From positions 1 to 55,720 of the forward strand of contig JAAFGT010000045.1 in assembly GCA_010365215.1 (NCBI GenBank): a DNA stretch of 55,720 bases, read 5' to 3'. Numbering within the stretch: position 1 is the stretch's first letter; every line of letters begins with the position of its first letter. This DNA is from Acidipila sp. (GTDB lineage: Bacteria; Acidobacteriota; Terriglobia; Acidiferrales; UBA7541). Of the stretch, positions 1-55,720 are shown piece by piece. Both the position numbers and the translations under genes were made by a program. The notes beneath the pieces were generated by a model, which was given only the letters and a program-made list of their open reading frames with translations, did no database searches and was not told where the DNA came from.

Positions 1-1
1 C

Positions 2-973
2 GCCAAAGACATCCCCGAAGCCGAACGATTTTATTTCCTGGAAGAGTGGTATCCCAAATACGGCAACCTGGTGCCGCGCGACATCGCTACGCGCGCCATC
101 CATCGCGCCGTCTATGAGCTCAAGATGGGCCTGCCCGGCCAGCCGGCCGTCTATCTCGACGTCACGCACATCCCGCGCGAGACGCTGGACCGCAAGCTCG
201 AAGGCATTCTGGAAATCTACGAAAAATTCTTAGGCGTCGATCCGCGCCTCGAGCCGATGAAGGTCTTTCCCGCCATGCACTACACCATGGGCGGAATGTG
301 GGTGGACAACGATCACCAGGCCAGCAACGTTCCGGGGATTTACGGCGCCGGCGAATGCGAATATCAGTATCACGGCGCCAACCGCCTGGGCGCCAATTCG
401 CTGCTCTCCTGCATCTACGGCGGGATGGTGGCCGGCCCCGCGGCAATTCAATACGCGCGCGGACTGGAGAATGGATGCGAAAGCATGCCCTCCACGCTTT
501 TTGATAATGAGCGCACGCGGCAAAACCTCATCAACGAAAGCCTGCTGCACCAGGAAGGCACGGAGAATCCCATCACCATCTGGCGGGAAATGGGTGACTG
601 GATGACCGAGCACGTCACCGTGTCGCGTCATAATAAAAATCTTGAGAAAACCGACCAGAAACTTCAGGAGTTGCTGGAGCGCTATAAAAAAATCAATCTG
701 GCCGATCGCTCCGCCTGGTCCAACCAGACGCTTTCTTTCTGCCGCGAGCTTTACAACATGTTGATTCTGGCGCGGGTGATTACGCTTGGCGCGCTGGAGC
801 GCAACGAATCGCGTGGCGCGCATTACAAGCCGGATTTTCCTGAACGCAACGACGCCGAGTGGCTCAAGACCACCCGCGCGAAATATGTAAACGGCCAGAT
901 CAAGCTGACCTACGAAGCGGTGGACACCTCGGCGCTGACTCCGCGCCCCCGCCGCTACGACGCGAAGGCTTAG
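2..973 (+). CDS. sdhA: Succinate dehydrogenase flavoprotein subunit, C-terminal part (5' truncated)
   Basis: This is the FAD-binding catalytic subunit of succinate dehydrogenase (complex II / TCA cycle), acting at the cytoplasmic face of the membrane. The reading frame is already open at the window edge, so the N-terminal FAD-binding part lies upstream. The visible part contains the flavoprotein signature GANRLGANSLLS (about position 385-420), which closes the FAD site, and the helical C-terminal domain ending with the typical NESRGAHYKPDFPERND segment, where Arg and His residues belong to the dicarboxylate-site neighbourhood. The next gene, sdhB, starts 26 bases after the stop, so both are surely in one operon. 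Fumarate reductase is the alternative reading, but the adjacent SdhB and TCA genes favour SDH. Identity is firm; only the 5' end is missing. Confidence 0.93.
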   Translation, partial: AKDIPEAERFYFLEEWYPKYGNLVPRDIATRAIHRAVYELKMGLPGQPAVYLDVTHIPRETLDRKLEGILEIYEKFLGVDPRLEPMKVFPAMHYTMGGMWVDNDHQASNVPGIYGAGECEYQYHGANRLGANSLLSCIYGGMVAGPAAIQYARGLENGCESMPSTLFDNERTRQNLINESLLHQEGTENPITIWREMGDWMTEHVTVSRHNKNLEKTDQKLQELLERYKKINLADRSAWSNQTLSFCRELYNMLILARVITLGALERNESRGAHYKPDFPERNDAEWLKTTRAKYVNGQIKLTYEAVDTSALTPRPRRYDAKA

Positions 974-999
974 GAGAATTTTTTCGAGGCTCTAAGACC

Positions 1000-1755
1000 A
1001 TGCCGGAAGCCGCCAAAAAAGTAATCATCCGCATCAAGCGCCAGGCCGAGCCGGGCGAAAAGTCCCGCTGGGAAGAGTTCGCGCTGGACTACCGGCCGCA
1101 CATGAACGTCATCATCTGTCTGTTGGAGATTGCCGAACATCCCGTCACGCGCGACGGCCAGTCCACCACTCCGGTTTCCTACGACGCCAACTGCCTGGAG
1201 GAAATTTGCGGCGCCTGCGCCATGCTGATCAATGGGCGCGCCCGGCAAGCCTGCTCCACGCTGATCGATTCGCTCGAACAGCCCATCCGCATTGAGCCGC
1301 TCACCAAGTTTCCGCTGGTGCGCGATCTTGTGGTGGACCGCTCCTTCATGTTCGAAAGCCTGAAGCGCGCCAAGGCCTGGATCCCCATCGACGGCACGTA
1401 CGACTTGGGCCCCGGCCCGCGCATCTCCCCCGAGACGCAGGAAAAATATTACCCGCTTTCGCGCTGCATCAGTTGCGGCAATTGCCTGGAAGTCTGCCCC
1501 CAGGTAAACGAGAACTCGGACTTCATGGGCGCCGCCATCATCAGCCAGGTGCGCCTCTTCAACGCCCACCCCACCGGCGCCATGAACGCGCACGAGCGCC
1601 TGGCCGCGATGATGGGCCCCGGCGGCGTGGCCGATTGCGCGAACGCGCAGAACTGCGTCATCGCCTGCCCCAAAATGATTCCGCTCACCGAATCCATCGC
1701 TGAGGTGAATCGCCAGGCAATTCGGCAAGCGGTTACCGGCTGGCTGTTCGGATAA
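1000..1755 (+). CDS. sdhB: Succinate dehydrogenase iron-sulfur subunit
   Basis: A 251-residue iron-sulfur subunit that passes electrons from SdhA to the quinone site. The N-terminal ferredoxin domain carries a [2Fe-2S] set (C-x4-C-x2-C in NCLEEICGACAM, then a later Cys in ARQACS). The C-terminal domain has the 4Fe-4S motif CISCGNCLEVCP and the partner motif CVIACPKMIPLTE for the 3Fe-4S/4Fe-4S clusters. The ATG at 1000 is chosen over an open frame reaching to 859 because the upstream extension would overlap sdhA by more than 100 bases, while TAGGAG at the sdhA stop serves as a weak ribosome site. Length fits the family. No sdhC/D anchor follows, so it must lie upstream of sdhA, as in the Bacillus/epsilon-type operon order C-A-B. 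Confidence 0.93.
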   Translation: MPEAAKKVIIRIKRQAEPGEKSRWEEFALDYRPHMNVIICLLEIAEHPVTRDGQSTTPVSYDANCLEEICGACAMLINGRARQACSTLIDSLEQPIRIEPLTKFPLVRDLVVDRSFMFESLKRAKAWIPIDGTYDLGPGPRISPETQEKYYPLSRCISCGNCLEVCPQVNENSDFMGAAIISQVRLFNAHPTGAMNAHERLAAMMGPGGVADCANAQNCVIACPKMIPLTESIAEVNRQAIRQAVTGWLFG

Positions 1756-1774
1756 GCGCACACGACGAGCGCGC

Positions 1775-1803
1775 TTGACCCGGCGCTGGCCTTCGCATAT
1801 AAC
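1775..1803 (+). promoter_or_regulatory. Sigma-70-type promoter for the dipeptidase gene
   Basis: TTGACC (1775-1780) and TATAAC (1798-1803) are separated by exactly 17 bases, in the 131-base gap between sdhB and the dipeptidase. Transcription would start near 1810, giving a leader of about 75 bases with a GAGGGAAGGG ribosome site just before the ATG at 1887. Good match to the consensus; not tested. Confidence 0.6.
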
Positions 1804-1886
1804 GCCAACTCCACTGTATTTCTGACTCGCCATCCCGTGTGAACCGGATCTGGATTCTGAGCGGGCCAAGGCCGTGAGGGAAGGGT

Positions 1887-3116
1887 ATGAATAAAATTTG
1901 GTTCCTAACTGCGCTGGCGCTGGTCGCGGTTACAACGTTCGGAGTCCAATTTTCTGCCACAACTTCCGCGGACGATGTGTCCGTTCGCGCCGCAGCGCTG
2001 CACAGGCGCGCCATCGTGCTCGATACGCACGCGGACACCACGCAGCGCCTGCTTACCGGGAAATGGGACATCGGCAAGCGCGACACCGAGGGCCAGCTCG
2101 ATATCCCGCGCATGCGCGAGGGCGGACTTGACGGCGTGTTCTTTTCTATCTGGATACCCGGGTCTGTCACCGGCACCGAAGCCGTTAAGCGCGCGCTCGA
2201 TCAGATTGACTCCGTGCGCGAAGCCGTGCGCCTGCACTCCAAAGATCTGGTCCTGGCCACCACCGCCGCCGACATTCGCCGCGCTAAGTCTCAGGGCAAA
2301 ATTGCCGCGCTCATGGGCGTGGAAGGCGGTCACATGATCGCCAGCGATCTGGGCGTCCTGCGCTCCTTCGCCGCGCTGGGCGTGCGCTACATGACTCTGA
2401 CCCATAGCGTAAACGATGAGTGGGCCGACTCTTCCACCGATAAGCCCGCGCACGACGGTTTGACGCCCTTCGGCAAGGACGTGGTTCGCGAAATGAACCG
2501 CCTGGGCGTGATGGTGGATATCTCCCACGTGGCCGACAAGACTTTTTATGACGCGCTGGCGGTCACCCGCGCTCCGGTGATCGCTTCGCACTCCTCCTGC
2601 CGCGCGCTGTGCAACGTGCCGCGCGATATGTCCGACGCCATGATCCGCGCCCTCGCCAAAAACGGCGGAGTCATGCAGATCAATTATTACGTCGGCTTTC
2701 TCAGCCAGGAATCCGCGGATGCCTCCAAGGCCGTCGCGGCGGAGATGAAGCCTCGCGAGGAAACCATCAAAACGAAGTGCGGCGAGGATGAAGACTGCCT
2801 GATCCGCGAGGGTCACAAGCTGCGCAACGAACTGGAAGCCGCCGGCAAGCTTCCCAAAGTCAGCTGGGAAAAAATCATCGAGCACATCGACCATGCCGTG
2901 AAAATCGGCGGGGTAGACCACGTCGGCCTGGGCTCCGATTTCGACGGCGCGGATATGCCCTCGGGCATGGAAGACGCCTCCAAGCTGCCGCGTATCACCG
3001 AAGCTCTGCTGCGCAAGGGCTACGCCGAAAAAGATATTGAGAAAATTCTGGGTGGCAATCTGCTGCGGGTGATGGCGGAAGTGGAAGCCACCGCCAAAAA
3101 AATGGGAGGAGAGTAA
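1887..3116 (+). CDS. Exported M19 (renal-type) membrane dipeptidase
   Basis: A 409-residue zinc dipeptidase of the amidohydrolase fold (peptidase family M19), predicted to cleave dipeptides in the periplasm. Residues 1-28 form a signal peptide (Lys, then a hydrophobic run, then TTSA). Metal ligands of the family are visible: the HAD in LDTHADT, the bridging Glu in GVEGGH, and the two His in DISHVADKT and IASHSSCRA. The segment HVGLGSDFDG near residue 345 is the highly conserved C-terminal signature. The start is supported by a GAGGGAAGGG ribosome site. The following cyclophilin starts 2 bases after the stop, so the two exported proteins are probably co-transcribed. Substrate cannot be told: some M19 enzymes act on D-amino-acid or cyclic dipeptides. 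Confidence 0.9.
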   Translation: MNKIWFLTALALVAVTTFGVQFSATTSADDVSVRAAALHRRAIVLDTHADTTQRLLTGKWDIGKRDTEGQLDIPRMREGGLDGVFFSIWIPGSVTGTEAVKRALDQIDSVREAVRLHSKDLVLATTAADIRRAKSQGKIAALMGVEGGHMIASDLGVLRSFAALGVRYMTLTHSVNDEWADSSTDKPAHDGLTPFGKDVVREMNRLGVMVDISHVADKTFYDALAVTRAPVIASHSSCRALCNVPRDMSDAMIRALAKNGGVMQINYYVGFLSQESADASKAVAAEMKPREETIKTKCGEDEDCLIREGHKLRNELEAAGKLPKVSWEKIIEHIDHAVKIGGVDHVGLGSDFDGADMPSGMEDASKLPRITEALLRKGYAEKDIEKILGGNLLRVMAEVEATAKKMGGE

Positions 3117-3118
3117 TC

Positions 3119-3928
3119 ATGAGTGTTGCGCACAAAGCTTCTTACCTGCTGCTGGGACTGCTGATAGCGGCCCCTGCGGCTCTCTTCGGCCAGGCCAACC
3201 CGCCGGCAAAGAAAGCTATGCCGGGCAAGTCGTCTAAGTCGCCGGCCAAGTCCGCAACCGGCTCGAGCGATCCCGCTTTGATGAATCCCGCGTCCATGAA
3301 GGGCCGCGCTCCCGACACATTCAAAGTTCATTTCAATACCACCGCTGGCCCCATCACCGTGGAAGTCACCAGGGCCTGGTCGCCGCTGGGCGCTGACCGT
3401 TTCTACAATCTTTCCCGGCATCACTTCTTCGACGGCGCCGCCTTCTTTCGCGTGGTTCCGGGATTTGTCGTTCAGTTCGGCCTCCCGGCGAATCCTAAGG
3501 TTTCTCAGGTGTGGGCCGCCGCGAATATCAAGGACGATGCGGTCACGCAAAGCAATCATCGCGGCTCGTTGACGTTCGCTACCGCCGGAGCCAACACCCG
3601 CACCACGCAGCTTTTCATCAACCTGGGCGAGAACGTTCGCCTCGACAAAATGGGCTTTTCTCCCTTCGGCACTGTGGTCGAAGGCATGGACGTGGTGGAC
3701 AAGATCTACAGCGGCTACGGCGAGAAGCCCGACCAGGATTTGATCACCAAGCAAGGGAAAGCCTATCTCGATAAGAATTTCCCTAAACTGGACAGGATCG
3801 TTTCGGCCACCGTCGAGGGAGGCCCGGCACCGGCAGCCCCCGCGAAAGCGCCAGCCAAATCACCGGCGAAGAAATCACCGGCGAAGAAATCACCGGCGAA
3901 AAAAACTCCTGCAAATCCCACTCCCTAA
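3119..3928 (+). CDS. Exported cyclophilin-type peptidyl-prolyl isomerase with a basic SPAKK-repeat tail
   Basis: A 269-residue cyclophilin. Residues 1-25 are a signal peptide ending near LFGQA. A Lys/Ser/Pro linker follows (about 26-60), then the isomerase domain with FFDGAAFFRVVPGFVVQFG and TTQLFINLGENVRLD, the bacterial PpiA/B signatures containing the active-site Arg, Phe and Gln. The last 40 residues are low-complexity, with three in-frame copies of KSPAK encoded by a perfect 15-base tandem repeat (3857-3901). This resembles the SPKK/AKP motifs of histone H1 tails, but in an exported protein it more likely contacts the cell wall or membrane, or is simply a disordered linker. Folding of periplasmic proteins is the expected role. 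It follows the dipeptidase by 2 bases (GGAGAG ribosome site inside the upstream gene end). Confidence 0.88.
   Translation: MSVAHKASYLLLGLLIAAPAALFGQANPPAKKAMPGKSSKSPAKSATGSSDPALMNPASMKGRAPDTFKVHFNTTAGPITVEVTRAWSPLGADRFYNLSRHHFFDGAAFFRVVPGFVVQFGLPANPKVSQVWAAANIKDDAVTQSNHRGSLTFATAGANTRTTQLFINLGENVRLDKMGFSPFGTVVEGMDVVDKIYSGYGEKPDQDLITKQGKAYLDKNFPKLDRIVSATVEGGPAPAAPAKAPAKSPAKKSPAKKSPAKKTPANPTP
3857..3901 (+). repeat. Three tandem 15-base repeats inside the cyclophilin tail
   Basis: The unit AAATCACCGGCGAAG occurs at 3857-3871, 3872-3886 and 3887-3901 (last base A). Because the period is 15, each unit adds five residues (K-S-P-A-K) without shifting the frame. Such perfect identity implies recent expansion and potential for copy-number change. 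Confidence 0.9.
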
Positions 3929-3954
3929 GATCTGTTGCCATACCGTTTTTAGTT

Positions 3955-4003
3955 GTCATCCCGAGCGCTCTCTGCCTCGAAGGGAGCGCAGCGAGGGATC
4001 TGT
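3955..4003. repeat. Dispersed intergenic hairpin repeat, copy 1 (expanded loop)
   Basis: Starts GTCATCCCGAGCGCTC and ends GGAGCGCAGCGAGGGATCTG. The outer arms ATCCC/GGGAT and inner arms GCGCTC/GAGCGC can pair, giving a long hairpin just after the cyclophilin stop. It is a variant of the elements at 14855, 20381 and 21264. It could act as a terminator or a mobile REP-like unit. Confidence 0.7.
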
Positions 4004-4072
4004 TCTCAGCACTTTGATACAATCGCAAGGTCTGGCAGTTTTTAATCGAATACTTTAAACAAGGAAGGACTC

Positions 4073-4645
4073 ATGGCAACCAGCACTCGCGAACCCGGTC
4101 TCTACCTCACTTTCGAAACCACGATGGGGAATCTCACCTGCAAGCTCTTCGAAAAAGAGGCGCCGCTCACCGTGCGCACCATCGTCGGGCTGGCCACCGG
4201 CAAAGGCTCGTGGATCGATCCGCGCACCAACCAGCAGGCCACGGGGAAAAAATATTACGACGGCCTCACGTTTCACCGCGTCATCCCTGAATTTATGATC
4301 CAGGGCGGATGCCCGCTGGGCACCGGCACCGGCAGCCCCGCCGGCCCGGGTTTTCCCTTCAAGGACGAATTCTCGCCGAATCTGAAATTCGACGTGCCCG
4401 GCCGCCTGGCCATGGCCAATTCCGGCCCCGGCAGCAACGGCAGCCAGTTCTTCATCACCGAAGTTCCCACGCCGCACCTCACCAACAAGCACACTATTTT
4501 CGGCCAGTGCGAAAACCTTGATCTGGTAAAGACCATCGGCCACGTCCCCGCAGGCGCAGGCAACAAGCCTCGCACCCCAGTGGTAATCAACCGCGTCACG
4601 GTAGAGCGCGTCGGCCCCACCCCCGCCAATCCGCCAGAGGGCTAG
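4073..4645 (+). CDS. Cytoplasmic cyclophilin-type peptidyl-prolyl isomerase
   Basis: A 190-residue single-domain cyclophilin without a signal peptide, predicted to catalyse cis-trans isomerisation of X-Pro bonds in the cytoplasm. Family motifs are FHRVIPEFMIQGG (active-site Arg and Phe/Gln), SGPGSNGSQFFIT and the HTIFGQC turn. It begins with an excellent ribosome site AAGGAAGG (4061-4068), four bases before the ATG. It lies 144 bases after the exported cyclophilin, separated by a hairpin repeat, so it probably has its own promoter; TACAAT at 4018-4023 is a possible -10 but I see no good -35. The domain is closer to the PpiB type than its neighbour is, so the pair is not an obvious recent duplication. 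Confidence 0.92.
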   Translation: MATSTREPGLYLTFETTMGNLTCKLFEKEAPLTVRTIVGLATGKGSWIDPRTNQQATGKKYYDGLTFHRVIPEFMIQGGCPLGTGTGSPAGPGFPFKDEFSPNLKFDVPGRLAMANSGPGSNGSQFFITEVPTPHLTNKHTIFGQCENLDLVKTIGHVPAGAGNKPRTPVVINRVTVERVGPTPANPPEG

Positions 4646-4772
4646 GCAAGGCGAGCGGCTCTGAATTTTAAGCATGGAGGAACCCGATCCCGGGTGGAGT
4701 TTTAAGAACAGACGCGAAGAACCTGATTGAAGAGCGGAGTTTGCACGGGAGTGATAGCCGCAGGGGTTGGCG

Positions 4773-5714
4773 CTACACTCCCAAAACCGTCACCAGTTCG
4801 CGCACCGATGCGGATGACTTGTCCAGGGCGGACTTCTCTTCGGCGGTCAGCTTGATCTCAATAATCTGCTCGATACCCCCGGCGCCAAGCTTGCACGGCA
4901 CGCCGACGAAAAGGCCCTTCACGCCATATTCGCCTTCGAGATAGGCGGCGCACGGCAGAATCTTTTTCTTATCTTTTAGAATCGCCTTCACCATTTCCAC
5001 TACCGCCGCCGACGGCGCGTAATACGCCGACCCGGTCTTCAGCAGGTTGACGATCTCCGCTCCACCCTTGCGCGTTCTCTCCACGATGGCGTCGATTTTT
5101 TCTTTGGGCAGCAGGTCGGGGAGGGGAATTCCCGCCACTGTCGAATATCGGGGCAGCGGCACCATGTCGTCGCCATGCCCGCCCAGCACGAAGGAATGCA
5201 CGTTCTCCACCGAAACGCCCAGCTCTGCCGCCACAAAACTGCTCATGCGCGCCGAGTCCAGCACGCCCGCCATTCCGATCACGCGATTCTTGGGCAGCTT
5301 GCTCAGCTTGAACGCGGCCTGCGCCATGGCGTCCAGCGGATTGGTGACTACAATTAAAACGGCCTGGGGTGAATGTTTCACCACCTGCTCCACGACCTGC
5401 TTCATCACGTCGTAATTCGCGCGCAGCAGATCGTCGCGGCTCATTCCCGGCTTGCGCGGAAATCCCGCGGTAATCACTACCACGTCGCTGCCCGCCGTCG
5501 CGCTGTAGTCGCCCGCGGCCGTGGAAATTCCCGTGGCGCGCGCATCCACTCCGCTGATCGGCGCCGACTCCAGCATGTCCAGCGCTTTCCCCGCCGGCAC
5601 ACCCTCCAATACATCGGTCAGCACCACATCGGCCAACTCCGCGTCCACGATGCGCTGCGCCGTCGTCGATCCCACAAATCCGCCGCCCACCACCGTCACT
5701 TTCTTGCGCATCAA
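4773..5714 (-). CDS. mdh: Malate dehydrogenase (LDH-like, NAD)
   Basis: A 313-residue enzyme that oxidises malate to oxaloacetate in the TCA cycle. The N-terminal Rossmann motif [11 protein letters not shown] is followed by an acidic residue at the end of the second strand (VLTDV), which favours NAD. The mobile loop [14 protein letters not shown] carries substrate Arg residues, VLDSAR holds the catalytic Asp and third Arg, and [10 protein letters not shown] contains the catalytic His. An Arg rather than Gln at loop position 102-equivalent supports malate over lactate specificity. It sits 87 bases downstream of icd on the same strand, so icd-mdh is likely one operon. Length and motifs are fully typical. 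Confidence 0.95.
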
Positions 5715-5801
5715 TTCACTCCTCTCCCGGTCTCCAAGTGAATCCGTACTCTCGCCGTATCGTCGGACCGGCGCGACGGCATTCGAGGCCCAGCCACAAT
5801 C

Positions 5802-7223
5802 CTAATCCGCCGCCACCGCCGCTTCCATGTTTCCCACAATCGCCTCGGCAAACTCCGAGGTGCGCAATTTCGTAGCGCCTTCCATCAGCCTCTCCAGGTC
5901 GTAGGTTACACGCTTCTGCTGGATGGTCCGCGCAATCCCGTTTTCAATCAGCCGCGCCGCTTCGCCCCAGCCAATGAAATCAAACATCATGGCCCCCGAT
6001 AGCATCACCGAGCTGGGATTGATCACATCTTTATCCGCGTATTTTGGCGCTGTGCCATGAGTCGCCTCGAACACGCCAAACCCGTCGCCGATGTTTGCTC
6101 CCGGCGCGATCCCCAGCCCGCCCACCTGCGCTGCGCACGCGTCCGACAAATAATCGCCATTCAAGTTCGGGGCGGCCAGCACTTCGTACTCATCCGCGCG
6201 CGTGAGCACCTGCTGAAACACCGAGTCGGCGATGCGGTCGTTCACCATTACTTTATTTTTCCACTGGCCTTTCCCGTGCGTCGAGGAGATGGCTCCCAGC
6301 ACCTGCTTTACCTCGGCGTGGATTGCCCGGCGCGCATCTTCGGCCAGGTGCTCGATGCCCGGCTCGATCATCGCCGCATTCTGTTCTGCAGTCAGCGCGG
6401 CGTTGCGGTCCTGATTATCCAGGATCCAGCTCTCCCTCTCGGTGACCACCGCGCCGCGAAATTCCTCGCGCGCCACTTCGTATCCCCAATCGCGGAAAGC
6501 GCCCTCCGTGAATTTCATGATGTTGCCTTTATGCACCAGCGTAACTTTGTGTCTGTTGTGATCGAGCGCGTACTGAATCGCCCGCCGCACCAGCCGCTTC
6601 GTACCCGTCGGCGACATCGGCTTGATGCCCACCCCAGAGTCCCAGCGAATCTGCTTGGGTCCGCCCTTGAGCATGTCTTTGTTCAGGAACTCCAACAGCT
6701 TCGCCGCTTCTGCCGAGCCCGACTTCCATTCGATTCCCGCGTATACGTCCTCTGTATTCTCGCGATAAATCACCACATTCATCAGCTCGGGATGCATCAC
6801 CGGCGAAGGCACACCCGCAAAATAGCGCACCGGGCGGACGCAGGCGTATAGATCCAACAACTGTCGCAGCGCCACATTCAGCGAGCGAATTCCGCCGCCC
6901 ACCGGCGTAGTCAGCGGTCCTTTAATAGCCACGCGAAAATCGCGAATGGCTTCTACTGTGTCGTCGGGCAGCCACTCTTTGAATTTGCGAAATGCATTTT
7001 CTCCCGCAGCCACTTCCAGCCAGGCAATGCCGCGCTTTCGTGCATACGCTTTGGACACCGCCGCGTCGAACACGCGCCGCGACGCCTTCCAAATGTCGCG
7101 CCCGGTGCCGTCGCCCTCGATGAACGGGATGATGGGACGGTCCGGCACGTTGAATTTTCCGTTGGCATATTCAATGCGCTTACCGTCGGCGGGAACGCTG
7201 ACTCCGTTATAAGACGCTTTCAT
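5802..7223 (-). CDS. icd: NADP-dependent isocitrate dehydrogenase
   Basis: A 473-residue dimeric isocitrate dehydrogenase of the Escherichia coli type, converting isocitrate to 2-oxoglutarate. The substrate segment [16 protein letters not shown] contains the Ser, Asn and Arg residues that bind isocitrate, and this Ser is the site that AceK phosphorylates in enterics. [15 protein letters not shown] carries the Lys-Tyr pair typical of NADP specificity. Metal-binding Asp residues lie in the [17 protein letters not shown] region. The protein is longer than E. coli Icd (416), with an insertion of about 45 residues around [20 protein letters not shown], seen in other members of the family. AAGGAGAAG about 8 bases ahead of the ATG is a strong ribosome site. 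Upstream lies a 253-base divergent region that should hold its promoter. Confidence 0.95.
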
Positions 7224-7476
7224 GGCTCAAACTTCTCCTTGGCCCGGGTGCTCACGCTCTGGCCGGCAGCTGAAGTCGCTGGGCACAGCAAGAGCGCGCT
7301 TCTTTCTTCAGAGCAGAAAACGATAACACATCCTCTTCCCTCCATCGGCCAGTTTATCGCCCGCAGGCCCGCACTGGCGCACGAACTCCATGCCCGGACT
7401 CCTGCACGAATAGTTTGCACAGGAACAATGCGCGTGAGACTGTAGCCTCTCCGGGCTCGTTTAAGGACGGTCAAGC

Positions 7477-7923
7477 TTGTTCAGGACCCCATACTTGATC
7501 CTGCTGCTGCACGCGGCCGCTACGCTTGCGCTCGCCGGGATCATTTGGTTCGTGCAGATTGTCCACTATCCGCTTTTCCCTCGGCTGCAACCGGGAGCCT
7601 TCCCAAGTTTTCACGCAGAAAGCCTGCGCAGGACGAGCTGGCTGGTGGTGCCGCTGTTCGCAACCGAAGCAGTCACCGCCATCTTCCTCCTATGGCGCCG
7701 GCCCTCCGGTTTACCGCTGTCTCTGGCTGTGGCCGGTCTGAGTCTGGTCCTGGTCAACTGGATATCGACGCTATTCTTGCAGATGCCGCGTCACCGTGCG
7801 TTGAGCAAAGGATTCAACCATTACGTTTATCGCGAGCTGGTGGCCACAAATTGGATCCGCACCTTCACTTCCACCGCGCGATGCGCCGTCGTGCTGTGGA
7901 TGATCTCCATGAGCGTAAACTAG
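7477..7923 (+). CDS. Small four-helix membrane protein, unknown function
   Basis: A 148-residue protein with four predicted membrane helices (about 5-25, 53-73, 80-102 and 128-146). I do not recognise a named family; the conserved-looking motifs are QIVHYPLF after helix 1 and the MPRHRALSKGF stretch before helix 4, a layout shared with small DUF1772-like integral membrane proteins. The start is a TTG with AAGGA 9 bases upstream (7463-7467). It lies between the divergent icd gene and hemW, 105 bases from the latter. It could be a small transporter-like or redox-partner membrane protein, but nothing in the sequence decides this. Confidence 0.7.
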   Translation: MFRTPYLILLLHAAATLALAGIIWFVQIVHYPLFPRLQPGAFPSFHAESLRRTSWLVVPLFATEAVTAIFLLWRRPSGLPLSLAVAGLSLVLVNWISTLFLQMPRHRALSKGFNHYVYRELVATNWIRTFTSTARCAVVLWMISMSVN

Positions 7924-8011
7924 GTAACCGCCGGCCAGATGCCCGTTCACGAATCGCGTCCGCCTGCGTCCGCGCGCACCCGGCAATGCTCGAATCGGAC
8001 TGGAACTGGGC

Positions 8012-8017
8012 TAGAAT
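8012..8017 (+). promoter_or_regulatory. Candidate -10 box for a leaderless hemW transcript
   Basis: TAGAAT lies 10 bases before the hemW ATG, and no Shine-Dalgarno is present in between. The -35 region is weak. The same arrangement recurs at five other genes in the window. Confidence 0.4.
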
Positions 8018-8027
8018 TGGTCCTGCC

Positions 8028-9212
8028 ATGAATCTCGGAATCTACATTCAGTTGCCTTTCTGCCAGTCGAAGTGCACCTATTGCAACTTCCACACCGGCG
8101 TTTTCCCGGAATCGCTGCAGCACCCTTACGTTTCGGCGCTTTGCCGCGAAATCAGCGGGCATCGGTCCTTTTACGCCGCCGCAGGCATCGCCGCCCCCGT
8201 CGGCGTCATGGACGGGAATTGCTGGGCACATCTCACCGTAGACACGGTGTATCTGGGAGGCGGGACCCCAAGCCTGCTGCCGGCATCTTCCCTCGCAGCG
8301 ATCATGGACGCGCTGCGCGGCGGTTTCCATTGCGCCATCGACGAGGCCACTCTCGAAGCGGATCCGGAAACAGTCACACCGCAAAAGGCAGCAGCATGGC
8401 GCGAAGCAGGGTTCACGCGCATCAGCCTCGGCGCGCAATCTTTCCAGGACAAGGAGTTGGCTGCCACCGGCCGCCAGCATCGCCGCGCCGATACCTATCG
8501 CGCCGTTGATCTGCTGCGCGCCGCAGGGTTCCCGCAGTTGAGTCTCGATCTGATTCTCGGCTTGCCGCACCAGACCGCTGAAACTTTCCAAGACTCGCTC
8601 AGCCGCCTTCTCGATCTGCGTCCGCAGCATATCTCCCTCTACATGCTGGAGGTGGACGGGAACAGCCGCCTGGGACGTGAAGTGATTCAAGGCGGCGAGC
8701 GTTACGGCGCCGCAGCGGTCCCCAGTGAAGACCTCGTGGCCGATTGGTTCGACCATGCTTGCGAGCGCCTCGCCGCCGCGGGCTACGAGCATTACGAAAT
8801 TTCCAACTGGGCATTGCCGGGCTGCCGCGCCCTGCACAATTCAAAATACTGGAATCGTGCGCCCTATCTCGGCATGGGCGCCGGCGCGCACTCCTTCAAC
8901 GGCATCGAGCGTTGGGCCAACGCGCATGACCCGGCGGCCTACGCCGCGGCAATCACCGCAGGAGCGCTGCCCATTGAACAGCGCTCCAGCGTCACCCGCG
9001 AGCAGGCTCTGGAGGAAGAAATCTTCCTCGGCCTGCGCCTGCTCGACGGAATCGACCTGTCCCGCATCGAGGCCGAATACGGTGTCAACTTTCGCGACCG
9101 GCTGCCGCGCCTGCTCGAAGCCGGTGCCATAGAATTGACTGGCCGTATCCTGCGTCTAGCTCCCGCCCGCCTGGCAGCCTCCAACGAAGTCATGGCCGAG
9201 CTTCTTACGTAA
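8028..9212 (+). CDS. hemW: HemW-like radical SAM protein (coproporphyrinogen III oxidase family)
   Basis: A 394-residue radical SAM enzyme. The cluster motif CxxxCxxC appears as CQSKCTYC at residues 14-21, and YLGGGTPSLLP is the GGGTP motif that binds S-adenosylmethionine. The Cys after the cluster is replaced by CNF as in the HemW/HemN family. HemW proteins are haem chaperones that insert haem into respiratory enzymes rather than true oxidases; the short N-terminus, without the HemN extension, supports HemW. The frame is open from 7545, but the protein family starts at MNLGIYIQLPFC, so the ATG at 8028 is chosen. A haem-related role fits the cytochrome c maturation genes elsewhere in the window, but the two loci are 43 kb apart. 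Confidence 0.85.
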   Translation: MNLGIYIQLPFCQSKCTYCNFHTGVFPESLQHPYVSALCREISGHRSFYAAAGIAAPVGVMDGNCWAHLTVDTVYLGGGTPSLLPASSLAAIMDALRGGFHCAIDEATLEADPETVTPQKAAAWREAGFTRISLGAQSFQDKELAATGRQHRRADTYRAVDLLRAAGFPQLSLDLILGLPHQTAETFQDSLSRLLDLRPQHISLYMLEVDGNSRLGREVIQGGERYGAAAVPSEDLVADWFDHACERLAAAGYEHYEISNWALPGCRALHNSKYWNRAPYLGMGAGAHSFNGIERWANAHDPAAYAAAITAGALPIEQRSSVTREQALEEEIFLGLRLLDGIDLSRIEAEYGVNFRDRLPRLLEAGAIELTGRILRLAPARLAASNEVMAELLT

Positions 9213-9275
9213 AATCTCGGCCCCTGATATCCTCAATTACGCGGGGCCTCCCCCGCGCACCAATCCGAGGACACG

Positions 9276-10376
9276 ATGACCACATATCCCGCTTTTAATC
9301 CCGACCAAACCACTCTACCCGAAGGCGCCGCTTCACCGATCCGCGCCACGACCGTCGATCTGCGCAGCGACACGGTCACGCGTCCTACTCCCGCGATGCG
9401 CGGCGCTATGGCCTCGGCCGAGGTCGGCGACGATGTCTACGGCGAAGATCCCACCCTCAACCGCCTGCAATCCCGCGCCGCAGAAATTTTCGGCCGAGAA
9501 GCAGCTCTATTTGTGCCCAGCGGCTGCATGGGGAATCTGATCGCCATCAAGGTCTGGACCAGGCCCGGAGAAGAAGTTATCTGCGAAGAGCGCGCCCACG
9601 CTTTCCAGTACGAGCTCGCCTCCATGTCGGCGCTCGCCGGTTGCATGCCGCGCACCGTGCCCGCTCCGGATGGCCTGCTCACCTGGAATCACATCGAGCC
9701 GCTGATCGAGCTGAAAAGCTCGCACCGTGCGCACACCGGCCTGGTCGAGCTCGAAAACACTCACAACCTCGGTGGCGGCACGGTCTATCCCGTGGCCCAG
9801 GCGGAAGAGATCTGCGATGCCGCTCACGCGCTCGGCCTGCATGTTCATCTCGATGGCGCGAGGATCTTCAACGCTGCCGTCGCCCTGGGGCGTCCTGCCG
9901 GCGAAATAACCCGCAAATTCGACTCGGTGATGTTCTGCCTGTCCAAGGGGTTGGGGGCCCCGGTGGGCTCGATGCTGGTCGGGTCGCGCGAATTCATCGA
10001 CAAGGCTCATCGTGTACGCAAGATTCTAGGCGGCGGAATGCGCCAGGCCGGCGTGCTCGGTGCCGCTGGCCTGGTCGCGCTGGAAGAGTCGCCTAAATCA
10101 CTGCACGTCGACCATCAGAATGCCCGCTACCTCGCTGAGGGGCTCTCCGCGATCCCGGGGATTCGTATCCGCCCGGAAAAGGTGGTCACCAACATCGTGA
10201 TTTTCGATGTAGCCGGTGCGAAGAAAACTCCCGCGGAAATTTGCGCCGCCCTGAAATCCAAAGAAGTTCTCGCCAACCCATTCGGTAAGCACACCATCCG
10301 CATGGTGACGCACTATGACGTCGACCGCGCCGGCATCGACCGCGCCCTCGCCGCGCTGCGCCAGATTCTTGCCTGA
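9276..10376 (+). CDS. ltaE: Low-specificity L-threonine aldolase (PLP enzyme)
   Basis: A 366-residue fold-type I PLP enzyme that cleaves threonine or allo-threonine to glycine and acetaldehyde. The family start VDLRSDTVTRPTPAMR appears near residue 27, HLDGARIFNAAVALG carries the Asp that holds the pyridine nitrogen, and MFCLSKGLGAPVGS contains the Schiff-base Lys. Residues 1-25 are an unconserved extension. CGAGGA precedes the ATG by 6 bases. The gene follows hemW by 63 bases on the same strand, so the two could be co-transcribed. Length is typical of the family. Confidence 0.92.
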   Translation: MTTYPAFNPDQTTLPEGAASPIRATTVDLRSDTVTRPTPAMRGAMASAEVGDDVYGEDPTLNRLQSRAAEIFGREAALFVPSGCMGNLIAIKVWTRPGEEVICEERAHAFQYELASMSALAGCMPRTVPAPDGLLTWNHIEPLIELKSSHRAHTGLVELENTHNLGGGTVYPVAQAEEICDAAHALGLHVHLDGARIFNAAVALGRPAGEITRKFDSVMFCLSKGLGAPVGSMLVGSREFIDKAHRVRKILGGGMRQAGVLGAAGLVALEESPKSLHVDHQNARYLAEGLSAIPGIRIRPEKVVTNIVIFDVAGAKKTPAEICAALKSKEVLANPFGKHTIRMVTHYDVDRAGIDRALAALRQILA

Positions 10377-10461
10377 AAGTCCGCGTAGAACTTTGATACA
10401 CCGCGGGCATTCCTTCGCGGCCGTGCCTACGCCGGGCGTGCGCCGCTACTCCGACTCCGTG

Positions 10462-10467
10462 TATACT
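10462..10467 (+). promoter_or_regulatory. Candidate -10 box ahead of the M2 peptidase gene
   Basis: TATACT preceded by TG lies 50 bases before the ATG at 10518. The -35 position is not recognisable. Plausible as the start of a roughly 45-base leader. Confidence 0.35.
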
Positions 10468-10517
10468 GTGGCGCTCGCACGCGTTTGCACCCGGCCGGAG
10501 AAATGGGGAGGACCTTC

Positions 10518-12404
10518 ATGTTGACTCGAAATTTCGCGCGCCGCATCGCTTTACCGTCGATTGTGTTGCTCCAGTGCTTGCATGCGCCGGCGGCATTCGC
10601 CCAGGCGCCGGCGTCCTCAAAATCCTCGCCGGAGGCTACCCACAGGCGACCGCACTCCACGGCCGCGGCTCCCACGGTCGAAGAGGCTCGCGCCTTCATC
10701 GACGCCGCTGAAAAGCGTTTGCTCGATCTCGGCACCGCAGCCCAGCGCGCCAACTGGGTTCAGGAAAATTTCATCACCGACGACACCGAGATTATCGCCG
10801 CGGAAGCGAACAAGGAGCTGGACGCCACCACCACCGAGCTGGTTGCCCAGTCGCTGCGCTTCGGTCATCTCCAGCTGCCCAGCGACCTGGCGCGGAAATT
10901 TCTGCTTCTCAAACTTTCCTCTGACCTTCCCGCCCCGCGCAATCCCGCCGAGCAGGAAGAGTTCGCGCGCATCAATGCTTCGCTGTCGAGCGACTATGGC
11001 AAGGGCACCTATTGCCTTCACGGTGACAAAGCGCATTGCCTCCAGCTTCCCGCCCTCGAACGCATCCTGGCCACCAGCCGTGATCCCAACGAGCAGCTAG
11101 AGGCTTGGCGCGGATGGCATTCTATCGCCGCGCCTATGCGCCCGCGATATGTGCGCATGGTAGAGCTGGCCAACAAAGGCGCGCGTGAGATGGGCTTTGC
11201 CGACGCCGGCGCATTGTGGCGCTCGAAATACGATATGCCTCCCGACGCTTTCGCCGCCGAGCTCGACCGCCTGTGGAATCAAGTGCGCCCGCTTTACGAC
11301 GCGCTCCACGCCCACGTGCGCGCGCAACTGCGCAAGAAATATGGCGACGCGGTGCCCGCCGATGGCCCCATCCCCGCGCACCTGCTGGGCAATATGTGGG
11401 CACAGCAGTGGAACAATATCTACGACCTGGTCGCTCCGCAGGGAAGCGATCCGGGCTTCGATCTCACCGAGATTCTAAAAGCCAAAAAGATCGACCCCCA
11501 AGGCATGGTCCGAGACGGCGAGCGTTTCTTCACTTCGCTTGGCTTCGACCCGCTTCCGGAAACTTTTTGGCGGCGCTCCCTGTTTACCAAGCCCGCCGAC
11601 CGCGACGTGGTCTGCCATGCCAGCGCCTGGAGCATCGACTTCAAGACCGACCTGCGGCTGAAAATGTGCATCGAGATCAATGACGAGAGTTTTCGCACCA
11701 TCCATCACGAGCTGGGACACAATTTCTACCAGCGCGCCTACAACCACCTCTCGCCGCTCTTCCAGAACAGCGCCAACGACGGTTTTCACGAAGCGGTCGG
11801 CGATACCATCGCTCTCTCGGTAACGCCGGAGTACCTCAAGCAGATCGATTTTCTCGGTGCTGTGCCTCCGCCATCGGGCGACATCGGCCTGCTGATGAAG
11901 CGCGCCCTCGAGAAAGTCGCTTTCCTGCCGTTCGGCCTGCTGATCGACCAGTGGCGCTGGAAGGTTTTCTCCGGCGAAGTGAAGCCTGCGGACTACAACA
12001 AGTCCTGGTGGGAGTTGCGCCGGAAGTATCAGGGTATCGCTCCTGCCGTCGCTCGCAGCGAGTCCGATTTCGACCCTGGCGCGAAGTATCACGTCGCCGC
12101 AAATGTGCCGTACACGCGCTATTTCCTGGCCGCAGTGCTCCAGTTCCAGTTTCACCGCGCACTTTGCCGCGCCGCGGGCATTACTGGGCCGCTCCATCGC
12201 TGCTCCATCTACGGCAACAAGGCCGCGGGCGCAAAGCTCAGAAAAATGCTGGAAATGGGCCAGAGCCGTCCGTGGCCCGAGGCGCTCGAAGCGCTCACCG
12301 GCGAAAAACAGATGGACGCCACCGCCATCCTCGACTACTTTGCCCCGCTCAAGCAGTGGCTCGACGAACAGAACAAGAAAGACGGCGTCAAAACCGGCTG
12401 GTAA
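10518..12404 (+). CDS. Exported M2-family peptidyl-dipeptidase (ACE-like zinc metallopeptidase)
   Basis: A 628-residue zinc peptidase of the angiotensin-converting-enzyme family, expected to remove C-terminal dipeptides from peptides in the periplasm. Residues 1-34 form a signal peptide (RNFARR, hydrophobic run, AFAQA). The zinc motif HHELGH lies near residue 395 and the third ligand is the Glu in GFHEAVGD about 24 residues later, the exact family spacing. The C-terminal helices contain YNKSWWELRRKYQGI and FQFHRALC, both typical of M2 enzymes. The ATG at 10518 is chosen over a frame reaching to 10485 because GGGGAGG precedes it by 6 bases. It stands alone between threonine aldolase and an acyl-CoA dehydrogenase. 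Confidence 0.92.
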   Translation: MLTRNFARRIALPSIVLLQCLHAPAAFAQAPASSKSSPEATHRRPHSTAAAPTVEEARAFIDAAEKRLLDLGTAAQRANWVQENFITDDTEIIAAEANKELDATTTELVAQSLRFGHLQLPSDLARKFLLLKLSSDLPAPRNPAEQEEFARINASLSSDYGKGTYCLHGDKAHCLQLPALERILATSRDPNEQLEAWRGWHSIAAPMRPRYVRMVELANKGAREMGFADAGALWRSKYDMPPDAFAAELDRLWNQVRPLYDALHAHVRAQLRKKYGDAVPADGPIPAHLLGNMWAQQWNNIYDLVAPQGSDPGFDLTEILKAKKIDPQGMVRDGERFFTSLGFDPLPETFWRRSLFTKPADRDVVCHASAWSIDFKTDLRLKMCIEINDESFRTIHHELGHNFYQRAYNHLSPLFQNSANDGFHEAVGDTIALSVTPEYLKQIDFLGAVPPPSGDIGLLMKRALEKVAFLPFGLLIDQWRWKVFSGEVKPADYNKSWWELRRKYQGIAPAVARSESDFDPGAKYHVAANVPYTRYFLAAVLQFQFHRALCRAAGITGPLHRCSIYGNKAAGAKLRKMLEMGQSRPWPEALEALTGEKQMDATAILDYFAPLKQWLDEQNKKDGVKTGW

Positions 12405-12483
12405 CTTCTGCAATTCGATTTTCGCAGCGCCGGCATCCTGTCGGCTCCTGTGGTTCTGTTACACCAGCGGATACCGGATCATT

Positions 12484-12516
12484 ACGCCAGCTGCACGCCA
12501 GCTGTGCGCCAGCTCC
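12484..12516. repeat. Three tandem 11-base repeats upstream of the acyl-CoA dehydrogenase
   Basis: ACGCCAGCTGC, ACGCCAGCTGT and GCGCCAGCTCC follow one another without gaps. Each contains CCAGCT, and the period is close to one helical turn, so a protein binding each unit would sit on the same DNA face. They lie about 96 bases before the start codon at 12612. Possible operator; could also be chance expansion. Confidence 0.6.
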
Positions 12517-12611
12517 GCTCCCGCCGCACCGCCTGCTTTTGTTCGCTCCGCCGGGCGTATGATATAAATGGCGTTCGCGATTTTTACTTGTTCTCCATTT
12601 TGTGAGGCGCA

Positions 12612-13763
12612 GTGGATTTCTCTTTTACCGACGAACAGCAGCAATTACGCCGCACCGTGCGCCAGTTCGCCGAAGGCGAAATCCTCCCTCATGTAATGGA
12701 ATGGGACGAAACCGCGCACTTTCCCGAAGATCTTTTTCCCAAGCTCGGCGACCTCGGCCTGCTCGGCGTTATCTTTCCCGACAAACTCGGCGGCTCGGCC
12801 CTCGGCTACATTGAATACGTCACCGTAATCGAGGAGCTCGCGCGCGTGGATGGCTCCGTCGGCCTCAGCGTCGCCGCCCACAACTCGCTCTGCACCAATC
12901 ACATTTACAAATTTGGCACCGATGCCCAGCGTCAAAAATACATCCCCGGCCTGGCGCAGGGGAAGATGCTGGGTGCGTGGTCGCTCACCGAGCCGGGCGC
13001 GGGTTCCGATGCGGGCGGCACGCGCACCATGGCGGTGCGCGCTGATGGCGGCTGGGTCATCAATGGTTCAAAAACGTTTACCACCAACGGGCATTCCGCC
13101 GGAGTCTGCGTGGCCATGGCCGTCACTGAAAAAGACAAGGCCTCCCACGGCATCTCCGCCTTCATTGTCGAGCGCGGCACGCCCGGCTTTCGTGCCGGGA
13201 AAAAAGAAAATAAGCTGGGCATGCGCGCCAGCGAAACCTCCGAAGTGATCTTCACGGACTGCCACGTCCCCGCGGAAAATCTTCTGGGCGAGCCGGGCAA
13301 AGGCTTCGTCAACAGTCTGCAGATCCTCGACGGCGGCCGCATCTCCATCGCCGCGCTCGCTCTGGGAATTGCGCAAGGCGCGCTCGAGGCGGCGACAAAA
13401 TATGCCAAGCAGCGCCGCCAGTTCGGCCAGCCCATCAGCGAATTTCAAGGTATCCAGTTCAAGCTCGCCGACATGGCCACGCAGGTGGAGGCCGCGCGCG
13501 CGCTCACTTATCGCGTGGCTTGGATGGCCGACCACGGCGACATGCGCCACACCAAGGAATCCGCCATGGCCAAACTTTTCACCAGCGAAGTCGCCGTGCG
13601 CGTTGCCAACGAGGCTGTGCAGGTCTTCGGCGGCTATGGCTATGTGAAGGATTACCCCGCCGAAAAGTATTATCGCGACGCCAAGCTCTGCACCATCGGC
13701 GAAGGCACCAGCGAAATTCAGCGTCTGGTGATCGCGCGCCAGCTTCTGGGCAAAAAAGCCTGA
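12612..13763 (+). CDS. Acyl-CoA dehydrogenase
   Basis: A 383-residue FAD enzyme that introduces the first double bond in fatty or branched-chain acyl-CoA. The signatures [17 protein letters not shown] (FAD/substrate) and [19 protein letters not shown] (second family signature with the catalytic Glu in GEGT) are both present, and [15 protein letters not shown] is the typical middle motif. The placement of the catalytic Glu is that of short- or branched-chain enzymes rather than isovaleryl- or long-chain types. The start is GTG at 12612 with GAGGCG just upstream. MeaB follows 44 bases later, which suggests a role in branched-chain amino acid or odd-chain breakdown feeding methylmalonyl-CoA. Exact substrate cannot be read from sequence. 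Confidence 0.9.
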
Positions 13764-13807
13764 CCGCGCCGCAGCGCGTGCACCGCAAACATTTTGAACA
13801 CCGCAAC

Positions 13808-14770
13808 ATGACCATAACCACCGACCTCGATCATTGGGCCGACCGCATCCGCTCCGGCGACGTGCGTTCCATTTCCCGCGCCATTACCGCCGTGGAAAAT
13901 AACTCTCCCGAATCCGAGCCCATTTTGCGCAGCCTTTTTCCCCACACCGGCAAGGCTCACCTCGCCGGAATCACCGGCGCTCCCGGCACGGGCAAGAGCA
14001 CTTTGGTCGACCGCCTCGCCGCGCACTATCGCAAGCAAAATGAATCCGTTGGCATTATCGCCGTCGATCCTTCCAGCCCGTTCACCGGCGGCGCGATTCT
14101 TGGCGACCGCATCCGCATGCAGGGACATGCCACCGACTCCGGCATCTTCATACGCTCTATGGCCACGCGCGGTTTTCTTGGCGGGCTCTCCCGAGCCACG
14201 GCCGACGCTGCCCTGGTGCTCGAAGCCGCCGGCAAGGATCGCCTGCTCATCGAAACCGTCGGCGTCGGCCAGGATGAAGTGGACATCATGCGTCTGGCCG
14301 ATTGCACGCTGGTCGTTCTGGTTCCCGGGCTCGGCGATGAAGTGCAGGCGCTCAAAGCCGGAATCATGGAAATTGCCGACATCTTCGTGCTCAACAAAGC
14401 CGATCGCGAAGGCGCCGACCGCTTCGAGCAACAGCTCAAGGCCATGCTGTCTCTTTCACCCGAGCGCGACGGCTGGCGCCCTCCCGTGCTGCGCACTGTC
14501 GCCACTGAAAGCAAGGGCATCGCCGAGCTTGCCAAAACCATGGACGCCTACCGTGATCATCTGGACCGCACCGGCCAACGCCAGGCGCGCAAAATCGCCA
14601 ACTGGAAGCAGCGCCTCCTCGATCTTCTCGAAGCGCGGCTGATGAATCGCATCGTCACCAACGGTATCGGCGAGCAAGGCCTGGAATCGCTGGCCGCCGA
14701 AATCGCCGCCCGCAAAAAAGATCCGTACGCCGCCGTCACCGACCTCCTCGCCCGCGCCGGAATCTGCTGA
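13808..14770 (+). CDS. meaB: Methylmalonyl-CoA mutase-associated GTPase (MeaB/ArgK)
   Basis: A 320-residue G3E-family GTPase that guards and reloads adenosylcobalamin in methylmalonyl-CoA mutase. The Walker A loop is GAPGTGKST near residue 60, IAVDPSSPFTGGAILGDR and ETVGVGQDEVD are the MeaB-specific switch regions, and NKAD is the guanine-specificity motif. The open frame extends upstream to 13520 over the acyl-CoA dehydrogenase, but that stretch is antiparallel coding shadow; the ATG at 13808 matches the family start. No mutase gene is in the window, so the partner must be elsewhere. No clear Shine-Dalgarno is seen; coupling to the upstream gene is likely. Confidence 0.92.
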   Translation: MTITTDLDHWADRIRSGDVRSISRAITAVENNSPESEPILRSLFPHTGKAHLAGITGAPGTGKSTLVDRLAAHYRKQNESVGIIAVDPSSPFTGGAILGDRIRMQGHATDSGIFIRSMATRGFLGGLSRATADAALVLEAAGKDRLLIETVGVGQDEVDIMRLADCTLVVLVPGLGDEVQALKAGIMEIADIFVLNKADREGADRFEQQLKAMLSLSPERDGWRPPVLRTVATESKGIAELAKTMDAYRDHLDRTGQRQARKIANWKQRLLDLLEARLMNRIVTNGIGEQGLESLAAEIAARKKDPYAAVTDLLARAGIC

Positions 14771-14854
14771 TGCTTCCGCGCGCATCCATTCTTGAGCAAT
14801 CACATCTTGACCAATCACAGTTGCCCCTTTGTTTCCAGACTCGTCCTGATCATT

Positions 14855-14882
14855 GTCATTCCGAGCGAAGCCAGGAATCTGC
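14855..14882. repeat. Dispersed intergenic hairpin repeat, copy 2
   Basis: GTCATTCCGAGCGAAGCCAG then GAATCTGC. Arms ATTCC/GGAAT pair around a small GC-GAA-GC core (one base differs here from the copies at 20381 and 21264). It lies 85 bases after the meaB stop, upstream of the MBL gene. Confidence 0.75.
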
Positions 14883-14945
14883 TTTTCTCGCGCCTGTGTG
14901 CATTTTCGGCGCGCACTCCGCCCTAAACGTTCACGGTCCCACCTC

Positions 14946-15791
14946 ATGAACCTAGGCGACCTCGAATTCCACATCCTCTCCGACGGCCCCTTCTTCCTCG
15001 ATGGCGGCGCCATGTTCGGCGTCATCCCACGCCCCCTGTGGGAGAAAAAAGCCGCACCCGATTCTCGCAACCGCATCCGCCTGGCCATGAATTCCGTGCT
15101 CATCCGCACCGGCGGGCAGTGGGTGCTCATCGAAACCGGCGCCGGCAATAAGCTGGACGCCAAACGCCGCGACATTTTCGGCATCGGCGACGGCCCGGAG
15201 TTGCGCTTGCCACAGCAGCTCGCCGCGCGCGGCCTGCGCCCCGAGGATATTTCGCTGGTCATTAACACGCATCTGCATTTCGACCACTGCGGCGGCAACA
15301 CGCGCTTCGAGGGCGGCCGCGCGGTTCCCGCGTTTCCCAACGCGCGCTACGTGGTCCAACGTGGCGAGCTTGACTGGGCGCGCAATCCGTCTGAACGCGA
15401 CCGCGGCTCGTACATTCCGGAAAATTTTGAGCCGATTGCCGAAGCAGGGAAGTGGCGACTGCTTGACGGGGACACGGAGATCCTTCCCGGCATCGAGCTG
15501 ATTGTGGTCCCCGGCCACAATCGCGACATGCAGTGCGTGCGCCTGACCGGCGGCGGCAAAACCGCATTTCTATTTGTGGATCTGGTCCCCACCACTGCGC
15601 ATCTTCCCCTGCACTGGATCATGTCCTTCGATCTCTATCCCATGCTGACTTTGGAGAATAAGCGCACCTGGATCGCCCAGGCCGCGCGCGACCGCTGGCT
15701 CTGCCTCTTCTCGCACGACGAGAAAGTTCCCGCCGCCTACGTGCGCGAAGTCGACGGCAAGTACGAGTTCGATCCGGTTATCGTGGACTGA
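14946..15791 (+). CDS. MBL-fold metallo-hydrolase
   Basis: A 281-residue metallo-beta-lactamase-fold hydrolase. The binuclear metal motif HLHFDHCGGN (HxHxDH) is near residue 105, a further ligand His is in VPGHNRDMQCVRL, and the bridging Asp is likely in FLFVDLVPT with a final His in LFSHDEKVP. The general layout matches AHL-lactonase/quorum-quencher-like or glyoxalase-II-like hydrolases (AttM type), but specificity within the fold cannot be assigned by eye. The ATG at 14946 is preferred to upstream in-frame starts because the upstream part overlaps a dispersed repeat. MTA phosphorylase follows 15 bases later and a PfkB kinase after it, so the three are probably co-transcribed. Confidence 0.85.
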   Translation: MNLGDLEFHILSDGPFFLDGGAMFGVIPRPLWEKKAAPDSRNRIRLAMNSVLIRTGGQWVLIETGAGNKLDAKRRDIFGIGDGPELRLPQQLAARGLRPEDISLVINTHLHFDHCGGNTRFEGGRAVPAFPNARYVVQRGELDWARNPSERDRGSYIPENFEPIAEAGKWRLLDGDTEILPGIELIVVPGHNRDMQCVRLTGGGKTAFLFVDLVPTTAHLPLHWIMSFDLYPMLTLENKRTWIAQAARDRWLCLFSHDEKVPAAYVREVDGKYEFDPVIVD

Positions 15792-15806
15792 GCAAGCGAC
15801 CATGGA

Positions 15807-16721
15807 ATGAGTAAGCGAGGCTTCATGCGTTCATCGCAGGCAAAAAAAGCGAAATCGCCGGCACCTGGCATCCTTGGCATCATCGGCGGCAGCGGCCTTT
15901 ACGAAATGCCCGGACTCACTGCCATCCGCGAAGTGCGCGTACGCACGCCATTCGGCGATCCGTCTGACGCTTTTGTCACCGGCATACTCGAAGGCCGCCG
16001 CGTCGCCTTCCTGGCGCGCCACGGCCGCGGCCATCGCCTGCTCCCCAGCGAGCTGAACTTTCGCGCCAACATCTACGCTTTGAAGCTTCTCGGCGCTGAG
16101 CGCATTCTATCCGTCAGCGCCGTCGGCTCGCTCCGCGAAGCGCTGGAGCCCGGCCACTTCCTGGTTCCCGATCAGTTCTTCGACCGCACCAAGCACCGCA
16201 TGGACACTTTTTTTGGCGGCGGCATCGTCGCGCACATTTCTTTCGACCGCCCCACGTGCCCGCACCTTTCCGGCGTTCTTGCCGACGCAGCCGATGCCGC
16301 CGGCGTCAAAGTGCATCGTGGGGGAACTTACGTCTGCATCGAAGGCCCGCAGTTTTCCACGCGCGCCGAATCGCACGTCTTTCGCCAGCTTCACTTCGAC
16401 ATCATCGGTATGACCAACGTCACCGAAGCGCGCCTCGCCCGCGAAGCCGAGATCTGCTACGCCACCCTGGCCATGATCACAGACTACGATTGCTGGCATC
16501 CCCAGCATGACTCCGTCACCGCCGCGCAAGTGATAGAGTGCCTGGTGCGCAACGCGGACAATGCCCGCCGCGTGGTGCGTGCCGCCGTTGCGGCGATGCC
16601 GGCGGCGCGCGACTGCAAATGCGGCCAGGCCCTGGCCCACGCCATTTTCACCGACCGCAAACTCATGCCGGCCGCGGCGAAAAAGCGCCTGGCGGCGATT
16701 CTTGGCAGTCATCTTTCCTGA
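15807..16721 (+). CDS. mtnP: S-methyl-5'-thioadenosine phosphorylase
   Basis: A 304-residue member of the PNP/MTAP family that splits methylthioadenosine to adenine and methylthioribose-1-phosphate in methionine salvage. GIIGGSGLYEMPGL near the start binds phosphate, LARHGRGHRLLPSELNFRANI is the family signature, and YVCIEGPQFSTRAES and GMTNVTEARLAREAEICYA form the nucleoside site. The DYDC stretch (residue after ITDYD) favours MTA over other purine nucleosides. ATG at 15807 has no obvious Shine-Dalgarno; ATG at 15825 has GCGAGG just before it and may be the real start. The gene lies 15 bases after the MBL gene and 22 before a PfkB kinase. Confidence 0.9.
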   Translation: MSKRGFMRSSQAKKAKSPAPGILGIIGGSGLYEMPGLTAIREVRVRTPFGDPSDAFVTGILEGRRVAFLARHGRGHRLLPSELNFRANIYALKLLGAERILSVSAVGSLREALEPGHFLVPDQFFDRTKHRMDTFFGGGIVAHISFDRPTCPHLSGVLADAADAAGVKVHRGGTYVCIEGPQFSTRAESHVFRQLHFDIIGMTNVTEARLAREAEICYATLAMITDYDCWHPQHDSVTAAQVIECLVRNADNARRVVRAAVAAMPAARDCKCGQALAHAIFTDRKLMPAAAKKRLAAILGSHLS

Positions 16722-16743
16722 AATTTAAAGGAGCAACGCACTC

Positions 16744-17652
16744 ATGTCTCTTCTCGTGGTCGGCTCGGTAGCGTTCGATGCAGTGGAAACGCCGCACGGC
16801 AAAATCGACCGCATGCTGGGTGGCGCAGCCACCTACTTTGCCGTCGCCGCCAGCTACTTCGCTCCCGTCAAGCTGGTGGGCGTGGTCGGCGATGATTTCA
16901 CCGCCAGGGATGCCGCCGTTTTTCGCGGACGCCCCATCGACACGGAAGGCCTGGAGCGGGCCTCCGGCAAAACTTTCTTCTGGTCCGGACGCTACTCGGC
17001 CGATATGAACGACCGCACCACGCTGGTCACCGACCTCAACGTTTTCGGTGAATTCAATCCCAAGCTCCCGGACCGCTACCGCACAGCTCCTTTTCTCTTC
17101 CTGGCGAATATTCATCCCTCGCTGCAGCTCAACGTGCTGCGGCAGATGGCGCGCAAGCCGAAGCTGGTAGCCCTCGACACCATGAACTACTGGATCGAAC
17201 GCGCCCCTGCTGAGCTTGAGATGGTGCTTCACGAGATCGATATTCTGGTGATTAATGATGCCGAAGCTCGCCAGCTTTCCGGCGAGCACAATCTCCTTCG
17301 CGCCGCCGCGCGCATCCAACAGATGGGCCCAAAAATTCTGGTGGTCAAGCGCGGCGAGCACGGCGCCATGCTGATGCAGAAGGACTCGATATTTTCCGTA
17401 CCCGGAATGACCCTGGCCAAGGTGCACGATCCCACCGGCGCCGGCGACAGCTTTGCCGGAGGCTTCATGGGCTGGCTCGCCAAAGCAGGAAAAGTAAACG
17501 ACCGCACCTTGCGAACGGCCATGGTCTACGGCTCGGTGATGGGCAGCTTCGCCGTCGAGCGCTTCGGCCTCGAGCGTCTGCGCCGCCTCAAGCGCCCCGA
17601 GATCACCGCGCGCGCCCGGCAGTTCCGTCGTCTCACTCAATTCACCCTATAA
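16744..17652 (+). CDS. PfkB-family sugar/nucleoside kinase
   Basis: A 302-residue ribokinase-fold kinase. The C-terminal signature DPTGAGDSFAGGFMGW holds the catalytic Asp and anion hole; GGAATYFAVAASYF near residue 28 is the substrate-side GG motif. It starts 22 bases after mtnP with AAAGGAG as ribosome site, so the two are surely co-transcribed. A kinase next to MTA phosphorylase suggests a role in salvage of the adenosine- or methylthioribose-derived products, but PfkB substrates are not predictable from motifs. The lid region carries WSGRYSADMNDRTTLVTDLN, unlike fructokinases. A palindromic element follows the stop. Confidence 0.85.
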   Translation: MSLLVVGSVAFDAVETPHGKIDRMLGGAATYFAVAASYFAPVKLVGVVGDDFTARDAAVFRGRPIDTEGLERASGKTFFWSGRYSADMNDRTTLVTDLNVFGEFNPKLPDRYRTAPFLFLANIHPSLQLNVLRQMARKPKLVALDTMNYWIERAPAELEMVLHEIDILVINDAEARQLSGEHNLLRAAARIQQMGPKILVVKRGEHGAMLMQKDSIFSVPGMTLAKVHDPTGAGDSFAGGFMGWLAKAGKVNDRTLRTAMVYGSVMGSFAVERFGLERLRRLKRPEITARARQFRRLTQFTL

Positions 17653-17677
17653 CCTGGAGTCCTCCGCATGTTCGTAG

Positions 17678-17697
17678 GGGCGAGGCTTGCCTCGCCC
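17678..17697. repeat. Perfect 8-bp stem REP-like hairpin
   Basis: GGGCGAGG-CTTG-CCTCGCCC gives an 8-bp stem with a 4-base loop, 26 bases after the PfkB stop. There is no T-run, so it is a poor intrinsic terminator, but it could protect the 3' end of the mRNA or be a mobile palindromic unit. The flanking GTAGG...CAC is common around such elements. Confidence 0.7.
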
Positions 17698-17763
17698 ACT
17701 TTCCGCCGTCGATGCCTTCCCGACCTATAGTAGAATCCTCCCGCTCTAGATCAGGGGAGGCGA

Positions 17764-18453
17764 TTGCACTATCTTCATAATCTCGATCTAACGGAACCGA
17801 TCCTGCTGCGCCTCGTCGTCGCCACGCTCCTCGGCGGCCTGGTGGGTCTGGAGCGCGAAATCCGCCACAAGCCCGCCGGCGTGCGCACCAACATGTTTAT
17901 CTGCCTCGGCTCCGCGATGTTTACTGTCCTTTCCGACGAGCTGGCCTCGAAATTTGTCGGCGATCACACCCGCATTGCCGCGCAGATTATTCCCGGCATC
18001 GGCTTTCTGGGAGCAGGCGCCATCCTGCGAGAGCGCGGCACGGTGGTGGGCCTGACCACCGCCGCCACCATTTTCGTAGTGGCCAGCGTGGGCATGGCCA
18101 TTGGGGGCGGTCTTTACTGGACCGGCGTTTTTGCCGCGCTATTCATTATCCTCATGCTGGTGATGGTGGGATGGCTGGAGAGTTTCCTCAGTCTCAAAAC
18201 GCGCCGCATGGTGTTTCGCCTCACCACGCCGGCTATCGAGACCACCCTGGCCAGCGCGAACCTCGCTTTCGCGGAGGTTAACGTCCCCATACAGCATTTT
18301 CAGGTCTTGCATATTGGTCAGGATTTTTTGCTGGAGTTCGAGGCCGATGTCAGCTTTCACCAGCAGAAAAAACTCACGGGCAAAATCTCTAGTCTCGGTT
18401 CAAAATTTGAAATCATTCCCCGCGAAGTAGTTTCCGCAAGCACGTCTTTCTGA
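17764..18453 (+). CDS. MgtC/SapB-family membrane protein
   Basis: A 229-residue protein with about five N-terminal membrane helices and a cytoplasmic C-terminal domain (about 140-229) of ACT-like character. The family signature is GGLVGLEREIRHKPAGVRTN followed by LGSAMFTVLS and the GIGFLGAGAI segment. MgtC relatives support growth in low magnesium and can modulate the ATP synthase; the C-terminal domain is typical of the non-virulence members. The start is TTG at 17764 with GGGGAGGCGA directly upstream, a strong ribosome site. The stop overlaps the next start (TGATG at 18451-18455), so the M61 protease is translationally coupled to it. Confidence 0.88.
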   Translation: MHYLHNLDLTEPILLRLVVATLLGGLVGLEREIRHKPAGVRTNMFICLGSAMFTVLSDELASKFVGDHTRIAAQIIPGIGFLGAGAILRERGTVVGLTTAATIFVVASVGMAIGGGLYWTGVFAALFIILMLVMVGWLESFLSLKTRRMVFRLTTPAIETTLASANLAFAEVNVPIQHFQVLHIGQDFLLEFEADVSFHQQKKLTGKISSLGSKFEIIPREVVSASTSF

Positions 18454-20351
18454 TGCGGTCACCCCAGATAGCATCGACGGCAGCGTCGATGACAGCACCG
18501 GCCACAACTTCAATTCAAGCTGACATTCTTCGTTATTTTGCCGCGGCGGTGTTTTGTCTTCTATCGTCCACGTGCGCTCAGGCCACCATCCGTTACTCCG
18601 TCTCCCTCGCGCAACGCGATCAAAATCTTTTTCACGTTTCCATCACCGTCCCCGCCGCCGACCGGGAACTGGTGCTCGCCCTGCCCGTCTGGAACGCTCT
18701 TTACCAGGTAAGGGATTTCGCGCATCGCGTCGAACGGCTGCGCGCTTCGGACGCCGCTGGCCGGCCGCTTCCGGTGATCAAGTCCGACCCGCAGACCTGG
18801 CGCGTCAGCGGCTCGGGCGCCATCACCGTGGACTATTTTATTCTGTGGGATGAGCCCAGCCCGTTCAGCTCCGACGTCAGCGCCAACCACGCTTTCCTTA
18901 ATTTTGCGGAGGTGCTGCTCTACGTTCCGTCGCGCCGCTCTGAAGCTGTGCGCGTAGATTTTGCTGACGTTCCGCGCTCCTGGCATATCGCCGTGGCCCT
19001 CGACCACGCTGCGCTTTCCGACAATGCCGCCTATTCATTTACCGCGCAGAGCTACGACGTTTTGGTCGACGCCCCCGCCGAACTCGGCAGGTTTGACGAG
19101 TTCACCGTCGAGGCCGGCGAGATTCGCGCCGATGTGGTGGTCCACTCCGCCACCACCGAGCCCGGAAGCCGGCCCGCATGGTCGCGCGACCGACTCTCCG
19201 ACCAGATTCGCCGCATCATCACTACGGAAACCGCGTTGATGCGAGATGTCCCGTTCCGGCGTTTTCTTTTCATTTTTCACGTTGGCCTGGGCGCTGGCGG
19301 CGGCATGGAGCACTCCAATTCCACCGCCATCTCCATCGAGTCGGGCGCCGACCCCGCTTCCGTCATCGCTCACGAATTCTTTCACGTCTGGAATGTCAAA
19401 CGTATTCGCCCCAGTAGCCTCGAGCCCGTCGATTATTCCCGGATGCAGCCCACTGCGGCGCTCTGGTTCGCCGAAGGCGTCACCAGCACGGTCGGTGATT
19501 ACACCATGTTGCGCAGCGGCCTGTGGACGCGCGAGCAGTTTTACTCGGACTTGGCCGGCCAGATCGCCAGTCTCGAATCCCGGCCCGCCCGTGAATGGCA
19601 AAGCGCAGAGGAATCCAGCCTCGATGCCTGGTTTGAAAAATATCCGCTCTATCATCGCAGCGCGTTTAGCATTTCCTACTACAACAAAGGCCAGCTACTC
19701 GGCATTCTTCTCGATATTCTGCTCCGCGAGAAGACCGCCAACGGCATCGGCCTTGACGACCTGCTGCGCGATTTGAATGAGGAGTACGCCAGGAAAGGCC
19801 GCTTCTACGAAGACTCCGCTGGCATCCGTGACGCCGCCATTAAGCTCGCCGGCGCCGATGCCGCGCCGGCTCTCGAAGAATTCTTCAGCTCCTACGTCTC
19901 CGGCACGGCGCCGCTCCCCATGCAGAATTATCTCGCGCGCGCGGGGCTCGAGCTGCGCCTGGTCGAAAGCTCCATCCCCGATCTAGGCGCGATGCTTACC
20001 GGCAGCCCTGCGGTGTCGCCCTCGGTAGAGCCGTCTATCTCGCTCACGATCGTCCAAGTGGTTCCCGGCGGCGCCGCTGAGCAAGCTGGCCTGCGCCGTG
20101 GAGACCGCATCCTTACCGCCGATCATCGCTCGTTGCCTCTGAACTTTCAGGAATGGATCGAGTCGCGCTCGCCTGGCGAAGTTATCCATCTGCGGGTCCG
20201 CCGCGGCGACGATGAAAGGGAATTCAGCTTCGCGCTTGGCCACCGCACGGAACGGAGTTACTTCGTCCGCGAAGACCCCGCCGCAAAGAGAAATAGTCTT
20301 CCCGGGCGCATCCGCGAGTCCATCCTCACCGGCGCCAACGGTGGCTCCTAG
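18453..20351 (+). CDS. M61-family aminopeptidase with PDZ domain
   Basis: A 632-residue exported zinc protease related to glycyl aminopeptidase. A signal peptide ends near residue 45 (FCLLSSTCAQA). The N-terminal domain is the M61 beta-sandwich. The catalytic motif is HEFFHVWNVKRIRP (HExxH) near residue 308, followed by the Glu in WFAEGVTS as third ligand. A PDZ domain occupies about 525-600, with QAGLRRGDRILTADHRSLP as the carboxylate-binding hairpin region. The ATG overlaps the stop of the MgtC-like gene by one base, so translation is coupled. Role: peptide breakdown in the periplasm. The end is close to a dispersed hairpin repeat at 20381. Confidence 0.9.
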   Translation: MRSPQIASTAASMTAPATTSIQADILRYFAAAVFCLLSSTCAQATIRYSVSLAQRDQNLFHVSITVPAADRELVLALPVWNALYQVRDFAHRVERLRASDAAGRPLPVIKSDPQTWRVSGSGAITVDYFILWDEPSPFSSDVSANHAFLNFAEVLLYVPSRRSEAVRVDFADVPRSWHIAVALDHAALSDNAAYSFTAQSYDVLVDAPAELGRFDEFTVEAGEIRADVVVHSATTEPGSRPAWSRDRLSDQIRRIITTETALMRDVPFRRFLFIFHVGLGAGGGMEHSNSTAISIESGADPASVIAHEFFHVWNVKRIRPSSLEPVDYSRMQPTAALWFAEGVTSTVGDYTMLRSGLWTREQFYSDLAGQIASLESRPAREWQSAEESSLDAWFEKYPLYHRSAFSISYYNKGQLLGILLDILLREKTANGIGLDDLLRDLNEEYARKGRFYEDSAGIRDAAIKLAGADAAPALEEFFSSYVSGTAPLPMQNYLARAGLELRLVESSIPDLGAMLTGSPAVSPSVEPSISLTIVQVVPGGAAEQAGLRRGDRILTADHRSLPLNFQEWIESRSPGEVIHLRVRRGDDEREFSFALGHRTERSYFVREDPAAKRNSLPGRIRESILTGANGGS

Positions 20352-20380
20352 TCCGGCCGGGTTTCCAGGCTCCAAACGTC

Positions 20381-20410
20381 GTGATTCCGAGCGAAGCGAG
20401 GAATCTGCTG
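20381..20410. repeat. Dispersed intergenic hairpin repeat, copy 3
   Basis: GTGATTCCGAGCGAAGCGAG followed by GAATCTGCTG. Arms ATTCC/GGAAT enclose GA-GC-GAA-GC-GA, which can form tandem G-A pairs and a GC clamp. It lies 29 bases after the M61 stop. A preceding GTTTCCAGGCTC resembles GTTTCCAGACTC ahead of copy 2, so the repeat unit may be longer than the hairpin. Confidence 0.8.
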
Positions 20411-20500
20411 TTCCAGCTTTATAATTCACCGCAACCTACTCCTTTCGCGTCGCCTCGATCTTTCTTTCTCTCCTCACGCCTCTTCCCCCATACTCTCCCC

Positions 20501-21295
20501 ATGCGCACTCTGCTCGCGGCCGCGCGTACACTCCTGGCCGGCTCATTTCTAGCACTCTTTATTCTGCTCGCCGGCCCGTTGCTTGTGCTGCATTGTGTGC
20601 TCACCGGCTCTGCCGATCTTCTTTATCGCGCCAGCGTCGCCGCCGCGTCACTGGCCTTGCGCCTGGCCGGCGTCCGCGCGCGCGTCGAAGGCCTCGAAAA
20701 TATTCCTCCTGGCGTCTGCCTGTTCATCGCCAACCATGTAAGCAACGTCGACCCGCCCGCCATCGTCTGCGCGCTGCCGCGGCGCGTCGCGCTGATTGCC
20801 AAAGAGGCTGTGTTCCGCATTCCCATCTTCGGCACGGCCATGCGTCTCGGAAAATTTATTCCCGTCAACCGCGCCAATCGCGGCGCCGCCCTGGCCAGCT
20901 TCGATCTGGCGCGCCGCTACCTCAGCGAGGGGATGTCATTTCTGGTTTTTGCGGAAGGAACGCGCAGCCCGGATGGGCGGCTGATGAAATTCAAGAAGGG
21001 CACTTTTGTGCTGGCCATCGAGACCGGAGCGCCGGTCGTGCCGGTCACAATTATCGGCACGCAGCACGTGATGCCGCGCGGCGCTTCGCTCGTACGCCCC
21101 GGCTCCGTGCTGATTCGCTTCCATCCGCCGGTCGATCCCGCCGGGTACACGCTACAGCGCCGCGACCAGCTCATGGAACGCGTTCGCGCCGTAGTCGCCT
21201 CCGGGCTTCCCCCGGACCAGCTCCAGCCCTCGCCAAACGCGCCTGCCACCGCCGGCGCGCGCCGTCATTCCGAGCGCAGCGAGGAATCCCTCTAA
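20501..21295 (+). CDS. plsC: 1-acyl-sn-glycerol-3-phosphate acyltransferase
   Basis: A 264-residue membrane acyltransferase that makes phosphatidic acid from lysophosphatidate. One hydrophobic segment spans about 12-35. The catalytic NHVSNVD (H-x4-D) is near residue 80 and FAEGTRSPDG is the substrate-phosphate motif. The ATG at 20501 is preferred over an upstream frame to 20381, which reads through a dispersed repeat. The very C-terminus, RRHSERSEESL, is encoded by another copy of that repeat (21264-21293), so the native stop was probably lost when the element landed or extended; homologues should end earlier. Stop overlaps the 3' end of lpxD by four bases (convergent). Confidence 0.9.
   Translation: MRTLLAAARTLLAGSFLALFILLAGPLLVLHCVLTGSADLLYRASVAAASLALRLAGVRARVEGLENIPPGVCLFIANHVSNVDPPAIVCALPRRVALIAKEAVFRIPIFGTAMRLGKFIPVNRANRGAALASFDLARRYLSEGMSFLVFAEGTRSPDGRLMKFKKGTFVLAIETGAPVVPVTIIGTQHVMPRGASLVRPGSVLIRFHPPVDPAGYTLQRRDQLMERVRAVVASGLPPDQLQPSPNAPATAGARRHSERSEESL
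21264..21293. repeat. Dispersed hairpin repeat, copy 4, inside the plsC 3' end
   Basis: GTCATTCCGAGCGCAGCGAG then GAATCCCTCT, coding for the last residues HSERSEESL of PlsC and supplying its TAA stop. It lies exactly at the convergent end of plsC and lpxD. Confidence 0.8.
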
Positions 21296-22299
21296 GGTTT
21301 GTCGCGCGCTTCCAATTCTCTGACCTTCTTCATCAGCTCCGGCAGATGCGCGAACGCCGCCACGCACTTCCGCCACAACTTAAAATCAATGGCCGGTGAG
21401 CCGGAATAAACTCCCCCTCCGTCCAGATCATTATGCAAACCGCTTTGTGCCACGATGCTGGTGCCGTCGCCGATGCTCAGGTGGCCGCCCGCGCCCACCT
21501 GCCCGGCCAGGATGCATCGACTCCCCACCTTGGTGGTTCCCGCCAGGCCCACCTGCGCGCAGAGCAGCGTGTCTTCACCTACGCGCGAGGCATGACCCAC
21601 ATGAACCAGGTTGTCGATTTTTGCGCCGCGGCGGATCCGCGTCTCGCCCACGGTGGCGCGATCGATGCAGGCATTGGCCTGAATCTCCACGTCGTCCTCG
21701 ATCACCGCCGGCCCGGTCTGCGGAATTTTCTGCCAGCTTGCATCGTCACGCCGCGCGAATCCAAAGCCATCGCTGCCGATCACTGCGCCGTTTTGTACCA
21801 CCACGCGGTGCCCGATGTGGCAGCCCTCGCGAACCGAGACATGCGCGTGCGCCACGAAGTCATCGCCGATTTTCGCATCACGATAAATACTTACGAAGCT
21901 GTGCAGCACCCCGTTGCGCCCGATCACAACATTTTCATCTACGAAGCAGTACGGCCCCACGTGCACTCCTTCGCCCAAGCGCGCCGTCTTTGCCACCACA
22001 GCGGAGGGATGAATGCCCGGCGCATAACGCTGCGGCGGGTGAAACAGCTCCAGCGAACGCGCGAAATCCAGGTAGGTATTTGCCGAGCGCAGCGCCGCCA
22101 GCGGCACCGGCCCGGTCTGCGCGTCCACAAGAATTGCCGAGGCCTTCGTAGTGGCCATCAATTTCCGGTAGCGAGGATTCGAGAGAAAAGTCAGTTGCCC
22201 CGGTCCGGCATGATCAATGCCCGCCACGCCGGTGATTTCAATGCTGCCATCGCCTTCCAGCGTGCAGTTCAGCCGACGGGCAATCTCCGCCAGTTTCAT
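21292..22299 (-). CDS. lpxD: UDP-3-O-acylglucosamine N-acyltransferase
   Basis: A 335-residue lipid A enzyme adding the second 3-hydroxyacyl chain to UDP-3-O-acyl-glucosamine. Residues 1-100 form the uridine-binding domain and about 105-300 the left-handed hexapeptide beta-helix (IHPSAVVAKTARLGEGVHVG, VIGRNGVLHSFVSIYRDAKI and further [LIV]-G-x4 repeats). The catalytic His is in NLVHVGHASRVGEDT. The start MKLAEIARRLNC at 22299 is preceded by GGAGGCGACC, a good ribosome site; an upstream in-frame start at 22368 is not needed. Presence of lpxD shows an outer membrane with lipid A. It is far from the usual lpx/bam operon, as is common for a second lpxD copy. Confidence 0.93.
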   Translation of the reverse strand: MKLAEIARRLNCTLEGDGSIEITGVAGIDHAGPGQLTFLSNPRYRKLMATTKASAILVDAQTGPVPLAALRSANTYLDFARSLELFHPPQRYAPGIHPSAVVAKTARLGEGVHVGPYCFVDENVVIGRNGVLHSFVSIYRDAKIGDDFVAHAHVSVREGCHIGHRVVVQNGAVIGSDGFGFARRDDASWQKIPQTGPAVIEDDVEIQANACIDRATVGETRIRRGAKIDNLVHVGHASRVGEDTLLCAQVGLAGTTKVGSRCILAGQVGAGGHLSIGDGTSIVAQSGLHNDLDGGGVYSGSPAIDFKLWRKCVAAFAHLPELMKKVRELEARDKP

Positions 22300-22427
22300 G
22301 GTCGCCTCCGCGCGGGACAAAAATCCCAGTCCCTCGAGCGAAGGAGAAGGATGCCTGTCCCGCTGCATACCGGCAAGCCCAATCGCGCCGGGCCGGAGCT
22401 TTCGGTTTCTCCGGCGGCAAGCTGTCG

Positions 22428-22433
22428 TAGAAT
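22428..22433 (+). promoter_or_regulatory. Candidate -10 box for a leaderless SET-gene transcript
   Basis: TAGAAT, 9 bases before the ATG at 22443, with no Shine-Dalgarno in the gap (AACCCTGCT). The -35 region is poor. Confidence 0.45.
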
Positions 22434-22442
22434 AACCCTGCT

Positions 22443-22919
22443 ATGCCATCGCGACCCGGCCAACCGCCTGCCCTTGATCCCGCGTTTGCGTGCTTTCGCC
22501 TGCGCACGGGCAGATCGGGGATTCAGGGCACGGGAGTTTTTGCGCGCGAGCCAATCCCTGCGCGGCGGAAAGTGATCGAATATACCGGCGAAAAGATAAT
22601 TATGCGGGAAGCCATCCGACGACTCAGAGGCGGGCACCACCGGTACCTTTTTGGTTTAAGCAAGCGTTGGTGCCTGGACGCGCGGATCTCCGGCAGCGGC
22701 GCTGAGTATGTGAATCACAGCTGCGATCCCAATCTTTTTTCATGGCGGGTGAAGGGACACATCCTGCTGATGAGCCGGAGAAGGATCAGCGTCGGCGAAG
22801 AGCTGACCTTAGATTACAACTATGCAGCGGACAGGCGGCTCGCACCTTGCAACTGCAACTCCCCGCGATGCCGCGGCACGATCAACATAAAACCCGGAAG
22901 ATCACAGAGCCGAAGGTGA
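22443..22919 (+). CDS. SET-domain protein lysine methyltransferase with post-SET zinc site
   Basis: A 158-residue protein that is almost entirely a SET domain. Motif I, SGIQGTGVFA (residues 25-34), and EYTGE (46-50) form the S-adenosylmethionine side; NHSCDPN (91-97) and GEELTLDYNY (118-127) are the pseudoknot motifs with the catalytic Tyr. The C-terminus has CNC at 136-138 and Cys143 (CxCxxxxC), the post-SET zinc site completed in eukaryotic enzymes by the Cys of NHSC, which is present here (Cys94). Expected activity is methylation of protein lysines. It faces a 30-residue Lys-rich protein gene 176 bases away, across a strong hairpin. Bacterial SET proteins are known, but the substrate here is unproven. 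The gene lacks a Shine-Dalgarno and probably makes a leaderless mRNA. Confidence 0.88.
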   Translation: MPSRPGQPPALDPAFACFRLRTGRSGIQGTGVFAREPIPARRKVIEYTGEKIIMREAIRRLRGGHHRYLFGLSKRWCLDARISGSGAEYVNHSCDPNLFSWRVKGHILLMSRRRISVGEELTLDYNYAADRRLAPCNCNSPRCRGTINIKPGRSQSRR

Positions 22920-22980
22920 AGGGGCAGGCCGAGCGGGGAGAACAGGTTTCCGGTATACCGAAGCGGAATCGCTGAGAGGC

Positions 22981-23034
22981 CTTCGTTTAAGCAGCGAGGG
23001 CCGCCCGGTTAGGAACGGCCCTCGTCTTACGAAG
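22981..23034. terminator. Nested hairpin between convergent SET and Lys-rich genes
   Basis: CGAGGGCCG (22995-23003) pairs perfectly with CGGCCCTCG (23016-23024) around a 12-base loop; outside this, CTTCGT (22981-22986) pairs with ACGAAG (23029-23034). Next to it is a perfect 12-base palindrome CGAGCTAGCTCG (23036-23047). It lies between two genes transcribed toward each other, so a bidirectional terminator is the simplest reading. No T-run is present; a structured RNA is also possible. Confidence 0.6.
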
Positions 23035-23095
23035 CCGAGCTAGCTCGCGGAACCGGCGCTCATCAGCAACCTCCCGCGAGCCTTCCAAGTCGACT

Positions 23096-23188
23096 CTACT
23101 TTGAGGCCCTGGTAAGTTTCATCGCGAGCATGGACTTGGTGCTCTTTAGCTTCTTGCCCGACTTTAAAGTCTTCTTCTTTGCGGCCAT
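23096..23188 (-). CDS. Tiny lysine-rich basic protein (30 residues)
   Basis: Starts MAAKKKTLKSGKKLKS and ends MKLTRASK: 30 residues with about ten Lys, no acidic residue, and alternating K-K/S-T blocks. GGAGG lies 7 bases before the ATG, a near-ideal ribosome site that supports translation. The reading frame is short and could occur by chance, but the ribosome site, the extreme composition and a second protein of the same style at 50404 argue for a real gene. Such peptides resemble bacterial histone-H1-like tails or ribosome-associated basic peptides. It faces the SET methyltransferase gene; a Lys-rich partner for a lysine methyltransferase is an attractive but untested link. No membrane segment. 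Confidence 0.6.
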   Translation of the reverse strand: MAAKKKTLKSGKKLKSTKSMLAMKLTRASK

Positions 23189-23352
23189 CTGGTTGCCTCC
23201 GTATCTATTTTGGAATCGCCCCCAAGGGCGCTGCTTGTTAAGAAGGCAAGTCTCTCACCAAACCGGTTCCGTGTCGCGCTAATCTCAAACCGCAGAAACT
23301 CTGAGACTTATTGGCGGCTGTGGGCAATGCGGCAGAAGCATCCAAACCCGCA

Positions 23353-23386
23353 GGGGATAATTTCTCCACCAGGGTAGAATTTACCC
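23353..23386. promoter_or_regulatory. Tandem operator-like palindromes in the 504-base gap
   Basis: GGGGATAATTTCTCC (23353-23367) and GGGTAGAATTTACCC (23372-23386) are two 15-base inverted repeats with the same centre (AATT) and a 19-base offset. The arms of the second pair perfectly over five bases. They lie in the largest intergenic gap (23189-23692), 165 bases from the Lys-rich gene start and 306 from the zinc-ribbon gene. The rest of the gap holds nothing I can assign. Confidence 0.5.
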
Positions 23387-23647
23387 CCTAGACTCGGCTG
23401 CCGCCTGGCGAGGACAAGAGGGCACTATCGAAGCCCAGAATTGCCTCTTGCGTTCGGCGTTTGCCGCCACTGTGAGCTGTGCGGTTTCCGAAGATCCGCA
23501 TGCATACTCGGAAGGTTTCCCCTTGGGACTTGCGCGCAAACCGCGTTCCGCCAGGATCCGCACGTTGCCCCTTGCCGAAGTTGAGTTGCACGCCTGCGCG
23601 GACGATCCAGCCCTTCGCCCAGGCGCGGACTTTACGACTAATGGAGT

Positions 23648-23657
23648 GTGCTATTCT
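23648..23657 (+). promoter_or_regulatory. Extended -10 promoter for the zinc-ribbon gene
   Basis: GTGCTATTCT contains the extended -10 form TGnTATTCT (TATTCT 23652-23657). Transcription would begin near 23664; GAGGGAG (23677-23683) then provides the ribosome site 9 bases before the ATG at 23693. Confidence 0.5.
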
Positions 23658-23692
23658 CACTTCTCAAACGAGCCTGAGGGAGACACGGCGAA

Positions 23693-24730
23693 ATGAAATG
23701 CCTAAATTGCGGCACAGAGATGATGAACAATCAAGTAAGCACAAAGAAGGATCTCATCTCTTACGACATGTGCGAAAAGTGCGGAAGCCTGTGGTTAGAT
23801 GCAGGTGCGTTGGACAAGATGGCGTTCCAAGTGAAAGGAAGCATTGAATACTGCTCACGAGAGCCGGTCGCAGAAACCGAGAAGCAGGCGCGAAAGTGCT
23901 CGCGATGCGACGACTCCAATCTGTACCAGGTACGTTTCCTGAACTCGTCGGATATTATCCTCCACCATTGCAGGAACTGCGGCGGTTTCTGGCTTGATGG
24001 TGGCGAACTCGACTTAATCGACAAAGACCTGGCAAAAATCATGCCTGTCAGCGGAAAAGGCTTTTCAGATTTCGTGAACGATGTGCATGTCCCCTATTGG
24101 TATAAGCGGATTAAAAGAAAAAGCAGCGAGACAGACACGCAGGTGGAAGTTCTCCCGATCAAGGGTGCTAAGCAAACCAAGACCACCGCGGACCAGTGCC
24201 CGGGATGCGGGAATTCTCTTACCGAATACACCGTGTTCTCGATGAGATTTGAAGGCTGTCCGACCTGCAAAGGAATTTGGTTGTTCAAGGACGAATTGCG
24301 GACACTTAAAAATAAAGTCGAGCACGGGTCGATACGCTGGCTTAACGATGAAATCAACAGCATCGAGAAAACCAGCGCAATGACGACCAAGCGTATTTGC
24401 GTGAAATGCAAGAACGTCAAAATGGTTTCCGTGCTCTTCGGGAAATCGTCGATTGTTATAGATTGGTGCCCGCAGTGTCACGGAACCTGGCTCGACAAGG
24501 ACGCATTCGACTCTGTCACCGAGTATTTGAAGCACGAATCGCAGAGCATGCATTCCAAGGAGATCGAGAAAAAGGCTCTTGAAGAGGTGAAGCTGCTCTG
24601 GAGTGGCGGGCCGGAAAGCAGGTATGAAGAGCTTTTGGATATCAAAGCTACCATCTCCGCTCTAATCAACACCACCATCTTTGAGCATCCGGCACTAGCG
24701 ATGCTTTGCATGGGCACTCCGCGTCTTTGA
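23693..24730 (+). CDS. Protein with four zf-TFIIB-type zinc ribbons
   Basis: A 345-residue protein built of four copies of a zinc ribbon: Cys3/6 with 27/30 (ending CGSLWLDAGAL), Cys69/72 with 93/96 (CGGFWLDGGEL), Cys169/172 with 189/192 (CKGIWLFKDEL) and Cys236/239 with 259/262 (CHGTWLDKDAF). Each has CxxC, about 20 residues, then CxxCxGxWLD, the pattern of the zf-TFIIB family usually found once in small bacterial proteins. Linkers are polar and charged; no enzyme domain, signal or membrane segment is seen. Nucleic-acid or protein binding is likely. The coding sequence is visibly richer in A/T and uses AAA/AAG and ATT codons more than its neighbours, suggesting acquisition from another genome. 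Confidence 0.8.
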   Translation: MKCLNCGTEMMNNQVSTKKDLISYDMCEKCGSLWLDAGALDKMAFQVKGSIEYCSREPVAETEKQARKCSRCDDSNLYQVRFLNSSDIILHHCRNCGGFWLDGGELDLIDKDLAKIMPVSGKGFSDFVNDVHVPYWYKRIKRKSSETDTQVEVLPIKGAKQTKTTADQCPGCGNSLTEYTVFSMRFEGCPTCKGIWLFKDELRTLKNKVEHGSIRWLNDEINSIEKTSAMTTKRICVKCKNVKMVSVLFGKSSIVIDWCPQCHGTWLDKDAFDSVTEYLKHESQSMHSKEIEKKALEEVKLLWSGGPESRYEELLDIKATISALINTTIFEHPALAMLCMGTPRL

Positions 24731-24881
24731 GGTGCATTTTGCTCCGATCAAATCAGACATAGCGCGAGGCTATGCCTGGTGGCCCCACGCTTCCGGAATT
24801 ACTTCGAGCGATCGCTTACCAACGATGAGCGGGCCGGCAGGAATGGATGTATCGCAAAAATCTGGCAAGGAGGATTGGCCG

Positions 24882-25406
24882 ATGTTTAATTGTCGCGTAA
24901 CAGCTCCAATATCCAGGGCAGCTTTCTTCTGTTGTCTCGCGCTGCTACCGCTGGCATCCGCCTGCGGCCGGCAGGAGCCTGCGGACACACGTGCAGCCGA
25001 CGAAGCTACGATTCGAGACTTGGACGCGCAATGGTCAAAGACCGCGGGGACGAATGACCTGGAAGCCACCGTCGCCTATTACGCGGATGACGCCGCACTG
25101 CTGCCTCCCAACGCACCCATCGCCGTCGGCAAACCGGCCATCCGCGTCATCTGGGCCTCGCTCCTCGCTCCCGGCGTTTCCGTTTCCTGGCAGGTGAGCA
25201 AAGTAGAAGTCGCCCGTTCGAGCGACCTAGCCTATCTAATTGGGGTTTATGAGCTCACCCAGAAAGATTCCCAAGGCAAGCCGATTACGGACAGCGGCAA
25301 ACTGGTGGAAGTTTGGAAAAAGCAGGCCGACGGCAAATGGAAAGCGGTCGCCGACATTTTCAACTCCGACCTCCCCCTGCCAGCCCCGGTGGAAAAAAAG
25401 AAGTAG
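24882..25406 (+). CDS. SnoaL/DUF4440-like lipoprotein
   Basis: A 174-residue lipoprotein. The signal segment FFCCLALLPLASAC ends in a lipobox (LASAC, modified Cys near residue 28), which places it in the membrane facing the periplasm. The mature part is a NTF2/SnoaL-like cone fold: DEATIRDLDAQWSKTAGTND, YYADDAALLPPNAP and KAIR-like helix, then the strand WKAVADIFNSDL. Such proteins (DUF4440) are often small-molecule binders or ketosteroid-isomerase relatives without known catalysis. The ATG at 24882 is chosen over an upstream frame because AAGGAGG (24867-24873) lies 8 bases before it. It follows the zinc-ribbon gene on the same strand with a 151-base gap. Confidence 0.82.
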   Translation: MFNCRVTAPISRAAFFCCLALLPLASACGRQEPADTRAADEATIRDLDAQWSKTAGTNDLEATVAYYADDAALLPPNAPIAVGKPAIRVIWASLLAPGVSVSWQVSKVEVARSSDLAYLIGVYELTQKDSQGKPITDSGKLVEVWKKQADGKWKAVADIFNSDLPLPAPVEKKK

Positions 25407-25457
25407 GCGGCGCGCCGTACGGTTAGGGTCCAAGCAGTTTTTGTGGTGAATTGGGTT

Positions 25458-25958
25458 TCACTCATTAAATAGCGTAGGCTGCCCAGCAGCAGGCGCTGCC
25501 GCCCGGCGCGGAGTGCGCCGCGCCACTCCTACCACGCCCAGCACCGTCATCTCGGTGATAGCGGTGCGTGGAACAAAAATCCTCGGGCTCTGCCCGCCTA
25601 AGTCCGGCGGCGTCAACTGCACGCCGTGGTCAAGCAGCGATAGCAGGTTGTTGGCGACCACTCCTTCCAGCGTCTCGCCGTCCTTGAACTTCAGCCGCAC
25701 CCACAGCCCATCGAGCTTGGGCCGGCTCAGGAACGCCTTCCGCTCCGGCTCAAAGCTCTCGGTGAAATCCCGGACAAAATAGACGCCCTTCACGTCGCGT
25801 TGCGGCATCAGTTGGTGTTCGCCCTCGACGGTCAGCAGGTCGATGTTCTCGTCCAGCCCCAGGCGCGCCGGATTGACGTACCCGCGCACCGCCTCACCGT
25901 CGAAAATCTGGATGACGACCTTCTTATGAGACGAGCTGGACTCTCTATTTTTTGCCAT
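25458..25958 (-). CDS. Conserved protein of unknown function (possibly DUF6982-like)
   Basis: A 166-residue soluble protein I know only as a conserved family in Acidobacteriota and myxobacteria-like genomes, perhaps catalogued as DUF6982. Features: KKVVIQIFDGEAVRGYVNP near the N-terminus, KGVYFVRDFTESFEPERKAF in the middle, and LWVRLKFKDGETLEGVVANNLL afterwards, which looks like two related beta-rich halves each with a D-G-E turn. The C-terminus is a Pro/Ala/Arg tail. No catalytic motif, no signal peptide. It is transcribed away from murJ and towards the lipoprotein gene; the shared 5' region with murJ holds a promoter for murJ. Confidence 0.6.
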   Translation of the reverse strand: MAKNRESSSSHKKVVIQIFDGEAVRGYVNPARLGLDENIDLLTVEGEHQLMPQRDVKGVYFVRDFTESFEPERKAFLSRPKLDGLWVRLKFKDGETLEGVVANNLLSLLDHGVQLTPPDLGGQSPRIFVPRTAITEMTVLGVVGVARRTPRRAAAPAAGQPTLFNE

Positions 25959-26029
25959 ATTGTGCCGAGGTTTTACCGTGCTTCGTAACTGTGCTTGGAA
26001 AGGGGGGAAAGAGCCGCCCGCACGAATTA

Positions 26030-26058
26030 TTGCAAAAAAAGTAAATCCCTGCTACAAT
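26030..26058 (+). promoter_or_regulatory. Sigma-70-type promoter for murJ
   Basis: TTGCAA (26030-26035) and TACAAT (26053-26058) are separated by exactly 17 bases. Transcription should begin near 26065, only about 15 bases before the reading frame of MurJ opens. Confidence 0.65.
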
Positions 26059-26081
26059 TTGCAAACTTTTGGCGGTAACTG

Positions 26082-27716
26082 ATTGAAAACACTGTTGTTC
26101 CCTGGGGAGCTGCGGCCACGACCGATAAGAAGCAGATCCTAAAATCAGCCTCCCTCATCACCGCCATCACCATCGCCAGCCGCACTTTAGGCTACGTTCG
26201 TGATCAGCGGATCACTCTTCTATTGGGCGCATCGCTGGCGTCGGATTCCTACTACCTCGCCTACAGTATTCCCAACCTGTTGCGCCGCCTGGTCGGCGAA
26301 GGTTCGATGACTGCGTCCTTTATCCCCGTCTTCACCGCCTACCAGTCGGACAAGCCCGACGAAGAGGTTTGGGACTTCGCCAACCGTCTTTTTTGGACAC
26401 TGGCCATCCTGCTGGCCTGCATCACCGTTCTCGGCATGCTTTTTTCCCCGCAGGTCATCCATATGTTCACCTTCTTCGGGCACGCGCCGCAAAAATGGGA
26501 CCAGGCCGTCGAGCTCAACCGCATCATGTTCCCGTACATTTTTTTCATTGGCCTGGCGGCGCTCTCCATGGCCATCCTCAACTGCCATCATGTTTTCGGC
26601 CTTCCCGCGTCTACGCCCATCCTGCTGAACCTGGCCATCATCGCCTGCTCGACCGCTGGGGTTTGGCGCTATTTCGGAAATCCGGCGCGATCCATTGCCG
26701 TAGGAGTGGTCATCGGTGGCGCGCTGCAAATGCTGGTGCAAATTCCCGCGCTGGTGCGCCACGGTATGCGCTTCAAGTTCGGAATCTCTCTCAAACATCC
26801 GGGCGTGCGTGCCGTCGGCCGCCTGATGATCCCCGGCTTCTTCGGCATCGGCATCTACCAGGTGAACTTCGTCATTGACCGGCTTTTCGCCACCGCCGCG
26901 AAGATGCCCGAAGGCACCTTGACCTCGCTTTACGTAGCCGACCGCATCATGGAGTTGGTCCTCGGCGGATACGCCATCGCCGTGGCTACCGCCATTCTGC
27001 CGATGATGTCCCGGCAAGCTGCCACCCGCGACTACGACGCGCTGAAGAAAACTTTCAGCTTCTCGCTGCGGATCGTCTCCTACATCACCATTCCCGCCAC
27101 CGTAGGCATGATGATCCTGCGCGTCCCCATCATCCGCGTGCTCTTCGAGCACGGCAAATTCGTGGCTTCTTCCACCGAGCTTACCGCGCGCGCCCTGTTT
27201 TACTATGCCATCGGCCTCCCCGCCTTCGCCGCTATCAAGCTGCTGGTTCCCGCGTTCTATTCCACACAGGATACGCGCACGCCGGTGAAAGTGGCTTTTT
27301 ATGCTCTGGTGGTCAACATCGTGCTCAACGCTATTTTTCTGAAATCATTTTTTCAGACTTTCAAGAATGGCGGTCCGGCGTTTGCCACCGCTATCGCCGC
27401 CTATTTCAATTTTGCTATTCTGTTCGTGGTCTTTCGCCAGCGCTTTGGACGGCTGGGTACGTTCTCCATTCTCTATTCCATGGCTAAAATCGGCATTGCT
27501 TCCGCGGTGATGGGAGTCGCCTGCTATGCCATGGTCCACTACTCTAAATTTGAGTCCTATACGCATTTTCTTCCGCAACTTATTCTTTTCACGGCGATGA
27601 TTGTCGGCGCAACGGTCTTGTACATTGCCATCACCTGGCTTCTGCGCTGCCCGGAAGTTGAGGAAGTGTGGGGCGTGGCCAAGCGCTCCAGCCCGCCCGG
27701 AGTATCGGCGGGCTAG
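26082..27716 (+). CDS. murJ: Lipid II flippase MurJ (non-ATG start)
   Basis: A roughly 544-residue multi-spanning flippase that moves lipid II across the membrane for peptidoglycan synthesis. The N-terminus matches the family (ILKSASLITAITIASRTLGY, then RDQ and LRRLVGEGSMTASFIPVF), and about 14 helices follow. The frame is closed by a stop at 26076, and between this stop and the conserved region there is no ATG, GTG or TTG in frame: only CTG (26079) and ATT (26082) sit at the right place. The first TTG in frame, at 26223, would remove the whole first helix. A promoter at 26030-26058 ends about 20 bases before. I therefore propose ATT at 26082, with GGCGG as weak ribosome site; a sequencing error is the alternative. 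The Arg-rich RLVGEGS motif is intact. Confidence 0.88.
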   Translation: MENTVVPWGAAATTDKKQILKSASLITAITIASRTLGYVRDQRITLLLGASLASDSYYLAYSIPNLLRRLVGEGSMTASFIPVFTAYQSDKPDEEVWDFANRLFWTLAILLACITVLGMLFSPQVIHMFTFFGHAPQKWDQAVELNRIMFPYIFFIGLAALSMAILNCHHVFGLPASTPILLNLAIIACSTAGVWRYFGNPARSIAVGVVIGGALQMLVQIPALVRHGMRFKFGISLKHPGVRAVGRLMIPGFFGIGIYQVNFVIDRLFATAAKMPEGTLTSLYVADRIMELVLGGYAIAVATAILPMMSRQAATRDYDALKKTFSFSLRIVSYITIPATVGMMILRVPIIRVLFEHGKFVASSTELTARALFYYAIGLPAFAAIKLLVPAFYSTQDTRTPVKVAFYALVVNIVLNAIFLKSFFQTFKNGGPAFATAIAAYFNFAILFVVFRQRFGRLGTFSILYSMAKIGIASAVMGVACYAMVHYSKFESYTHFLPQLILFTAMIVGATVLYIAITWLLRCPEVEEVWGVAKRSSPPGVSAG

Positions 27717-27843
27717 GCACCAGGCAAGATGTTCAGCAGGGAAGACAGTCATCAGAAATGGCAGGCAGGCACGGCAGCAAGTTGAGGTACCACTGCAATT
27801 GATATAGAAATAAACGGGCCATACTCCGGGGTTAGATATTCCA

Positions 27844-28728
27844 GTGGACGGCACCATTAAAATGTTTCTACAGCACCTGCAGGTCGAAAAGGGCCTCTCT
27901 CCCAATACCTTAGCGGCCTATGGGCAGGACCTCACCAAGCTCACCGCTTTTTTGCGCCTGCGCCAGCGCACCGTCGAACAGGTCAGCAGGGAAGACGTGG
28001 TCGACTTCATGGCCTGGCTCTACCGTCGCAATATCGGTAGCCGCTCAGTAAGCCGGCACCTGGTTACCCTGCGTATGTTTTTCCGTTTTCTGCTCGCGGA
28101 GGAACTGGTCAAGGACGACCCCACTCTCAATCTGGAATCCCCGCAGATCTGGAAAAGCCTTCCGGTTTTTCTCTCGGTGGAGCAGGTAGAAACTTTATTA
28201 AAGCAGCCCGACCCGGCCAAGCCGCTCGGCGCGCGCGACGCGGCCATGCTCGAAGTGCTCTACAGCACCGGCTTGCGCGTATCCGAGCTGGTGGGTCTGC
28301 GCCTGGGCGATGTGGATATGGAGACCGGGTGCGCGCGCTGCATCGGCAAAGGCAACAAGGAGCGCATCGTGCCCGTCGGGCGGAAGGCGCTCACCGCGCT
28401 GCGCCGCTATCTGCAGACCTCGCGCGGCGTCCTGCTTCGCGGCCGCAGCTCGCCATTTCTTTTTTTGAATTGCCGCGGCGCCCGGATGTCCCGCGTGGGT
28501 TTCTGGAAAATGCTGAAGGGCTACGGCCGCCGCGCCGATCTGCCCAGGAAATTAAGCCCGCACAAACTGCGGCACAGTTTTGCCACGCACCTGCTCGAGC
28601 GCGGCGCCGACCTGCGCTCGGTGCAGATGATGCTCGGCCATGCCGACATCTCCACCACGCAGATTTACACGCACGTCACCCAGGAACGCCTGAAAAAGAT
28701 TTACAAGCAGCATCACCCTCGAGCCTGA
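27844..28728 (+). CDS. xerD: Tyrosine site-specific recombinase (XerC/XerD type)
   Basis: A 294-residue tyrosine recombinase. The N-terminal SAM-like domain (about 8-95) precedes the catalytic domain with the first Arg in STGLRVSELVGLRLGDV, the Lys in GKGNKERIVPVG, HKLRHSFATHLLERGAD (His-x-x-Arg), LGHADISTTQIYTHV (His and nucleophilic Tyr). All six catalytic residues are present. This is the family that resolves chromosome dimers at dif; XerD versus XerC cannot be decided by eye. The start is GTG at 27844 or ATG at 27862; neither has a strong ribosome site. It lies 127 bases after murJ. No integrase-type attachment sites or mobile genes surround it, so a housekeeping role is likely. Confidence 0.9.
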   Translation: MDGTIKMFLQHLQVEKGLSPNTLAAYGQDLTKLTAFLRLRQRTVEQVSREDVVDFMAWLYRRNIGSRSVSRHLVTLRMFFRFLLAEELVKDDPTLNLESPQIWKSLPVFLSVEQVETLLKQPDPAKPLGARDAAMLEVLYSTGLRVSELVGLRLGDVDMETGCARCIGKGNKERIVPVGRKALTALRRYLQTSRGVLLRGRSSPFLFLNCRGARMSRVGFWKMLKGYGRRADLPRKLSPHKLRHSFATHLLERGADLRSVQMMLGHADISTTQIYTHVTQERLKKIYKQHHPRA

Positions 28729-28776
28729 GGGAGCGCATACCGGCGGCCCCGCGCCGTTCACATTTAAGGAGCACGA

Positions 28777-30333
28777 ATGCCCGACTACATGTTTCTGCTG
28801 GTCAGTCGCCTCTCCGCCGAACAGCGCGCGGTGCTCATGCGCGTGCAGGAGCTTGCCGAGTCCTATGGGATCAACGCCTATCTGGTCGGCGGCGCGGTCC
28901 GCGACCTTATCTCCGGCGCCGGCGTGCGCGATCTCGATTTCGTTTTCGAGGGTAATCCCGCGCGCATCGCCCGCGAAATGCAGAAAGGCGGCGCGCAGAT
29001 CATTGAGGAGGATGAAGTACGCCGCCAGTTCGAAATGGTCTTTAACGGCGACGTGGACGGCTCGCTGGCTGCCGCCCGCGAGGATGTCTACGACAAGCCC
29101 GGCGCGCGCCCCGAAGTTCGCTGGTCGGCGATCACCGACGATCTGCGCCGCCGCGATTTTTCCATGAACGCCGTGGCCCTCTCGCTCAATCCCGCATCCC
29201 GCGGGCTGATGCTCGACCCTAACAACGGCCTGGCCGATATCGAGCGCCGCGAAATCCGCCTGCTCTCCATGCACGGCTTCACCAACGCGCCGGTTCGCCT
29301 GCTTCGCGCCATTCGCTATGCCGCGCGTCTCGAATCCAAACTCGAGGAGCGCACCGCCGGCTGGTTTGATCTGGCCATGGAGCGCAAGCTGCACCTCAAT
29401 ATTCCCGAGCAGGACATCCTCGCCGAAGCCCGCCAGATCGGCCGCGAAGACAATCCCGCTCGGGTGCTTAAGGCCTGGAACTCCAAGGGCCTTCTCCCCG
29501 TGATCCATCCCAAGCTGGGCCGACGCGCTCCCGATTACGATGGCCTCATCGATCTCGCCAAGGCCCGCGAAACTCTGCAGTCCATTAACCGGCGTCCGCG
29601 CCTCTTCGCTCCCATCCTTCATTACACTTTTGCACGCCTGGGATCCGGCGAGCGCGCCACCGTTTTGCGCGGCTTGGGAATGCGCGCAGCGGAGATCGCC
29701 CTGGTCACCGGCCTCGAGGCGCAGGTGCAACAGGCCGTGAAGATGCTCGCCGGCCGCAAGACTGCCGAGCCGCGCGCCGCTTACGAATACCTGGAAAGAC
29801 TTTCTCCGGAAATCATCGCCTTCGTGCAAACAGAGACGCGACAGTCCCTGGTGCAGACCAAGATTCGCAACTACCTCACCAAGTGGAAGCCGATGCGACT
29901 GACTCTTCCCTCCGCGCAGCTCGAATTCCTGGGTATCCCCCGCGGGCCAAAATTTGACGAGATTCTCGAGAAGTTCTTTGACTTGCAGATGGCCGGCCGC
30001 GTACACGGCATGGAAGATTACGATCGCGTTTTGCGCAAGCTGTCCGGCATCAAGATCGACCCGAAGAAAAAACTAAAAGACGAAAAAGCAAAGCTCGAGC
30101 TGCCCAAGGGCAAAAAAGGCCCCACATTTCCCCCCGGCATTTCCAGTCAATCCGGCCGGCGAGGTTTCCCGCCGATGCCCAGCAAAATGCCCAGCAAAAT
30201 GCCCAGCAAACCCGCGGGGCCGCCCGCCAAGCACGCCGCAACAAAACCCGGTCCGGCCAAGCCAACACCGCCCGCCAAAAAATCGGCCAGCAGCGCGCCT
30301 AAACCCAAATCAAAGAAAGCCAAAAGACGCTGA
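28777..30333 (+). CDS. CCA-adding/poly(A) polymerase family nucleotidyltransferase with basic tail
   Basis: A 518-residue class II nucleotidyltransferase. The catalytic motif is YLVGGAVRDLISGAGVRDLD (GGxVRD...DxD) near residue 32; RRDFSMNAVAL and RLLRAIRYAARL are the motifs that build the nucleotide site. The domain ends near 420, and the last 90 residues form a Lys/Pro/Ala-rich tail with tandem KMPS repeats, likely disordered and nucleic-acid-binding. It either repairs the CCA end of tRNA or adds poly(A); the length of the core and the lack of an HD domain favour the bacterial poly(A)/CCA group but do not settle it. AAGGAGCACGA ahead of the ATG is a good ribosome site. It starts 48 bases after xerD. 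Confidence 0.85.
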   Translation: MPDYMFLLVSRLSAEQRAVLMRVQELAESYGINAYLVGGAVRDLISGAGVRDLDFVFEGNPARIAREMQKGGAQIIEEDEVRRQFEMVFNGDVDGSLAAAREDVYDKPGARPEVRWSAITDDLRRRDFSMNAVALSLNPASRGLMLDPNNGLADIERREIRLLSMHGFTNAPVRLLRAIRYAARLESKLEERTAGWFDLAMERKLHLNIPEQDILAEARQIGREDNPARVLKAWNSKGLLPVIHPKLGRRAPDYDGLIDLAKARETLQSINRRPRLFAPILHYTFARLGSGERATVLRGLGMRAAEIALVTGLEAQVQQAVKMLAGRKTAEPRAAYEYLERLSPEIIAFVQTETRQSLVQTKIRNYLTKWKPMRLTLPSAQLEFLGIPRGPKFDEILEKFFDLQMAGRVHGMEDYDRVLRKLSGIKIDPKKKLKDEKAKLELPKGKKGPTFPPGISSQSGRRGFPPMPSKMPSKMPSKPAGPPAKHAATKPGPAKPTPPAKKSASSAPKPKSKKAKRR

Positions 30334-30386
30334 GCTGTCGATCAGCCATCAGTAGGGCAGGGCATGACGGCACAGAACGAGGTCCT

Positions 30387-30854
30387 ATGCTTGTAATTCT
30401 TTTGGCGTTCATTATCGGCGTTGTTTCCGGGCTTCGTGCTTTAACAGGTCTGGCCGTTCTCAGTTGGGCCGCGCGCCTGCATCGCATTCATCTCGAAGGC
30501 ACGATGTTTGCATTTCTCGGCTACGCCGCGACTCCCTACATCTTTACCTTGATGGCCATCGGCGAACTCATCAACGACAAGCTGCCGAAGACGCCCAGCC
30601 GAACTCTGCCTGCGCCGTTTATTGCTCGACTCCTGACGGGCGCTTTCTGCGGTGCGGTGGTCGGTGTCACGGGGAACATTTTGATCTTGGGTCTCCTTGC
30701 CGGCGTTTTGGGCGGCGCTGTCGGCACACTTGGAGGAGCAAAGATTCGCGGATTGTTGGCTAAAACATTAGGGAGCGATCTTCCTGCAGCTTTACTGGAG
30801 GACTGCGTCGCTATCGCACTTGCTGTGGTGGTCGCCTATTACGCAGGCGCCTGA
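30387..30854 (+). CDS. DUF4126 membrane protein
   Basis: A 155-residue protein with four membrane helices, recognisable by GVVSGLRALTGLAVLSWAAR at the N-terminus (the GLR motif after helix 1) and by the Gly/Ala-rich helices GAFCGAVVGVTGNILILGLL and GVLGGAVGTLGGAKIRGLLA. This matches DUF4126, small integral membrane proteins of unknown function common in Acidobacteriota and Actinobacteria. GAGG lies seven bases before the ATG. It follows the nucleotidyltransferase by 53 bases and precedes the kinase by 60, on the same strand, so the three could be in one transcript, although the kinase seems to have its own -10 box. No catalytic residues are evident. Confidence 0.78.
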   Translation: MLVILLAFIIGVVSGLRALTGLAVLSWAARLHRIHLEGTMFAFLGYAATPYIFTLMAIGELINDKLPKTPSRTLPAPFIARLLTGAFCGAVVGVTGNILILGLLAGVLGGAVGTLGGAKIRGLLAKTLGSDLPAALLEDCVAIALAVVVAYYAGA

Positions 30855-30899
30855 AACCCCGCTCAGGCAAATCAAAACTCGAAGTGGCTGGTTTAGACC

Positions 30900-30905
30900 T
30901 ATACT
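30900..30905 (+). promoter_or_regulatory. Candidate -10 box, near-leaderless kinase 1
   Basis: TATACT, 11 bases before the ATG at 30917, with no Shine-Dalgarno between. The -35 region is weak. Confidence 0.4.
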
Positions 30906-30916
30906 CACGGGCACTT

Positions 30917-32512
30917 ATGGCGCTGACATCAGGAACCAGGCTTGGGCCGTACGAAATTATTGCTCCGCTCGGAGCGGGTGGCATGGGCGAGGTTTATCGT
31001 GCTCGCGACTCGCGCCTTGATCGCATTGTCGCCGTCAAGGTTCTGAACTCAGCGCTCACCGCCAACGCCGACCTGAAGGCGCGCTTCGAACGCGAAGCGA
31101 AGGCAATATCCGCGCTTCAGGATCCGCACATCTGCACGCTGTTTGACGTCGGCCACCAGGATGGCACGGATTTCCTGGTGATGGAGTTTCTCGAAGGCGA
31201 GACCCTGGCCGACCGTCTGCGCCGCGGGCCGATGCCGCTCGAGCAGCTGGTGAAGACCGGCAACGAAATCGCCGAGGCCCTCGACAAGGCGCACCGCGCC
31301 GGCATCGTGCATCGCGACCTGAAGCCGGGTAACGTGATGCTCACCAAATCAGGGGCGAAGCTGCTGGATTTTGGTCTGGCCAAGCCGTTGAGCACAGGCG
31401 CTGCCGCGTCCGGTTCGAACGCGTCCGCGCCGCTACTTTCCGCGGCGGTCACCCTCACCAACGGGAGCCCGCAACTTTCTCCGCTCACCACCCAGGGCTC
31501 CATCGTCGGAACTATCCAGTACATGTCGCCGGAGCAGATCGAGGGCAAAGAGGCCGACGCGTGTTCAGATATCTTCGCATTCGGCGCGGTGCTGTACGAG
31601 ATGGCCACGGGGAAGCGCGCGTTTGAAGGCAAGTCGCAACTCACCGTGGCCAGCGCGATCCTGGATAAAGAACCTGAGCGTGTGACCAGTGTGCTGCCGA
31701 GCGCGCCGCCGGCGCTCGATCACGTGATCCGCACTTGCCTGGCGAAGAACCCGGAAGAACGCTATCAATCAGCGCGCGATGTGAAGCTCGACCTGAGCTG
31801 GGTCGCGGTGTCGCCCCTTTCGTCCCTACCGGCAACCGCGCCGGCCATTGCACCCTCGAAGCGCGGCAGAGAGCGCATCGCCTGGATCGCCGCCGGGATC
31901 GCTTTGCTGATCGCGGCAATGCTCGTAAGTTTTATGTTGTTTCGCCCCTTGCCACGGCCGGCCGTGCTGCGCGCCACTCTCTTGCCGCCGAAAGGCGTCG
32001 CCATTCTGCCCACCCACATGGCGGTCTCACCGGACGGATCGCGCGTCGTATTCGTCGGCGTTAGCGAAAACAAAGATATGCTCTGGCAGCGCGCGTTAAA
32101 CGCGACGGAAGCGCAACTTATCCCCGGCACAGAGGGAGCGCAGTATCCGTTCTGGTCACCCGATGGGCGATCCATCGGTTTCTTCTCCACAGACAAGCTA
32201 AGAAAAGTAGATCCGGCCTCTGGGACCACGGCCACGTTGGCGGACGCTCCCTCGGGTCGGGGCGGCGCGTGGAGCGAGAAGGACACCATTGTTTTCTCGG
32301 CCGATGCCACGGGCCCGCTGTACCAGGTTTCCAGCACGGGAGGCGCGGTCACTCCCTTGACCCAGGTGGATGTGACCGAGGGCGACAACGGCCATCGCTG
32401 GCCTCAGTTTCTGCCGGGCGGACGTTACCTGTTGTTCTGGCTCGCGAACAAGCGCTCAGGCGGTGCCGTTTCCGGCGATCCCAACGAAGCGGTGAGTTTC
32501 TACTGGACTTAA
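30917..32512 (+). CDS. Membrane Ser/Thr protein kinase 1, N-terminal part ending at a frameshift
   Basis: Residues 1-270 form a Hanks-type kinase: glycine loop LGAGGMGEVYRAR, Lys in VAVKVLN, HRDLKPGNVMLT, and DFGLAK. A transmembrane helix lies near residue 315-335 (IAWIAAGIALLIAAMLVSFM), followed by the start of a PD40/TolB-type beta-propeller. At 32503 the frame breaks: the paralogue at 34988 and the downstream frame continue the propeller as SFY-LDLKTGQHR, which is restored by one extra C between 32503 and 32504. The stop at 32510-32512 therefore truncates the product at 531 residues, leaving the kinase and helix but only a third of the sensor. Either a real mutation, an assembly error or (least likely) programmed slippage. 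Start at ATG 30917 rather than GTG 30884 follows the family. Confidence 0.85.
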   Translation: MALTSGTRLGPYEIIAPLGAGGMGEVYRARDSRLDRIVAVKVLNSALTANADLKARFEREAKAISALQDPHICTLFDVGHQDGTDFLVMEFLEGETLADRLRRGPMPLEQLVKTGNEIAEALDKAHRAGIVHRDLKPGNVMLTKSGAKLLDFGLAKPLSTGAAASGSNASAPLLSAAVTLTNGSPQLSPLTTQGSIVGTIQYMSPEQIEGKEADACSDIFAFGAVLYEMATGKRAFEGKSQLTVASAILDKEPERVTSVLPSAPPALDHVIRTCLAKNPEERYQSARDVKLDLSWVAVSPLSSLPATAPAIAPSKRGRERIAWIAAGIALLIAAMLVSFMLFRPLPRPAVLRATLLPPKGVAILPTHMAVSPDGSRVVFVGVSENKDMLWQRALNATEAQLIPGTEGAQYPFWSPDGRSIGFFSTDKLRKVDPASGTTATLADAPSGRGGAWSEKDTIVFSADATGPLYQVSSTGGAVTPLTQVDVTEGDNGHRWPQFLPGGRYLLFWLANKRSGGAVSGDPNEAVSFYWT

Positions 32513-33627
32513 AAACCGGGCAGCACCGCTTGTTGCTGCAGACGGACTCCGGCGCTCTCTACGCAGCAGGACGATTGCTGTACATCTGGCAAGATAGCCT
32601 CTTGGCGCAGCCATTCGATCCTGGCTCCGGGAAGCTTACCGGCAGCCCAGAAACGATCGCGCGCCAAGTCGTGTACGACAACGACCGCTGGATCGGCGGC
32701 TTCGCCGCTTCCGAAAGCGGGCCGCTGTTGTATGTGGGCGGCAACTCGTTCGGCGCTTCGCAGTTGACTTGGGTCGACCGCGCCGGCAAGGAACAGGGCC
32801 GTGTCGGTGAGGCAGGAGATTATTTCTGGCCGGTTATTTCGCCCGACGCACAGCGAGCAGCCGTGAGCGACTCTTCAGGGCGCAATCTCGAAGTGTGGGT
32901 GATTGATTTTACACGTGGCACCAAGACGCGGCTCACCTTCGACGACGCTATCAAAGCCTTTCCGACGTGGTCGCCCGATGGCCTGCGTATCGCCTACACG
33001 GTCGCGCAACCGGCCCAACCCAGCGCGATCTATGTGAAGAATGCCTCGGGCATTGGCGAGGCCGAAAAGCTGATTGAGGGTCCGATCAATTCCACGCTTA
33101 GCACCATGGATTGGTCACCCGACAATCGCGCGCTCATCTACGCCGTAAACACGGGGGCCAAAGGCAACCGGCTTTGGGTGTACTGGTTCAACGAGAAGAA
33201 GTCGACCAAGCTGCTGCCCGAGGACTTTAAGGAGTGGAACGCCAAGTTCTCGCCCGATGGCAAATGGCTCGCCTACCGTTCCCGGGAAAGCGGCCAGGAC
33301 GAGGTGTACGTGGTGCCTTTTCCGAAGGTGGACGGCAAGTGGCAGGTCTCCACAGCTGGTGGCGATTATCCGCGCTGGAATCGCAACGGCCAGGAAATTT
33401 TTTATCTCGCTCCCAACGGCATGCTGATGTCGGTGGCCATCAACACGACAGGCGGGTTCAAGCCCGGTCTGCCGCAGCCAATGTTTGTCACCACGTTGAA
33501 GTCGCTAGCAGGTACGCAATACGATGTCGCCCCCGACGGAAAATTCCTGCTGAACCGCCGCCTTACCGGTGGCACCGCCGAACCGATCACCGTAGTGACC
33601 AACTGGACCGCGGAGCTGAAGAAATAA
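32503..33627 (+). pseudogene. C-terminal propeller half of kinase 1, out of frame
   Basis: This frame encodes the rest of the PD40/WD40-like propeller of the kinase above, with repeats such as VDGKWQVSTAGGDYPRWNRNG, EIFYLAPNGMLMSVAINTTG and the family end PITVVTNWTAELKK. It has no start of its own with a ribosome site near 32503, and only continues the upstream protein, so it is a detached fragment rather than an independent gene. Together the two halves would give about 900 residues, the same size and order as the intact paralogue on the minus strand at 34988-37657. A short hairpin with a TTTT run follows the stop. Confidence 0.8.
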
Positions 33628-33663
33628 AATCTTCCACTGTTTCGCAAGTGGCAGGTTCTGCGG

Positions 33664-33702
33664 CGCGACCGATTTCCGGATCGGCCAGGTCGCGGCGGTT
33701 TT
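33664..33702 (+). terminator. Likely intrinsic terminator after kinase 1
   Basis: CGCGA (33664-33668) pairs with TCGCG (33690-33694) and CCGAT (33669-33673) with ATCGG (33680-33684), giving a bulged hairpin, followed by TTTT at 33699-33702. The short T-run makes it a moderate terminator. Confidence 0.45.
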
Positions 33703-33741
33703 GCCCTTGCGGCAATGCCAGGCACTCCATAGAATCGGGCG

Positions 33742-34974
33742 GTGAATAATCACATGCGCCAGAAATTCCAGATGGCTAATGCGCCGTGGACCGTGCGTGG
33801 AATAACATGCGGGATCATACTTATAGTTTGTTATGCGCCCGCTCTCGCGCAACAGCTTGCCGGGCCACGCCAGGTGTTCGACGGGAAGATGCTGCCTGCC
33901 GTGGAGGTGGCCACTTTCGAGCACAGTGACACGCTCTTTGCCGCCAACACAGTGCTCCGTAAAGTCCCTGTTCGCCCGCTGCCCGCCGCGCCTGCGAAGC
34001 TCAAAGAGATCCACTTCACATCGGACGGCCACGAATACGACCTCTTCGATTATCTCGCTTACAATCGCGTCGTCGGTCTGCTGATCCTCAAAGATGGAAA
34101 AATCGTCATGGAGGATTACGAACTCAGCGTCGGCCCCAACTCGCGCTGGCCTTCGTTTTCCATAGCGAAATCCATCTCCTCCACTCTGGTCGGGGCGGCC
34201 GTGCAGCAAGGCCTCATCGGGAGTCTCGACGATCCGTTGACGCGCTACGTTCCGCAACTTCAGGGCGGCGCATACGACGGAGTCAGTATCCGCAACGTGC
34301 TGCAGATGGCTTCCGGAGTAAAGTGGGACGAGACTTACACCGACCCAAAGTCCGACCGCAGAAAACTGCTCGAAATCCAGTTAGCGCAAAAGCCCGGCGC
34401 CATCGTGCCCTTCATGAGCGCTCTTCTTAAAGCCGGCGCGCCAGGGTCCATCTGGAATTACAGCACCGGCGAATCATTCCTCATCGGAGCAGTGATCGAG
34501 GGCGCCACTCACAAGCCTCTGGCGACGTACCTCTCCGAAACGCTCTGGACGCGCCTCGGTATGGAGCAAGACGCCACCTGGTGGCTCGAAGCACCTGGCG
34601 GAATGGGACTCGCCGGCAGCGGGATCGGCGCGACGTTGCGGGATTACGCCCGTTTCGGTCTGTTCGTCCAGCAGGATGGTGTCATCGACGGCCAACGCAT
34701 GGTGCCCGAAGGATGGTTCCGCGAGGCAGGCGCCGCTCACATCATTGGCGGCAAGCCGCAAGACTATGGTTATTTTTGGTGGCCCGTCCCCGCAGGCGAT
34801 GCCATCCATCAAGGTGCCTTCCAGGCCGAAGGCATTTTCGGCCAGTATATCTACATCAACCCGAACGAGAAGCTGGTCATTGTTGTGCTCAGCGCCCGGC
34901 CCAAACCCGACAGTTCCACGCATATTCTGAAAGACGAGTCCTTCTTCGCGGCCGTAGCCAGATCGCTCCGCTAG
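33742..34974 (+). CDS. Exported serine hydrolase (class C beta-lactamase-like, NylB/EstB type)
   Basis: A 410-residue serine hydrolase. The signal segment GIILIVCYAPALAQ ends near residue 37. The catalytic S-x-x-K is SIAK (Ser140, Lys143), followed by YSTGES near residue 245 as the Tyr-type second motif (YxN replaced by YST), which is the pattern of 6-aminohexanoate-dimer hydrolase and related esterases rather than true AmpC. Long N-terminal part (40-95) is unlike AmpC. Possible roles: ester or small amide hydrolysis in the periplasm, or D-amino-acid peptide cleavage; antibiotic resistance is not implied. The start is GTG at 33742; ATG at 33754 and 33772 are alternatives. It lies between the two convergent paralogous kinases. 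Confidence 0.82.
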   Translation: MNNHMRQKFQMANAPWTVRGITCGIILIVCYAPALAQQLAGPRQVFDGKMLPAVEVATFEHSDTLFAANTVLRKVPVRPLPAAPAKLKEIHFTSDGHEYDLFDYLAYNRVVGLLILKDGKIVMEDYELSVGPNSRWPSFSIAKSISSTLVGAAVQQGLIGSLDDPLTRYVPQLQGGAYDGVSIRNVLQMASGVKWDETYTDPKSDRRKLLEIQLAQKPGAIVPFMSALLKAGAPGSIWNYSTGESFLIGAVIEGATHKPLATYLSETLWTRLGMEQDATWWLEAPGGMGLAGSGIGATLRDYARFGLFVQQDGVIDGQRMVPEGWFREAGAAHIIGGKPQDYGYFWWPVPAGDAIHQGAFQAEGIFGQYIYINPNEKLVIVVLSARPKPDSSTHILKDESFFAAVARSLR

Positions 34975-34987
34975 CGCGCCGCTAGTT

Positions 34988-37657
34988 TCATTTCTTCTTC
35001 ATCTCCGCATCCCAATTCAGGATTACAGTCATCGGTTGCCTGTCCGCGTTCTTCACCTGCGTATTAATCAAAAATCGCTGCCCATCTCTGGTCACGTCGT
35101 AGCTCACTTGTTCCGACGTCGCAAAAAACTCCCGCGCATGGGTCAGGAATAGCGCCGCCGGCGCTCCGGCATCGAAGTTGGCCCCGGTGCTCACCGGAAC
35201 GGCCATCATTTTTCCGTCGGGTGCGAGATAAAACATCTCCTGGCCATCTCCCCGCCAGCGCGGCTGGTTCCCGCCGGTATTGGACACCTGCCACTTGCCG
35301 CGCGCTTCCGGGAATGAAGTTACGTAAATCTCAAACTTGCCGCTCTCATTGGAAGCGTAAGCCACCCACTTTCCGTCCGGCGAAAACTGCCCGTTCCGCG
35401 GTGTGCCCGCGCCAGTAAGAAATGCCCGCGCCTTCATTTCCGGCACTGCGGCCACCCACAACTCGGTGCCGCGGGTATACAAAACGTACTTTCCGTCCCG
35501 CGACCAGTCGCTGGGATATCGGTCTACTTTGTCCGCGGTATCGAAGTCCAGTACCTTTTCTTCCTGCGCTCCGTCGGCATTCTTGGTATAAAGCGAAAAA
35601 GATTTCCCGCGGCTGGAGGTAAACAGCAACCGCATCCCGTCCGCATTCCACACCGGCATGGCATCGATCGCCGGATCGAAGGTAATTCGCTTCATGGCAT
35701 CGCGCTGAAAGTCGTACGTCCACACGTCCGCGTTGGTGTTCTCCTGGTCGGTCTTGTCGACCGCCACCATTTTTCCGTCCGGCCGCAACGCGACGTTTGA
35801 GTAGTAGTCCGGCCTGCTCGCCGCTCCAATCTCGTTTCCCTTGCGGTCGTACCAAACCAGCCTTGAAATCGAAACACCGCTGCCGGTCTGCGCCGCCAGC
35901 AATCCCGTATCGGAAGCCGCGAATGCCACGTGAACGATTCTGGGAAGGAAAGCGAGATCGGTCAGGGTAGGGATCGCCTCGCCACTTACTTCCAGCTTGG
36001 CCGCATCGAAGTGCTGCGCAAAAAGAGTCTTGTTGCGGTAAAAAAGAAGGTAGCCCGGCGCGGCATACACTGCATTTCCCGTTGCCTTCACCACGAACTT
36101 TTTTTCGTTGGAATCCAGCGCCCCGGCGTAGATGGCATCCGGTTCCGTCTGCCCGGAAACGTTGGCGGCCAGATACAGGAAATGTTTCTGGTCCGGCAGA
36201 AACGACGGCCAGCGGTGGTTGTCTTCACCGCGGCTCGCATCCGCCATGGTGATGCGAGTCGCCGCCCCGCCACCGGCCGAAACTCGATACAGTCCGTCCG
36301 CTAACTGTCCGCTCGGCGTGAATACGATCACGCCATCCTTATTCCATGTTCCGCCGCGGCCCGAGGGCGCTTCGCAGATCACCTGCACGGGCCCGCCGGC
36401 GATATCCAGCTTCTTCAATTTTCCATCGGCGAAGAAACCCACGGATTTTCCGTCCGGCGACCAAAATGGAAACGTTGCGCCGTCGGTATCCGGCAGGCTC
36501 TTTCCGCGCCGCGCGCCAAGTTCGTAGAGCCACAACGCGTTTGCCCGCTCGGACTCCTGTTTTCCCACGACGGCCACAGTGCGGCCGTCCGGCGCGACGG
36601 CCATGGACTGCGCCGCAAAGGGCAGTTGCGCATAAAAATATCCCGACTGCACGCTGGCTTTTGCGGCAGGCCGCAACATCATCCCCGCGACGAAACCCGC
36701 AGTCAGCAACCCGCAAAGCGCCCACGGCAACCAAGCCAGCCACGACGATTTTCCCCACAACTCTACGTGCGTCGCTCTCGCCGGCACCGACGCCGGGTTG
36801 CCGCTCTCGGCAATCCACTTCAGCTCAATCGCCAGATCGCGAGCGGTCTGCCACCGGTCCTCGCGGTCCTTCGCCAGGCAGCGGCGGATCGCGCGCTCCA
36901 GAGTTGCCGGCGTCAGCGGCTTCAGCGAGCTAAGCGGCGCAGGCTCTCTTTCCAAAATCGCCGAAGCCACACTCAATTGCGTTTTTCCTTCAAACGCCGG
37001 CTTGCCCGTCAACATCTCGTAGAGCACCGCGCCCAAAGAAAAAATGTCGCTGCGCCCGTCCAGCTCCTTTCCTTCCACCTGCTCCGGCGACATGTACTGA
37101 AACGTGCCCACGATCGTTCCTTGTTGCGTAACCGGCGACTTCGGAGTTACTGCGGTCATCGTGGCCAGGCTCGCCAGCGGCGAGGTCTCCTTGGCCAGGC
37201 CAAAATCCAGCAGCTTCGCGCCGCTGGAAGTGAGCATAATATTTCCGGGCTTCAGATCGCGGTGTACGATTGCGCTGCGGTGTGCTTTATCCAGCGCCTC
37301 GGCAATCTGCGCGCCGTATTTCAGCGTCTGCTCCAGGGACAGCGCCCCTTTTTCCAGGCGATTCGCCAGAGTTTCCCCTTCCACGCACTCCATCACCAGG
37401 TAATCGACGCCCTCTTGATGGCCGACGTCGTAGAGCACGCAGATGTGGGGGTGATTCAGGCTGGAAATCGTTTTCGCTTCGCGCTCGAAGCGCTGCTTCG
37501 CTGCCGGGTCGCCCGAAATATTCGCCGGCAAAATCTTGATGGCCACGGTGCGATCAAGCCGCGTATCTTTCGCGCGATACACCTCGCCCATACCGCCCTC
37601 GCCCAGCGGCGCGAGTATCTCGTAAGGACCTAATTTTGTACCAAGAGAGAGAGGCAT
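34988..37657 (-). CDS. Membrane Ser/Thr protein kinase 2 with PD40 propeller
   Basis: An 889-residue sensor kinase, intact paralogue of kinase 1. Residues 1-265 are the kinase: LGEGGMGEVYRAKD, VAIKIL, HRDLKPGNIML, DFGLAKETSP. A transmembrane helix lies near 318-338 (WALCGLLTAGFVAGMMLRPA). The rest is an extracytoplasmic propeller of PD40/TolB-like blades, e.g. FPFWSPDGKSVGFFADGKLK, GQFSPDGKWVAYASNESGKF and GNQPRWRGDGQEMFYLAPDG. Such proteins probably sense a periplasmic ligand and phosphorylate cytoplasmic targets. ATG at 37657 is used because family proteins begin MPLSLGTKLGPYEI; a TATAAT box lies 12 bases before it. The gene converges with the serine hydrolase. Confidence 0.92.
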   Translation of the reverse strand: MPLSLGTKLGPYEILAPLGEGGMGEVYRAKDTRLDRTVAIKILPANISGDPAAKQRFEREAKTISSLNHPHICVLYDVGHQEGVDYLVMECVEGETLANRLEKGALSLEQTLKYGAQIAEALDKAHRSAIVHRDLKPGNIMLTSSGAKLLDFGLAKETSPLASLATMTAVTPKSPVTQQGTIVGTFQYMSPEQVEGKELDGRSDIFSLGAVLYEMLTGKPAFEGKTQLSVASAILEREPAPLSSLKPLTPATLERAIRRCLAKDREDRWQTARDLAIELKWIAESGNPASVPARATHVELWGKSSWLAWLPWALCGLLTAGFVAGMMLRPAAKASVQSGYFYAQLPFAAQSMAVAPDGRTVAVVGKQESERANALWLYELGARRGKSLPDTDGATFPFWSPDGKSVGFFADGKLKKLDIAGGPVQVICEAPSGRGGTWNKDGVIVFTPSGQLADGLYRVSAGGGAATRITMADASRGEDNHRWPSFLPDQKHFLYLAANVSGQTEPDAIYAGALDSNEKKFVVKATGNAVYAAPGYLLFYRNKTLFAQHFDAAKLEVSGEAIPTLTDLAFLPRIVHVAFAASDTGLLAAQTGSGVSISRLVWYDRKGNEIGAASRPDYYSNVALRPDGKMVAVDKTDQENTNADVWTYDFQRDAMKRITFDPAIDAMPVWNADGMRLLFTSSRGKSFSLYTKNADGAQEEKVLDFDTADKVDRYPSDWSRDGKYVLYTRGTELWVAAVPEMKARAFLTGAGTPRNGQFSPDGKWVAYASNESGKFEIYVTSFPEARGKWQVSNTGGNQPRWRGDGQEMFYLAPDGKMMAVPVSTGANFDAGAPAALFLTHAREFFATSEQVSYDVTRDGQRFLINTQVKNADRQPMTVILNWDAEMKKK

Positions 37658-37669
37658 CGTTCGGTGGGC

Positions 37670-37675
37670 ATTATA
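37670..37675 (-). promoter_or_regulatory. Consensus -10 box, near-leaderless kinase 2
   Basis: On the minus strand TATAAT lies 12 bases before the ATG at 37657, and the gap (GCCCACCGAACG) has no Shine-Dalgarno. The -35 region is poor. Confidence 0.55.
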
Positions 37676-37729
37676 CAGATTCAAGACCTAAAATAGGCGC
37701 AGTCGCGGCCAAGCGTTAGCAATGCCCGG

Positions 37730-38521
37730 CTACTCGTCCGCCAAACACGCGTTCAGCTTTTCGATTCCACCCCACGCCGCGAACAGCCGATTCGAATTGG
37801 CGACAATCTCGCGGACCGGCCTCGGCCTGCCGTTTCCTGAGCCTGGATAAATAAGATAGGCCACGCCGCCAGCCTTCCCGCCATGTCGCGGACTGGAGTT
37901 GATGCCCAAGGCTTTCGCCAGGGCGATGGAGCCTTCACCGACGGGCAGTTCCGGCGCGCTTTCGTCGGCCACAAGAGCTGCGGAAATTTTCCCGTTTTGA
38001 AGATTCACGACAGTTGCGAAGTCGCCCAGCCGGGCATGTTTTAGAGCTTTCGGATGAAGCACCACATACGGAACCTTCGCCGCGTCCACATACCGGCGCG
38101 GATCTCGGGGATTAGGATTGTCGAGATCATAGAGCGCGGTCATGGACACGTAGTATCCCGGAGCCGGATCCGACCTCCCCTGTACTACGGGGCGCCCGCT
38201 CTTTTCGCCGTTCTCTGTGACCAGCGCCCACCACTTTCCGCGGTGTCCCGCGTGCTCCAGCGCATCAAGTCCCCGCCGATCGTCAGGATGATAGGCGCGG
38301 AAGGCGCCATCCGAATCTATCGCCATGCCCGACTGGTAGAAAAAATTTCGCGCACGCGAAGGAACATTCCAGGCGACAACATTCCGAACCGTGAAAAGCT
38401 TGCTTTTCGTGCATGTGGCTTGCGCACCTGGAGTAGGCGCTCCCGAAACATTTGGCGGCAAGATCGCAAGCAGCAGGATGGCTACTCCGGTATTCTGGAT
38501 GACCCGCGCGGTCCCATTCAA
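37730..38521 (-). CDS. Exported glycoside hydrolase family 75 chitosanase-like enzyme
   Basis: A 263-residue secreted protein resembling fungal chitosanases (GH75). A signal peptide (VIQNTGVAILLLAILPPNVSG) ends near residue 27. Family blocks seen: FYQSGMAIDSDGAFRAYHP, GKWWALV, GRPVVQGRSDPAPGYYVSMT, YVDAAKVPYVVLHP, and AALVADESAPELPVGEGSIA with Asp186 and Glu196 as candidate acid/base pair, then INSSPRHGG. The start is TTG at 38521 overlapping the TGA of the MOSC gene (TTGA), implying translational coupling. GH75 is best known from fungi with scattered bacterial members. Role would be breakdown of chitosan from fungal walls; activity is not proven. It lies 72 bases ahead of kinase 2 on the same strand. 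Confidence 0.75.
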   Translation of the reverse strand: MNGTARVIQNTGVAILLLAILPPNVSGAPTPGAQATCTKSKLFTVRNVVAWNVPSRARNFFYQSGMAIDSDGAFRAYHPDDRRGLDALEHAGHRGKWWALVTENGEKSGRPVVQGRSDPAPGYYVSMTALYDLDNPNPRDPRRYVDAAKVPYVVLHPKALKHARLGDFATVVNLQNGKISAALVADESAPELPVGEGSIALAKALGINSSPRHGGKAGGVAYLIYPGSGNGRPRPVREIVANSNRLFAAWGGIEKLNACLADE

Positions 38522-39189
38522 GGTCCCATTCGCTCCAGTCGCTCCCGGAAATATTCCTTCCAACTCTCCGGCAGCGCTGCAATTTTCGCGGCGCGCCGCG
38601 CAGAGCTCGCCTCGTTCTCGCCAAATCTTTTCGCTATGTATAGCCGGGTGATCTCCGATACCGAAACGCCGTTGGGGTCCCGGGCAATCACTTTGAACTC
38701 ATCTCCTGCCCCGACTTCTCCTTCACGCGTGACCCCCAGGTAGAAACCGGTCCGTCCGCTGGCCAGGAATCGCTTGACCATGTCGTCGGCCTGAAATCTC
38801 AGGCCCAGTTTATAGCAAGGCAGGCGAGGTTGCGTCACGATCACTTCCGCGGAACCGATAGAAAAACGGTCGCCCAGAAGCACGGAATCTTCCAGCAAGC
38901 CGCTTGTCGTGAAATTTTCTCCAAAAATAGCCACCGGCAACTCCCGCCCCGGCAACTCATTCTGCCAGTAGCTGTAGTGCGCCTCCGGGTAGCAGTAAAC
39001 CGCTTTGTGCTCGCCTCCGTGAACCGTCAAGTCGGCCTGCCGGTCGCCCTCCAAATTAAGGCGGCGCAATGCCACGCGCCCTTTCACTGGCGCCTTGAAG
39101 ATCGCCGTGGTCACACTTCTTCCGTGCCACATCACTTCCCGCGGCACTCCAATATTTACCGATGCAATCTTCATCTCCAACTGGTCCAT
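38518..39189 (-). CDS. MOSC-domain protein (YiiM-like)
   Basis: A 223-residue MOSC-fold protein. The core contains GDRQADLTVHGGEHKAVYCYP and GENFTTSGLLEDSVLLGDRF, and the reactive Cys is in QPRLPCYKLGLRF, the position that handles sulfur or binds molybdenum cofactor in the family. The C-terminus (about 160-223) has the helical extension of YiiM, an enzyme that with the ubiquitous molybdenum cofactor reduces N-hydroxylated compounds. AGGAG lies six bases before the ATG at 39189. Its stop overlaps the start of the chitosanase-like gene. Divergent from the SDR gene 113 bases away. Confidence 0.85.
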   Translation of the reverse strand: MDQLEMKIASVNIGVPREVMWHGRSVTTAIFKAPVKGRVALRRLNLEGDRQADLTVHGGEHKAVYCYPEAHYSYWQNELPGRELPVAIFGENFTTSGLLEDSVLLGDRFSIGSAEVIVTQPRLPCYKLGLRFQADDMVKRFLASGRTGFYLGVTREGEVGAGDEFKVIARDPNGVSVSEITRLYIAKRFGENEASSARRAAKIAALPESWKEYFRERLERMGP

Positions 39190-39302
39190 GGTTTCTCCTC
39201 AGCCTTGATCACCAACCTACCATCGGGTGGCTACTGCCCCCTACCTTTACTTCTCACGATCACCGCGTTCATTATGACGGTGCAGGCAAGAGGGAGGGAC
39301 AC

Positions 39303-40199
39303 ATGGAGAGGAAGCAAGTAATTCTAATCACCGGTGCGAGCTCAGGCTTTGGCAGGCTGTTCGCCGAAACTCTTTCGCGCCGCGGCCACACCGTTTTTGC
39401 CACCATGCGCGATCCCGCGGGACGCAACGCCGCCAACGCCTCGGAAATTCGCGCACTCGCCAAAAAAGAATCGCTCCCGCTGGAAGTCCTGGAGCTCGAC
39501 GTGACCGACGACGCTTCCGTGGAGCAGGCCGTGCGCGCCGCCGTGCAGCGAGCGGGACGCATCGACGTGGCCATAAACAATGCCGGTTACGCCCTGCTCG
39601 GTATGTCGGAAGCGGTCACCGTCGATCAGGCACGCCAGATTATGGACACGAACTTCTTCGGCTCGGTTCGCGTAAACCGTGCGGTGCTTCCCTTCATGCG
39701 GCGCCAGCGCAGCGGCTTGCTCCTGCACATCAGCAGCGGCGCCGGCCGCCTGGTCATCCCATCTTTTGGCTTCTACTGCGCGAGCAAATTCGCTCTGGAG
39801 GCTCTCGCCGAAGCCTACCATTACGAATTGGCGCCACAGGGAATCGGATCGTCAATCGTGCAGCCCGGCGCCTATCAGACGTCCGTCTTCGGAAGCATGG
39901 TAAAGGCTGCCGACCACGCGCGCACCGAAACCTACGGCGTGGCCAACGGCATCCCCGCCAAGATCGCAGATCTGCTCACCGCGTCGGCCGGAAATCCCCA
40001 GGAAGTCGCCGACACGGTCGTGCTCGTGGTGGAGACTCCCGCGAGTCAGCGCAAATTGCGTTATCGCGTCGGCCCTTCCAGCTCCGGTGTAGACGAAATT
40101 AATGCGGTCTGCGAACACGGACAAGCCCAGCTGCTCGCGGCGTTCCGCATCGCCGCCGAAACCACGTTCGTCCAGCCGAGCCATGCCGCCGCCCTTTGA
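39303..40199 (+). CDS. Short-chain dehydrogenase/reductase
   Basis: A 298-residue classical SDR oxidoreductase. The NAD(P) motif TGASSGFG is at about residues 10-17, NNAGYALLG is the strand-4 motif, the catalytic Ser is in LLHISSGAGRLV and the Tyr-x3-Lys pair is YCASK. The sequence resembles the 3-oxoacyl-reductase-like or steroid-reductase-like SDRs with an extended C-terminus (about 240-298). The ATG at 39303 is chosen because GAGGG precedes it and the family starts here; the frame is open further up. It diverges from the MOSC gene. Cofactor preference and substrate are unknown; Arg/Phe after the Gly motif give no clear NADPH signature. Confidence 0.9.
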   Translation: MERKQVILITGASSGFGRLFAETLSRRGHTVFATMRDPAGRNAANASEIRALAKKESLPLEVLELDVTDDASVEQAVRAAVQRAGRIDVAINNAGYALLGMSEAVTVDQARQIMDTNFFGSVRVNRAVLPFMRRQRSGLLLHISSGAGRLVIPSFGFYCASKFALEALAEAYHYELAPQGIGSSIVQPGAYQTSVFGSMVKAADHARTETYGVANGIPAKIADLLTASAGNPQEVADTVVLVVETPASQRKLRYRVGPSSSGVDEINAVCEHGQAQLLAAFRIAAETTFVQPSHAAAL

Positions 40200-40208
40200 C
40201 GCGTAGCA

Positions 40209-40225
40209 CGGGCACTCGTTGCCCG
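40209..40225. repeat. 6-bp stem hairpin between convergent genes
   Basis: CGGGCA-CTCGT-TGCCCG, ten bases after the SDR stop and 18 before the kinase 3 stop. It may act as a bidirectional terminator or be a copy of the small palindromic units seen at 17678. Confidence 0.55.
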
Positions 40226-40242
40226 CACAGAAAATCCTGGTA

Positions 40243-42666
40243 CTATTGCGGCAGGTGCATGCGTTTCAACAGGTCGGCGTAACGCGGGTCAGCGTGGAGA
40301 GAATCGTATTCGGGTCGCCGGATCCAGGTGACCAGATCGCCGGGATCTTCCTGCAAGGCCCGCTGCAAAGACTGAAAAGCTAGATCGTTTTTTCCGAGCG
40401 CGGCGTAACTGAAGGCATCACGCAAATAGTCGACTTCATTGCCCACCTGCATTCCACGATAGAGCGCTTCCTTTCCTTTGCCGAAATATAATGGCGCGGC
40501 GGTGGGGTTAAATCTGATGATCAGCTGCCGGGCGGCTTCGGAGTTGCCTGCATATATTTCCAGCTCGGCGGAACGCCAGAGCGCGACCGTGAAGCTGGGG
40601 TCGATTTGCAGAGCTTTGAGGTACTGTTCACGCGCCTGATCGGTGTGCCCGGCAATGAATAGGGCGAATCCGTAGTTGGTGTTGATGATGGCGGACAGCG
40701 GGTCGAGTTCGAGGGCTTTGCGGTAGTGTGACATGGCTTCGTCGAATCGTTTCTGCGGGACCAGATAATTGTGCGCGAAAAAATAATGCGTGTTTGCATC
40801 ATTGGGATTGGCGTCAAGCGCCAGCTTGAACTCACGCTCGGCCGCTGGCCAGTCGAACTCGCTGGTAAGCGCCGAAGCGAGCGCGAGATGTCCCGGGCCT
40901 AGCGCAGGATCGAGCTGAATTGCTTTTTCGGCCTCGGGCTTCGCCTTCGGCAACTTCTTGACCGCTTCTGGCTGCAAGTAGCCAGGGGCTATGTCATAAG
41001 CCAACGCGAGAGAAGCGTGGGCCTCCGCATAGTTGGGATCAAGAGCTACAGCTTGCTGAAGATTATTGATGGCCTGGGTGAGACCAGCCGGGGTGCGTAA
41101 CGCCGTGTAGAAGCGACCCTTCAAATAGAGCTGGTAGGCTTCCTGATTCTGGGTTCCGGATCCGGAGACGCGCTGCTGCTCCTCACCGGTAAGTTGCACG
41201 CGCAGCTTCGCGGTAATTTCCTTGGCAATGTCCCCCTGCAAGGACGAGACGTCCTGCATTCTGCGGGTGAACTGCTGGCCCCACATCTGCGTGCCATCGG
41301 AAACTTTCACCAGCTCCGCCTGCACCACCAGGTTCTCCGCCTGCTGGACGATGTGCCCGGTTACCACGGCATCGACTTTCAAGCTCTTGCCCACCTGTTG
41401 CGGGTCCGCATCCTTGCCGCGGAACCGAAACACCGTGCTGCGCGCCATCACGCGCAGCGCCGGCACTTGCGAAAGATTGTTGATCACGCCTTCGGTGATG
41501 CCGTCGGTCAGGTAGTCGTTGCCGCTACCCGGGGCGTTACTGGTGAAGGGAAGTACGGCCAGACTTTCCACGGAGGCCCCGGAGTTTTTCTGGCGGAAGT
41601 AGAAACCTCCGGCGACAATCGCCGCCAGTACCAATGCCAGGGGAATGCCAATCCAAAGTTTCTGGAATGAATTCGAGGAAATCGCCGTGGAAACAGAAGA
41701 CAGTGTGGCGATGCGCGAGTCTGCCGCGGAAATTACCTTAGAATCTGCAGCAGAGCTCTGCGTGGCTGAGTAAGACGCGCTGCGGCCCGAATCCGAGTCC
41801 CTCTTGAGCCGCCGCAAATCCGCGGACATTTCAGAGGCGTGCTGGTAACGAAGGCTGCGATCTTTTTCCAACGCCTTGCCGATGATCTCGTCGATTTTGG
41901 CAGGGAGTTCGGGATTGAGCCGCAGCGCAGCGATAGGAGCGCGTTCGAGGATGGCGCTGAAAACCACGCCGGAACTCTCTCCCCGGAACGGCAACTGGCC
42001 GGTAGCCATTTCGTAAAGCACCACGCCGAAGGAAAATAGATCGGTGCGCGAATCTAATTCCTTGGCGCGAACCTGTTCCGGAGACATATAGGCCACCGTG
42101 CCCACCGTGCTGCCGGGACTGGTGAGCTGCTCGTCGTCCACCCCCATGGTCGCGAGTGTATCGGCGTTGCTTTTCGCGGTAGCCACCTTCGCCAGCCCAA
42201 AATCAAGCACTTTGGCGTGGCCGCGTCCGGTGATGAATATATTTGCCGGCTTGATGTCGCGGTGCACGATTCCTTTGGCGTGCGCCGCATCGAGCGCATC
42301 GGCCACTTCGATAGCCATCTCCAGCAGCAGTTCCAGTTCCATGGGCCGCCCGCCGATGGAGTGCTTAAGTGTTTGCCCATCCAGAAATTCCATGGCAATA
42401 AAACGCCTGCCGTCGTGTTCGGCAATCTCGTAAATCGTGCAGATGTTGGGATGATTAAGCGCCGAGGCCGCGCGTGCCTCGCGGCGGAAGCGTTCTAACG
42501 CCTGGGGATCTTTGGATAGATCATCCGGGAGGAATTTCAGCGCGACGAAACGCCCCAGCTGCGTGTCTTCGGCTTTGTAGACCACACCCATCCCCCCGCC
42601 GCCAATTTTTTCCAGGATGTGGTAGTGCGAGATGGTCTGGCCGATGAGCGAATCTGTGCTGGACAT
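40243..42666 (-). CDS. Membrane Ser/Thr protein kinase 3 with TolB-N-like and TPR domains
   Basis: An 807-residue kinase of a different architecture. Residues about 15-275 are the kinase ([39 protein letters not shown]). A transmembrane helix sits near 350-370 ([21 protein letters not shown]). A FlgO/TolB-N-like domain follows ([20 protein letters not shown]), and then several TPR repeats ([46 protein letters not shown]). Start at ATG 42666, MSSTDSLIG, where kinase homology begins; the upstream in-frame start at 42720 is unlikely. A good promoter (TTGACT-18-TAACAT) lies so close that the transcript is leaderless. It diverges from the GGDEF-EAL gene. The output is a phosphorylation signal whose targets are unknown. 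Confidence 0.9.
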
Positions 42667-42674
42667 GTGCGCAC

Positions 42675-42704
42675 ATGTTAGGTTGCGGGCAGGAAACAAG
42701 TCAA
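42675..42704 (-). promoter_or_regulatory. Promoter of kinase 3, leaderless
   Basis: On the minus strand TTGACT (42704-42699) and TAACAT (42680-42675) are 18 bases apart. The ATG at 42666 lies 8 bases past the -10 box, about where transcription should start, so no leader remains. Confidence 0.65.
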
Positions 42705-42867
42705 TGCAGAGAAGCAGCAAAGAGCCATGCCCAAGCCTGCCTCGAAAATCAGCAGTTAAAGAATGAGACGCAACTTGACGATGTCTTATGAAGGCGTGGC
42801 GCTCTGACTATTAGTCGCAGGCGATTGAGACGCTACCGTTCACAGCTTAGCGCTTGGCCAATCCAGC

Positions 42868-45651
42868 ATGGCTAACATCCAAACAGGTCGTCCAAACCAA
42901 ATAGTAGGGAACTACCCTGCGAAGCTGCTGAATCGGTCAGTGCCGCTCGCCTTCGGGTCTGCGATTTTGGCCTTGCTGATCATGGGTGGGGCATCCTATC
43001 GCAGCATAGTCGTTTCCACGGAGAGCGACCGGTGGGTCCGACACACCCATGAAGTCCTTGAACATCTTCAGAATTTACTCTCGGCAATGCAGAGCGTTGA
43101 ATCCAGCAGCCGCTGGTTCGTAATCACAGGAAACGAAGATTTTCTCGGCGAATATCAGCACGGTACCTCACGCTCCAATGTGGAAATAACCATTCTCCGC
43201 GATTTGACCCTGGATAATCCCATACAGCAGCGCCGCATTCCGAACCTGGGAATGCTAGCCGCGCAGAGGATCAAATTCTCCCAATCAGTCATTGAACTGC
43301 GGCGCACCAAGGGCCTGGAAGCGGCAACGGATCTCATTCGACTGGGTGACGGCAAGCGAACCATGGACGAGTTTCGCGGAGTCATTCGCGACATGGAGGA
43401 TGAAGAACGCAGGTTGCTGGTCCTACGGGACGCCGCGGCGAAGCAAAGTCTACGCCGCACCAGAACTGTTTTGTTCCTGGGCACAATCCTGGGCTTGTTG
43501 ATCGTCAGCGGCGCGGGCTGCAAGGCTTGGCGCGACCGTTCCAAGCGCACGCGTTCCGAGGCTGCTCTGCGCGAAAATGAGGGGCGTTTCCAAACCCTGG
43601 CGAATAATATTTCCCAGTTGGCTTGGATGGCCGATGAAACAGGCTTCATATTCTGGTACAACGACCGGTGGTTTGACTACACCGGCACCACTTTGGAGCA
43701 AATGGCCGGCTGGGGCTGGCAAAAGGTCCATCATCCGGATCATGTTCAGCGCGTCGTCGACAAAATCAGCCGCTGTTTCCAGACCGGCGAAACCTGGGAC
43801 CAGACTTTTCCCCTGCGCGGCCGCGATGGCAAATACCGCCCGTTCCTCTCCCGCGCCGTTCCCATCCGCGATGCGCAGGGCAAGGTCTTGCGCTGGTTCG
43901 GCACAAACACCGACATCACCGAGCTCCAGGATATGGAAACGGCGTTATTCGCTGAAAAGGAACGCGCCCAGGTCACGCTCAACTCCATCGGCGACGCGGT
44001 CATCTGCACGGACATCTCCGGGAATATCACTTTTCTGAATCTTGTCGCCGAGCGGATGACCGGCTGGTTGTCGCAGGCGGCGGTGAACAAGCCGATGACC
44101 GAAGTGTTCCGTATCATGGATGCGGCCACCCGCGAAACCATCCCCAGCCCGATGCAGCAATCCGTGGAGGAGAACCGCATCGTGCACCTGCCGGATAACT
44201 GCATCCTCATCCGGCACGACGGTTTTGAAATCCCTATCGAAGACTCCGTCTCACCCATCCACGATCGCGAGGGGCGTACCACCGGCGCGGTAATTGTGTT
44301 CCGCGACGTGAGCGCTGCGCGAGCCTCCGCTCTGCAGATGACCCACTTGGCGCAGCACGACTTTCTCACCAGTCTGCCCAATCGCATGCTCCTGAACGAT
44401 CGCGTGAGCCAGGCGATTACGTTGGCTGCGCGCCGCGCGAAAAAAGTCGCCGTGTTGTTCCTGGATCTGGACGGCTTCAAACACATCAACGATTCGCTGG
44501 GCCACCCCGTCGGCGACAAACTGCTGCAGTCGGCCGCCAAGCGCCTGGTGGATTGCGTGCGCGCCGCCGATACCGTCAGCCGCCAGGGAGGCGATGAGTT
44601 CGTCGTGCTGCTCTCGGAAATGGAACAGGCCGAGGATGCCGCCATTACCGCAAGAAGGATGTTGAAGACCGTGGCCGAGGCTCATTCCATAGGCCAGCAT
44701 GATCTGCACCTCACCACCAGCATCGGCGTCAGCGTCTATCCCGATGATGGCATGGATGCCGAGACCCTCATCAAGAACGCGGACACGGCCATGTATCAGG
44801 CCAAAGAAAATGGACGGCAGAGCTACCAGTTTTTCAAATCCGCCATGAACGTCCGTGCCGTGGAGCGGCAATCCATCGAGGAACATTTGCGCCGTGCCCT
44901 GGAACGCCAGGAGTTCACCCTGCACTACCAGCCAAAAATCAATCTGAGTACCGGAGAGATTACCGGCGCCGAAGCGCTGATCCGCTGGACGCATCCCCTC
45001 CGCGGGCCTGTTTCTCCCGGACAATTTATTCCCGTGGCGGAAGACTGCGGTCTGATTCTGCCCATCGGCAAATGGGTTCTCCGCGAGGCGTGCAATCAGG
45101 CCCGCGCCTGGCTGGATGCCGGCCTGCCCCTGGTTACCATCGCCGTGAACATCTCGGCGATGGAATTCCGCGAAGCGGGGTTTCTGGAATCCGTGTTCTC
45201 CGTCCTCGACGCCACCGGTCTCGATCCCCGATCGCTCGAGCTCGAGCTCACCGAAAGCGTGCTCATGAAGCGTGCCGAATCCACCGAATCCATCCTGCAC
45301 GCGCTGCGGGCCAGAGGGGTGCGGCTGGCCATCGATGATTTCGGCACGGGTTATTCCAGTCTGAGCTACCTGACAAAATTTCCCGTCGATGCGCTCAAAA
45401 TTGACCAGTCGTTTATCCGTCAGATTACCAACGCTCCCGGCGAGACCGCCATTGTCACCGCCGTGATCGCCATGGGCCGCAGCCTGCAACTGCGCGTGGT
45501 TGCCGAAGGCGTGGAAACGCAAGAAGAGCTGGCCTTCCTGCAGGATCACCGGTGTGAAGAAGCGCAAGGATACTATTTCAGTCCGCCGGTCCCTCCCCAG
45601 CGGTTCGCCAGTCTGCTCGCCAGCGGCGTTTTAGAAATGATCCCGCACTGA
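42868..45651 (+). CDS. CHASE3-PAS-PAS-GGDEF-EAL cyclic-di-GMP regulator
   Basis: A 927-residue membrane signalling protein. TM1 (about 28-48) and TM2 (about 196-215) bracket a CHASE3-like helical sensor with WFVITGNEDFL. Two PAS domains follow (about 240-355 and 365-490; the first has FIFWYNDRWFDYTG). The GGDEF domain has an intact RQGGDEFVVL (near residue 574) and LDLDGFKHINDSLGHPVGD; the EAL domain has an intact EAL (near 702), NISAMEFR, ELTESVLM and DDFGTGYSSLSYL. Both synthesis and breakdown of c-di-GMP look possible, so regulation must decide which dominates. The gene lies divergently from kinase 3 and has no clear Shine-Dalgarno. Length and domain order are typical. Confidence 0.92.
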   Translation: MANIQTGRPNQIVGNYPAKLLNRSVPLAFGSAILALLIMGGASYRSIVVSTESDRWVRHTHEVLEHLQNLLSAMQSVESSSRWFVITGNEDFLGEYQHGTSRSNVEITILRDLTLDNPIQQRRIPNLGMLAAQRIKFSQSVIELRRTKGLEAATDLIRLGDGKRTMDEFRGVIRDMEDEERRLLVLRDAAAKQSLRRTRTVLFLGTILGLLIVSGAGCKAWRDRSKRTRSEAALRENEGRFQTLANNISQLAWMADETGFIFWYNDRWFDYTGTTLEQMAGWGWQKVHHPDHVQRVVDKISRCFQTGETWDQTFPLRGRDGKYRPFLSRAVPIRDAQGKVLRWFGTNTDITELQDMETALFAEKERAQVTLNSIGDAVICTDISGNITFLNLVAERMTGWLSQAAVNKPMTEVFRIMDAATRETIPSPMQQSVEENRIVHLPDNCILIRHDGFEIPIEDSVSPIHDREGRTTGAVIVFRDVSAARASALQMTHLAQHDFLTSLPNRMLLNDRVSQAITLAARRAKKVAVLFLDLDGFKHINDSLGHPVGDKLLQSAAKRLVDCVRAADTVSRQGGDEFVVLLSEMEQAEDAAITARRMLKTVAEAHSIGQHDLHLTTSIGVSVYPDDGMDAETLIKNADTAMYQAKENGRQSYQFFKSAMNVRAVERQSIEEHLRRALERQEFTLHYQPKINLSTGEITGAEALIRWTHPLRGPVSPGQFIPVAEDCGLILPIGKWVLREACNQARAWLDAGLPLVTIAVNISAMEFREAGFLESVFSVLDATGLDPRSLELELTESVLMKRAESTESILHALRARGVRLAIDDFGTGYSSLSYLTKFPVDALKIDQSFIRQITNAPGETAIVTAVIAMGRSLQLRVVAEGVETQEELAFLQDHRCEEAQGYYFSPPVPPQRFASLLASGVLEMIPH

Positions 45652-45777
45652 AGCCGCACGAAAGACAGATCGGCTGTGGGGAAAACGCTTTCCGCAATAA
45701 CAACAATTCCTAAGGCCGCATCCTTCGCAAATCTTTTTCTCCACAGTCCGCCGATAGCAAAATCAGCCGCAGAAGAT

Positions 45778-45783
45778 TACAAT
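45778..45783 (+). promoter_or_regulatory. Candidate -10 box for leaderless dnaE transcript
   Basis: TACAAT, 8 bases before the dnaE ATG (45792), with no Shine-Dalgarno in GACATCCG. The -35 element is weak. Confidence 0.45.
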
Positions 45784-45791
45784 GACATCCG

Positions 45792-48700
45792 ATGCGCTCT
45801 CCCGGCTTCGTTCATCTCCATCTGCACACCGACTTCAGTCTTCTGGACGGAGCCTGCGATATTTCTGAGCTGGTCGACGAGGCCGCCCGCCGCGAAATGC
45901 CCGCTGTCGCCGTCACCGACCACGGCAATCTTTTCGCCGCCGCCAATTTCTTTCACAAGGCCACCACCCAGGGCGTCAAGCCCATCATCGGCTGCGAAGT
46001 CTACGTGGCTCGCGGCAATCACAAAGACAAGACCGTTGATCCCGAAGCTCCCGGCACCGGCCGCGCCAATCACCTGGTGCTGCTTTGCGAAAACGCCGAA
46101 GGCTACCGCAACCTCATCAAGCTCGTCTCCACCGGCTTCCTGGAAGGCTTTTACTACAAGCCGCGCATCGATCTCGACCTGCTCTCCAAGCATTCGCGTG
46201 GATTGATTGCTCTCTCCGCCTGCCTGCGCGGCGAAGTCTCCGAAGCGGTGATGGAAGACCGCGAAACCGACGCGCGCAACTCCGCTTACCGCCTGCGCGA
46301 CATTTTCGGAAAAGGGAACTTCTTCCTCGAGGTGCAGGATCAGGGCCTGGAAGTCGATAAGAAGGTCAACGACGGCCTGCTGCGCCTTTCTCGCGAAACC
46401 GGAATCCCCCTGGTGGCCACCAACGACGCGCACTACCTCACCCACGCCGACGCTCGCGCTCAGGAAGTCTTGCTGTGCATTCAGACCGGCAAGACCATGA
46501 GTGACCAGCACCGCATGCGTTTCGCCACCGACCAGTTTTATTTTAAGACTTCCGAAGAGATGACCGCCGTGTTTCCGGATCTGCCGGAGGCTCTGGCGCG
46601 CACCGTGGAGATCGCCAGCCGCTGCAACCTGCGCATCGAGCGGGTCACCAATCCCTTCCCCGAATTCCGCGTCCCGGAAGGCCACACCCTGGACAGTTAT
46701 TTCGAGAAAGTTGTTCGCGAAGGTTTCCTCGAGCGCATCCCGCTGCTCGAGCGCGCCGCCAGGGAAGGCCGCCAGCGCCAGCCCCTTGCCGTGTATGAGC
46801 AGCGCCTCTCCGCGGAAATCGACATGCTCAAGAAGATGCGCTTCGCCGGCTACTTCTTGATTGTGTGGGATTTCATCCGCTACGCGCGCGCGCAAGGCGT
46901 TCCCGTGGGCCCGGGCCGCGGGTCTGCTGCGGGCAGCCTGGCGAGTTACGCGCTGCGCATCACCGACGTTGACCCTCTCCAGTACGGCCTGCTCTTCGAG
47001 CGCTTCCTGAATCCCGAGCGCGTCTCGCTGCCTGATATTGACATCGATTTCTGCATGCGCCGCCGCGGCGAGGTCATCGAGTACGTCACCCAGAAATACG
47101 GCCGCGAAAACGTCGCGCAAATCATCACCTTCGGCACCATGGCCGCAAAAGCCGCGATCAAGGACGTGGGCCGCGCGATGGACATTCCTTTCGGCGACGT
47201 CGACCGGCTGGCCAAGCTGATTCCCGCCGAGCTGAACATCACGCTCGACAAGGCGCTCAAGGACAGCCCGCAGCTTCGCTCCGCTCTGGAGAAGGACGAG
47301 CGCTACCGCGAAATTATGGAAGTGGCTTTGCGCCTCGAAGGCCTGGCGCGCCACGCCTCCACGCACGCTGCCGGTGTGGTCATCTCCCCGCAACCGCTTA
47401 TGGAAATCGTCCCGCTGTATAAAACCAACCGGGATGAAATCACCACGCAATACGACATGAACGCCCTCGAGCGCCTTGGCCTCATCAAGATGGATTTTCT
47501 CGGCCTCACCACGCTGACCGTGCTCGACGACGCCGTACGTCTGCTGAAGCAGAGTCGTAACATCGAGATCGATCTTGCCGTTCTTCCGCTCGACGACGCC
47601 AAGGTCTATCAGCTCTTCGCCCGCGGCGAGACGACCGGCATTTTCCAGTTTGAATCGCACGGCATGCGCGACATCCTGCGCCGCTACCAGCCCACGCGCC
47701 TCGAAGATCTCACTGCGCTCAACGCGCTGTACCGGCCTGGCCCCATCCAGGGCGGCATGATCGACGACTTTATCGACCGCAAGCATGGACGCAAGCGCGT
47801 CAGCTACGATCTGCCGGAGCTTCAGGACATTCTCGAGGAAACCTGGGGCGTCATCCTTTATCAGGAACAGGTTATGCAGATTGCCAATCGCCTGGCCGGG
47901 TTCTCGCTGGGCGAAGCCGATATCCTCCGCCGCGCCATGGGCAAAAAGAAAAAAGAGGAAATGGCCGCGCAGCGCGACAAATTCATGAACGGCTGCCGCG
48001 CCAATAAAGTTCCTGAGAAAAAAGGCGCGCGCATCTTCGACCTCATGGAAGAGTTCGCCGGCTACGGCTTTAACAAGTCGCACTCCTGCGCTTACGCGCT
48101 TTTGGCCTATCAGACCGCCTATCTCAAGGTCCACTATCCCGTCGAATTCATGTGCGCGCTGATGATCGCGGAGACCGGCAACACCGATAAAGTCGTGAAA
48201 TACATAAACGAATCGCGTGGCATGGGCATCAAAGTGCTCCCTCCCGACGTCCACGAAAGCGCCTTGAACTTTACGCCCGTAGGCAGCGACATCCGCTTCG
48301 GCCTGGTGGCCATCAAAAACGTCGGCGAAAATACCGCCCATGCCATCTGTATCGCGCGCAGCAAGAAGGGGCAGTTTTCCAGCCTTTTCGATTTTTGCGA
48401 ATCCATCGAGCCCGGCCAGCTCAATCGCCGCGTGCTGGAGAGCCTCACCAAGGCCGGAGCGCTCGACTGCCTGCGCTCGACCCGCGCCGCTCTCTGGGAG
48501 TCCATCGATAAAGCTCTAAACTACGGCCAGCGCCAGGGCCACCATGCCGCGGTAGGGCAGGGCGGACTGTTCGGCGGCGCGCGCCAATCCTCGGAAAGCG
48601 CGGTGCAGGACAACGAGCCGCAATACGAGGTTCCCCAAGTCGAGGAATGGTCCGAAGATCAGCTTCTCGCTGGAGAATATTCCGTCCTGGGGTTTTACGT

Positions 48701-49364
48701 CTCCGGCCACCCGCTCGCGAAATATAGCGGCAGGCTAAAGGAAATGAATGTCGTCGACCTCGCCGTTCTGGAAGCGAAGAAGAACAACGACGACGTTTTT
48801 GTCGCTGGCGTAATCGCCAGCCTTCGCCCGATGCGCTCGAAGAAAGGCGCGCGCTGGGTAATCCTCGGTCTCCAGGACATGACTGGCATGGCCGAGCTGC
48901 TCGTCTTCCCCGAAGCATTTTCGCGCGTGGAAAATTTACTGAAGGCTGGAGCCGCGCTCCTGGTGAAGGGCCGCATCAGCGTGGAAGAGGTGGGCACGCG
49001 CGTAATCGTATCGGAAGCCCGCCCGCTCGACGCCATTGGCGGCGGCAGTTCCGGCCGCGCCGGTTCATTGCGCATCCGCGTTGATTCCGGAAGTCTCAGC
49101 GAGGTGACGCTGGAAAGCCTGAAGGCGTTATTCTCCTCCAAGCCCGGCGCGTGCGCCGTATCGTTCGAGATGAAGCTTCCCGACGGCACCGCCGGCACGC
49201 TGCAGTCGCAGTGTCGCGTGAAAGCAGACGCGGCGCTGGTGGCTGCGGTAGAAGAGATCCTCGGCCCCGGCAGTACGGTGGAACTTGTCCCGGGGAACGC
49301 CAATGGCTCCGCCAATGCCGCCGCGGATTCGTCGCAAATGGAAATGGAACACACTCGCGGCTAG
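45792..49364 (+). CDS. dnaE: DNA polymerase III alpha subunit
   Basis: A 1190-residue replicative polymerase of the DnaE1 type. The N-terminal PHP domain begins FVHLHLHTDFSLLDGA with intact metal-binding His/Asp and DHGNLFAA. The palm carries catalytic Asp residues in PDIDIDFCMRRRGEVIEYV, preceded by VGPGRGSAAGSLASYALRI, and GFNKSHSCAYALLAYQTAYL is the fingers/beta-binding neighbourhood. Near the C-terminus an OB fold (DDVFVAGVIASLRPMRSKKG) binds single-stranded DNA. The protein is complete. accA follows 8 bases after the stop, so dnaE-accA is an operon, an arrangement also seen in enterics. A single frame is open on the opposite strand over most of the gene but is a composition shadow. Confidence 0.97.
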   Translation: MRSPGFVHLHLHTDFSLLDGACDISELVDEAARREMPAVAVTDHGNLFAAANFFHKATTQGVKPIIGCEVYVARGNHKDKTVDPEAPGTGRANHLVLLCENAEGYRNLIKLVSTGFLEGFYYKPRIDLDLLSKHSRGLIALSACLRGEVSEAVMEDRETDARNSAYRLRDIFGKGNFFLEVQDQGLEVDKKVNDGLLRLSRETGIPLVATNDAHYLTHADARAQEVLLCIQTGKTMSDQHRMRFATDQFYFKTSEEMTAVFPDLPEALARTVEIASRCNLRIERVTNPFPEFRVPEGHTLDSYFEKVVREGFLERIPLLERAAREGRQRQPLAVYEQRLSAEIDMLKKMRFAGYFLIVWDFIRYARAQGVPVGPGRGSAAGSLASYALRITDVDPLQYGLLFERFLNPERVSLPDIDIDFCMRRRGEVIEYVTQKYGRENVAQIITFGTMAAKAAIKDVGRAMDIPFGDVDRLAKLIPAELNITLDKALKDSPQLRSALEKDERYREIMEVALRLEGLARHASTHAAGVVISPQPLMEIVPLYKTNRDEITTQYDMNALERLGLIKMDFLGLTTLTVLDDAVRLLKQSRNIEIDLAVLPLDDAKVYQLFARGETTGIFQFESHGMRDILRRYQPTRLEDLTALNALYRPGPIQGGMIDDFIDRKHGRKRVSYDLPELQDILEETWGVILYQEQVMQIANRLAGFSLGEADILRRAMGKKKKEEMAAQRDKFMNGCRANKVPEKKGARIFDLMEEFAGYGFNKSHSCAYALLAYQTAYLKVHYPVEFMCALMIAETGNTDKVVKYINESRGMGIKVLPPDVHESALNFTPVGSDIRFGLVAIKNVGENTAHAICIARSKKGQFSSLFDFCESIEPGQLNRRVLESLTKAGALDCLRSTRAALWESIDKALNYGQRQGHHAAVGQGGLFGGARQSSESAVQDNEPQYEVPQVEEWSEDQLLAGEYSVLGFYVSGHPLAKYSGRLKEMNVVDLAVLEAKKNNDDVFVAGVIASLRPMRSKKGARWVILGLQDMTGMAELLVFPEAFSRVENLLKAGAALLVKGRISVEEVGTRVIVSEARPLDAIGGGSSGRAGSLRIRVDSGSLSEVTLESLKALFSSKPGACAVSFEMKLPDGTAGTLQSQCRVKADAALVAAVEEILGPGSTVELVPGNANGSANAAADSSQMEMEHTRG

Positions 49365-49371
49365 GCTCACC

Positions 49372-50367
49372 ATGAAGAATCCCAAACGCGCATCCGCAAG
49401 CCCCAAGCGCTCCTTTGATAATCCGAAGAGCGCTCTGGAAACTCTGGAACAGGATCTCGAAGCGCTGCGCCTCCGCACCGGCCTCGCCGTCGCCAACCCC
49501 GACGAACTGGATCGTCTCCGCGCCGACGTTGCCGCTCTCAAGCGCGAGTTTTACGCCAACCTCAGTCCCTGGCAGCGCACCCAGCTTGCGCGCCACCAGA
49601 ATCGACCCTATCCGCTCGACTACATCCGCCTGCTATTCGAAGACTTCAGCGAAATTTACGGCGATCGCCTCTTTGGCGACGACTCCGCCATGATCGCCGG
49701 CATGGCCCGCTTCCATGGACGCCCCTGCGTGGTCCTCGGCCAGCAAAAAGGCCGCGACACCAGGCAACGCCTCGCACGGAATTTCGGCCAGGCCAAGCCC
49801 GAAGGCTATCGCAAAGCTCTGCGCGTAATGCGCCTCGCCGCAAAATTCGGCCGCCCTATCTTCACTCTTATCGATACGCCCGGCGCGTATCCTGGCATCG
49901 ACGCCGAAGAGCGCGGCCAGGCCGAAGCCATCGCTCGCAACCTGCGCGAGATGATGCGCCTGCCCGTGCCCATTCTCGTCACCATCACCGGTGAAGGCGG
50001 TTCCGGCGGCGCGCTGGCCATCGCCGTCGGCGACCGCATCCACATGCTGGAAAATTCCATCTACTCGGTGATCTCCCCCGAAGGTTGCGCCTCCATCATG
50101 TGGCGTGATGCCGGAAAGGCCGAGCTGGCCGCCGGCGCCCTGCGCATCACCGCCCCCGATCTGCTCTCGCTCGGCCTCATCGACGAAATCATTCCCGAAC
50201 CCGAAGGCGGCGCCCACCACGATCACGTAGCCGCTGCCGCCCTGCTCGATCCCGTCCTCGTCCGTAATCTCGACGAGCTCGATGGCCTCGCCGTCGGCCA
50301 AATGCTCGATCGCCGCTACCAGAAATTCCGCCACATGGGCCAGTTCTTCGAAGAGCTCCCCGTATAA
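49372..50367 (+). CDS. accA: Acetyl-CoA carboxylase carboxyltransferase subunit alpha
   Basis: A 331-residue alpha subunit of the carboxyltransferase that makes malonyl-CoA for fatty-acid synthesis; it pairs with AccD, not present here. Family blocks are LARHQNRPYPLDYIRLLFED, LIDTPGAYPGIDAEERGQAE, TGEGGSGGALAIAVGDR and SVISPEGCASIMWRDAGKA, forming the crotonase-fold oxyanion holes. Start at ATG 49372, eight bases after the dnaE stop; the frame is open upstream into dnaE but does not match the family. The first 30 residues are a Lys/Ser-rich extension (NPKRASASPKRSFDNPKSA). No AccD zinc finger. Confidence 0.95.
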   Translation: MKNPKRASASPKRSFDNPKSALETLEQDLEALRLRTGLAVANPDELDRLRADVAALKREFYANLSPWQRTQLARHQNRPYPLDYIRLLFEDFSEIYGDRLFGDDSAMIAGMARFHGRPCVVLGQQKGRDTRQRLARNFGQAKPEGYRKALRVMRLAAKFGRPIFTLIDTPGAYPGIDAEERGQAEAIARNLREMMRLPVPILVTITGEGGSGGALAIAVGDRIHMLENSIYSVISPEGCASIMWRDAGKAELAAGALRITAPDLLSLGLIDEIIPEPEGGAHHDHVAAAALLDPVLVRNLDELDGLAVGQMLDRRYQKFRHMGQFFEELPV

Positions 50368-50403
50368 GCCCGCTGGAAGTAAGTACCGTCAGGAGAATTC
50401 CAC

Positions 50404-50487
50404 ATGCCGGCAAAGAAGCCCAAGAAAAGCACCACTCGCAAGAAGGGAAAAAAAGTAGGCGCTTACAAGAAACTAGGCACGAAGTAG
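50404..50487 (+). CDS. Tiny lysine-rich basic protein (27 residues)
   Basis: Begins MPAKKPKKSTTRKKGKK and ends YKKLGTK: 27 residues, about 12 Lys, no acidic residue. AGGAG lies 9 bases before the ATG (CAGGAGAATTCCAC). It sits 36 bases after accA on the same strand and may ride on the dnaE-accA transcript. The style is the same as the peptide opposite the SET gene at 23096 (AKK runs and S/T-K blocks), though I see no alignable identity. Such proteins could bind nucleic acids, ribosomes or lipid phosphates. Short length makes this a probable but unproven gene. Confidence 0.6.
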   Translation: MPAKKPKKSTTRKKGKKVGAYKKLGTK

Positions 50488-50538
50488 GTACGCCCTACTA
50501 GGGAATTAAGCCAGGCTGTGGCCCCGATGGCTTGATAC

Positions 50539-50552
50539 ATCGAGCGCTCGAT
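50539..50552. promoter_or_regulatory. Perfect 14-base palindrome upstream of the ferredoxin-like gene
   Basis: ATCGAGCGCTCGAT reads the same on both strands. It follows TTGATA (a possible -35) and lies 117 bases before the ATG at 50670. Candidate operator; could be chance. Confidence 0.4.
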
Positions 50553-50669
50553 CCGCCATTAACCCATTGGACGTTTTCCGCGCACGAAGCCTTGCCCCAT
50601 CCACCGCTCCGGTTTACCTTCTTGTTTATCCCGCAATCGTCTTTATGCGGAGAAGAGGGACACCCAGCC

Positions 50670-51044
50670 ATGTCCGAAATTTTTCGTCCTTACGAGCGCC
50701 TCGTCGAGATTACCGTCCTCGGCAAAACGCTGGAGGTTCCCGAGAAGAACACCGTTCTCCGCGCCTTCCAATACATCAGCCCGGAGACCATCCCCTACGG
50801 CCGTTTCTGCTGGAATCAGGAGTGTCAGTACTGCAAAATTACCTGCCAGTTGCCCGATGACGATGAAGCCCGGCCCATGCTCGCCTGCAAATTCCACGTG
50901 GTCACCGGCATGGTAATCATCGAGCTCGCTCCCGAGCTGGTCTGGTGCCTGCGCAGCAAGCTTGTTGTTTCGCCAGGCAGTTCTGCAGGCCGCGCAGCTC
51001 CGGCTATCCCCAGCTCCACGCTTGCCGCCACCCAGGAAGACTAA
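50670..51044 (+). CDS. [2Fe-2S] ferredoxin-like protein
   Basis: A 124-residue protein with a plant-type ferredoxin core. The cluster set is FCWNQECQYCKITC (C-x4-C-x2-C, plus a nearby extra Cys) followed by a distant Cys in MLACKFH, which fits the 2Fe-2S loop. The fold begins with strand-like VEITVLGKTLEVPEKNTVLRAF. A hydrophobic stretch, VTGMVIIELAPELVWCLRS, follows, and a low-complexity Ser/Ala tail ends the protein. The extra Cys residues (Cys-rich, five in all) are odd. Function: electron carrier, partner unknown; position next to the cytochrome maturation genes is suggestive only. The ATG at 50670 is preceded by AGAAGAGGGA. Upstream in-frame open sequence to 50532 is unlikely to be translated. 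Confidence 0.75.
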   Translation: MSEIFRPYERLVEITVLGKTLEVPEKNTVLRAFQYISPETIPYGRFCWNQECQYCKITCQLPDDDEARPMLACKFHVVTGMVIIELAPELVWCLRSKLVVSPGSSAGRAAPAIPSSTLAATQED

Positions 51045-51146
51045 CCCGCACAATCCTGGAAGTGTATCTTCGGCGACTCCCCCCTCACGACTTCCTTCCC
51101 TATGATAGAATCTATTCTCCAGCCCGCCTTACGGGGGTATCGCCAA

Positions 51147-51593
51147 ATGAGGCAGAAAAAATTTCTTCTCGGCGCGCTCATCATTGTGGGGACGCTCGGC
51201 TGGCTGGGCTTTCGCGGCGCCTCCGAGAGCAAAGCCTACTATCACACCATTGCCGAGCTTGACGGTCTTCACGGCGGCGCCGCGCATCAGCGCATTCGCG
51301 TAGCCGGGGACATACGTCCCGGGTCCATCGAGCATCTCACCGGCCGCATCGATTTCGTGATCATGGAGCAGGGACACGCGCTGAATGTCAGCTACGTGGG
51401 CCGCGACCCCTTGCCCGACACGTTCAAGGACGGCTCGCAGGCGCTGGTCGAGGGTCATCGCATGCCCGACGGCCGCTTCGTTGCCGAAAAAGTTCAAGCC
51501 AAGTGCGCCTCCAAGTATGAATCGGTTCCGGGTAAGCCCCAGCCCGCCGCGCCCGACTCGTCGAGCCCAGCCCGTTCGACCGGTCAGAGCTAG
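51147..51593 (+). CDS. ccmE: Cytochrome c maturation haem chaperone CcmE (CxxxY type)
   Basis: A 148-residue haem chaperone. Residues 5-22 form the membrane anchor, and the periplasmic OB-fold domain follows with YHTIAELDG, RIRVAGDI, IDFVIMEQG and LNVSYVGRDPLPDTFKDG. The haem-binding motif near the C-terminus is VQAKCASKYE, with Cys120 and Tyr124, where classical CcmE has His in HxxxY. Cys-type CcmE is known from some delta-proteobacteria and archaea and goes with altered CcmI/CcmH partners. Start at ATG 51147 with GGGGGT upstream; ATG 51102 is a weaker alternative. ccmF begins 11 bases after the stop. The C-terminal tail is Pro/Ser rich. Confidence 0.92.
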   Translation: MRQKKFLLGALIIVGTLGWLGFRGASESKAYYHTIAELDGLHGGAAHQRIRVAGDIRPGSIEHLTGRIDFVIMEQGHALNVSYVGRDPLPDTFKDGSQALVEGHRMPDGRFVAEKVQAKCASKYESVPGKPQPAAPDSSSPARSTGQS

Positions 51594-51604
51594 CCCAGCC
51601 GGGA

Positions 51605-53680
51605 GTGAATGTGGATCTGTTCGGAAGTTTTGCCCTGTTGCTCGCGTTTCTGTTTGCCGTCTATGCCGTTTTTGCCGGCATAGCCGCCATTCGCACGCGC
51701 CATCCGCTGCTTCTGAAAAGCGCGCGTAACGCCAACTTCGCCGCCTGTATCCTGATCTGGCTGGCCACCGCGTCTCTGGTCTATCTTTTCTTCACCGATA
51801 ATTTCGCCATGGCTTATGTCGTGGCCCATTCCAGCCGCGACCTTCCCAACTTCTACAAATTTGCCGCGCTCTGGTCCGGACAGGAAGGCTCGCTGCTGTT
51901 CTGGAGTTTTCTGCTCGCCGGCTACACCTTCGCCGCGCTGTTTGTGAATCGCGGCAAGCATCCCGAGCTGATGCCCTACGTCGGCGTGATCCTCGCCGGC
52001 ATCCAGCTTTTTTTCCTGACCCTGAATAATTTTATCGCCAGCCCTTTCCAGGTGCTCGGCCGCATCGGCCCCGACGGACTCGCCCGCATGATTCCTCTGG
52101 CCGACGGCCGCGGCCTCACCCCACTGCTGCAGTATCCCGAGATGGTCATCCATCCCCCCAACCTGTATATGGGCTACACCGGCTTCAGCGTGCCGTTCGC
52201 CTTCGCTCTGGCCGCGCTGCTGGGGAGGTATCCCGGCGAGAAATGGATTCACATCACCCGCCGCTGGACCATGATTGCCTGGGGATTTCAGTCCGTGGGC
52301 ATCATCCTCGGCGCCCACTGGGCCTATGCCGTGCTCGGATGGGGCGGCTACTGGGGCTGGGATCCGGTCGAAAACGCTTCGCTGCTTCCCTGGCTCACCG
52401 GCACCGCTTTCCTGCACTCCGTGATGATGCAGGAAAAACGCGGCATGATGAAAGTGTGGAACATCTGGCTGGTCTTCATCACTTTTTTGCTGTGCATCAT
52501 GGGAACCTTCCTTACGCGCAGCGGCGTGGTCAGCTCCGTCCACGCGTTTGCGCAGTCGAGTATCGGCCCCTGGTTTGTTGGCTTCCTGATCCTGATTCTG
52601 TCTGTCTGCCTGCTGGCTTATGTGCGCAATCGCGATTACCTGCGCAGCGACAACCAGCTCGATTCCATGGTCTCGCGCGAATCCGGGTTTCTGTTCAACA
52701 ACCTGATTCTCCTGGCCGCCTGTTTCGCCGTTCTCTGGGGCACGCTGTTTCCGGTAATTTCCGAAGCCGTCTCCGGCAGCAAGATCAGCGTGGGCCCGCC
52801 GTTTTTCAACAAGGTGAATATTCCGGTCGGCCTGTTCCTGCTCTTCCTCACCGGCGTGGGCCCGCTGCTCGCCTGGCGCCGCACTTCGCTTGAAAGTCTC
52901 AGGCGCAACTTCGGCTGGTCGCTCCTCGCCGGCCTCATTGCCGGCGTGGTCGCATTCGCTCTGGGCGTGCGCCATTTTTACGCTATCACCTGCCTGATGC
53001 TCTCCTTCTTCGTGACCCTGACAATCGCCAGCGAATTCTTCCGTGGCGCGCGCGTGATTCACGCTCGCACGGGAATGAATTACGTCTCTTCAGTGGTGCA
53101 TCTGACCATGCGCAACACGCGCCGCTACGGCGGCTACGTGGTCCATTTCGGTATGGTGCTGATTTTTATCGGTCTCGCCGGCGCCGCATTCAATCAGGAC
53201 GTGCAAATGGCCATGCGTCCCGGCAGCCACTTCAACCTGGGGCGCTACACCCTGGTGTGCCAGAATTTCGAGCCGCGCACCGGCCGCAATTACACCGCCG
53301 AGCGCGCCACCATCGAAGTGCTGCGCGGTGGCCGCCAGCTCATGATGCTTTATCCCGAGCGCCGTTTTTTTCAGGCCAGCGAAGAGACCGGCACCATGGT
53401 TAGTATCTACTCCACGCTGCGCGAGGATCTCTACGTGGTCTACGCCGGGCGCGATCCGGATAGTAACGTGCCCGTCATTCACGCCTATCTGAATCCGCTG
53501 GTGAAATGGATCTGGCTGGGAGGCGTGATTCTGGCCCTGGGCACGCTCCTCGCCATGATGCCCAACCGCGAGGCGGTGCTCGCGCTGCAGGCCGCGCCTG
53601 CGCTGGCCCCGTCCGGCCTGGCCTCGGCGCAAGTCAGCACGTTACCTCAACCGATAACAACTTATGGCTCGCAGGACTGA
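51605..53680 (+). CDS. ccmF: Cytochrome c maturation haem lyase subunit CcmF
   Basis: A 691-residue membrane protein with about 15 helices that ligates haem to apocytochrome c together with CcmH. The haem-handling WWD domain is WGGYWGWDPVENASLLPWL near residue 246. Conserved His residues lie in the periplasmic loops flanking it. Start is GTG at 51605. It overlaps ccmH by 17 bases (ATG 53664), so translation is coupled. Such a chain of CcmE-F-H without CcmABC in the window means the haem-export genes are elsewhere. Length and motif are typical. Confidence 0.95.
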   Translation: MNVDLFGSFALLLAFLFAVYAVFAGIAAIRTRHPLLLKSARNANFAACILIWLATASLVYLFFTDNFAMAYVVAHSSRDLPNFYKFAALWSGQEGSLLFWSFLLAGYTFAALFVNRGKHPELMPYVGVILAGIQLFFLTLNNFIASPFQVLGRIGPDGLARMIPLADGRGLTPLLQYPEMVIHPPNLYMGYTGFSVPFAFALAALLGRYPGEKWIHITRRWTMIAWGFQSVGIILGAHWAYAVLGWGGYWGWDPVENASLLPWLTGTAFLHSVMMQEKRGMMKVWNIWLVFITFLLCIMGTFLTRSGVVSSVHAFAQSSIGPWFVGFLILILSVCLLAYVRNRDYLRSDNQLDSMVSRESGFLFNNLILLAACFAVLWGTLFPVISEAVSGSKISVGPPFFNKVNIPVGLFLLFLTGVGPLLAWRRTSLESLRRNFGWSLLAGLIAGVVAFALGVRHFYAITCLMLSFFVTLTIASEFFRGARVIHARTGMNYVSSVVHLTMRNTRRYGGYVVHFGMVLIFIGLAGAAFNQDVQMAMRPGSHFNLGRYTLVCQNFEPRTGRNYTAERATIEVLRGGRQLMMLYPERRFFQASEETGTMVSIYSTLREDLYVVYAGRDPDSNVPVIHAYLNPLVKWIWLGGVILALGTLLAMMPNREAVLALQAAPALAPSGLASAQVSTLPQPITTYGSQD

Positions 53681-54221
53681 CGCTCGTCTCAAATCGTTTT
53701 TCGCGAGTCGCCGGCGCTTCTCTCGCTGGGCGCTTGCCGCCGCGCTCGTGGCCATGGTGGGCATTCTGCCAGGGCATGCCCAGCAGACTTCCCGGGCGAA
53801 AATTCTTAGCAAGCGGCTGATGTGCATGTGCGGCTGCGCGCAGGTTCTTGGCGAATGTAACCATGTCGGCTGCACCATGTCGGGTGGCATGCTTAAGGAC
53901 CTGGATCGCCAGGTCGCCGGTGGCGGCAGCGACAACCTCGTACTCCAATCCTTTGTCCAGGACTTCGGCGAAAAAGTTCTGGCCGAGCCGCCTGCCCGTG
54001 GATTCAACCTGCTCGCGTGGCTGATGCCGATTTTTGTAACCCTCGCCGGATTTGCTGTCGTCCGGACGGTTATGGTTCGTTGGCGCCATCCGGCGCTGGC
54101 CACGGCCGCCGGGCCCGACCGCATGTCCGGCCGTTTGTCAGCCCGTAAGAATGACGCGTCGGAAGCCGCGGCTGACGAAATGTTGCAGCGCGTCCGGCGC
54201 GAATCCGGGCTCGACGACTGA
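53664..54221 (+). CDS. ccmH: Cytochrome c maturation thiol reductant CcmH
   Basis: A 185-residue membrane protein. A signal/anchor (ALAAALVAMVGILPGHAQ) ends near residue 40; the redox domain has LMCMCGCAQVLGECNHVGC, a Cys-rich version of the CcmH LRCxxC motif with five Cys; a second TM helix lies near 110-133 (AWLMPIFVTLAGFAVVRTVM). It keeps apocytochrome thiols reduced for haem attachment. The Cys-rich motif goes with the Cys-type CcmE. Start overlaps ccmF; the CcmI-like gene begins 2 bases after its stop. Confidence 0.92.
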   Translation: MARRTDARLKSFFASRRRFSRWALAAALVAMVGILPGHAQQTSRAKILSKRLMCMCGCAQVLGECNHVGCTMSGGMLKDLDRQVAGGGSDNLVLQSFVQDFGEKVLAEPPARGFNLLAWLMPIFVTLAGFAVVRTVMVRWRHPALATAAGPDRMSGRLSARKNDASEAAADEMLQRVRRESGLDD

Positions 54222-54223
54222 CC

Positions 54224-54550
54224 ATGGAAGCTGAGCTCTCCATCACCTTCGCCTGTCTGCTGCTGGGCCTGGCCGCGCTCATTTTCGTCTTTTTCTTCAA
54301 CGAAGATGCCGCCGATTCCTCGCCCCTGCGCTCGCGCCTTGACCAGCTCTTCGAGCGCCGCGATACGCTTTACGAAAATCTGCGCGACCTCCGCTTCGAA
54401 TATCGCACCGGCAAATTCTCCGAGCAGGACTTCGAGCAGATGAAGCAGGCGCTTGAGGCCGAGGCCGTAGTCATTCTCGCGGAGATCGAGCAGATCACCG
54501 GAAGCGCCCCGGCCCGATCACCGCGCATCGCCGCCGGAAAGAACGCCTAG
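54224..54550 (+). CDS. CcmI-like small membrane protein
   Basis: A 108-residue protein with one N-terminal TM helix (about 6-24) and a soluble coiled-coil-prone part with NLRDLRFEYRTGKFSEQDFEQ, like the N-terminal segment of CcmI (LLRDLEFDRLTGKLSEEDY type). It therefore probably acts with CcmF/CcmH, holding apocytochrome c. It is shorter than classical CcmI, lacking the TPR part, a form typical of non-proteobacterial systems. It starts 2 bases after ccmH, and the next gene begins 1 base after its stop. Confidence 0.75.
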   Translation: MEAELSITFACLLLGLAALIFVFFFNEDAADSSPLRSRLDQLFERRDTLYENLRDLRFEYRTGKFSEQDFEQMKQALEAEAVVILAEIEQITGSAPARSPRIAAGKNA

Positions 54551-54551
54551 C

Positions 54552-55720
54552 ATGAAAACCTTTTGCGCATATCTTCGCTACCCCATGAATTCAGCGTGTC
54601 TCCAGGGACGCTTGTTCCTTAAATTCCTCGGGTTGTTTCTGCTCTGCCTGCTAGCCGCTTCGCCCGCCTCGGCTGGCACGCTCTCAGGCGTAATCCATAA
54701 CGGCACCACGGGCGCCATCATTCCGCGTCAGGACGTCACTCTTATCCAGCTTCAGGGGGGCATGCAGCCGCTCGAAACCGTGCAGACCGACGCGCAAGGC
54801 CGCTACCATTTCGACCGCCCGGAAATCGGCCAGGGCCCCATGCTCGTCCGCGCCCCGTACAGGGGCGTCAATTACAATCAGAATATCCCGCCGGGCACCG
54901 CCACCGCCGACATCGACGTCTTCGAGCCCTCCGCCACGGCGTCCGATATCACCGTCGTAAATCACGCCATCATCTTTCAGCCGCAAGGCGACAACCTGGT
55001 GGTCGGCGAGGAATTTTCCGTCCACAATATTTCCAAGCCTCCGGCCACTTATTTCTCCGATAAGGGAACTTTCGAATTCATGATTCCCGATGGCGCACAG
55101 ATCGGCCAGGTCAGCGCCGCGGGTCCCGCCGGGATGCCGCTGCCGCAGAGCGCCATCGATCGTCGCGGCAAGGGCCACGCTATTGCTTTCGCCTTCAAGC
55201 CGGGCGAAAACACCGTGCGCATCTCCTACCGCGTTCCTTACACTGACAATCAAGCGATGCTGCGCGTAGTCTCGCCGCTTCCCGCGCAACGCGTCGTTCT
55301 GGCCGGTCCCGCGGGCATCCAGATCGCCAGCGAAGGTTTCGCGCCGGCTGGCAACGAGCAGGGCTTTGCGTTTTTTGCCCACGACGCGCTCGCGGCAAAT
55401 TCGCCCGTCGTGGTCAGCGTCTCGGGAGCCGGCTCGGTTCCCGCCGCTGGAGCTGCGGCCGGTGCTGCGGCCGGTGACACTACAGGTGCCGGCGCAGGCG
55501 GCGGAGCCCAGTCATCGTCCGCGCCGCCCATCGATGCTCAGCAGTCCGCTCAGCAGTCCAGCTCGGCCGCCGCCATCGCGCCACCCACCGTATTTCCCCC
55601 GCGCATCGCTACAGTCCGCTGGATCCTGATCGGCGGCTTTGCCCTGCTTTTCGGCCTCGGCGTAGTCTATCTCTGGCGTCAACCGCGCGTCGCCGGTGTG
55701 CCCGCGCACGCTGGTGGCGC
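54552..55720 (+). CDS. Exported membrane-anchored protein with carboxypeptidase-regulatory-like domain (3' truncated)
   Basis: An open frame of at least 389 residues running off the window. A signal peptide (LGLFLLCLLAASPASAG) ends near residue 41, followed by GVIHNGTTGAIIPRQDVTLI, a CarboxypepD-regulatory-like beta-sandwich. The middle part is beta-rich, and a Gly/Ala/Ser/Gln-rich linker (about 300-345) precedes a TM helix near 360-375 (WILIGGFALLFGLGVVYLW). It starts one base after the CcmI-like stop, so it belongs to the ccm transcript. A role in haem delivery, substrate presentation or copper handling is conceivable but not shown. The end lies beyond the window. Confidence 0.8.
   Translation, partial: MKTFCAYLRYPMNSACLQGRLFLKFLGLFLLCLLAASPASAGTLSGVIHNGTTGAIIPRQDVTLIQLQGGMQPLETVQTDAQGRYHFDRPEIGQGPMLVRAPYRGVNYNQNIPPGTATADIDVFEPSATASDITVVNHAIIFQPQGDNLVVGEEFSVHNISKPPATYFSDKGTFEFMIPDGAQIGQVSAAGPAGMPLPQSAIDRRGKGHAIAFAFKPGENTVRISYRVPYTDNQAMLRVVSPLPAQRVVLAGPAGIQIASEGFAPAGNEQGFAFFAHDALAANSPVVVSVSGAGSVPAAGAAAGAAAGDTTGAGAGGGAQSSSAPPIDAQQSAQQSSSAAAIAPPTVFPPRIATVRWILIGGFALLFGLGVVYLWRQPRVAGVPAHAGG

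Follow-up and report, generated by a model that had tools for sequence, protein, structure and literature searches.

SET-domain enzymes are known as chromatin modifiers, and to our knowledge few SET proteins of free-living bacteria have a known natural substrate. The described methyltransferases closest to the protein considered here (MLL/KMT2; the bacterial NUE, cpnSET, RomA/LegAS4 and BtSET; the archaeal Go1-SET) share with it the same fold, as predicted, along with the catalytic motifs and the post-SET cysteines. Their known substrates are histones or chromatin proteins, whereas the protein considered here is partnered, by genome position, with a short peptide that belongs to an export-type cluster. 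The target of Go1-SET is likewise a basic protein from the same cell, the chromatin protein MC1-alpha (PMC3980110).

Several systems that make RiPPs form a second point of comparison. The epipeptide (EpeP/YydH), daptide and pearlin (TglG) systems have short precursors, an M50 membrane protease and an RRE-like domain in common with the Acidobacteriota cluster described below, and M50 proteases, which cut or export RiPPs, act in epipeptides and pearlins (PMC10885120). Unlike these systems, the Acidobacteriota cluster combines the RRE-like, M50 and HlyD parts in one protein with additional HlyD and GAF-HlyD partners, its peptides are lysine-rich, and a SET gene is associated with it as a tailoring candidate. 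YcaO-TfuA thioamidation systems have one point of contact with the SET-peptide pairs, at G197:C50, where the pair lies directly beside a YcaO gene (1e-74) and a TfuA gene (5e-48); the best scores of these two genes are to McrA-glycine thioamidation models, below the cut-off, and the window lacks both genes. A literature search covering one library returned no paper joining the SET domain and RiPPs.

The window, the whole 55,720-nucleotide stretch of DNA analysed here, corresponds to contig C6 in an assembly of 4.1 Mb. The features under study are the following.

22443..22919, + strand: SET-domain lysine methyltransferase gene with post-SET cysteines (158 aa; Pfam SET 3e-21; invariant catalytic and Cys residues; predicted MLL-type fold)
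22995..23024, no strand: inverted repeat between the convergent genes (9-bp perfect stem, 12-nt loop), possibly a two-way terminator
23096..23188, - strand: lysine-rich peptide gene, 30 aa, MAKKxLKKGKKLxxTKPL family (profile E 9e-7; relatives in genomes G006, G032, G197, G259, G277, G280 and others)
23196..23200, - strand: Shine-Dalgarno GGAGG of the peptide gene, read from the sequence, 7 nt from the ATG

SET is the sole Pfam domain of the protein encoded at 22443-22919(+), and its score of 76 bits lies above the curated cut-off of 22.4 bits. The NHxC and ELTxDY motifs, the post-SET CxCx4C and the cysteine of NHSC are all present, and an alignment of 17 homologues showed that N91, H92, C94, D124 and Y125 are invariant, as are the post-SET residues C136, C138 and C143, with S93 nearly so. 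The earlier note had read the catalytic motifs and the post-SET cysteines, together with Cys94, from the sequence, and the alignment bears this out. The AlphaFold model (pLDDT 82) found its best PDB matches among MLL/KMT2 SET domains (Foldseek E 1e-11 to MLL3), and a sequence profile likewise placed MLL-type SET domains at the top of the PDB, at 2e-36. On sequence and predicted fold, the protein is assigned to the SET-domain methyltransferase superfamily. No clear Shine-Dalgarno sequence precedes the gene. A viral origin was rejected, with a single distant viral match. Elsewhere, two loci (L010 and L011) hold long open reading frames in which an ATP-grasp-like part, recognised by eye, accompanies a C-terminal SET domain, and SET proteins of other Terriglobia families (L056, L009, L066, L071 and L064) carry Lys/Arg-rich N- or C-terminal extensions.

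The peptide gene runs convergently towards the SET gene across a gap of 176 bp. Its product, MAAKKKTLKSGKKLKSTKSMLAMKLTRASK, contains 10 lysines among 30 residues, and the lysine content and ribosome site claimed for it earlier were both found. When every open reading frame of the window was compared with the peptide family profile, 23096-23188(-) was the sole significant match, the next scoring 1.1. The window peptide matched no Pfam or NCBIfam family, nucleoid protein families included. The stretch separating the two genes had been described as a long hairpin; it contains only the modest 9-bp stem listed above, and its folding energy does not exceed that of shuffled sequences (z -0.34), so that the hairpin was dropped as an unusual structure. 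A second lysine-rich mini-ORF lies in the window at 50404-50487(+) (MPAKKPKKSTTRKKGKKVGAYKKLGTK, with an AGGAG ribosome site); it did not match the peptide profile, and a search of 40 genomes yielded no relative. Just past the peptide gene, at 23693-24730(+), the window encodes a 345-aa protein with four TFIIB-type zinc ribbons.

A search for the peptide in 60 related genomes gave one weak match (E 0.58), located in G006, where a SET gene lies 136 bp away. Direct reading of the SET loci identified the peptide MAKKALKKGKKLSGTKTLGSLRMKQ in G006 and two similar peptides in G032, and a profile search then revealed several copies per genome, with up to 13 matches in G006. The family consensus is MAK..LKKGKKL..TKPL, followed by tails that vary in both length and sequence. 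A comparison of 41 copies with distinct nucleotide sequences showed that the core lysines are conserved and the codons vary, with differences most common at third positions (0.49, compared with 0.35 and 0.22). In its conserved segment, its variable tails and its codon-level conservation the family resembles RiPP precursors, short peptides with a conserved leader and a variable core. Two further loci carry related forms: at L092:6332-6571 a lysine-rich peptide segment continues into a longer tail that resembles the end of Hcp (T6SS_HCP E 0.062), and at L169:3428-4175, in G233, lysine-rich peptides of divergent type occur four in tandem.

To assess co-occurrence, 89 genomes of the window's bacterial family were compared. 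The peptide was found in 12, a full SET gene in 10 and both in eight (Fisher p 3e-7), such that the peptide is present in 8 of the 10 genomes with SET and in 4 of the 79 others. A peptide of the family was found 49-176 bp away from nine SET genes: in the window, at G006:C300, G032:C4, G277:C122, G197:C50 and G280:C16, twice at G280:C11, and in G283. Both genes are on one strand in seven of the nine pairs; the G283 pair is divergent, and two divergent pairs lie at G280:C11. The two genes adjoin in several dissimilar arrangements, on either strand. With the G283 pair left out, eight SET genes had a peptide within 1 kb where 0.04 would be expected. The probability is optimistic, since G032 and G277 share a single locus by inheritance and the profile had been seeded with G006, G032 and G197 among others; the G277 pair and the three G280 pairs came from a genome-wide search and are free of seed bias. 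Taken together, these data strongly support a link between enzyme and peptide, as judged by conservation. The earlier note had drawn this link from a single locus and had proposed adjacency and co-occurrence as the check; the frame is indeed conserved next to SET homologues, and the link withstands the refuting condition that the note had set on this point.

The association is not universal. SET genes of the same family at G000:C49, G006:C72, G018:C7, G197:C71 and G280:C27, and in G279 and G269, have no peptide nearby, and across the class SET occurs in 125 of 250 genomes, most of which lack the peptide. In a phylogenetic tree the family SET proteins, with the exception of the G283 and G280:C27 proteins, group in a supported, long-branched clade, and the SET proteins of another Terriglobia family form a separate group. 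No lysine-rich peptide was found within 1.5 kb of 25 SET loci from that other family. Since the only neighbour recurring at these loci is a malate-dehydrogenase-like gene (11 of 25), no alternative SET substrate emerged.

The peptides also occur in a larger cluster with a repeated arrangement, in which genes for a GAF-HlyD protein, an HlyD adaptor and an M50 protein of about 715 aa are convergent with the peptides and an NtrC-like regulator. A scan of 84,980 species, each represented by one genome, identified 22 close clusters with at least 48% identity. All of them come from Acidobacteriota-type records, with Candidatus Acidiferrales among them. Most clusters whose protease-regulator gap lies on the contig have lysine-rich peptides in this gap, some of them of the divergent KKLEKKVPL and KAQTL forms. 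Distant M50 homologues (from Gemmatimonadota, Zixibacteria and others) had no SET gene or family peptide nearby. SET lies inside the cluster in 3 of the 22, located between protease and peptides in G032 and G277 and between regulator and peptides in G280. In the window's own genome the peptide-NtrC-M50 cluster is on contig C64, away from the SET-peptide pair, which is an orphan locus.

The M50 protein joins an M50-like membrane protease to an N-terminal domain and to an HlyD part. An invariant HEFGH, an LNPLxKxDGYY motif and the HlyD domains give it the features expected of a leader protease or exporter. It is nearest to RiPP proteases, with matches to the daptide intramembrane metalloprotease model (9e-54) and to epipeptide YydH/LiaK (1e-9); at 183 bits it falls below the cut-off of 300 of the daptide model NF041824, and the system was not classed as a daptide system. 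The N-terminal domain is predicted to fold as three strands followed by three helices, and the top seven PDB matches of the model (E 5e-3 to 2e-2) are RREs of PqqD and lasso B1 type, whose structures mostly include a leader peptide. Its sequence match to PqqD is weak (0.018 in Pfam, 5.5e-4 in NCBIfam), and the domain is described here as RRE/PqqD-like on evidence of predicted fold, which is not proof.

These results favour a model, to which we assign a probability of roughly 0.6, in which the SET protein acts as a tailoring enzyme that methylates lysines in the precursor peptides of a RiPP-like export system. The model draws on gene content, conservation, adjacency, co-occurrence and predicted folds, and from these we infer methylation, leader recognition, cleavage, export and a final activity. 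An NtrC-type sigma-54 regulator would turn the peptide genes on, and the SET enzyme would then use SAM to methylate lysines of the basic segment or of the tail. The conserved, lysine-rich segment, serving as leader or scaffold, would be bound by the RRE-like domain of the M50-HlyD membrane protein, after which the M50 site would cut the peptide and the HlyD parts would carry it across the envelope. Because most clusters lack SET and many SET genes, including many of other Terriglobia families, have no such peptide nearby, SET is not an obligatory part of the cluster; its tailoring role may be optional, the enzyme having been drawn from a pool of older bacterial SET proteins. The broader proposal is more tentative, at somewhat under even odds: that these loci define a new RiPP-like class in Acidobacteriota, with an RRE fused to an M50-HlyD protease-exporter and SET-tailored lysine-rich precursors, and that a SET enzyme is here, for the first time, dedicated to small peptides destined for export, in a niche outside chromatin. 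The conserved genomic partner makes the substrate of a bacterial SET protein a directly testable question, and the pairing suggests a role for a histone-modifying fold in the chemistry of peptide natural products as well. The analysis further brings out a candidate cluster for peptide maturation and export in uncultured Acidobacteriota from soil, apparently one not described before.

The strongest competitor, though an unlikely one, is that SET has an older substrate of its own, such as a ribosomal, regulatory or envelope protein, and that its nearness to the peptide reflects shared regulation or neighbourhood inheritance. The wide occurrence of SET in genomes without the peptide is in keeping with this, as is the fact that about half of the family SET genes do not adjoin one. 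Against it stand the recurrence of adjacency in such varied arrangements, the two divergent pairs at G280:C11 included, and the restriction of the fast-evolving family clade almost entirely to peptide-bearing genomes. Still less probable is the nucleoid-methylation module of the earlier note, in which a DNA binder resembling a histone tail would be methylated by SET to tune chromosome packing. The lysine content of the peptide is suggestive in this respect, SET precedents do act on histones and on archaeal MC1-alpha (PMC3980110), and some SET proteins of other Terriglobia families have Lys/Arg-rich tails of their own. The module was nevertheless not supported: the peptide matches no nucleoid protein family, its copies are many and variable-tailed within a genome, and they sit in clusters with the RRE-like/M50/HlyD membrane protein and the NtrC-type regulator. 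It is this shared clustering that leads us to read the peptides as substrates of maturation and export, a reading that replaces the nucleoid one with moderate confidence.

Two further explanations concern the peptide itself. It might regulate SET as a pseudo-substrate inhibitor or an activator instead of serving as its substrate, and the fact that each orphan SET has a single peptide beside it, in many cases immediately upstream, would suit such a role; this seems very improbable given the many peptide copies that have no SET and lie in clusters with their own protease. That the mini-ORF is a chance reading frame, as its shortness and the lack of an identical copy elsewhere might suggest, can be given almost no weight in view of the profile match and the ribosome site, and was rejected on its conservation in relatives and the third-position bias among the 41 copies.

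SET is not the only enzyme gene found beside peptides of this kind. In G165 a TauD-like oxygenase, in place of SET, lies among the peptides; the TauD-family oxygenase gene at L094:5012-5782, located between lysine-rich peptide genes, perhaps encodes another tailoring enzyme.
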